Source: a virus
Direction: 5' to 3' (one strand)
Virus record (IMG/VR): IMGVR_UViG_3300006305_000013
Location: 1-29,387 of that record
DNA length: 29,387 nucleotides
Within the stretch, counting starts at the first letter, position 1. Each line of letters begins with the position of its first letter. Below are positions 1 through 29,387 of the stretch, piece by piece. Under the pieces are notes generated by a model. That model saw only the letters and a list, made by a program, of their open reading frames with translations. It was not told the origin of the DNA and ran no database searches. The translations under genes were made by a program, and so were the position numbers.

Positions 1-1
1 A

Positions 2-931
2 ATATCACTTAATGATATAGCGGATGAATTTGGTGGCTCTACACCACACTCACTAAGCGAATATTATGGCGTAGCATCAGGTATTCCTTCAAGCGGAACT
101 ATCAGTATAAGCCAATTTTATGGTAAAGCAAATGCGGCCTATGTTTATGCTACTGGTGGAAGTGTTTCACAAAGCGGTAATTACAGAACGCATTATTTTT
201 ATAGCAACGGTTATTTCAATATAACAAATGGTGGTAACAGTGCAGGGTCAAACACAGTTACATATTTAATCGTAGCAGGTGGCGGCGGTGGTTCTGGTAT
301 TGGCGGTGGCGGCGGTGGCGGTTACAGATATGGGTCAACAACCGTTAGCGCAGGGAATAACTATGTATATGTTGGCGGTGGTGGTGCGGGAAGAACTTCA
401 ACCTATTATTATCAGGCTGGTGGTAATGGTGGCAATAGTTCTGTTTTAGGTATTACCTCAACTGGTGGCGGTGGCGGTGCATCTACAGAGCCAAGCTACG
501 GCGCTGGAAACGGTGGCTCTGGCGGCGGTGGTGGTTTTGATAGCTATACAGCAACATACTATAGCGGTGGTAGTGGTATATCAGGTCAAGGTAATAGCGG
601 TGGTAGTGGGCGTAGATTAGCTGGCGGTGGTGGCGGTGGCTCAAACGGTAGCGGTCAAAATGGATTTGCAAGAGGAAACAACTTAGGCGGAAACGGCGGT
701 AGCGCACGTTATCATTTCGGTGGTTATAGAGGTGGCGGTGGCGGTGGTACTAGTTGGACAACAAACATTGCTTCTGGTTCTGGCGGTGGCGGTAATGGTG
801 GTGGTCTTAGTAGCCCACCTCCCTATCCTGGCTCTAGCAACACTGGAGGCGGTGGTGGTTCAGGTTGGAACGGTTCGGCAGGACGTGCTGGCGGTTCTGG
901 TATTGTAATTCTTCAATATAGGTTTCAGTAA
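2..931 (+). CDS. Glycine-rich tail fibre/tip protein, 5' truncated by the window edge
   Basis: The frame is open from the first base and stops at 929-931, so the N-terminus lies outside the window. The first ~45 visible residues form a short module ending in LSEYYGVASG and ISQFYGKA. The same kind of EYYG module opens the protein at 2821. The rest (from ~nt 260) is dominated by glycine and serine runs such as VAGGGGGSG and ends GGSGIVILQYRFQ, the usual end of the glycine-rich tail fibre domain of marine phages. It is probably a structural tip or fibre protein that contacts the host surface; receptor and exact position are unknown. The next gene begins immediately after the stop codon. Confidence 0.8.
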   Translation: MSLNDIADEFGGSTPHSLSEYYGVASGIPSSGTISISQFYGKANAAYVYATGGSVSQSGNYRTHYFYSNGYFNITNGGNSAGSNTVTYLIVAGGGGGSGIGGGGGGGYRYGSTTVSAGNNYVYVGGGGAGRTSTYYYQAGGNGGNSSVLGITSTGGGGGASTEPSYGAGNGGSGGGGGFDSYTATYYSGGSGISGQGNSGGSGRRLAGGGGGGSNGSGQNGFARGNNLGGNGGSARYHFGGYRGGGGGGTSWTTNIASGSGGGGNGGGLSSPPPYPGSSNTGGGGGSGWNGSAGRAGGSGIVILQYRFQ

Positions 932-1309
932 ATGGCGCACTTTGCAAAACTTGAAAATAACATTGTTACTGACATAGTTGTGGTTGATAACAACGATATT
1001 ATAGGCGCAGATGGAAACGAAAGCGAAGATGTTGGCATTGTCTTTTTAAAAGATATGTTTGGTCAAGATACTGTCTGGAAACAAACAAGTTACAACAATA
1101 ATATTAGGCAAAGATATGCCTCTATTGGAGACACTTATAACGCAGATATAGATGCTTTTGTTTGCCCAAAACCTTTTGCTTCATGGACAATGAACAGCGA
1201 AAATGGAGAATGGGAGCCGCCCATAGAAAGACCACCAGATACAGAAACGCATTATCATTTATGGGATGAAGAAAATCAGCAATGGGTTCAATCAAGTTTT
1301 GTTGAGTAG
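932..1309 (+). CDS. Conserved tail-associated phage protein, 125 aa
   Basis: The start ATG directly follows the stop codon of the fibre gene, so translation is probably coupled. The opening MAHFAKLENNIVTDIVVVDN, the central VWKQTSYNNNIRQRYASIG and the late PKPFASWTMN resemble a widespread marine phage family that sits beside tail fibre genes and has no firm function. The protein is soluble, rich in aromatics near the C-terminus (W-x-W and Y/F patches), and has no membrane segment. I infer a small fibre-associated or virion protein from context only. Confidence 0.75.
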   Translation: MAHFAKLENNIVTDIVVVDNNDIIGADGNESEDVGIVFLKDMFGQDTVWKQTSYNNNIRQRYASIGDTYNADIDAFVCPKPFASWTMNSENGEWEPPIERPPDTETHYHLWDEENQQWVQSSFVE

Positions 1310-1321
1310 AAAGAAAATTAA

Positions 1322-1954
1322 ATGTTAGGATTTTCAGCATTAGGCACAACAGCATTAGGCGCACCTACTGCTAACGAAGCATATTCACTGCAAGTGACAA
1401 GCGGCACTTTTACGCTTTCTATGCAAGGTGCTGCAAAACTTATTACTGACGTATTTCCAAATGGAACATTTACGCTTAGTGGACAATCTGTTGGATTAAG
1501 TGCAGGGCGTCCAGCTAATTTTAACAATGGTTCCTTTACTTTAACTGGTCAGGACATAACTTTCGATCAAAACTTTGGGCTAATTATAGATAGCGTTTAT
1601 AATAACGCATCATTTTCTTTAACTGGTCAAAATATAGTTTTTGATACTGGTTTTGGTATGGTAATTGATAGCGGTTCTTTCGCTCTTACTGGTCAAAGCA
1701 TACCATTTAAAAAGGCAATGAATGTTGATTTAAATAATGCAACATTTACGCTTACTGGGCAAGATGCTCTCAAGGGTGTTGGTGAGGCTTTTGATCGTGG
1801 TCAATTCACATATTCTGGTCAAGATGTAACACTTTTTGTAGGTAGATTTTTAAGACCAGTAAGCGGTAAATACGATTATACATTTGAAAATTTTAAAATA
1901 AGAGGCTGGTTAAGTCCTACTTTACCACCAGCAATATGGACGGATGTAGCTTAA
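1322..1954 (+). CDS. Tail protein made of repeated FTL(T/S)GQ units, 210 aa
   Basis: The protein carries seven copies of a roughly 20-residue unit whose core reads G-[TSQ]-F-[TAS]-[LY]-[TS]-G-Q, for example NGTFTLSGQS, NGSFTLTGQD, SGSFALTGQS and NATFTLTGQD. Alternating hydrophobic and polar residues suggest stacked beta strands, as in phage adhesins and fibre shafts. No Shine-Dalgarno is obvious before the ATG, which lies 12 nt after the previous stop codon. The C-terminus (KYDYTFENFKIRGW) is not repetitive. A repeat-built shaft or receptor-facing protein is an inference; nothing catalytic is visible. Confidence 0.75.
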   Translation: MLGFSALGTTALGAPTANEAYSLQVTSGTFTLSMQGAAKLITDVFPNGTFTLSGQSVGLSAGRPANFNNGSFTLTGQDITFDQNFGLIIDSVYNNASFSLTGQNIVFDTGFGMVIDSGSFALTGQSIPFKKAMNVDLNNATFTLTGQDALKGVGEAFDRGQFTYSGQDVTLFVGRFLRPVSGKYDYTFENFKIRGWLSPTLPPAIWTDVA

Positions 1955-1985
1955 CGTGCTACTTTTGCGTAAATAGGAGAACAAA

Positions 1986-2837
1986 ATGGCTATTACGATA
2001 ACAAAACCAACTGTTGGTGGTTCTGAGGGAACATGGGGTACGACAATTAATACCGCACTCGACACCATAGTAAATGCCGCTAACGGAACATCTGGAACAT
2101 TAGCTCCAAATTTAACAACAATAACTATAAACGGTGTTTCTAGTAGTGTAACAGCCGCTGAGTTAGATTTACTTAGTAGCTTGAACACTGGTGGTAGCGT
2201 TGTTCAAAGTTTTGTTATTGAAGATGGTGACGGAACAGAAGTTTCTGTAACTGACGGAAAAGAAATTAAGTTTGTTGAGGGCGGCGGCATTGATATTAAC
2301 TGGACCGACACATCAACAGGATCGGATGCAGACCCTTATGATTTAACTTTTACTCTTAATACAGATATGCGTTCTAGCAGTAATACGGATGTTTATACTG
2401 GCAATTCAAACGATTATATCCATTATGATACTGATGTAGGTATGCGTTTTTATACGGCTGGTGGCGAAGATATGAGGCTTACCGATGGCGGTGACTTGCA
2501 CGTTGATGCAAATATTATTGGCTACTCTACCACTATTTCTGACCAAAGGTTGAAGGGCAATATCAATAAAATTGAAAACGCATTAGACAAAGTAATGCAG
2601 ATAAATGGTTACACATTTACTTATAACCACGATGGAAAGGAGAGCGCAGGGGTCATAGCGCAAGAAGTTGAAAACATAATGCCAAGTGCAGTTCAAAGCA
2701 CTAATTTAGTTTTTAATGAAGAAAATGACGTAGAGTTTAAAACCGTTCAATATGACCAACTGCATGGATTATTAATAGAAGCAATTAAAGAATTAAAAGC
2801 TGAAATTGAGGAACTGAAAAATGCCTCTACCAAGTAG
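1986..2837 (+). CDS. Tail spike/fibre with C-terminal S74 intramolecular chaperone, 283 aa
   Basis: The start is preceded by AGGAG six bases upstream. The N-terminal half (MAITITKPTVGGSEGTWGTT, then TAAELDLL) is typical of phage fibre proteins. From about residue 185 the sequence ISDQRLKGNINKIENAL starts a peptidase S74 domain. Ser185 and Lys190 of SDxRLK match the family's self-cleaving dyad, and GVIAQEVENIMPSAV and YDQLHGLLIEAIKEL are its hallmark motifs. The family helps fibres trimerise and then cuts itself off, so the mature fibre should end near residue 184. The C-terminal helix (IKELKAEIEELK) is a coiled coil. The last 17 nt overlap the next gene. Confidence 0.88.
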   Translation: MAITITKPTVGGSEGTWGTTINTALDTIVNAANGTSGTLAPNLTTITINGVSSSVTAAELDLLSSLNTGGSVVQSFVIEDGDGTEVSVTDGKEIKFVEGGGIDINWTDTSTGSDADPYDLTFTLNTDMRSSSNTDVYTGNSNDYIHYDTDVGMRFYTAGGEDMRLTDGGDLHVDANIIGYSTTISDQRLKGNINKIENALDKVMQINGYTFTYNHDGKESAGVIAQEVENIMPSAVQSTNLVFNEENDVEFKTVQYDQLHGLLIEAIKELKAEIEELKNASTK

Positions 2838-3639
2838 CGGCCAGATAACAATAAACCAAATACACGTTGAAGCTGGTGGCGGCAGCGGTTCACAAGCAGC
2901 AATTAATGACGCCGATATTCGTTCTATGATAGGTAAGGGTTCTGGTTCACAAAATGCCTTTAACGAATATTATGGGGTTACAAATTCTGCGCCAACTGCA
3001 ACATATATTGGCAGACGTTTGACAACTGGGAATGGTTTTCCAGCTGGTGCTTTAACGTTTAACTCAGGTGACAAAGTTGTTGTTGTTGCTTTAGCGTTGG
3101 CAGGGTCAGGTAATACATTTGTGAATTTTGGTTCTACGGCTATGACGCAAGCCGCAAAAGTAGATACTGTCAGCCCAAATTCAAGTATTTGGCAAGCCGC
3201 CCCAACTTCTGCAATCTACTGGCTTCAAACATCTACTGGTGGAAGCGTTTATATATCTGGCAACGGCGGCAGTGGTCGATCAGTTTTACACGCTTGGGAA
3301 ATTACTGGTTTTAATAGTGCCACACCATTTTCAACAGCAACAGCGCAAAATACTGACGCATCAAGTTTTTCTAAAACTATTTCGATAGCAACAAAATATA
3401 ATGGTTGTACAATAGGCTCAGGTGTTACGGAAGATACAAATCCAACTGGTTCTGTGACTGTAAGTAATTCTGATAGTTTACAACAGATAGACTTAGAAAG
3501 TGCTACCAATCACTATACTTGGAGAGATGAAGGAACATCGGAAGGAACTACAAGTTATAATTGTGACCAAAACAACCCTGCGTCTAACATTGTGTCAGGG
3601 TCAACAATTCAACAACTATCTGCCGCGCATTGGAAATAA
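2821..3639 (+). CDS. Tail fibre protein with EYYG-type N-terminal module, 272 aa
   Basis: The ATG lies inside the end of the S74 gene, a 17-nt overlap that suggests coupled translation. The opening MPLPSSGQITINQIHVEAGG, then INDADIRSMIGKGSGSQNAF and EYYGV, is a recurrent N-terminal module of marine phage fibre proteins and resembles the module in the first gene of the window. The remainder is a serine-, threonine- and glycine-rich sequence compatible with a beta-sandwich (HAWEITGFNSATPF). It is probably a second fibre or a carbohydrate-facing domain. No catalytic motif is seen. Confidence 0.75.
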   Translation: MPLPSSGQITINQIHVEAGGGSGSQAAINDADIRSMIGKGSGSQNAFNEYYGVTNSAPTATYIGRRLTTGNGFPAGALTFNSGDKVVVVALALAGSGNTFVNFGSTAMTQAAKVDTVSPNSSIWQAAPTSAIYWLQTSTGGSVYISGNGGSGRSVLHAWEITGFNSATPFSTATAQNTDASSFSKTISIATKYNGCTIGSGVTEDTNPTGSVTVSNSDSLQQIDLESATNHYTWRDEGTSEGTTSYNCDQNNPASNIVSGSTIQQLSAAHWK

Positions 3640-3640
3640 T

Positions 3641-5467
3641 ATGCCATTAGTACCATTAGATTTAAAAGCAGGGTTTTACAGAAACGGCACAGAATTTGAC
3701 GCATCGAACAGGTGGCGTGATGGAAGTCTTGTTAGGTGGCGTGATGGTTCTTTGCGGCCTATTGGTGGGTGGCAAACGTTTAAATCTGGTTTTTGTACAA
3801 ACCCAATTAGAGGCGCACACGCCTGGGAGAGCCTAAACGGAACGGCTTACTTTGCGGCTGGAAGTCATAACGAACTTATAGCAATGGTAGGCTCTGGCAC
3901 AACTTACGATATTACACCAACTTCTATGACAACTGGTCGTGAGGATGCAGGGCTTAATTTAGGTTTTGGCGGTGGGTTTTACGGAACAGGTTATTTTGGT
4001 ACGCAAAGACCTGCCACTGGTACTTATTCAGAGGCCAGTAGTTGGTCGTTAGATAATTTTGGTGAATATTTACTTGGAGTTCATTATGACACTGGAACGC
4101 TTGTAGAATGGCAACTTGGTTCAAGTGCCGTTGCAGTGCCAGTAGCCAATGCGCCAACTAATAATCTTGGATTAGTCGTGACCGAAGAGCGATTTGTTTT
4201 TCTTTTAGGTGCTGGTGGAAACCCACGCAGAGTGGCTTTTTCAGATAAAGAAAATAATACAATTTGGACTCCAGCAGCAACTAATGAAGCTGGTGATTTT
4301 GAGTTGCAAACTACTGGTCAAATTATGCAAGGCTTAAACACTAGAGGCCAAACCTTAATAATTACTGACAGTGACGCATTTTCTGCAAGATATTTAGGCC
4401 CACCATATGTATATGGTTTTAATCGTGTTGGTACTTCGTGCGGTGCAGTTTCTAGAATGAGTGCAGTAGATACCGACATGGGTGCGTTTTGGATGGGTCA
4501 AAAAGGTTTTTTTGCTTTTGATGGAAACTCAGTAAAAGAACTGCCATGTGAAGTACATGACTACGTTTTTGACGATATAAACGTTAACCAACAATCTAAA
4601 ATTTGGGGGTTTAGCAATAGTGAATTTAGTGAGGTTTGGTGGTTTTATCCGTCTGCAAATAGTTTGGAAATTGACAGATACGTTGCGCTAGACTTATTAG
4701 AAAATCATTGGCTTATTGGAAATTTATCTAGAACTGGTGGAGTTTCTAGAGGCGTATTTAGAACGCCTATAATGAGTGGCGAAAATCCTGAAAATATTAC
4801 ATATAATGTTACGGTTGCCGATAGTGGCGGTAATAAGTATTTTATTTCCGATCATTCTGGTGCGGCTCCTACTTTAACTCTCAAAAAGGGAAATGTGTAT
4901 CGATTTGACCAGTCAGATAGTTCAAACATTAATCACCCGTTTCAGTTTTCTACAACGTCAAACGGAACTCATGGTGGTGGTTCAGCGTACAATACTAATG
5001 TCGTTTCAACAGGTTCGCCAGGAAATGCAGGTAGTTATGTAGAAATAACTGTTACAGACAGCACACCGTCAACGCTGTATTATTATTGCGGAAATCACTC
5101 AGGAATGGGTGGAACTATTAATGTCATCGAACCAGTAATGGTTTTTAACCATGAGCAAGGCTTAAACTATGATAGTGGTTCTGTTTTTTGCGAAACTGGT
5201 CCAGTATCAATCGGTAATGGTGATAATGTTATGTATGTTACATCAGTTATACCTGATGAAAAAACACAGGGTGATGTAAATATGACTTTTAAAACAAGGC
5301 TTCATCCTAACGGTTCAGAAACGACATTTGGGCCATTTGTTCCCTCAAATCCTACAGACGCTAGATTTAGTGGAAGGCAAGTACGAATGAAAGTAGAGGG
5401 AGTTAAGGCTGCAAAATGGCGTGTGGGAACTATGCGTTTAGAAACAAGGGTTGGGGGTACTAGATAA
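3641..5467 (+). CDS. Large tail nozzle/hub-like protein with an inserted cupredoxin domain, 608 aa
   Basis: I chose the ATG one base after the previous stop codon because MPLVPLDLKAGFYRNGTEFD is the recognisable opening of this marine phage tail family; the frame is open further upstream, but that part overlaps the fibre gene. Residues 1-380 are rich in beta strands and Gly-Trp turns (RWRDGSLVRWRDGSLRPIGG), compatible with a beta-propeller nozzle protein such as T7 gp12 or P22 gp10; that role is inferred. Residues ~385-500 look like a cupredoxin domain: His432 (NHPF), Cys483, His486 and Met489 (YYCGNHSGMGG) have the C-x2-H-x2-M spacing of amicyanin. The C-terminal part resumes the tail fold. 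Its stop codon overlaps the next start by one base. Confidence 0.8.
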   Translation: MPLVPLDLKAGFYRNGTEFDASNRWRDGSLVRWRDGSLRPIGGWQTFKSGFCTNPIRGAHAWESLNGTAYFAAGSHNELIAMVGSGTTYDITPTSMTTGREDAGLNLGFGGGFYGTGYFGTQRPATGTYSEASSWSLDNFGEYLLGVHYDTGTLVEWQLGSSAVAVPVANAPTNNLGLVVTEERFVFLLGAGGNPRRVAFSDKENNTIWTPAATNEAGDFELQTTGQIMQGLNTRGQTLIITDSDAFSARYLGPPYVYGFNRVGTSCGAVSRMSAVDTDMGAFWMGQKGFFAFDGNSVKELPCEVHDYVFDDINVNQQSKIWGFSNSEFSEVWWFYPSANSLEIDRYVALDLLENHWLIGNLSRTGGVSRGVFRTPIMSGENPENITYNVTVADSGGNKYFISDHSGAAPTLTLKKGNVYRFDQSDSSNINHPFQFSTTSNGTHGGGSAYNTNVVSTGSPGNAGSYVEITVTDSTPSTLYYYCGNHSGMGGTINVIEPVMVFNHEQGLNYDSGSVFCETGPVSIGNGDNVMYVTSVIPDEKTQGDVNMTFKTRLHPNGSETTFGPFVPSNPTDARFSGRQVRMKVEGVKAAKWRVGTMRLETRVGGTR

Positions 5468-5814
5468 TGCCAGTTACGCCGCCAGTTATAGGCACAGACA
5501 TAAGGCAGTGGGGGCGTGAGCTTAATCTATTTTTAAGTAGAAATTTAGGTAAATTATTTTTTAAACAATCGGGTGATGTTCCATCTGAAAATGGTATTTT
5601 TCTTTGGGATGAGCAAAGAAACTATCCAGTGGTTTCAGCGCAAAATGTATTTAAACAAGTAGCCATGAAGCAAACCACACCTAGCTCAAGTGTTGGTGCA
5701 TCTGGCGATGGGGCTGGCATGATAGCTTGGGATACGAATTATATTTATATTTGTACTGCTGCATATGATGGATCAACAGCAATTTGGAAGAGGGTAGCAT
5801 TGTCTACATATTAA
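5467..5814 (+). CDS. Small phage structural protein, 115 aa
   Basis: The start overlaps the stop codon of the previous gene (TAATG), so translation is coupled. The N-terminal half (DIRQWGRELNLFLSRNLGKL) is helical and basic. The C-terminal half (AGMIAWDTNYIYICTAAYDG then AIWKRVALS) is a short beta motif that recurs at the ends of many phage tail and fibre proteins. No function is established. Its place between the nozzle-like protein and the candidate ejection proteins suggests a virion or assembly role. Confidence 0.7.
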   Translation: MPVTPPVIGTDIRQWGRELNLFLSRNLGKLFFKQSGDVPSENGIFLWDEQRNYPVVSAQNVFKQVAMKQTTPSSSVGASGDGAGMIAWDTNYIYICTAAYDGSTAIWKRVALSTY

Positions 5815-6189
5815 ATGCCTAAAGATACACAAGTAAATGAATTAGAAAGATGCCGCCCTTGGATAGAGGCGGCTTTGGAGTATTCTGGCGGAACACATGA
5901 GTTCGAAGATGTAGCAAAAGGTATTATTGAGGGGCGTATGCAGTTATGGCCTAGCCCTAGGGGGTGCATTGTTACAGAAATTGTGATATATCCTAAAAAA
6001 AAGGTACTAAATGTGTTTTTAGGCGGTGGAGAGCTAGATCAGTTGTTAGATATGCACAATGATGTTACAGATTGGGCAAAGAGCTATGGATGTGAGGCTT
6101 TGACGATTACAGGTCGTTTTGGATGGAAAAAACCTTTGAAGGCGCATGGTTGGGTGCCATTGCACGCTTCATTTCAAAAGGAGATATAA
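5815..6189 (+). CDS. Phage protein, possibly a GNAT-fold internal virion protein, 124 aa
   Basis: The ATG follows the previous stop codon directly. The order of elements is a helix (ERCRPWIEAALEYS), then GRMQLWPSPRGCIVTEIVIY, a strand KKVLNVFLGGG and a helix, ending GCEALTITGRFGWKKPLKAHGW. This resembles the small acetyltransferase-like (GNAT fold) phage proteins that precede ejection proteins, comparable in place and size to T7 gp13. No clear acetyl-CoA-binding Q/RxxGxG/A loop is seen, so it may be a catalytically inactive structural relative. The fold assignment is from memory and moderately uncertain. Confidence 0.6.
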   Translation: MPKDTQVNELERCRPWIEAALEYSGGTHEFEDVAKGIIEGRMQLWPSPRGCIVTEIVIYPKKKVLNVFLGGGELDQLLDMHNDVTDWAKSYGCEALTITGRFGWKKPLKAHGWVPLHASFQKEI

Positions 6190-6190
6190 G

Positions 6191-6637
6191 ATGAGTGGTG
6201 GTAAAGGCGGAAGGTCAAACACTGAAACAACAATGCCAAAGTTTGCGGAGACTGCTTTGCAACAGGGTATTGGAATGGCTACAGATATGTCTGCATTGGG
6301 ATATACACCATATTATGGTCCAGATGTTGCCGCATTTTCTCCACAACAGCAAGCGGCGTTTGAGGGAACAAATCAAATGGCAGACGCTTTTGGAATGCCT
6401 AGCGGTTCTGGTCAACAGTATATGCCACAAGCTCAAACATTTGAGGGCGGCATACAAGGTTATTCATCTGCGCCTGCCTTTGAGCAATCTGTAGATCAGC
6501 TTGCAATGCAAAGACCAGGGCAGGCAGATTACCTAGAAAGTTTTTCAATAGACCCAATGACGGGTACTCCTGGGTCCAGGGCCGGGATAAATCAACCAGT
6601 AGCATTAGAAATGCAAGGCGGAAGAAGAGGTAAGTAA
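6191..6637 (+). CDS. Candidate internal virion protein, 148 aa
   Basis: The ATG one base after the previous stop codon is preceded by GGAGATATAAG and gives MSGGKGGRSNTET, a better start than the in-frame ATG 45 nt upstream, which overlaps the previous gene. The protein is rich in Gln, Gly, Ala and Met (YYGPDVAAFSPQQQAAF) and looks largely disordered. It belongs to a run of four Gln/Ala-rich genes upstream of the portal gene, the profile of podovirus DNA-ejection proteins. No enzyme motif is present. Confidence 0.7.
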   Translation: MSGGKGGRSNTETTMPKFAETALQQGIGMATDMSALGYTPYYGPDVAAFSPQQQAAFEGTNQMADAFGMPSGSGQQYMPQAQTFEGGIQGYSSAPAFEQSVDQLAMQRPGQADYLESFSIDPMTGTPGSRAGINQPVALEMQGGRRGK

Positions 6638-6638
6638 A

Positions 6639-7313
6639 ATGGGCGCGGCAGCAAATCCTAATATGAGCATGGCGGTTCCTCAAGGTGGGGCTACGCCAAC
6701 TACACCTAATACATATCAAAGAGCGTCTATGGCTAATCTCGGTGCGTTACAAACCTACGCAAACCCTGGCGCAGCGGCGGCAAACATGATGAACCCATAT
6801 GAAAACCAAGTGGTTCAACAAACTTTGCGTGACGTAGGGCAACAAGCCTTGAAAGCACAAAACGTATTAGGCGCACAAGCTCAGTCGGCAGGTGCTTTTG
6901 GTGGATCAAGACATGGTATAGCAGAAGCAGAAATGGCTAAAAACTATACTCAACAAATGGCAGATCAAGCCGCACGCATGAGGCAGACAGGCTATAACCA
7001 GGCTATGGGTAATGCATTTACCGCCGCACAAGGTTTGCAAGGAGCAGGACAGCAAGCATTCAATATGGGTCAAGCAATAAACCAACAGCAAATGCAACAA
7101 GGCGCAATGCAACAAGCGGCCATGCAGAGTTTAATTGATGCGGCTAAAAATCAGTATCAAGGATATACTAGGGCTCCACAAGCCGGACTTGCCGCAATGT
7201 TTGGTGGAGCAGGTCTGACTGATGCTACAAAAGGTAGCTCATCAACATTTCAACCTGGCCTAATGGATTACTTAACAACGGCAGCTTCAACTTTTTACGG
7301 AATGGGTAGATAG
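6639..7313 (+). CDS. Gln/Ala-rich candidate DNA-ejection protein, 224 aa
   Basis: The sequence around NPYENQVVQQTLRDVGQQAL and AGAFGGSRHGIAEAEMAKNY is a recognisable marine podovirus virion family placed with internal core or ejection proteins. Composition is strongly Gln, Ala and Met, with long helical stretches (QAINQQQMQQGAMQQAAMQS) and no membrane segment or catalytic motif. It starts one base after the previous stop codon. The next gene's ATG follows its stop directly. The ejection role is inferred from composition and position. Confidence 0.7.
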   Translation: MGAAANPNMSMAVPQGGATPTTPNTYQRASMANLGALQTYANPGAAAANMMNPYENQVVQQTLRDVGQQALKAQNVLGAQAQSAGAFGGSRHGIAEAEMAKNYTQQMADQAARMRQTGYNQAMGNAFTAAQGLQGAGQQAFNMGQAINQQQMQQGAMQQAAMQSLIDAAKNQYQGYTRAPQAGLAAMFGGAGLTDATKGSSSTFQPGLMDYLTTAASTFYGMGR

Positions 7314-8375
7314 ATGGCAGAGACAGATTTTCGTGATGTAGCAGGTCTTTTAGCGTCTGGTTTTAACTCAATGAGATTACGGCCAGACGCTGGCCTTGAT
7401 GCAAGGTTACAAACTATAGGACAGCAAAGAACTGCTAATCGAGCGAAAAACAAAACAGTTGAGTATTTGCGCGGTCTTAATACCGACATGGGAAATCAAC
7501 TTGCTGGTATGGTTGAAACTGGTGCTTTAACTGGGCAACAAGCTTACAATCAAATATTGACGTTGCAACGAGATCAGATAGCTTTTGAGAGAGAAAAAAC
7601 AAAAGACACTGCATTAATTAGAAACGCTGTAGCGGCAGGGTTTACGCCTGGCACACCAGAATTTCAAAGATTTATAGCTAGTGGCGGAGATATTTATAAC
7701 CAGGAGACTGCACTATTATCAAGCCTACCAAAACCAGATAAGGGCATGAGATATGAGTTTGTAAGAGGCGAAGGTGGCCAAATAACAGACATTAAAATGG
7801 TTCCTATAAGCGGAAGTGAAGCGGCGATTGAAGAGGAAGAGCGACAAAAAGCTCTTAGAGAAAAAGGCCAATTAGAAACGCAAAAGAGAACTGGCATAAG
7901 CATAAGTGTTAACCAGGTATTAGATGCTATAGAAAACGATAATAGCATACTTGGAACAACTGGCGTTTTAGGTAAGTTTGCCGCAGATTACACTCCGTCA
8001 CAGTCTGCTAGAAACGTTAAGAATTTATTGAAATCTGTGCAGTCAAACGTTGCGTTTAACAGACTGCAAGAAATGCGTGATGCAAGTAAAACTGGTGGTG
8101 CGCTAGGTAACGTAAGTAACGTAGAACTTGGCTTATTGATGGCCGCACATGGCGCAATACAACAAGATTTAAGTCCAGAATTATTAATTGCAAACTTAAA
8201 ACGAATTGATGAGATTATGGGTATGGTTGAGCAAGACCCTATTGCGATGGCATATTATTCTGAAGGAAAAGACTTAAGAGGCACAGAATTAGATAGACAG
8301 GTTAAGGCTAGAGGGAAAGGCGGTAGTAGTTCTAGTTTGAGTGATGAAGATTTGCTTAAAAAATATGGTGGTTAA
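7314..8375 (+). CDS. Candidate internal virion/ejection protein, 353 aa
   Basis: The ATG directly follows the stop codon of the preceding gene. The protein is mostly alpha-helical. Residues ~1-110 are helix-rich (MAETDFRDVAGLLASGFNSM), followed by a Glu/Lys-rich coiled-coil stretch around residues 165-190, then a C-terminal helical domain including VELGLLMAAHGAIQQDLSPE. The end is a flexible KGGSSSSLSDEDLLKKYGG tail. No enzyme motif is seen. Its place between other candidate ejection proteins and ahead of the portal gene supports an internal virion role. Confidence 0.65.
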   Translation: MAETDFRDVAGLLASGFNSMRLRPDAGLDARLQTIGQQRTANRAKNKTVEYLRGLNTDMGNQLAGMVETGALTGQQAYNQILTLQRDQIAFEREKTKDTALIRNAVAAGFTPGTPEFQRFIASGGDIYNQETALLSSLPKPDKGMRYEFVRGEGGQITDIKMVPISGSEAAIEEEERQKALREKGQLETQKRTGISISVNQVLDAIENDNSILGTTGVLGKFAADYTPSQSARNVKNLLKSVQSNVAFNRLQEMRDASKTGGALGNVSNVELGLLMAAHGAIQQDLSPELLIANLKRIDEIMGMVEQDPIAMAYYSEGKDLRGTELDRQVKARGKGGSSSSLSDEDLLKKYGG

Positions 8376-8377
8376 GT

Positions 8378-9967
8378 ATGGCAACGTATGAAAGATACAT
8401 GAATGCCGCTAGAAACGCAGATGCCGCAGGGGATGAAGCCGCCGCCAGGCAACTTGTACAAGCGGCTATGTCTGCTAGAGCGCAAACCACACAAGAGCCA
8501 GAAGTTAAAGAAGAGGGCAGAGAGCTTTTTGGTAGCGTTGGCGAAGTTGGTGGTTCTGCGTTAGCAGGAGCGGCGAGAGGTGCATTGGGTGCGTTAGAGT
8601 TGCCAGAGATGGCTTTAAGAGGTGTTGCTAGATTAGGCCAGGAAGGTTTGCAAGCTGTCGGTCTTGCAGATGAAGATTATAACATACCTGTTCTTGATAC
8701 GTTTACTGGAAGAGCTGTTGATGCCGCAACAGAAGCCGCAGGTGTAGATGAATTAATAGACTATCGAGGTGATAGTAGAGCCGCCGGACTAGCAGGTACA
8801 ATCGGTGAGTTTGGAGCAGGTGGTGGTGTTATCGGCGGAATAGGTAAAGGCGCAAAAGTTTTAGCTAAAAGAGCGGGAGCGAAAAGAACAGAAAAGCTTG
8901 CAGAAGGTATGGAGAAAGCAGGTCTTACTACAAAAGGCCAAGCTTTATCTACAGTAGCGGCGACAGGTAGTGAGGTTGCAGGTCAAGCAACTGAGGGCAC
9001 AAATCTTGAGCCATATGCAAGAGTTGGGGCGGCTTTATTGGCTCCTACTGTGGGTATAAAAGCTGTCAACACTGGCAACAAAACCTTAAACTTAGTTACA
9101 AAGAGAAACGAAATACCTACAGTAAAAGGTTTGGAAAAAGAAAAGAACTTGCGGTACGATCAAGTTAGAGCGGCCGGCCCAGCAATGACCGGAACTGAAG
9201 TTGCTTACATGGTTGATGACGCTGTAAACGCTGCTTTAAATAAAGGTGCTTTTTCCTTAACAGACAAAACTTTTGTTAAAGCAAGAAAGTTTTTAAGAGA
9301 ATTAGAAAAGATACCTGGCGGAATTACCTTAAATCAATTTGATAAAGCCAAAAGAAAAGTGGGTAGCTTATACGGAAAAGGCGAAGGTAAAAAAGAACCT
9401 TTTTTAATTGATATGATGAAATCAATGGAAAATTCTCTTGTAAAGGCTACTGAAAACAACGCAGTTTTAAAGGGTGCTAGAGAGGCGAATAGACGTTTTT
9501 CTAAAGCAAAACTTTTAGATAAAGAAGTTAGAAAACTGCAAAACCAAAGAAAAGTATCTGGTTCTGGCGGTAATGTTACAAACTCATATCGTAGAGCAAT
9601 ACAAAAAATATTAGATAATCCTAAACAAATTGATTTTTTTGATGAACCAGAGATAAGAGCTATGCAGCAAATCGTAGATGGTAGAGTTGCAGATAATATC
9701 TTGCGTCTTGCAGGTAAGATGGCTCCAAGCGGTAATGGTTTGATAGCATATATGAACATAATTATGTTTAGTATGAACCCTGCTTTCTTAGGTCTTTCTG
9801 CGGCCTCTATTGGTGCAAAAGCTCTTGGTGATGCTAGGGTAAGAGCCGCAGTTAAAAAACTACAAGACACAGTAAAAGCAGGTGGTTCTCCTGATAAAAT
9901 TACCAGAGATGAAGCATTAGAGCTGTTAGCCTCACAGGGTATGTTGTCACGTTTAGGACAGGAGTAA
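8378..9967 (+). CDS. Large candidate ejection protein with amphipathic Gly/Ala patches, 529 aa
   Basis: The protein begins MATYERYMNAARNADAAGDE. It has Gly/Ala-rich hydrophobic stretches at residues ~53-80 (GGSALAGAARGALGAL), ~132-165 (GEFGAGGGVIGGIGKGAKVL) and ~455-485 (IMFSMNPAFLGLSAASIGAK), separated by charged helical segments. Such a pattern of membrane-active segments in a long helical virion protein is usual for podovirus internal proteins that form the channel for DNA entry. It is the last gene before the portal, three bases away. No lysozyme or transglycosylase motif was found. Confidence 0.65.
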   Translation: MATYERYMNAARNADAAGDEAAARQLVQAAMSARAQTTQEPEVKEEGRELFGSVGEVGGSALAGAARGALGALELPEMALRGVARLGQEGLQAVGLADEDYNIPVLDTFTGRAVDAATEAAGVDELIDYRGDSRAAGLAGTIGEFGAGGGVIGGIGKGAKVLAKRAGAKRTEKLAEGMEKAGLTTKGQALSTVAATGSEVAGQATEGTNLEPYARVGAALLAPTVGIKAVNTGNKTLNLVTKRNEIPTVKGLEKEKNLRYDQVRAAGPAMTGTEVAYMVDDAVNAALNKGAFSLTDKTFVKARKFLRELEKIPGGITLNQFDKAKRKVGSLYGKGEGKKEPFLIDMMKSMENSLVKATENNAVLKGAREANRRFSKAKLLDKEVRKLQNQRKVSGSGGNVTNSYRRAIQKILDNPKQIDFFDEPEIRAMQQIVDGRVADNILRLAGKMAPSGNGLIAYMNIIMFSMNPAFLGLSAASIGAKALGDARVRAAVKKLQDTVKAGGSPDKITRDEALELLASQGMLSRLGQE

Positions 9968-9970
9968 TAG

Positions 9971-12073
9971 ATGGAACTTAAAGAAAAAACCAAAGATCAA
10001 ATCGAAACTATTGTTCAAAACGCTATAGCTGATGCGGTAGATTTTGTAGAAAGCGAAATATCAGAAGATCGTATTAGGTCGCAACGCTACTACGATGGTG
10101 AGGTAGATTTAGGGTTTGAGGATGGGCGAAGTAAAGTGGTCGCTACCAAGGTTCGAGATACGGTGCGTGCGATCAAACCATCATTAATGCGTGTATTTCT
10201 AAGCACTGCAAGACCAGTGGAATTTATGCCGCATGGTCCAGAAGATGTGAATATGGCAGAGCAAGCCACAGATTATGTGCATTATGAGTTTCAAAGAAGC
10301 AACGGTTACAGAGTTCTAAACGATGCTTTTCACGATGCGCTAATTAAAAAGCAAGGCATAGTAAAAGCATATTGGGAAGAGATGCCCACCGCAGAGATAT
10401 ATACTTACACCAACTTAGACGATGATGAATACACGTTCTTGGTGCAAGATGATGATGTAACGGTTCTTGAGCATACAGTAGAGCAGGAAATGAGCATGGA
10501 TGAGCAAGGCGTTGAGGTTCAAACGCCTGTTCATTCTGCCAAAGTATCGCGTAAAGAAACGAGTGGATGCTTAAAAATAGAGAGTGTTCCGCCAGAAGAG
10601 TTCTTTGTAGATAGAAACTGTAGAACCCTAGAAGATGCTCATGTTGTAGCTCACCGCACAGAAATGCGTGCTAGTGATTTAATATTTATGGGATTTGATC
10701 CAGAAACAGTTTTTGACCTAGATAGTTTTGATGCAGGTACGGAGATGACCGAAGCAGAGCGTATTGAGCGTCAAGGCTACGAGGACGATTTTAACGAAAC
10801 AAGCTCTGATCCATCTATGCGCCAGGTTACTGTAACAGAAGCATATATGCGTATGGATGTGGACGGCACAGGCGTAGCTGTGTTACACAAGTTCTTGTGC
10901 GGCGGGACAAAGTACAAACTGCTAGATTACGAACTCGCAGACGAAATACCTTTTGCAAAATTTGAAATTGATCCAGAGCCGCACACCTTTTATGGCAGAA
11001 GCATTGCAGACATTGTTATTGATGACCAGGATGCGGCAACAAGCATATTGCGTGGAATACTCGATAACGTTGCCATGACGAACAATCCTAGAGTTGGCAT
11101 AGTTGATGGCGCAGTAAACATAGATGATGTGCTAAACAATGAGATTGGTGCGATTGTGCGTATGAGACAGCCCGGTGCGGTCCAGGACCTAGCTGTGCCA
11201 TTTACTGCAGGACAGACGCTAGGCGCACTTACATACCTAGATCAGCTTGTAGAGGGCAAGACAGGCGTTACCAGAGCGTCTATGGGTCTAGACCCTGATG
11301 CTATGCAGTCAACAACTAAGGCGGCTGTGCAAGCCACTGTGCAAGCCGCTGCCGGACAAGTAGAGGTCATGGTGCGTAACCTAGCAGATGGTGCAAGAGA
11401 TTTGTTTGGCATGATGTTAAGATTACTGCAAAAGAATATGGAAAACGGCGCAATGATGCGTATGAATGGCCGCTTCCAACCTGTCGATCCAAAAGCTTTT
11501 GACATAGATATGGACGTTAGCATCAACGTAGGGCTTGGCACTGGCAGAGAAGAGGATAAGACAAACGCTTTAGCTATGGCTTTGCAACAGCAAACTATGG
11601 TGTATCAGACATATGGCCCTATGAATGGCTTAGTATCGCTTACAAACATTCGTAACACTCTTGCAGATATATTAGCATCGAGCGGTATTAGAAACGCAGA
11701 TCGTTACTTTGCACCAATTACACCGGAAATAGAGATGCAACTATTGCAGATGCAACAACAACAGCAAGCGGCGTTAGCAGGTCAAAACCAACCACAAGAC
11801 CCTGCCCAGGCTATGGTTCAAGCCGAAGCTATGAAAGCACAAACAAAAGCTTCAGTTGATCTGCAAAGAGCTCAGATGGACAATCAACGCAAAATGCATG
11901 AAATGGCTATGAAAGATGATCTAGCTAGAGATCAGATGGCACAAGACCTATATGTAGATGCGGCAAAGACACTAGGCCAATACGGAAGCTCTGTAGATAT
12001 TGCTAGAATAAAAGCAGAGCAAGACAAAGAGCGTATGCATAATGAAGCTATGATGAGAGTGGCGGGTATTTGA
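9971..12073 (+). CDS. Portal protein, 700 aa
   Basis: The N-terminus (IRSQRYYDGEVDLGFEDGRS) and the segment VRDTVRAIKPSLMRVFLSTA are typical of large podovirus portals. The region FGRSIADI-like YGRSIADIVIDDQDAATSIL and the later GVTRASMGLDPDAMQSTTKA match the portal crown and wing helices. Length fits P22-like portals (~700 aa). The C-terminal ~120 residues are Gln/Met-rich helices (MQLLQMQQQQQAALAGQNQ) that would form the barrel. It forms the dodecameric DNA gate at one capsid vertex and docks the terminase and tail. The stop codon overlaps the TTG start of the next gene (TTGA). Confidence 0.9.
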   Translation: MELKEKTKDQIETIVQNAIADAVDFVESEISEDRIRSQRYYDGEVDLGFEDGRSKVVATKVRDTVRAIKPSLMRVFLSTARPVEFMPHGPEDVNMAEQATDYVHYEFQRSNGYRVLNDAFHDALIKKQGIVKAYWEEMPTAEIYTYTNLDDDEYTFLVQDDDVTVLEHTVEQEMSMDEQGVEVQTPVHSAKVSRKETSGCLKIESVPPEEFFVDRNCRTLEDAHVVAHRTEMRASDLIFMGFDPETVFDLDSFDAGTEMTEAERIERQGYEDDFNETSSDPSMRQVTVTEAYMRMDVDGTGVAVLHKFLCGGTKYKLLDYELADEIPFAKFEIDPEPHTFYGRSIADIVIDDQDAATSILRGILDNVAMTNNPRVGIVDGAVNIDDVLNNEIGAIVRMRQPGAVQDLAVPFTAGQTLGALTYLDQLVEGKTGVTRASMGLDPDAMQSTTKAAVQATVQAAAGQVEVMVRNLADGARDLFGMMLRLLQKNMENGAMMRMNGRFQPVDPKAFDIDMDVSINVGLGTGREEDKTNALAMALQQQTMVYQTYGPMNGLVSLTNIRNTLADILASSGIRNADRYFAPITPEIEMQLLQMQQQQQAALAGQNQPQDPAQAMVQAEAMKAQTKASVDLQRAQMDNQRKMHEMAMKDDLARDQMAQDLYVDAAKTLGQYGSSVDIARIKAEQDKERMHNEAMMRVAGI

Positions 12074-12306
12074 CAGTAGAAACACGCATAAAATCAGAAG
12101 ATGCAAAGCGGTTAAAAAACGATACCGCTTTTAGCGATTTTATAGAGGATGTTCGTAATGAGCAAATTAGGCTTTTTAGGACTAGCGGAGCTCAAGACAT
12201 TGAGCAACGTGAAGAGGCGCACGCTATATTGCGTGCATTAACCAAGATCGAAGTGGAACTTGACGCCGCTATAATGGCAGAGACACTTTTAGATCGTAAA
12301 CAATAA
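12070..12306 (+). CDS. Small helical portal-adjacent protein, 78 aa (TTG start)
   Basis: Translation appears to begin at a TTG that overlaps the portal stop codon by four bases (TTGA); no in-frame ATG lies close by. The protein is a pair of charged helices (AFSDFIEDVRNEQIRLFRTS, then EQREEAHAILRALTKIEVEL). It resembles small proteins found between portal and scaffold in related phages, possibly an assembly or connector factor. The function is not established. The scaffold gene starts 11 nt downstream. Confidence 0.65.
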   Translation: MTVETRIKSEDAKRLKNDTAFSDFIEDVRNEQIRLFRTSGAQDIEQREEAHAILRALTKIEVELDAAIMAETLLDRKQ

Positions 12307-12317
12307 GGAGCAGCACC

Positions 12318-13298
12318 GTGGAAGCGACTGACCTAAATAGCGCAGTAGACAAACTTATACAGCCAGCGCAAGAAGAAACAGGCGAAACTAATCAGGTAGA
12401 AACAGAAGAACCAGTTGATGAGCCAGAGGCCGAAGAGGTTGAGGTAGAAGCAGTTGAGGAAGCTGAAGAGCTTGATGAACTAGAAGCATCTGAGGAAGAT
12501 TACGAAGATGTGGATATAGAAACCGAGGACGAAGTAGAGGCTACTGAGGAAAACAATCTCATCCCCGTGAAAATTGACGGCAAAGAAGAGCATTGGACAC
12601 TGGATCAGCTTAAGCAATCTGCGGCAGGCCAAGGTGCAATTAATAATCGGTTCCAGGAGATCGCCCAGACACGCAAGCAACTGGAAGATCGAGCGGCCGG
12701 TTTAGCACAGAGAGAACAACAGATCGCGCAATTATATAACCAGGCTCAAGAGGGCTTTGCGTCACCACCTAAATTGCCAGATGCAAATTTGGCAGAGAGT
12801 GACCCAGTAGCTTATATGGAGCAAAAGGCTAAATATGACGTTGATTTGCAACAGTACCAAAACCAACAATACCAAATACAACAACTTAACGAACAGCGAA
12901 AAAAGCAAGCCGATGAGGAGCATCGGGTATATCTTGCGGAGCAAGCTGAGATAATCAAAGCCAAAATTCCCGAATTAGCGGATACTAGCAAGAGCAAGGC
13001 TCACTGGGATGCGTTAATGGGAGTTGGGCGTGAGTATGGGTTTAGCGATGAAGAAATCGCTTTAACCGCAGATGCACGCTACATAGAGATGGCTAATGAT
13101 GCGATGAAGTATAAGCGTATTGTGGCAAACAGGAAAAAGGCAGAAGCTAAAAGCAAGAAAGCCAAACCTGTTGTCAAGGCTGGGGCAAAGAAGGTTGCCG
13201 ATCCTGCTGGTTCTGCTCGCCGAAAGCAGCAACAAAGGTTGCAAAAGAGTGGTCGTATTGAAGATGCAATCGACTTAATTATGAACCCACAAGGATAA
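12318..13298 (+). CDS. Capsid scaffolding protein, 326 aa (GTG start)
   Basis: A strong AAGGAG lies seven bases before a GTG start. The architecture is classic for scaffolds: an extremely acidic N-terminus (residues ~15-80, dominated by Glu/Asp as in EPEAEEVEVEAVEEAEELDE), a middle Gln-rich coiled coil (~110-205) and a Lys/Arg-rich C-terminus (KKAEAKSKKAKPVVKAGAKK, ~270-300) that should bind the capsid protein. It lies between portal and major capsid genes. It would direct procapsid assembly and be lost or degraded on maturation. Confidence 0.88.
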   Translation: MEATDLNSAVDKLIQPAQEETGETNQVETEEPVDEPEAEEVEVEAVEEAEELDELEASEEDYEDVDIETEDEVEATEENNLIPVKIDGKEEHWTLDQLKQSAAGQGAINNRFQEIAQTRKQLEDRAAGLAQREQQIAQLYNQAQEGFASPPKLPDANLAESDPVAYMEQKAKYDVDLQQYQNQQYQIQQLNEQRKKQADEEHRVYLAEQAEIIKAKIPELADTSKSKAHWDALMGVGREYGFSDEEIALTADARYIEMANDAMKYKRIVANRKKAEAKSKKAKPVVKAGAKKVADPAGSARRKQQQRLQKSGRIEDAIDLIMNPQG

Positions 13299-13328
13299 TC
13301 CTTGTAAGCCGTTGAGAAGGAAAGAGAT

Positions 13329-14285
13329 ATGGCACAACCAACCAATACATTCGACAGTTATGATGCTGTCGGGATCAGAGAGGACCTTTCTGATATTATC
13401 ACAAACGTTTCTCCAGAAGAAACTCCATTTCATACAAAGTCTCGCAAGACTACTGCGAAAAACACTTTGGTAGAATGGCAAACAGCGTCTTTAAGAAGTA
13501 GTGCTACAAATGCACACATCGAAGGAGACGAGACAACTGCGGATGCAATGACTGCAACAACCCGTCTGAACAACAGAACACAGATTTTCAAAAATGCTGT
13601 GACTGTTCCAGATACGGATGAAGGTCTTGATAAAGCAGGTCGTCAACGTGAGATGGCCTACCAGGTGCTAAAGATTGCAAAAGAGCAAAAATTAGACATT
13701 GAAAAAGCGTTGTTCGACAATAACGCAAAAGTGGCGGGCAACTCAAGTACAGCTCGAGAGTTAGCAGGCGCACCAGCTTGGATGACCACAAACGTGAACT
13801 TTGTTTCTGCGTCATCTGGTGCTAACCCAACGGGTGATGGTACGGATGCACGAACAGATTCGGGTGCTCCGACAGCCTTTACTCAAACCAAATTTGACAC
13901 AGTTATGCAGTCAATTTGGGAAAATGGTGGGAACCCAGACACAGTGTACTTATCTGCATTTCAAATGAATGTGGCATTGGGCTTTACTGGTAACAACAAC
14001 CAGCGTTCAAACGTACAGGGCAGTGACGAAACTGTTGTTAAATCTCTTGCGGTATATGTAACGCCTTGGGGAACAATTGAGTTCATGCCAAGCCGTGAGA
14101 ACCGTTCTCGTGACGTGTTCATCATGCAAGATGATATGTGGGAAGTCGCTGTGCTACGTCCAACTAAGAACGTAGAACTTGCCAAAACTGGCGATAGCAG
14201 CAAACGCCAGGTGGTAACAGAACTCACGCTCTGCGCTAAAAATGAAGCGGCAAACGGAATTATTGCTGATAACACAACTTCATAG
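13329..14285 (+). CDS. Major capsid protein, SU10/DUF5309-like, 318 aa
   Basis: An AAGGAAAGAG ribosome site lies just upstream. The sequence NTFDSYDAVGIREDLSDII, the early SPEETPFHTKSRKTTAKN and the central NAVTVPDTDEGLDKAGRQRE match the HK97-fold capsid family typified by SU10 (DUF5309). The late YVTPWGTIEFMPSRENRSRD and WEVAVLRPTKNVELAKTGDS fit the P-domain end. Length is as expected for an unprocessed HK97-fold subunit. It follows the scaffold and is followed by a strong hairpin, in keeping with the high expression a capsid gene needs. Confidence 0.9.
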   Translation: MAQPTNTFDSYDAVGIREDLSDIITNVSPEETPFHTKSRKTTAKNTLVEWQTASLRSSATNAHIEGDETTADAMTATTRLNNRTQIFKNAVTVPDTDEGLDKAGRQREMAYQVLKIAKEQKLDIEKALFDNNAKVAGNSSTARELAGAPAWMTTNVNFVSASSGANPTGDGTDARTDSGAPTAFTQTKFDTVMQSIWENGGNPDTVYLSAFQMNVALGFTGNNNQRSNVQGSDETVVKSLAVYVTPWGTIEFMPSRENRSRDVFIMQDDMWEVAVLRPTKNVELAKTGDSSKRQVVTELTLCAKNEAANGIIADNTTS

Positions 14286-14296
14286 TAAGATAAGAG

Positions 14297-14318
14297 GTAG
14301 GGGCAGTTTTGCCCCTAC
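14297..14318 (+). terminator. Hairpin terminator after the capsid gene
   Basis: A perfect 8-bp stem (GTAGGGGC / GCCCCTAC) with the 6-nt loop AGTTTT lies 12 bases after the capsid stop codon and is followed by TTTA. The short U-tract suggests a partial terminator, which would lower expression of downstream genes relative to capsid. Confidence 0.7.
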
Positions 14319-14335
14319 TTTAACAGGAGATTAAA

Positions 14336-14590
14336 ATGAAAGTATTAGTTAAGGATAGAAGCATATCAACATCTAAGGGTATCGTTAAAATCGGTGATGA
14401 GGTTGATTTGCCTGATACTGAAGTAAAAAAGATTATGGTCTTAAAACCTACAGCTTTTGAAATATTAAAAGCAGAAGTTAAACCTGCTAAGAAAAGCACT
14501 GCAAAAAAAAAGCGAGCAAGAAATGAAGATGGCACGCTAAAAGCGGATGACCCCAATACACCAGAAAATGAGGCTTGGGAGGATGCCTAA
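14336..14590 (+). CDS. Small head/decoration-associated protein, 84 aa
   Basis: An AGGAG lies seven bases before the ATG. The N-terminal half (MKVLVKDRSISTSKGIVKIG, then DEVDLPDTEVKKIMVLKP) is a small beta-barrel-like motif. A Lys/Ala linker (KPAKKSTAKKKRAR) follows. The C-terminus NEDGTLKADDPNTPENEAWE is a short motif found at the ends of many phage head proteins. I infer a capsid accessory or completion role. The last eight bases overlap the next gene. Confidence 0.7.
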   Translation: MKVLVKDRSISTSKGIVKIGDEVDLPDTEVKKIMVLKPTAFEILKAEVKPAKKSTAKKKRARNEDGTLKADDPNTPENEAWEDA

Positions 14591-14885
14591 TCTTTCTAAT
14601 AAGATTAAGGAAAAGGTTACTTTTGAAGATGACAAAATGGTTATCAAAAGCACCTTTAATGGGTCTCAAATGCTCAAAGATGCTCAGTATGCAAGAGAAG
14701 TAACTGGCAATGATTTTGGCTCTGATTATAAGCACGTTGGTAATGTCGATATGGCATTGCTTAACGTGTGGCTAAAAGAAGCAGGTGTAAAGTGGACAGA
14801 TACCCAGGCTGTCAAAGATGTGTTAAAACGTAAGCTAATGAGTAATGAGTTTGCCAAACTAAGGGTTTGGGAAGGTAAATACTAA
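14583..14885 (+). CDS. Conserved phage protein of the head region, 100 aa
   Basis: I chose the ATG that overlaps the end of the previous gene and gives MPNLSNKIKEKVTFEDDKMV; GGAGG abuts this start, and an in-frame ATG 36 nt upstream (MTPIHQKMRL) would overlap further. The body (MLKDAQYAREVTGNDFGSDY, then VGNVDMALLNVWLKEAGVKW, ending LMSNEFAKLRVWEGKY) matches a common small phage family found just after capsid genes. The function is unknown; a head-completion or assembly role is inferred from place only. Confidence 0.68.
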   Translation: MPNLSNKIKEKVTFEDDKMVIKSTFNGSQMLKDAQYAREVTGNDFGSDYKHVGNVDMALLNVWLKEAGVKWTDTQAVKDVLKRKLMSNEFAKLRVWEGKY

Positions 14886-14886
14886 A

Positions 14887-15288
14887 ATGGATTTGCCCAA
14901 GGTTAACATATTAACCGCTGGCACAATGATAGTAGCGATTGTCGGCACAATAAGTGGTGGCATATGGTATGCTTCTAGCCAAGCTTCTGTTATTGAGGGG
15001 CTTAGTGCAGAAGTAGAAAGGTTGACTATTGAGAATAATGCAACTGATAGAACTAATTTGATTAGGGATGTAGAAGCAAATAGCGAACAAATAGATGAGA
15101 TTATAGATTACATTGTAGATGTTGAAGAGGACGGTGGCGAAACGATTGATGAGATATACGAAGAGATCGATGCGCTTCATGAGGAAACTGCTTCTATGGC
15201 TCAACATATGATGGCTATTATTAAGTTACAAGCAAGGGTCGCAGTTTTGGAAAAAACGATGCAGTTTACAAAAAATGATGGGATGTAA
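14887..15288 (+). CDS. Single-pass membrane protein with long coiled coil, lysis cassette, 133 aa
   Basis: One membrane segment lies at residues ~8-30 (ILTAGTMIVAIVGTISGGIW). It is followed by a long acidic coiled-coil ectodomain (residues ~40-120) without cysteines. A type II membrane protein with a periplasmic coiled coil is the form of an i-spanin, and it heads the lysis cassette, so a spanin or holin-partner role is possible. No lipobox partner is visible, so I leave the function open. Confidence 0.7.
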   Translation: MDLPKVNILTAGTMIVAIVGTISGGIWYASSQASVIEGLSAEVERLTIENNATDRTNLIRDVEANSEQIDEIIDYIVDVEEDGGETIDEIYEEIDALHEETASMAQHMMAIIKLQARVAVLEKTMQFTKNDGM

Positions 15289-15290
15289 CT

Positions 15291-15746
15291 ATGGACCCCA
15301 TAACAATCCTTGCAAGCATAAAAACAGGGCTTGCTGCTGGTAAAACTGTTGCAGGGCTAAGTAAGCAGATTGGGCAATTCTTTGACGCAACTGACCAAGC
15401 AAAGAAAACTCTACAAAAAAAGGGTGTATCAAGCAAAAGTGCAAATGCTACGGCGTTGGATCGTTGGGCTAAAATACGCCAAGCAGCAGAAGCAGAAGAA
15501 GAACTCAAAGAGTGGATCACTCAAACGTATGGCAGAAGTAAATACTTAGAGTTACTCAAAATTAGGCGAGAAGTGCTTGCAGAAAAAAGAGAAGCGGAAG
15601 CCCAGGCTCGAAGGGATCAGATAGCACAGCAAGAGCTTATGATTACAATCTTTGGTATAGTTGTTTTATTGATTTTTACATTTGTTGGAGCCACAGCTTA
15701 TATGCATTATATGGAGTGGATTGATGTGAGGGATTATTTTAGATGA
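15291..15746 (+). CDS. Membrane-anchored lysis-cassette protein, C-terminal TM, 151 aa
   Basis: The opening MDPITILASIKTGLAAGKTV is widespread in marine phage lysis regions. Residues ~1-40 are a Gly/Ala-rich amphipathic helix, residues ~60-115 a charged Glu/Lys/Arg coiled coil, and residues ~117-140 a membrane segment (ITIFGIVVLLIFTFVGATAY), followed by a short polar tail. It is probably a membrane accessory to the holin or part of a spanin-like complex. The stop codon TGA overlaps the ATG of the next small gene. Confidence 0.7.
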   Translation: MDPITILASIKTGLAAGKTVAGLSKQIGQFFDATDQAKKTLQKKGVSSKSANATALDRWAKIRQAAEAEEELKEWITQTYGRSKYLELLKIRREVLAEKREAEAQARRDQIAQQELMITIFGIVVLLIFTFVGATAYMHYMEWIDVRDYFR

Positions 15747-15919
15747 TTTATGTATTAATATTTTTACATTTTATAAACACAGACAACTTGCATTACTACC
15801 AGATAGGAACCTATTCGGACAAAGAGCAATGTCTAGCACAGGCAGAAAAAGCAAAAATACTAGTAACACACAATTCGATGAAAGTAGCTTGCCTCGAAGT
15901 CAACGCCCAACAATCATAG
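15743..15919 (+). CDS. Small exported-looking protein with a Cys pair, 58 aa
   Basis: The ATG overlaps the previous stop codon (ATGA). The protein starts with a short hydrophobic segment (MIYVLIFLHFI) and contains two cysteines, Cys30 (SDKEQCLAQ) and Cys50 (KVACLEV), likely to form a disulfide outside the cytoplasm. The same layout, Cys30 and Cys51 followed by x-Val, is seen in the minus-strand gene at 17308-17514 on the other side of the endolysin. It may be a small periplasmic lysis accessory. The next gene overlaps it by 91 nt in another frame. Confidence 0.6.
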   Translation: MIYVLIFLHFINTDNLHYYQIGTYSDKEQCLAQAEKAKILVTHNSMKVACLEVNAQQS

Positions 15920-16050
15920 AAAGAGGTAAGAAGTTTGCAGCATACGATAAAAGTGGTAAGCTGCTAATATTGGGGTACGAAAGAAGAATAGTACAGGAGT
16001 ATGCATATGCCCAAACAAAACTACGACCTAAACGACAACGGAAAGATTGA
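15829..16050 (+). CDS. Small basic phage protein, 73 aa
   Basis: The reading frame overlaps the preceding gene by 91 nt and the following one by 44 nt. A TTG at 15889, giving a shorter protein that begins just before RPTIIERGKKFAAYDKSGKL, is an alternative start that reduces the overlap. The conserved-looking core IIERGKKFAAYDKSGKLLIL resembles small proteins of marine phage lysis regions. The C-terminus is strongly basic (KLRPKRQRKD). Function unknown. Confidence 0.5.
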   Translation: MSSTGRKSKNTSNTQFDESSLPRSQRPTIIERGKKFAAYDKSGKLLILGYERRIVQEYAYAQTKLRPKRQRKD

Positions 16051-16312
16051 TCCAGATGAGCGTGAGATTATGCTCGAAGATCGCCGTAGAATTATGATGG
16101 ACGCAGACGCAAAGCGCGATGCACAAAGGCGCATGGCATGGTTTAGCCTTACAGGTATGCTTTTGTTTCCGTTTGGCGTAGTCTTTACAGAGTGGATGGA
16201 GCTTCCTAGAGCGTCAGAGATGTTATCGAGCATGAGCAATATATACTATGTCAGTATTGCCGCTATTGTTGCAGCATATTATGGATTTACAAACATGGGG
16301 TCTAAAGAATGA
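16007..16312 (+). CDS. Holin-like membrane protein with an EF-hand-type loop, 101 aa
   Basis: AGGAG lies one base before a first ATG at 16001 and seven bases before the ATG at 16007, so I prefer the second. The N-terminus contains DLNDNGKIDPDE, which fits the 12-residue EF-hand calcium loop exactly (Asp1, Asn3, Asn5, Gly6, Ile8, Asp9, Glu12). A charged helix with many Arg follows, then two membrane segments (WFSLTGMLLFPFGVVFTEWM and YYVSIAAIVAAYYGF). This is the profile of a small two-pass holin or antiholin of marine phages. Calcium binding is a prediction. Confidence 0.72.
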   Translation: MPKQNYDLNDNGKIDPDEREIMLEDRRRIMMDADAKRDAQRRMAWFSLTGMLLFPFGVVFTEWMELPRASEMLSSMSNIYYVSIAAIVAAYYGFTNMGSKE

Positions 16313-16692
16313 TAGGACAATTATTAGGACCAGTCGCAGGTTTAGCCAGTAGTTGGCTTGATGCAAAGACTACAAAGCAAGCTGCAGAAGCAAAGCTAAA
16401 GCTTACAGAAGCCGAGGCAAAAGCAAAAATATTATTGTCAGAAAAAACAAGCGTTGCCGATTGGGAGCGCATAATGGCGGAGAACAGCAAATCGTCCTGG
16501 AAAGACGAATTTTTTGTAATTGTGCTATCAATCCCGCTTATTTTAGCCTTCATACCTGGTGCCGAGGGTATTGTAGACAGAGGATTTGAGCAGCTTCACA
16601 AGGCACCGGACTGGTATTTTTACAGTTTGGGTATTGCGATTTCAGCCTCTTTCGGTGTGAAAGGTTACAAGCAGTTTGTAAGGAAAAAATAA
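16309..16692 (+). CDS. Holin, GTA 3TM-like family, 127 aa
   Basis: The ATG overlaps the previous stop codon by four bases. The N-terminal MIGQLLGPVAGLASSWLDAK, the Ala/Lys coiled coil, the SSWKDEFFVIVLSIPLILAF segment and the late YSLGIAISASFGVKGYKQF match the gene transfer agent type 3TM holin family (PF11351). Two membrane segments are clear (~68-86 and ~100-118), with a weaker hydrophobic N-terminus. It would make the membrane lesion that releases the endolysin, whose gene starts one base before this one ends. Confidence 0.8.
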   Translation: MIGQLLGPVAGLASSWLDAKTTKQAAEAKLKLTEAEAKAKILLSEKTSVADWERIMAENSKSSWKDEFFVIVLSIPLILAFIPGAEGIVDRGFEQLHKAPDWYFYSLGIAISASFGVKGYKQFVRKK

Positions 16693-17321
16693 TGAGTGAT
16701 GCATTAAAAATATTACAGGCTCGATGTGGTGTAAAGGATGACGGATCGTTTGGCCCTAACACAGCTAGAGCTATCGCAAAGCATTATGAGCTATCAGATA
16801 AGCGTGGAGCGCATCTTCTGGGCCAGGCCCACCATGAGAGCGGTGGCTTTAAGCGCACCAAAGAAGGTTTGTATTACAGTACGCCAGAGAGACTAATGGC
16901 GGTTTGGCCTAGTAGATTTAAATCTGTAGAAGCTGCACAGCCTTACGTTAAGAACCCAGAAGCACTAGCAAACAACGTATATGCTAACCGCATGGGAAAT
17001 GGTGACGAAGCATCAGGGGATGGTTTCAAGTATGCTGGGGCTGGTTTCATCCAACTCACAGGACGTTCTAATTACAGATCATTTGCATCTGACATGAGAA
17101 TACCAGAGGTGGTAGATCATCCATCATTTGTGCAGACTGAATACGCCTTTGAAAGTGCTTTGTGGTTTTTTAGAGCCAACAAACTATTTACTATATGTGA
17201 CCAGGGTGTTGACGATGAAACAATTAAGGCTGTGACCAAGCGTGTCAATGGTGGCACGCATGGTCTCAAGGATCGAGAAGAGCAAACTAAGAAGATTTAC
17301 CAGTGGCTTACCACGGCCTAG
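16692..17321 (+). CDS. Endolysin, GH19 chitinase-like lysozyme, 209 aa
   Basis: Residues ~1-30 (ALKILQARCGVKDDGSFGPN) form half of a peptidoglycan-binding motif. The rest is a GH19 catalytic domain: GQAHHESGGFKRTKEGLYYS contains the general acid Glu49, and FKYAGAGFIQLTGRSNYRSF is the substrate-groove signature. The end (VTKRVNGGTHGLKDREEQTK) is also typical. It should cleave the glycan strand of peptidoglycan. There is no signal peptide, so it needs the holin encoded just upstream. The gene end converges with a minus-strand gene and an inverted repeat. Confidence 0.9.
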   Translation: MSDALKILQARCGVKDDGSFGPNTARAIAKHYELSDKRGAHLLGQAHHESGGFKRTKEGLYYSTPERLMAVWPSRFKSVEAAQPYVKNPEALANNVYANRMGNGDEASGDGFKYAGAGFIQLTGRSNYRSFASDMRIPEVVDHPSFVQTEYAFESALWFFRANKLFTICDQGVDDETIKAVTKRVNGGTHGLKDREEQTKKIYQWLTTA

Positions 17322-17328
17322 CCACTGG
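17300..17328. terminator. Hairpin between convergent genes
   Basis: A perfect 9-bp inverted repeat (CCAGTGGCT / AGCCACTGG) with an 11-nt loop spans the ends of the endolysin gene and the opposing gene. Both flanks are modestly T-rich on the transcript side. It probably acts as a bidirectional terminator, with both stop codons inside it. Confidence 0.6.
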
Positions 17329-17514
17329 TCTTACTATCTTAGACGCAACATCACTAACCTGGCAGTAACCTTCTGTGGCATTAATTCTGTCATAAATTGT
17401 GTTTACGCCTGTTAGCACGCTCCAACATTCATCTTCGCTTGGAAACCAAATACTGAATTGCCAATCATGTTCTATTAATGGATAAACTATTGTAAGTAAT
17501 GTGTAATATTCCAT
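17308..17514 (-). CDS. Small Cys-pair protein opposite the endolysin, 68 aa
   Basis: The ATG is preceded closely by AGAGG. The N-terminus is a hydrophobic stretch (YYTLLTIVYPLI), followed by FSIWFPSEDECWSVL with Cys30, then EGYCQV with Cys51, and a basic, proline-containing end (IVRPVARPW). This form recurs among small exported proteins of marine phages. It overlaps the endolysin gene tail to tail by 14 nt. An envelope-located role is inferred; the function is unknown. Confidence 0.62.
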   Translation of the reverse strand: MEYYTLLTIVYPLIEHDWQFSIWFPSEDECWSVLTGVNTIYDRINATEGYCQVSDVASKIVRPVARPW

Positions 17515-17618
17515 TGCCTCTACTTTCTGTTATGTTATTATCTTTGCAGAGGAAGCTTTTAGTCATCGGTCTTTCATGTTCCTGCTCGAACTTAAATCTG
17601 CTTTAGGTTTCCTCACGA

Positions 17619-18362
17619 TTACTCCCATTCCTCACAAAATAAACCACACTCAAAGTCTAAGCTTTTCATGGGGCGACCTTTTGCATGAGGTGATAGCTCG
17701 TCTAGAAATATACGTTCATTATTGACCCTAACTAACCTTGAGCCAATCTCCCTAGATTGCTTTGCTCTTTGCTCAAAAACCTCTGGATGTTCTTTTCTAA
17801 CATGGTTCCAGTATGTCGGTGACGTAGCCTTTACGCACCCAATGCAGTTAGCGTTAGGATAGCCAAGCTTGTATATCTGCGGTGGCTCTATCTTGTGATG
17901 CTTGAGCATTCTGTAGCAATCCGCCTTAGTCATTCTAGCGTCAATTAATATAGGAATAACATTGTCTCTTTCTGTAAGAGTAAACCTGTCGTGCCTATCT
18001 TTTTCTTCTGAAGTAAATCCTAGAACGTGCCAGTCGGGTTTGTTTGTCTCTTCCCACAAAATCCTAGCGTTTTTCTTTAACTCGATTGTGCATGGAGCCC
18101 CAAGAGGTCCAGACATAAACTTACGTTTTGCCCAAACATCTACTGCGGAATGCGATGGAAACTTTGGGTTTTGCGCTATCTCAATCTCATGGTCTAACCA
18201 GGTCTCAACATCTTTGAGGAAACGCCTATTGTCATCATCCTCTTCTGCAACCGGATTGTTGACGATCCTAACGTCATAATCCTTGCCGTACTTCTGCAAA
18301 GTTAAATATGACGCTACCGCACTAGCCGCACCGCACGAAAACCAAACCGCTATTTTGTGCAT
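17619..18362 (-). CDS. PAPS reductase-like (adenine nucleotide alpha-hydrolase) protein, 247 aa
   Basis: The N-terminal KIAVWFSCGAASAVASYL has the position and form of the PP-loop that binds ATP or PAPS (SxGxxS). Cysteines fall in PCTIELKK, in the conserved GYPNANCIGCVKA and near the end in ECGLFCEE, and could bind Zn or an Fe-S cluster. NCIGCVKATSPTYWNHVRKE and NNERIFLDEL match the phage branch annotated as phosphoadenosine phosphosulfate reductase. The real reaction in phages is uncertain: sulfate activation, thio-modification of nucleic acid or anti-defence are all possible. The start overlaps the end of a 50-aa gene. Confidence 0.82.
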   Translation of the reverse strand: MHKIAVWFSCGAASAVASYLTLQKYGKDYDVRIVNNPVAEEDDDNRRFLKDVETWLDHEIEIAQNPKFPSHSAVDVWAKRKFMSGPLGAPCTIELKKNARILWEETNKPDWHVLGFTSEEKDRHDRFTLTERDNVIPILIDARMTKADCYRMLKHHKIEPPQIYKLGYPNANCIGCVKATSPTYWNHVRKEHPEVFEQRAKQSREIGSRLVRVNNERIFLDELSPHAKGRPMKSLDFECGLFCEEWE

Positions 18363-18502
18363 CTCTTACCATTGTTTTTCAAAAGTCTAAATTTATTTCC
18401 TGAAGATATGCTTTTGGAAGAGCCATGCAAAGCTTTGCGATGCCTGTCTTGCTCTTCTTTAGCCATCTTTTTCCATAGCTTTGCTATCTCTTCCTCAGTC
18501 AT
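18350..18502 (-). CDS. Small basic helical protein, 50 aa
   Basis: This short gene sits between the PAPS-reductase-like gene and the 89-aa gene, overlapping both ends (13 nt and an ATGA overlap). A good ribosome site (GAGGT, seven bases upstream) supports it. The protein begins MTEEEIAKLWKKMAKEEQDR and ends in a Lys/Arg/Ser-rich tail (GNKFRLLKNNGKRCTK). No family is recognised. It may be a small DNA- or protein-binding factor. Confidence 0.55.
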   Translation of the reverse strand: MTEEEIAKLWKKMAKEEQDRHRKALHGSSKSISSGNKFRLLKNNGKRCTK

Positions 18503-18768
18503 TTTTTTACCTCAATTATCATTTTTGCTTGGGAAGATAATTCATCTACAAACCTTTTTACTTGATCATATCTCCATTCAATATCTTTTATTTTTTGTGA
18601 ATATTCCTCAAATCTTTCCCAATATTCGCTATCATCTAATTCTATCGCCGCCGACTTAGCTCTTGCGGCGTCATTAGATACTTCTATATAGTGCCAACTA
18701 TTCTCAGGGTCTAAATGAGATTTAATAGCTTTAGTTACACTATCTATGTCATCTTTAGTCATCATCAT
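18499..18768 (-). CDS. Hypothetical acidic helical protein, 89 aa
   Basis: Three ATG codons in tandem begin this gene. GGGAG lies seven bases before the first, so I use that one. The protein is helical and mixed-charge (MMMTKDDIDSVTKAIKSHLD, then YWERFEEYSQKIKDIEWRYD), with no cysteine or membrane segment. It overlaps the stop codon of the preceding gene and the start of the following one, so it belongs to the same minus-strand operon. Not recognised. Confidence 0.6.
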   Translation of the reverse strand: MMMTKDDIDSVTKAIKSHLDPENSWHYIEVSNDAARAKSAAIELDDSEYWERFEEYSQKIKDIEWRYDQVKRFVDELSSQAKMIIEVKK

Positions 18769-18947
18769 ATATTTACTCCCTTTTGTCTCAACTGTGATGT
18801 AAACGTTTTTAATTCTTGCCTAGCTCTAAATAGGTCTTGTTTGACGTTTGGATGAGCATCCAACCTAAATTCCTCTTCTTGTAGTCTATCTACGCACTGG
18901 CGCAGATGGGTCAGTATCGCTCGATCCGCTGGTGTTATTTCCAACAT
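18765..18947 (-). CDS. Hypothetical helical protein, 60 aa
   Basis: GGAG lies seven bases before the ATG at 18947 (MLEITPADRAILTHLRQCVD). An upstream in-frame ATG at 18962 (MRSVT) has no site of its own and overlaps the preceding gene more. The protein is a charged helical hairpin (RLQEEEFRLDAHPN, then LFRARQELKTFTSQLRQKG). No family is recognised. Its 5' part overlaps the Zn-ribbon gene and its stop overlaps the next start. Confidence 0.55.
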   Translation of the reverse strand: MLEITPADRAILTHLRQCVDRLQEEEFRLDAHPNVKQDLFRARQELKTFTSQLRQKGVNI

Positions 18948-19068
18948 GGTTACACTCCGCACATGGTTTCTTTTCTACTTGGACGTACCCAACGCCTGGT
19001 AAAAAAAAGATTGGATACGTTACTTCCACCTCAATATATTTTTTATTATTACATTTTTTGCAGTTCAT
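18886..19068 (-). CDS. Small zinc-ribbon protein, 60 aa
   Basis: Two CxxC knuckles, CKKC at the N-terminus and CAEC near residue 36, flank a short beta hairpin (IEVEVTYPIFFLPGVGYVQV). This is a small DnaJ-type zinc ribbon fold common in phages. The last 20 residues are Ser/Asp/Pro-rich and overlap the next gene. It probably binds one zinc ion. Partners are unknown. Confidence 0.55.
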   Translation of the reverse strand: MNCKKCNNKKYIEVEVTYPIFFLPGVGYVQVEKKPCAECNHVGNNTSGSSDTDPSAPVRR

Positions 19069-19078
19069 ATCTATTACT

Positions 19079-19174
19079 CTAAAACGGTGGCTCTTCGCCT
19101 TCGTATGATGGCGTCCATACTAGACGGACGCCATGCATTTCTAATATAAAATCAACTAGGTTGTGAGACCACAT
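19079..19174 (-). CDS. Very small ORF ending in a conserved-looking motif, 31 aa
   Basis: The ATG lies inside the preceding 57-aa gene, and the frame ends 10 bases before the zinc-ribbon gene. The protein reads as a helix (MWSHNLVDFILEMHG) followed by VRLVWTPSYEGEEPPF. The ending W-x-P-x-Y-E-G-x-E-P-P resembles the C-termini of larger phage proteins, so this could be a genuine microprotein or the remnant of a longer gene. No clear ribosome site is seen. Confidence 0.35.
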   Translation of the reverse strand: MWSHNLVDFILEMHGVRLVWTPSYEGEEPPF

Positions 19175-19325
19175 TTGTGTACTTGTCCATAAGGTCTATG
19201 CCCCTACAAACTTCTTCTGCAATCCCTCTTAAACTAGGATGATTTTCTTCAATAAAGGCTCTTAGAGCCTCCGCATTACTCGAAGCACTGTAGTATGCTT
19301 TAGAATGCTTTTCTAAGGTTGTCAT
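19152..19325 (-). CDS. First gene of the minus-strand operon, hypothetical, 57 aa
   Basis: GGGAG about nine bases upstream favours the ATG at 19325 (MTTLEKHSKAYYSASSNAEA); a longer in-frame reading would run through the promoter. The protein is helical and slightly acidic (RAFIEENHPSLRGIAEEVCR), with no recognisable family. It is the first gene behind the divergent promoter at 19357-19385, with a leader of only ~25 nt, so it may be among the earliest products of this operon. Confidence 0.58.
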   Translation of the reverse strand: MTTLEKHSKAYYSASSNAEALRAFIEENHPSLRGIAEEVCRGIDLMDKYTNVVSQPS

Positions 19326-19345
19326 AGTATTACTCCCATTGTTAC

Positions 19346-19374
19346 TTGACATTATTAAAGTATTAATTAAGATG
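19346..19374 (+). promoter_or_regulatory. Candidate divergent promoter for the replication operon
   Basis: A perfect TTGACA at 19346-19351 is followed after 17 bases by a weak -10 (AAGATG). The start point would fall ~15 nt before the AGGAGA ribosome site of the next gene. The weak -10 suggests activation or a phage-modified polymerase. Confidence 0.35.
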
Positions 19375-19385
19375 TACAAAGTCAA
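19357..19385 (-). promoter_or_regulatory. Sigma70-type promoter for the 17.6-19.3 kb minus operon
   Basis: TTGACT (19380-19385, minus strand) and TACTTT (19357-19362) are separated by exactly 17 bases, and a transcript would start ~25 nt before the first gene. It overlaps a divergent plus-strand signal, so one repressor could control both directions. Confidence 0.55.
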
Positions 19386-19407
19386 ATATTTTTTTTAGGA
19401 GACTAAA

Positions 19408-19578
19408 ATGGAAGAGCAAGTAATACAAAGAACTGTGCATTTGCGTGCTAGTGTTGATGAGGCGGCAAAAGATCAAGCCAAGAGCAAACGTTGCTCTAAA
19501 AGTGTGTACATCGAGGAAGCAGTAATTATGCGATTGCAGTCCGAAGGTGTATTGACTGATGGTAAACAGTCGCAATAA
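19408..19578 (+). CDS. Small ribbon-helix-helix-like protein, candidate regulator, 56 aa
   Basis: AGGAGA lies five bases before the ATG. The pattern fits an Arc/MetJ-type fold: a strand (VIQRTVHLRAS), helix A (VDEAAKDQAKSKR), a turn (CSKS) and helix B (VYIEEAVIMRLQSEG). Such dimers bind inverted repeats through the strand pair. It is the first gene after the divergent promoter region, the usual place for an autoregulator. The nuclease gene starts inside its 3' end. DNA binding is inferred from secondary-structure pattern only. Confidence 0.6.
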   Translation: MEEQVIQRTVHLRASVDEAAKDQAKSKRCSKSVYIEEAVIMRLQSEGVLTDGKQSQ

Positions 19579-19951
19579 GGGAGCGGGTTTTGAGCGAGAG
19601 GTTTGTAGAGCGTTGGAACTAGATTTAGGCATAAAAGCAAAACGCGATATAGAACAATATCGAGCCGCAGACCACGGCGACATTATCGTTGATGACGATA
19701 AATGGAGCTATGTAATTGAGTGCAAACGATACGCAGGTAAGGGTCATACATATAAAACAGAATGGTGGGAGCAGGTCGAAAAATCTGCCAGGCACGCCAG
19801 TAAAGAGCCTGTTTTAATTTACAAATTTGACCGTCAACCAATCACAGTCGTAATGCGCTTGGCGTATGTCATGAAAGATAATGCTTTACATGAAGAAAAA
19901 ATTAGAATGTCATGGGATGCATTCACATACATTGTAAGGGAGAATATGTGA
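19559..19951 (+). CDS. Hjc-like PD-(D/E)XK nuclease, 130 aa
   Basis: The N-terminus MVNSRNKGAGFEREVCRALE, then DHGDIIVDD and SYVIECKRYAGKG, contains the PD-(D/E)XK signature: Glu12 or Glu14, Asp41 and Glu54-x-Lys56. Size and order resemble phage Holliday-junction resolvase-like enzymes. It probably cuts branched or recombination intermediates of phage DNA before packaging. It overlaps the RHH gene by 20 nt and the exonuclease gene by one base, within a recombination operon. Confidence 0.8.
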   Translation: MVNSRNKGAGFEREVCRALELDLGIKAKRDIEQYRAADHGDIIVDDDKWSYVIECKRYAGKGHTYKTEWWEQVEKSARHASKEPVLIYKFDRQPITVVMRLAYVMKDNALHEEKIRMSWDAFTYIVRENM

Positions 19952-20802
19952 TGGGTAAATGGGAGACTAGCATTGATTACGAAATGTCTGACGATGTTTA
20001 TCACGATAAGAAAAAACATCCGCACATCTCGAGCAGTGACGTTAAAACAGTCTACGGCAAGTCTTTGCTACACTGGGTAGGCCAAGAATACAAAGAAAGT
20101 TCAACCCTAGAAAAAGGGAAGGCTGTTCATGCTATTTTTGAGGCAAAAAGTAAAGGCGGCAAATCTTCTATAGTACGTGGCCCATCAGATAGGCGCGGCA
20201 ATAAATGGAAAGAAGCCAAGCAACAGGCAGAGCAGCAAGGCAAAATATTATTAACAGAGCGAGACTATGACGAAGCTTTAGAAATAGTAGAAAGCGCATT
20301 ATTTAACTCAGACTTTTTACGAAGCAAAGTAAGCGCAAAGAACTTTATATCTGAGGTAAGCATCTTTACTCGATGCACAAAGACTGGAATGCTTATTAAG
20401 TGCAGACCGGATGGTCTTTTGGTTCCAAAAAGCAACAAAGGCAAAGGCGAAATAATTGACATAAAAACTACTCAAGATGCTTCGCCAGAAGGTTTTCAAC
20501 GAGAGATACGCAAGTATAACTATGATTTGCAGGTAGCCTTTTACTTGCACACCATGCGCTGTGCTAACTTGCCATGCTCAGAGATGTATTTAGTGGCAAT
20601 AGAAAAAACGCCACCCTATGCGGTGGGCGTTCATGTGCTTTCAGAAATATATATAAAGCACGCAGAAAAAAGAATGTTCCAAACCCTAGAATGTATGAAG
20701 CACGCAGAAGAGCATCAAAACTTTCGTACGGGTTGGCCAGAAGTCAACCAAGTGCATCTTCCACACTGGATGGAAGATGAGGTTGAAGATCAAGCATTTT
20801 AA
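19951..20802 (+). CDS. RecE/exonuclease VIII-like PD-(D/E)XK exonuclease, 283 aa
   Basis: AGGGAG lies eight bases before the ATG that overlaps the nuclease stop codon (TGATG). Conserved positions of the RecE/DUF3799 branch can be placed: ISSSDVKTVYGKSLLHW at the N-terminus, His60 in GKAVH, Asp154 in RPDG, Asp170-x-Lys172 in IIDIKTT, and Gln194 in YDLQVAFY. It should degrade one strand from duplex ends to give single-stranded tails for annealing recombination. The SSB gene follows. Confidence 0.82.
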   Translation: MGKWETSIDYEMSDDVYHDKKKHPHISSSDVKTVYGKSLLHWVGQEYKESSTLEKGKAVHAIFEAKSKGGKSSIVRGPSDRRGNKWKEAKQQAEQQGKILLTERDYDEALEIVESALFNSDFLRSKVSAKNFISEVSIFTRCTKTGMLIKCRPDGLLVPKSNKGKGEIIDIKTTQDASPEGFQREIRKYNYDLQVAFYLHTMRCANLPCSEMYLVAIEKTPPYAVGVHVLSEIYIKHAEKRMFQTLECMKHAEEHQNFRTGWPEVNQVHLPHWMEDEVEDQAF

Positions 20803-20818
20803 CAAAAAGGAGACAATG

Positions 20819-21463
20819 ATGAGAATGCTCAATACTAATGAACTTGTGTTTGAAAATGTAACCGCACAGTTTCCAAGACTAAACAGAACCTACAAGTTTG
20901 ACACAAGTGAAAACAAAACTGTGCCTTGCGATCCGCTCGATGATGGTGCGGCATACACGCTTGAGTTTATTATGAACAATGATGATGCCCAGGCATATCT
21001 CAATCAAATTAAAAAGGTCTACAAAGAAGCAGCGAAAGCAGACACAAAAAGAAAGTGGAAGCCAGAGCCAACTTATGAGCCTTATAAAGAAGTTGACGGT
21101 GTGCCAACTGGTAAAAGCAAAAAGAAGGGCGCATATAACGGTGAAAAAACCAAAGCACCTGTGCAAAAAGATGCAGACAAAAACAAATTACCAGAAGATT
21201 TTGAGCTTACCACTGGTAGCAAGTGCAATGTCTGGGGCAAACTCTTTGCCTACAATACTGGCGCAGTTAGTGGTGTAGGGTTTAGATTAATGGGGGTCCA
21301 GGTCCTAGAACTTGCAGAGCGTTCAGATGGTGGAGACCCATTTGAGCAAACTAAAGGTTTCAAGGCAGAAGATGCGCCAGAAAAAAAGAAGGAAGAAAAC
21401 GTTAAATCTAGCGACCAGGAAACTACTGAGAACCTAGATTTTGATGACGAAATTCCTTTTTAA
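20819..21463 (+). CDS. Single-stranded DNA-binding protein with E. coli SSB-like tip, 214 aa
   Basis: AAAGGAGACA precedes two adjacent ATGs; the second (20819) has the better spacing, and 20816 is an alternative. The N-terminal FENVTAQFPRLNRTYKFD and the later GSKCNVWGKLFAYNTGAVSG suggest an OB-fold SSB of the DUF2815 type. The last 40 residues are acidic and end LDFDDEIPF, nearly identical to the E. coli SSB tip (DFDDDIPF) that recruits repair proteins. It would coat single strands made by the exonuclease and replisome. Its stop codon overlaps the methyltransferase start. Confidence 0.82.
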   Translation: MRMLNTNELVFENVTAQFPRLNRTYKFDTSENKTVPCDPLDDGAAYTLEFIMNNDDAQAYLNQIKKVYKEAAKADTKRKWKPEPTYEPYKEVDGVPTGKSKKKGAYNGEKTKAPVQKDADKNKLPEDFELTTGSKCNVWGKLFAYNTGAVSGVGFRLMGVQVLELAERSDGGDPFEQTKGFKAEDAPEKKKEENVKSSDQETTENLDFDDEIPF

Positions 21464-22473
21464 TGTTTCGTCACGTTGACTTATGCTCTGGAATAGGCGG
21501 CTTCGCTCTTGGCTTTGAATGGGCAGAACTTAGCCGCCCCGTTCTATTCTGTGATATAGAAGAATGGAGTAGAAAAATTTTAAGAAAGCATTGGCCGGAT
21601 GTGCCTATTGCAGAAGATGTTAAGGTATTAGCCAATGACCCAGATGAACTTATTCCAGACTGCGAAATCCTCACCGCAGGATACCCATGCCAACCCTTTA
21701 GTGTCGCCGGGCCTAGAAGAGGAACAGAGGACGACCGACATATCTGGCCAGAAATATTTTCCATTATTAAAGCAAAACGACCAACTTGGACAGTTTTCGA
21801 AAACGTTTATGGCCACGTCACTCTGGGTCTCGATGAAGTGCTTTCTGATTTGGAAGGGCAAGGCTACGCCACAAGGCCGTTTATTGTTCCAGCTATTGCC
21901 GTTGACGCACCCCACCGACGGGATCGAGTTTGGATCATCGGAAGAAATATGGGCAACACCAAACACGATGGATCATCTGCCGCAAAGATCAGAGGAAGCT
22001 CTCAAGAAGCAAGCCACAACAGCACGCAAGGGCAGAAAGAAGCCAGCGAACCTCAGAGAGCAAGTAAATCCAGACACAGTGAAAGCTTGGAAGCAAGCCC
22101 AGGAGCCGACAACATGGCCAACGCCGATAGCGTCAACTGGCGGCCCTTACAAGAACCACAAGGGAGACAAGAAGAAAGTTCCATCGAGCGGCAATCCACT
22201 AGCGACAGCCGTAGCGATGTGGCCAACGCCCAGAGCCAGGGATTGGAAAATGTCGGGCGATGTAGTGAACTGGAAGGAAAGCAACATTGGCGACACTTGC
22301 CTAAGAAGGGCAGTAGCGGAAACGGACGAAGCGTCTGGCTCCCTGAACCCCCAGTGGGTCGAGTGGTTAATGGGCTACCCGGTAGGGTGGACAGACTTAG
22401 AGGATTAGGTAATGCAATCGTACCGCAAATCGCACAGATGATCGGAGAAACAATAAAAAAAACCCCAGTATAA
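21463..22473 (+). CDS. DNA cytosine-5 methyltransferase, 336 aa
   Basis: C5 methyltransferase motifs occur in order: I (DLCSGIGGFALGFEWA, SAM binding), IV (AGYPCQPFSVAG with the nucleophile Cys76), VI (VFENVYG), VIII (APHRRDRVWIIG) and IX-X near the end (RVDRLRGLGNAIVPQIAQMI). Between VIII and IX about 130 residues are Ser/Gln/Lys-rich; this variable region should recognise the target sequence. It is visibly more G/C-rich than the rest of the window and carries a second open frame. It may protect phage DNA from host restriction. The stop codon lies in the loop of a hairpin. Confidence 0.88.
   Translation: MFRHVDLCSGIGGFALGFEWAELSRPVLFCDIEEWSRKILRKHWPDVPIAEDVKVLANDPDELIPDCEILTAGYPCQPFSVAGPRRGTEDDRHIWPEIFSIIKAKRPTWTVFENVYGHVTLGLDEVLSDLEGQGYATRPFIVPAIAVDAPHRRDRVWIIGRNMGNTKHDGSSAAKIRGSSQEASHNSTQGQKEASEPQRASKSRHSESLEASPGADNMANADSVNWRPLQEPQGRQEESSIERQSTSDSRSDVANAQSQGLENVGRCSELEGKQHWRHLPKKGSSGNGRSVWLPEPPVGRVVNGLPGRVDRLRGLGNAIVPQIAQMIGETIKKTPV
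21635..22408 (+). CDS. Overprinted WPTP-motif protein inside the methyltransferase gene, 257 aa
   Basis: The +1 frame of the methyltransferase stays open for 257 codons and reads like a real protein: FSKTFMATSLWVSMKCFLIW, then ATPNTMDHLPQRSEEAL, WPTPIASTGG, WPTPRARDW and the ending SLNPQWVEWLMGYPVGWTDL. I recall this motif set from stand-alone phage proteins found beside DNA methylases. The ATG has only a weak AAGG nine bases upstream. It may be an accessory of the methyltransferase, or the reading could result from ancient overprinting. Translation is not shown by the sequence. Confidence 0.55.
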   Translation: MTQMNLFQTAKSSPQDTHANPLVSPGLEEEQRTTDISGQKYFPLLKQNDQLGQFSKTFMATSLWVSMKCFLIWKGKATPQGRLLFQLLPLTHPTDGIEFGSSEEIWATPNTMDHLPQRSEEALKKQATTARKGRKKPANLREQVNPDTVKAWKQAQEPTTWPTPIASTGGPYKNHKGDKKKVPSSGNPLATAVAMWPTPRARDWKMSGDVVNWKESNIGDTCLRRAVAETDEASGSLNPQWVEWLMGYPVGWTDLED

Positions 22474-22481
22474 AACTGGGG
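22463..22481 (-). terminator. Hairpin with a minus-strand U-tract after the methyltransferase
   Basis: The 7-bp stem CCCCAGT / ACTGGGG has the methyltransferase stop codon in its loop. Read on the minus strand it is followed by eight T residues, the form of a strong intrinsic terminator. On the plus strand only a weak T-tract follows. Confidence 0.65.
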
Positions 22482-22543
22482 CTTAGTTTAAGCAAATAAA
22501 TTATGACAATGAATACCCAAAACAGAGGTAAGGATATAAGGCA

Positions 22544-24439
22544 ATGGTAGTTCAAAATATAGATAAAGGCAAGTATCCACCCGCAACATATAGCATATAC
22601 GCACCACAGATTGTGTCAGCTCTCAACCTAAAACGATTTGGCAATGAATATAAAGGGTCTTGCCCTAACTGTGGCGGCACAGATAGGTTCTGGATTACGG
22701 ATTACCAGGGCGAAGTTAAGGTTAATTGTAGAAAATGCGGAGATTGGAAAGCCATAATCGAGGCATTGAGAGGACTAAACGTGTATCCAACAAAGGAAGA
22801 AACAGTGGTTAACTTTCCAGAAACAGAGGAAGTTCACCCTTATTTAACGCGAAAAAGAATAAAACAACATAATGCAGAAGTTGATGAGGGTGACTTAAAA
22901 ATACAAATCATAAATAGCAAAGGGCAAATACAAGGCACGCAGTTTATAGATGAGAATGGCAAAAAGAAATTTAATCATGGTTTGCAATACAAAGGTTGTT
23001 TTTCAGTAGTAAACGGGCCAATCACCGACTTTGCCTACATTAGCGAAGGTTGGGCTACCGCTTGCAGCGTAACGGAAGCCACCGGAAAACCATGCGTTTT
23101 TGCGCTAAATGCCAGTAATATTACAAATGTTGTCGAAGAGCTCAAAGCAGTCAAACCAAACGCAAAGCTTATCATTGCCGGAGATAATGATGAGGCAGGC
23201 ATAAAAGCGTGCGAAAAAGCGTTCTCAGATCATGGCGTGGAAAGCATCATGCCGCATGGCGAAGGTCTCGATTGGAATGACGTTTGGATCGCTAGGGGTG
23301 CAGAGTACACAAGAAAAGCATTAGAGCCCAAAAATGTTTTAGATGAGGTTATATTTCCAGACCAGGCTGTCGCACAGATAGCGAAAACATACCTAGTCAA
23401 AGGTTGGCTTACCGAAAACACAATCAGTGCTATATTCGGCCCGTCAAACGTTGGTAAGTCGTTCTTTGCCCTAGACCTATCGTGGCACATAGCCGCAAAC
23501 GAAATGTGGCTCAATAGTCGAGTACAAGGCGGATCAGTAGTTTACCTGGCAACAGAGGGCGGTAATTCATTCCAAAACCGCCTAGTCGCGCTTAGACAAC
23601 AATACCAGGATCATACAGATGTAAAGCTTGCCATCAGACCTAGCCCTATCAATTTGTTTAACGCAGAAGAGGACATTGAAAAGGTCGAAGCCATAATAAG
23701 AGAAATAAGTAAGTCGCATGGACAATGCAAAATGCTTGTCATCGACACGCTATCCAGAGCCACACAGGGTCAAATGGATGAGAACTCGAACTCAGAAGCG
23801 GCAAAATTTATCATGCAGCTAGACGGAATAAGAGAAAGAACTGGCGTTCACATTATGCTTATCGCGCATTCCGGCAAGGATACTAGCAAAGGATTGCGTG
23901 GTGCATCGAGCATTCGAGCCGCAATAGACACAGAAATCGAACTGTCATTTGACGAAGATACACGCATCAGAACCGCAGTAGCCACAAAGCAAAGAGATAT
24001 GGAAACTGGCGAAATGCTTAACTTTATCCTAGAGGTGGTTCACCTGGGCGAAGATGAGGATGGCGATCCGGTCACAACTTGTGTCATTCGAGAAGCCACA
24101 GATGACGAAATAAATGAGGTAGCGAAACCACGGATCAAAGGCAAAAACCAAAAATTATTTAAGCAAGTATTCACGCAGCTAAGAGGTGAAGGTATAGGCG
24201 CACCCAACCCTAGCGGAGCCGGATGGCCAGACAATGCAAAGTTCTGGTGTATTAGCGAAGATACTCTGCAAGAACATTTCATCGGTAAACTTGTCGGCGT
24301 TAAAAAACCACAACAAACATATAAACAAACATTCGATGCAATGTTTGAAAATGGTCATATTTCGGTCAATGAGGGCAAAATATGGTTCTGTGGCAGTGAT
24401 GGCAAAACATCCGACAAAGAGAAAAGCGAACCGTTTTAG
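22544..24439 (+). CDS. Primase-helicase with Zn finger, TOPRIM and RecA-like ATPase, 631 aa
   Basis: A zinc finger (Cys40, Cys43, Cys62, Cys65) opens the protein. A TOPRIM domain follows (YISEGWATA with Glu168; AGDNDEAG with Asp214 and Asp216), the primer-synthesis core. The C-terminal half is a RepA/RecA-like helicase: GPSNVGKS with Lys305 as Walker A, and MLVIDTLSRATQ with Asp401 as Walker B. This order matches phage and plasmid primase-helicases. It should prime and unwind DNA at the replication fork. Direct repeats and a hairpin just downstream could be the origin. No DNA polymerase gene lies in this window. Confidence 0.88.
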   Translation: MVVQNIDKGKYPPATYSIYAPQIVSALNLKRFGNEYKGSCPNCGGTDRFWITDYQGEVKVNCRKCGDWKAIIEALRGLNVYPTKEETVVNFPETEEVHPYLTRKRIKQHNAEVDEGDLKIQIINSKGQIQGTQFIDENGKKKFNHGLQYKGCFSVVNGPITDFAYISEGWATACSVTEATGKPCVFALNASNITNVVEELKAVKPNAKLIIAGDNDEAGIKACEKAFSDHGVESIMPHGEGLDWNDVWIARGAEYTRKALEPKNVLDEVIFPDQAVAQIAKTYLVKGWLTENTISAIFGPSNVGKSFFALDLSWHIAANEMWLNSRVQGGSVVYLATEGGNSFQNRLVALRQQYQDHTDVKLAIRPSPINLFNAEEDIEKVEAIIREISKSHGQCKMLVIDTLSRATQGQMDENSNSEAAKFIMQLDGIRERTGVHIMLIAHSGKDTSKGLRGASSIRAAIDTEIELSFDEDTRIRTAVATKQRDMETGEMLNFILEVVHLGEDEDGDPVTTCVIREATDDEINEVAKPRIKGKNQKLFKQVFTQLRGEGIGAPNPSGAGWPDNAKFWCISEDTLQEHFIGKLVGVKKPQQTYKQTFDAMFENGHISVNEGKIWFCGSDGKTSDKEKSEPF

Positions 24440-24470
24440 CGTATGTATATAAATCAATGGGTTATGGGTG

Positions 24471-24503
24471 GTAAATCGGTCAATTCGGTCGTAAATCGGT
24501 CAA
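24471..24503 (+). repeat. Pair of 13-bp direct repeats, iteron-like
   Basis: GTAAATCGGTCAA occurs perfectly at 24471-24483 and 24491-24503. The 20-bp period equals two turns of the helix, so one protein dimer or multimer could bind one face. It lies in the 153-bp gap after the primase-helicase gene. Confidence 0.55.
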
Positions 24504-24526
24504 GAATAAGGAAATGCGAATACACG

Positions 24527-24575
24527 ACCGAAAAACCGAAAACGTATAGTAATACGTTTCGGTTCGGTTTCGGTT
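24527..24575. other. Imperfect long hairpin beside the direct repeats
   Basis: ACCGAAAAACCGAAAACGTAT (24527-24547) pairs with ATACGTTTCGGTT and the following CGG-rich sequence to 24575 through a 4-nt loop, with small bulges. Repeated CGGTT words fill the right arm. With the direct repeats it forms a plausible origin or operator; there is no U-tract, so it is not a terminator. Confidence 0.45.
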
Positions 24576-24592
24576 AGGTAAGGTTTAAGGTT

Positions 24593-24982
24593 GTGTTAAA
24601 TCCTGGTCATCAGTTGCAGTTAAAAAAATTAAAACAAAAGGTTCTCGAGGTGTTTCCAGGCGCAACGTTCAAACTGCTGCCCAGGCAAAACCGGGCCTGG
24701 ACCAGTCCTAGCGAAAATAGTCCTAGCGAAAATACTCCTGGCACAAATACTAGCGAAAATAGTCCTAGCGAAAATACCAGGGAAGATAGTCCTAGCGAAA
24801 ATACTCATCACGCCAGTATTCAAGAATTAGAAAGAAAATTAGCGACGATAAAAACGATTGATGAGCTCAAAGGATTTGCTAATCGAAGATCAATATTTAA
24901 ATTAGATGTTCCCAAGTGGAGCGAAAACGAAAAAAGGGCGATACAATGGCGCAAAATAGAAATAGAGAAAAGCACGCGATAA
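24593..24982 (+). CDS. Hypothetical protein with SPSEN tandem repeats, 129 aa (GTG start)
   Basis: A GTG start follows TAAGG nine bases upstream. Residues ~1-35 form a basic helix (LNPGHQLQLKKLKQKVLEVF). Residues ~38-70 are a polar repeat of SPSEN, TPGTN, TSEN and TRED units encoded by nearly identical 15-bp DNA repeats. The C-terminus is helical (SIQELERKLATIKTIDELKG). The basic helix and flexible linker suggest a DNA- or protein-bridging replication accessory. No family is recognised. Confidence 0.65.
   Translation: MLNPGHQLQLKKLKQKVLEVFPGATFKLLPRQNRAWTSPSENSPSENTPGTNTSENSPSENTREDSPSENTHHASIQELERKLATIKTIDELKGFANRRSIFKLDVPKWSENEKRAIQWRKIEIEKSTR
24704..24802 (+). repeat. Tandem 15-bp repeats (AGTCCTAGCGAAAAT)
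   Basis: Perfect copies start at 24704, 24719, 24761 and 24788, with degenerate or 12-bp copies between them (24734, 24749, 24776). Units change by whole codons, so the frame is kept. Related copies of the TAGCGAA-type word lie at 24253 and 27506-27537. Confidence 0.85.
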
Positions 24983-25143
24983 GGTGGAGCGTTTACGATG
25001 ACGGCTTGAGGCTTTGGATAGACGGTGAACACATTGGAACAATCCCAACAGATGAGCTTTTGCATTTGTCATACCAAGCCCTTGATCTCTTGCGCTTCAC
25101 CTACGGAGTTGGGGCAGCCGAACAAAAAAAAGCCCACGATTAA
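24946..25143 (+). CDS. Small hypothetical protein, 65 aa
   Basis: AAGGG seven bases upstream supports the ATG at 24946 (MAQNRNREKHAIRWSVYDDG) over an in-frame ATG 30 nt earlier. The first half is basic, the second a compact strand-helix unit (LRLWIDGEHIGTIPTDELLH). The family is not recognised. The start overlaps the end of the SPSEN gene, and the stop codon lies in the loop of a minus-oriented terminator hairpin. Confidence 0.6.
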   Translation: MAQNRNREKHAIRWSVYDDGLRLWIDGEHIGTIPTDELLHLSYQALDLLRFTYGVGAAEQKKAHD

Positions 25144-25152
25144 ACGTGGGCT
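25131..25152 (-). terminator. Strong terminator for the minus-strand early cluster
   Basis: The perfect 8-bp stem AGCCCACG / CGTGGGCT with a 6-nt loop is followed, on the minus strand, by a run of T (complement of 25124-25130). It lies 28 bases past the last minus-strand gene (stop at 25180). The plus-strand gene's stop codon is in its loop. Confidence 0.8.
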
Positions 25153-25179
25153 AGGTGGGCAGTTACGCCTAGAGGAAAA

Positions 25180-25512
25180 TTATTCTATTGTGAAAACATT
25201 ATATTCATAACAAAGCAAATTCCAAAAATCTTCCTCCGAAATTCTTTCTAAGCTAGAATTTTCTTGTTCCCCCTTTTCATTTAAATCGTAACAGTAAATA
25301 AAAATTTCTATTTCTTTGGTTGTTATTTTGTGAATATCACCGATTGGTAAGCGATCCCAAAAATGTTTATGGTCTGGGTCATCTCTCTTGGTGGTTGGCG
25401 TCCACTCTATAGTTCGACCCTCTAAAACTTTTAACACCTTTACAAATTCCCAACCCCAATAGTTTTGGTCGCTTTCTTTATCTCTTATTTTTAAAATTAC
25501 ATTGTCAATCAT
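25180..25512 (-). CDS. Hypothetical acidic protein, last gene of the cluster, 110 aa
   Basis: AAGGAG eight bases upstream lies within the end of the preceding gene, so the two are coupled. The protein starts MIDNVILKIRDKESDQNYWG, has a strand-rich middle (IHKITTKEIEIFIYCYDLNE) and an acidic helical end (ERISEEDFWNLLCYEYNVF). No family is recognised. Two cysteines are present but not in a metal-binding spacing. A terminator follows after 28 bases. Confidence 0.62.
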   Translation of the reverse strand: MIDNVILKIRDKESDQNYWGWEFVKVLKVLEGRTIEWTPTTKRDDPDHKHFWDRLPIGDIHKITTKEIEIFIYCYDLNEKGEQENSSLERISEEDFWNLLCYEYNVFTIE

Positions 25513-25515
25513 TGC

Positions 25516-25734
25516 TTATTCTCCTTCTACTTTTAAAAACTGGCGCAAAATTCCGTCTAGTTGATCGGTGATTGAGTTGAACTGGTCTTGCGCCCTCTCT
25601 GTTAAAACTATGTTCTCTGGATCATCCACGTTCCAGATATGCTCACCTAGGTAAGCGTCCTCAAGCCAAGCCTCTCCGATGGTGCTATAAAGTTCCACAA
25701 AATCTGATTGTGAAATTGTTGGTTTATTTGCCAT
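25516..25734 (-). CDS. Very acidic small protein, 72 aa
   Basis: AAGGAG lies six bases before the ATG at 25734 (MANKPTISQSDFVELYSTIG); an upstream in-frame ATG abuts the ribosome site and is unlikely. Fifteen acidic and four basic residues give a net charge near -11. The pattern (EAWLEDAYLGEHIWNVDDPE) has no known family. Such small acidic early proteins include DNA mimics and inhibitors of host enzymes, which is only a possibility here. Confidence 0.6.
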   Translation of the reverse strand: MANKPTISQSDFVELYSTIGEAWLEDAYLGEHIWNVDDPENIVLTERAQDQFNSITDQLDGILRQFLKVEGE

Positions 25735-25744
25735 TGTCATCTCC

Positions 25745-26035
25745 TTAAACATCATTTTCATCATACCAACAAAGACCATAACCTAAAAAATAAAGCCCAT
25801 CTTTGTTTGGTTCTTGGTTTAGATAATCAAGCCAAAATTCCTCTTCATCCCAATCTGGATTAAAAACTTTTGGCACATTGTCATCCATTATTTTATCAAA
25901 TACTTCCTTAGTAACATATGGATTTAACCAACCATTCCAACGTTTACCTAAAGGATTATAGAAGCCCTCATAAATAGGATCGTTCTCATTATCAAAAAAT
26001 CCAAATCTAACTTTTACATAATTTGTCATTGTCAT
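25745..26035 (-). CDS. Acidic aromatic-rich protein, 96 aa
   Basis: The start is ATGACAATG behind AGAGGG; 26035 and 26029 are both in frame, and I use the first. The protein (TNYVKVRFGFFDNENDPIYE, then WNGWLNPYVTKEVFDKIMDD) is rich in Trp, Tyr, Phe and Asp, with net charge near -11. No family is recognised. It lies directly after structured element A and ends 10 bases before the next gene. Confidence 0.6.
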   Translation of the reverse strand: MTMTNYVKVRFGFFDNENDPIYEGFYNPLGKRWNGWLNPYVTKEVFDKIMDDNVPKVFNPDWDEEEFWLDYLNQEPNKDGLYFLGYGLCWYDENDV

Positions 26036-26107
26036 TTTCCCTCTGTTGTCATGCCTCTGATTAAGCATGGGATGGGAGCGGCTAAACCGCTCCACACCGA
26101 TACTTAA
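26029..26107 (-). promoter_or_regulatory. Structured intercistronic RNA element, copy A, plus conserved leader
   Basis: Outer stem: 26061-26068 pairs with 26100-26107. Four more pairs (26071-26074 with 26095-26098) and a 7-bp inner stem (26075-26081 with 26087-26093) close a 5-nt loop. It begins at the stop codon of the 22-aa gene. After it, GGCATGACAACAGAGGG leads to ATGACAATG. Copy B at 27864-27948 shares sequence and pairing. Confidence 0.75.
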
Positions 26108-26172
26108 GCAAATAGTACGATTGCAAATAGCATAGCGATTGCAACCGCACTTAAAATGGTTTCACTAATCAT
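26104..26172 (-). CDS. Hydrophobic 22-aa membrane peptide
   Basis: A 22-codon frame encodes a single membrane helix (MISETILSAVAIAMLFAIVL, then FA) preceded by AGGGA ~10 bases upstream. It begins two bases after the previous small gene and ends inside element A, so it is packed like a real gene. Its function could be membrane insertion or regulation of a host membrane protein; there is no direct evidence. Confidence 0.5.
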   Translation of the reverse strand: MISETILSAVAIAMLFAIVLFA

Positions 26173-26174
26173 TT

Positions 26175-26285
26175 TTATTTATTCCCTTTTAATAAAGCAT
26201 GAATAAGTTTAGCTTCTTTTTTGCTAATGGGTTTAGTTGATGTTGCTATTGCTTTATCAACTGCGTTTTTATCGTAATTCGTCAT
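26175..26285 (-). CDS. Small conserved-looking phage protein, 36 aa
   Basis: GAGGT lies about eight bases before the ATG. The protein starts MTNYDKNAVDKAIATSTKPI and ends SKKEAKLIHALLKGNK, a short helix-turn-helix-like unit that I recall from other marine phages without a function. It overlaps the preceding gene by 17 nt. The 22-aa peptide follows after two bases. Confidence 0.58.
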   Translation of the reverse strand: MTNYDKNAVDKAIATSTKPISKKEAKLIHALLKGNK

Positions 26286-26448
26286 CTTTTTTCACCTCAT
26301 ATCTTACATATTGTATTAAGTTTCCCAATTCGCCTTGAGCAATGCGTATTCTTAACATTGTCTTTTCAAGATACGTTTCTGCATCTCTCAACTCTTTGAG
26401 AGTTCGTTCGATGCGGTCAAACGTTTCGTAAACTTCTTGACCGTTCAT
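26269..26448 (-). CDS. Small coiled-coil protein, 59 aa
   Basis: GGGAG nine bases upstream favours the ATG at 26448 (MNGQEVYETFDRIERTLKEL); the in-frame ATG at 26457 abuts it. The whole protein is one amphipathic coiled coil (RDAETYLEKTMLRIRIAQGE), so it may be a dimerising adaptor or inhibitor. No family is recognised. It is coupled to both neighbours by overlap or a close ribosome site. Confidence 0.6.
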   Translation of the reverse strand: MNGQEVYETFDRIERTLKELRDAETYLEKTMLRIRIAQGELGNLIQYVRYEVKKDDELR

Positions 26449-26449
26449 T

Positions 26450-27316
26450 CTAAACATCTCCCATTCTGGTTATTGTTATTCGATCAGTAACGCCGACACT
26501 ATCCATTGATTGACCAATCAAAAGCCCTTCAATGTCATCCACCGATAAGTCGTAGGCTTCAAGGTTCCATTCTTCGCCCATAAAATCTTTAAGCGTAAAA
26601 AACTCTGGTTGGATTTCCTCTGGATAGCCTTCTTTCCATTCGACCATATAGACACAACTTTTTACCAAGCTTTTGACAAAGTGGATTGCGTCCTTATAGG
26701 TCTCAAAGTTTTTAGAAACTTGCCTTGTGTCGTAGCAACCGTATTCGCTACGTTCAACAAAATACCTTAAATAAGGTTTGTCATCTTTTTTGTCATAGTG
26801 TAAATCGCTTAACTTATGATCTTTGAAGTCAATCCAAAATCGGATGGCCTCATCTTCATTGTCTAATGGTTTGCAGAGATGAGGCATGGCTTCATTATGC
26901 CAACATTGATCCTCAAAGCCATAAAGAGACAAATCTAGTTTGGCTTTGTAGTAAGTTTCTAAATCATCATAGTTTGGAAACTCAGTCTCAACACCACCAC
27001 CCCAAATAATGCGATAATCATCGAAACCAACTTCGCCTTTGATCCATTCGAAAAGGTGGTTCTCTAACTCTTCCAAACTGTCGCTTGTAATCTCTGAGCG
27101 TTCAATCAAAAGACTATATTGTTTCCCACCCATTCCGCTATAGGCTTGCGCCTTTAACCATTTATCATCATTTTTTTGGATGTGATAAAAATTGTGGTAG
27201 TCATCATCTCTGGATGGTTTTTTGTCACCTAAAGACAAGTAAACAAATCCGTTCCAATCTTGGTCATTATAAGGATCGTTTAACGTGGCAAATATTCTCT
27301 TATAGAATTTAAACAT
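26450..27316 (-). CDS. Large acidic protein of unknown function, 288 aa
   Basis: This is the longest gene of the minus cluster. Its ATG overlaps the end of the preceding gene by eight bases, behind AAGGGAACC. It starts MFKFYKRIFATLNDPYNDQD and is rich in Asp, Glu, Tyr and Trp, with mixed strand/helix elements (FVYLSLGDKKPSRDDDYHNF; RIIWGGGVETEFPNYDDLET). No catalytic signature, zinc site or membrane segment was found. It could be an anti-defence or host-interaction protein; that is speculative. Confidence 0.6.
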   Translation of the reverse strand: MFKFYKRIFATLNDPYNDQDWNGFVYLSLGDKKPSRDDDYHNFYHIQKNDDKWLKAQAYSGMGGKQYSLLIERSEITSDSLEELENHLFEWIKGEVGFDDYRIIWGGGVETEFPNYDDLETYYKAKLDLSLYGFEDQCWHNEAMPHLCKPLDNEDEAIRFWIDFKDHKLSDLHYDKKDDKPYLRYFVERSEYGCYDTRQVSKNFETYKDAIHFVKSLVKSCVYMVEWKEGYPEEIQPEFFTLKDFMGEEWNLEAYDLSVDDIEGLLIGQSMDSVGVTDRITITRMGDV

Positions 27317-27872
27317 TTTGGTTCCCTTCCTTTGATAAAAAATGCTTTGTGATTGTAGGCCAATCTATTTTTTCGGCCTCCGTTTCTCCTAACTCTTCGA
27401 TGAATAATTCTTGAGCTAGATTTTGGAAGCTCTCTGGAGCTTCGCAAGCGTAATAGTCAAACTCTTCTACAAAAGCATCTATTGCACATCTGGTCTCAAG
27501 ATTGACTAGCGAAAAATCTCCTAGCGAAGATACTCTGACTTCAAATTTTTGCGCCAGTTGACCGAATTTATAGCAAGCCGTCACATCTTTTCGCGGTTTG
27601 TCGATCTCATAAAACGGATTAAAGACCGATCCTTGAGCATCTTCTATTTCTTCCTTTGTGTCGGCTATCAAATGCTCGATTTGTTCGGCTGCATAACCAA
27701 TCGACCGACATTCCGAATGTAATTCAAAGATGTGTTGTTGGTTTAGATAAACTCTCACTCTCAGAACGTTTGCGTATTCGTCACGCCATGCGATTTGATC
27801 GTTAGAGACTATCTCAAGGTTTAAGCCATGAGACTTAAAGACCTTCTGTAGTTCTTCTATATTCATTGTCAT
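27309..27872 (-). CDS. Acidic protein of unknown function, 187 aa
   Basis: ATGACAATG follows AGAGG five bases upstream; 27893 (MKTTEEK) and 27866 are in-frame alternatives. The protein starts MTMNIEELQKVFKSHGLNLE and is helical and strongly acidic, with several cysteines spread singly (SECRSIG, TACYKFG, ETRCAID). Its DNA at 27505-27537 contains, in the opposite sense, a copy of the SPSEN-type DNA repeat. No family is recognised. Confidence 0.6.
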   Translation of the reverse strand: MTMNIEELQKVFKSHGLNLEIVSNDQIAWRDEYANVLRVRVYLNQQHIFELHSECRSIGYAAEQIEHLIADTKEEIEDAQGSVFNPFYEIDKPRKDVTACYKFGQLAQKFEVRVSSLGDFSLVNLETRCAIDAFVEEFDYYACEAPESFQNLAQELFIEELGETEAEKIDWPTITKHFLSKEGNQNV

Positions 27873-27948
27873 TTTTTCCTCTGTTGTTTTCATGCCTTAA
27901 CTAAGCATGGGATGAGAGCGGATATAACCGCTCTGCACCGATGCTTAA
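27864..27948 (-). promoter_or_regulatory. Structured intercistronic RNA element, copy B, plus conserved leader
   Basis: Outer stem 27902-27908 with 27941-27947, four pairs 27911-27914 with 27936-27939, inner stem 27915-27921 with 27928-27934, 6-nt loop. Compared with copy A, one inner G-C pair is A-U and one outer G-U pair is C-G, so pairing is kept. It starts at the stop codon of the 97-aa gene. Confidence 0.75.
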
Positions 27949-28238
27949 CCTCCAAAGATTTCAAATGTGATACCGTCATAATATTTGACGGTTTGTCCGT
28001 TTGGTAAGTTTACGAACCATTCGAAGTTGTCTTGGTAAACATCAAAGCGCAAACCAAATTGATTAGAGGCTTGGTTCATTTTGCGCTTGGTTGTGACAGT
28101 TTCCCAACCATCTGAGTTGAGTGTTACCTTGCCATCCTTCCACGTCACAATGTCGGTATTCACATATCGCACACCGCCAAAATTATCATTGTTAAACCAA
28201 GTTGTTCTGTAGTTGCTTAATCTATCATTTCTAGCCAT
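27945..28238 (-). CDS. Conserved small phage protein, first gene of the minus cluster, 97 aa
   Basis: The opening MARNDRLSNYRTTWFNNDNF, the centre DGWETVTTKRKMNQASNQFG and the late FEWFVNLPNGQTVKYYDG match a small protein I recall from many phages, with no established function. A weak AAAGGA lies upstream. It is the first gene behind the candidate promoter at 28263, so it should be expressed at the same early time as the cluster. Confidence 0.7.
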   Translation of the reverse strand: MARNDRLSNYRTTWFNNDNFGGVRYVNTDIVTWKDGKVTLNSDGWETVTTKRKMNQASNQFGLRFDVYQDNFEWFVNLPNGQTVKYYDGITFEIFGG

Positions 28239-28262
28239 TGTCTAAATTTCCTTTTGTTACAC

Positions 28263-28268
28263 ATTATA
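28263..28268 (-). promoter_or_regulatory. TATAAT -10 box for the minus cluster
   Basis: A perfect TATAAT on the minus strand lies ~25 bases before the first gene of the cluster. No good -35 is found at 16-18 bases, so strength is uncertain. Confidence 0.35.
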
Positions 28269-28356
28269 ATATAACCCTTCTACAACGTTTTTATAGAGTT
28301 ATGCAAGAATATAATTAAAAGGAAAAAACCGACACGAAAAACACAAAAGCGCAAGT

Positions 28357-28374
28357 CGCGCACGCGCACGCGCG
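28357..28374. repeat. 18-bp alternating purine-pyrimidine tract
   Basis: CGCGCACGCGCACGCGCG is a perfect alternating sequence, prone to Z-DNA, in otherwise A/T-rich non-coding DNA. Confidence 0.7.
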
Positions 28375-28395
28375 AATAATAAAAAGCGTTAAATT

Positions 28396-28425
28396 TTGCA
28401 AGGTTTTTGTCGCTTTTGTTATACT
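28396..28425 (+). promoter_or_regulatory. Extended -10 promoter candidate (distal, terS)
   Basis: TTGCAA (28396-28401) and TATACT (28420-28425) are 18 bases apart, with TG before the -10 (TGTTATACT). A transcript from here would have a leader of ~330 nt through the C-rich region. Confidence 0.45.
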
Positions 28426-28517
28426 TTGGTAAAACTGGAGATTTTGCTTAAAAATAACAGTTTAAAAACAGACACTTAGCAAATCATTTAACATAATGTA
28501 TCTTATGCGAAAAACAT

Positions 28518-28539
28518 TTTTGACTTGATTTTGACTGGA
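28518..28539 (+). repeat. Tandem 11-bp repeat TTTTGACT(T/G)GA
   Basis: Two adjacent copies (28518-28528 and 28529-28539) differ at one base. The 11-bp period places both on the same face of the helix, as for a protein-binding site. Confidence 0.45.
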
Positions 28540-28633
28540 TTTTTTTTGTGCGACCCCCCCCCACTAAACTTATTCTACCTACTATTATTATAATACATTC
28601 CCACACACTGAAATATGTGCTACAGTTCTGCTA

Positions 28634-28698
28634 GGGGTCACTTTCCTGTTTTTTGGTATTACTCCCTTACACTATAAAACAATCCTCCCAGTGACCCC
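28634..28698. repeat. 9-bp inverted repeat near C-runs upstream of terS
   Basis: GGGGTCACT (28634-28642) and AGTGACCCC (28690-28698) are separated by 47 bases. A run of nine C lies 72 bases upstream and further C-runs lie just downstream. Confidence 0.5.
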
Positions 28699-28712
28699 CC
28701 CACCCCCCTATA

Positions 28713-28740
28713 TTGCTTTTGCAGAATATCATGCTAAAAT
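28713..28740 (+). promoter_or_regulatory. Promoter candidate directly before terS
   Basis: TTGCTT and TAAAAT are 16 bases apart, with TGC before the -10 (extended -10 form). The start point would fall ~17 bases before the terS ATG. Confidence 0.4.
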
Positions 28741-28763
28741 TGTGAAAAAAATGAGGTACGAGC

Positions 28764-29252
28764 ATGGCGGGCAAACCACTGGCAAAGAAGAGAAGAGCCG
28801 AGATAGAGCGTAGGGGTGGCGGTGAATATCTGCGTGAGTGGATATTGTCTGGCAAGTCCATACGCAACCTTGCGGCTGACATGGATATGTCTCAAGGTGC
28901 GCTTCGGAATATCATATTGAAGAACCCTGAGTTATCGAGTGCTGTTGACAATGCAAGGCGAGATGCGGCGGATGCACATTTTGAGGAAGGGTTTGAGGCT
29001 ATATCTGAGGTTGGTGAGCGTAGGCAGCGTGAGATTGTGGAAGCCTTGAATGGGGATCGAGACATTAGTGAGGCAAATGTTAGCCAGGTTGATTTAGGCT
29101 TGCTTAAGCAGAGAGTTGGTCAGCACAATTTGGCGGCGCAAGCCTGGAACCAGGAGCGGTATGGTGGTAGGGCAAATCAGCAAATCAACATTAGTATTGG
29201 TGACTTGCACTTAGATGCGCTGCGCAAGATGAAGGTTGTTGAGCATGAATGA
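28764..29252 (+). CDS. terS: Terminase small subunit-like protein, 162 aa
   Basis: GAGG lies seven bases before the ATG. The N-terminal half (AGKPLAKKRRAEIERRGGGE, then ILSGKSIRNLAADMDMSQGA) carries a helix-turn-helix of the kind used by small terminases to bind the packaging site. The centre is helical, and the end LDALRKMKVVEHE should contact the large subunit. The stop codon overlaps the terL start by eight bases, the usual terS-terL arrangement. It recognises phage DNA for packaging. Confidence 0.78.
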   Translation: MAGKPLAKKRRAEIERRGGGEYLREWILSGKSIRNLAADMDMSQGALRNIILKNPELSSAVDNARRDAADAHFEEGFEAISEVGERRQREIVEALNGDRDISEANVSQVDLGLLKQRVGQHNLAAQAWNQERYGGRANQQINISIGDLHLDALRKMKVVEHE

Positions 29253-29387
29253 TCTTTCGCAGAACGCGATGTTGGAGTTTACTCAACGTTACTCCAAAAA
29301 GCCATCATTGTTTGTGCGTGAGGTGTTAGGTGTTGAGCCCCTTGATTACCAGGCGGAGTTTCTCGACGCGATTGCGTCTGGTGAAAG
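29245..29387 (+). CDS. terL: Terminase large subunit, 5' part only
   Basis: The ATG lies in the last codons of terS. The visible 47 residues (MNDLSQNAMLEFTQRYSKKP, then FVREVLGVEPLDYQAEFLDA) are the standard N-terminus of phage large terminases, just before the Walker A region, which lies past the window edge. It is the packaging motor and nuclease. Frame stays open to the last base. Confidence 0.85.
   Translation, partial: MNDLSQNAMLEFTQRYSKKPSLFVREVLGVEPLDYQAEFLDAIASGE

Follow-up and report, generated by a model that had tools for sequence, protein, structure and literature searches.

We found that the tail nozzle protein of a short-tailed, probably marine phage carries an inserted domain with the predicted fold of a cupredoxin and with the four residues of a type 1 copper site. 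The window that we analyzed is the whole of one viral record, 29,387 bases long and perhaps a fragment of a genome, in which portal, scaffold, and major head genes are present. The predicted fold of the domain, its ligand set and the conservation of that set, the insertion site, the exchange of the domain, and its spread over virion proteins were all obtained by computation. We think it likely that the domain is an exchangeable, outward-facing module that acquires its copper extracellularly and makes contact with a fiber or with the surface of the host. The features are listed in Table 1.

Table 1. Features of the nozzle gene and its inserted domain (window positions)
Feature	Positions	Strand	Evidence
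Tail nozzle protein, 608 aa	3641..5467	+	PHROG, profile, AF2, Foldseek, and VIA evidence
Nozzle platform and beta-propeller part before the insert	3641..4780	+	Relatives; AF2 model
Inserted cupredoxin domain (predicted), residues 382-498	4784..5134	+	Nozzles with versus without insert; AF2; Foldseek; VIA
Codon of His432, first predicted copper ligand (H-P-F-x-F)	4934..4936	+	Conserved in 79/80 and 67/68 (ligand-blind sets)
Codon of Cys483, predicted thiolate ligand	5087..5089	+	Conserved in 79/79 and 69/69 (ligand-blind sets)
Codon of His486, predicted copper ligand	5096..5098	+	Conserved in 78/79 and 68/69 (ligand-blind sets)
Codon of Met489, predicted axial copper ligand	5105..5107	+	Conserved in 79/79 and 68/69 (ligand-blind sets)
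Remainder of the nozzle after the insert (by inference, last propeller strand and C-terminal platform)	5135..5467	+	Strands from AF2 model

The preliminary description called the protein nozzle-like, and we found that this was right. Residues 10 to 382 matched PHROG 3287, a virion structural protein (E 4.4e-79). A profile made from the window protein and 53 relatives (A5; 54 aligned sequences) matched the nozzle of Pa223 (9nwi) at E 2.5e-36 and that of VP1 at E 9.4e-21. We modeled the full-length protein with AF2 (pLDDT 88.6, pTM 0.86) and compared the model with known structures. The first 29 Foldseek rows were all chains from phage tail or portal-tail entries, and VIA aligned 455 residues with 9nwi (Z 30.4, rmsd 3.1). 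As judged from its predicted platform and beta-propeller fold and from its kinship in sequence to a solved nozzle, the protein is a phage tail nozzle. The nozzles of Pa223, VP1 (gp16), SU10 (gp17), T7 (gp12), and P22 (gp10) have the same whole fold; those of Pa223 and VP1 are also its sequence kin. By analogy with the solved relatives, it would be a hexamer.

We number residues from the ATG at 3641. The frame is also open upstream, from a GTG at 3500 (655 aa). In many relatives (e.g., L002, L005, and L016) a stop lies 7 codons before the residue aligned with the window Met, so the ATG at 3641 is the likely residue 1. The upstream stretch of the frame (3500-3640) overlaps the last part of the gene before it (2821-3639), which is in another frame. 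For both the nozzle core and the portal, the top row in the phage collection was Octadecabacter Antarctic DB virus 2 (57% and 49% identity, respectively), whose nozzle is without the insert. Elsewhere in the window, positions 1986-2837 encode a tail fiber protein that, over its final ~100 residues, matches the ends of many PHROGs tail fiber and baseplate families.

The inserted domain comprises about 115 residues and is plugged into a hairpin between nozzle core residues ~380 and ~500. It was present in 21 of the 54 aligned nozzles and absent from 33; in the insert-free nozzles shown, the core continues through a short hairpin at this site and directly adjoins the part that follows the insert. 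The interval 4796-5140, proposed in the preliminary description, covers the domain. An AF2 model of the domain, with 44 domains as input, had a pLDDT of 97.2 and a pTM of 0.90. Among the Foldseek matches to the PDB that were listed (50 of 1,486), all 50 were type-1-copper or multicopper proteins: two-domain laccases, another laccase, rusticyanins, the cupredoxin AcoP, pseudoazurins, and copper nitrite reductases. Their E values ran from 4.8e-4 to 1.7e-3, with the first 24 at 4.8e-4 to 9.8e-4. The top VIA row (Z 10.2, rmsd 2.5, 100 aligned residues, 20% identity) was the first domain (residues 24-133) of 2dv6, a copper nitrite reductase with three domains. The remaining VIA rows among the 50 listed were nitrite reductases, laccases, rusticyanin, ascorbate oxidase, and, twice, coagulation factor VIII, which is a relative in the cupredoxin-like fold and not a blue copper protein. 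The model thus predicts that the domain has the cupredoxin beta-sandwich fold.

The preliminary description had also named four residues, His432, Cys483, His486, and Met489, with C-x2-H-x2-M spacing and a YYYC strand, as in type 1 copper proteins of the amicyanin kind. All four are present, in the order His, Cys, His, Met, as are the spacing and the strand; in domain numbering they are H51, C102, H105, and M108. Cys483 is the sole Cys between residues 382 and 498. In the predicted fold, His432 lies just before domain strand 53-56, Cys483 ends the next-to-last strand (97-102), and His486 and Met489 lie in the loop ahead of the last strand. This placement is the cupredoxin layout.

We compared the domain with known families at the level of sequence as well. 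The whole nozzle protein had no match in Pfam, and the window domain was above no Pfam or NCBIfam cut-off. Pfam Copper-bind (PF00127) scored 14 bits against the window domain (E 0.068; curated cut-off, 21.2 bits) and matched 9 of 44 domain members at E up to 1 (best, 0.0011). Other sandwich families in Pfam also matched weakly: Pur_ac_phosph_N in 8 of the 44 and CBM_4_9 in 4, the latter with the best single Pfam E value among these members (6.1e-4). Sub-threshold matches to NCBIfam plastocyanin were found in 9 of the 44 (best E, 0.0024). In PHROGs, the domain matched tail fiber, baseplate wedge, virion structural, and unnamed families, and PetE plastocyanin at E 0.17. As a single sequence against the PDB, it matched pseudoazurin and an archaeal flagellin equally (E 0.27).

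The domain profile A1 found nothing significant among PDB sequences; its best matches were an antibody (E 0.33), a copper oxidase (0.6), and pseudoazurin (1.5). The antibody chains (E 0.33 to 1.2) were matched through the YYC motif, as would be expected if the domain were Ig V-like and the motif merely resembled a copper loop. We consider this very improbable, since the domain has no partner for its Cys and neither the 50 rows listed by Foldseek nor the 50 listed by VIA included an antibody. An Ig V-like domain was rejected on these grounds.

The direct sequence link of the phage domain to plastocyanins appears weak. hhalign against cyanophage plastocyanins aligned 13 columns with a probability of 2.2% (E 0.022), the plastocyanin set being shallow (28 of 80 loci fit the pattern, 17 of them distinct and some cut short). 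With a profile of 122 phage domains, these plastocyanins came at E 64 or worse, and a cousin domain in the proximal tail fiber of cyanophage P-SSM2 came at 0.0071 (search space, 20,000). This cousin (L243, 225520-225720) scored 19.8 bits against Copper-bind, for which the cut-off is 21.2, and its 14 best PDB sequence matches were all copper proteins (E 0.0011 to 0.72; the first was cupredoxin 1). Because the cousin is nearer to Copper-bind and is found by the phage profile, it ties the family weakly to known cupredoxins.

We then asked how well the four ligands are conserved. A first domain scan, whose patterns contain the ligands, gave HCHM in 82 of 83 domains among the best 80 of 123 loci, the other being cut by a contig end (the query and the window's own locus were removed). 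Two further patterns were blind to the ligands: A3, which lies between the first His and the Cys, and A7, which lies ahead of the first His. The loci were the best 80 of 496 and the best 80 of 487, with some contigs common to both sets, and every one of the 80 loci in each set gave a domain row. A3 gave 84 domains, of which 82 were HCHM, one was cut, and one was FCQM; A7 gave 84 rows, with 81 HCHM, one FCYY, one partial row that starts past the first His, and one cut. Pooled, 141 of 145 distinct domains were HCHM, two were cut or partly aligned, and two lacked both histidines; the seeds of both patterns were drawn from ligand-bearing domains, and remote ligand-less members could escape them. 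The His-Met gap was two residues in 141 of the 145 and three in one, and the motif was not found in three. The domain was also found with all four ligands in 21 of 21 insert-bearing nozzles of A5. A ligand-free search with the nozzle core (best 80 of 598; 79 distinct loci) found it in 8 of 79 loci, again always with the four ligands; some of the 71 other loci end ahead of the insert site.

Departures from the pattern were rare. Two degenerate copies lost both histidines together (FCQM in L184 and FCYY in L394), and a second domain copy in phage Syn1 had none of the four ligands, the other Syn1 copy being intact. The loop of one insert-bearing nozzle (L089) is one residue longer (C-x2-H-x3-M). 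Among genome contigs, 17 of 18 domains (17 loci) were HCHM, and one, in a SAR86 bin (L254), was HCHQ, its Met replaced by Gln, which serves as the axial ligand in stellacyanin. Both the longer loop and the Gln are metal-compatible variation.

As to the suggestion that the domain might be a relic cupredoxin, we rejected it on the ligands kept in 141 of the 145 distinct domains; only two had clearly lost any, and a loss of ligands in most relatives, which would have told against the preliminary proposal, was not seen. The pattern is better explained by selection on a metal site than by a relic.

The H, C, H, and M residues could nevertheless serve folding or another metal. The domain would then be a cupredoxin-fold decoration that keeps these residues for folding or binding and is metal-free in the virion, a reading that we hold to be unlikely. 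Several glycine and aromatic columns were as constant as the ligands. Although columns H51, C102, H105, and M108 were among the most constant in both ligand-blind sets (distinct rows), conservation alone is thus not enough to identify a metal site. The rare copies that lack the histidines were still matched by the domain profile, and sandwich domains are common phage decorations, the SU10 nozzle having Ig-like domains according to excerpts of PMC9509320. Against a metal-free decoration, exactly the four type 1 ligands are near invariant, with no second Cys for a disulfide; both histidines are lost together in degenerate copies; and the replacements elsewhere (L089 and L254) are compatible with metal. 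We favor a copper site.

We found that the insert has been gained or lost more than once. In a tree of the nozzle core, 20 insert-bearing rows formed one clade (100/100), and the remaining insert-bearing nozzle, L089, paired with the insert-free L088 (97/88). This topology requires at least two gains or losses of the insert; the tree has long branches elsewhere. Among the 20 nozzles of this clade, domain identity did not track core identity (Spearman 0.11 over 190 pairs, which are not independent). Two nozzles (L016 and L022) were 90 to 100% alike in windows of the alignment outside the insert and 52 to 82% alike in windows overlapping it, and the window protein shared 91% of the core and 69% of the domain with L024. 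These comparisons of sequence indicate that the insert is exchanged between closely related nozzles. The C-terminal part of the nozzle was also mosaic between close pairs (68 to 70% for L022 versus L024), which means that exchange is not confined to the insert.

Cys517, in the part after the insert, was considered as an insert-linked residue and rejected. All 20 rows of the main clade had it, but L089, which bears the insert, has Ala at this position, as do 17 of the 33 insert-free nozzles, so it follows descent; the remaining 16 insert-free nozzles had Leu, Val, or Ile. Other relatives of the nozzle have other inserts of ~100 to 150 aa at other points of the core (L111, L112, L113 [core position ~161], L119, and L114), some of which look by eye like carbohydrate-binding jelly rolls. 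No Pfam family was above its cut-off for the inserts of L111, L119, L114, and L123.

The insertion site can be placed on the nozzle by comparison. The Pa223 chain that aligns at the insert site has a loop of ~40 residues with three tryptophans where the window nozzle has the cupredoxin; the alignment of A5 with the VP1 chains (521 aa) does not span the site. In excerpts of PMC9509320, the SU10 propeller is described as having a fiber-dock loop with Trp839, Trp847, and Trp857 at the blade 1 edge; its Ig-like domains are placed between blades 2 and 3, a different site from that of the window insert. Going by order along the chain, the cupredoxin would occupy the fiber-dock position, on the outside of the tail.

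To see how far the domain extends beyond this nozzle, we searched 50,697 phage records by tblastn and found 56 with a match. Their names are those of Synechococcus, Prochlorococcus, cyanophage, Methylophilales, Pelagibacter, and marine viruses, with one "uncultured" and one "phage"; isolates from Prochlorococcus, Synechococcus, Pelagibacter, and Methylophilales are included. The carriers are labeled "hypothetical protein," "tail fiber," or "virion structural protein." All seven isolates examined in detail (S-TIM5, Baldr, Melnitz, Mosig, Syn1, Bellamy, and P-SSM2) had at least one intact HCHM copy. P-SSM2 had two, in two tail fiber proteins; its proximal tail fiber combines the different, cousin cupredoxin with one of the window type (L241 frame 11145, residues 83-165), and the phage also has petE (66.9 bits).

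For the non-domain parts of 58 chosen carriers, the PHROGs matches listed (25 of 72 families) included virion structural, tail fiber, and baseplate wedge proteins and also central tail fiber J, minor tail, and head closure proteins. In Pfam, the same parts matched 20 families, among them DUF7483, SPRY, Laminin_G_3, Phage-tail_3, and SU10_adaptor. Predicted viral structures gave 72 matches to the domain at E 0.001, and the named rows among the 50 listed came mainly from tail and structural proteins of cyanophages, plus some sandwich proteins of giant viruses. On these matches, the window domain belongs to a large family spread over many virion proteins, mostly of marine phages.

The family also occurs in some bacterial contigs. 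In five contigs of marine Flavobacteria or Bacteroidetes (L246, L247, L250, L251, and L252), a four-ligand domain lies inside frames of 2,593 to 4,091 aa, apparently giant surface proteins. In bacterial bins L253 (frame at 4131) and L255, the domain is in frames whose starts look by eye like those of lipoproteins or secreted proteins, so the family is perhaps also cellular.

We propose the following model. Free copper is scarce in the cytoplasm, where virions assemble, and this counts against a copper reading. Most likely, the domain would fold in the host cell without copper and take up the metal after lysis, in the periplasm or in seawater. Once loaded, it would be a rigid, outward-facing contact module, present in about six copies per virion if the nozzle is hexameric like its relatives. 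Exchange of the segment would diversify the surface of the domain, with the ligands held fixed.

Copper could instead be bound mainly for redox chemistry or metal capture: superoxide chemistry, exchange of electrons with the host surface, or delivery of copper to a copper receptor of the host. In known cupredoxins the type 1 copper site is redox-active, and the records with the family are mostly marine. A Trojan-horse idea exists for iron in marine phage tail fibers (excerpts of PMC11705849). However, segment exchange fits contact better than it fits a fixed redox partner, and we regard a mainly redox or capture role as decidedly unlikely. The contact module remains our preferred reading.

Several known systems resemble the window domain in part. 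Amicyanin, pseudoazurin, plastocyanin, rusticyanin, and the first domain of nitrite reductase have the same predicted fold and the same order of His, Cys, His, and Met. The spacing in amicyanin is C-x2-H-x2-M, and the window domain shares this loop length; the title of PDB 2vmj, a Foldseek row, names a loop CTPHPFM. In contrast to amicyanin-type cupredoxins, the domain has H-P-F after the first His and is part of a virion nozzle rather than a soluble electron carrier. The proposal of an amicyanin-like copper site in a tail protein holds for the cupredoxin-type domain and its intact amicyanin-type ligand loop, but because the domain lies inside a 608-aa nozzle and is not free-standing and soluble, we do not class it as an amicyanin. 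Ig-like and carbohydrate-binding decoration domains of phages are small beta-sandwiches that occur in many virion proteins and are exchanged among them. The window domain is likewise a small, exchanged sandwich; unlike them, it has a conserved set of metal ligands. A separate copper protein gene, petE, also occurs in cyanophages and encodes a soluble protein of host photosynthesis, whereas the window domain is part of a virion protein.

Metal in phage tails has a precedent in the HxH iron sites of T4-like and marine phage tail fibers, for which a role in host contact has been proposed (excerpts of PMC11705849 and PMC9509320). The predicted metal and the fold of the window domain are different, and its site is predicted to lie within one chain. 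The HxH motif was not found in the window nozzle, which has His at 60, 76, 148, 306, 356, 405, 432, 444, 486, 504, and 555.

The cupredoxin fold and phage decoration modules are each already known. Among open-access papers, judged by titles and the openings of abstracts, we found none on a cupredoxin or type 1 copper domain of phage virions, nor on a complete type 1 ligand set that recurs in virions as an exchanged module.

That a copper-type domain is common to tail proteins of many marine phages suggests that some virus particles carry copper on the outside. The wider claim, that many marine phage tails carry functional type 1 copper centers, loaded outside the producing cell, for finding or engaging the next host, is tentative and in our judgment rather doubtful. 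Iron, in HxH sites, is a metal known in phage tails; type 1 copper would be a different metal, a redox-capable center, and a new surface module. If our reading is true, phages of Prochlorococcus, Synechococcus, Pelagibacter, and Methylophilales would have this module, and isolates from each host group make the copper content of their virions directly measurable. On the wider claim, the centers would form a copper counterpart of the iron Trojan-horse idea, and seawater would also contain, in its marine virions, a pool of copper bound to protein.
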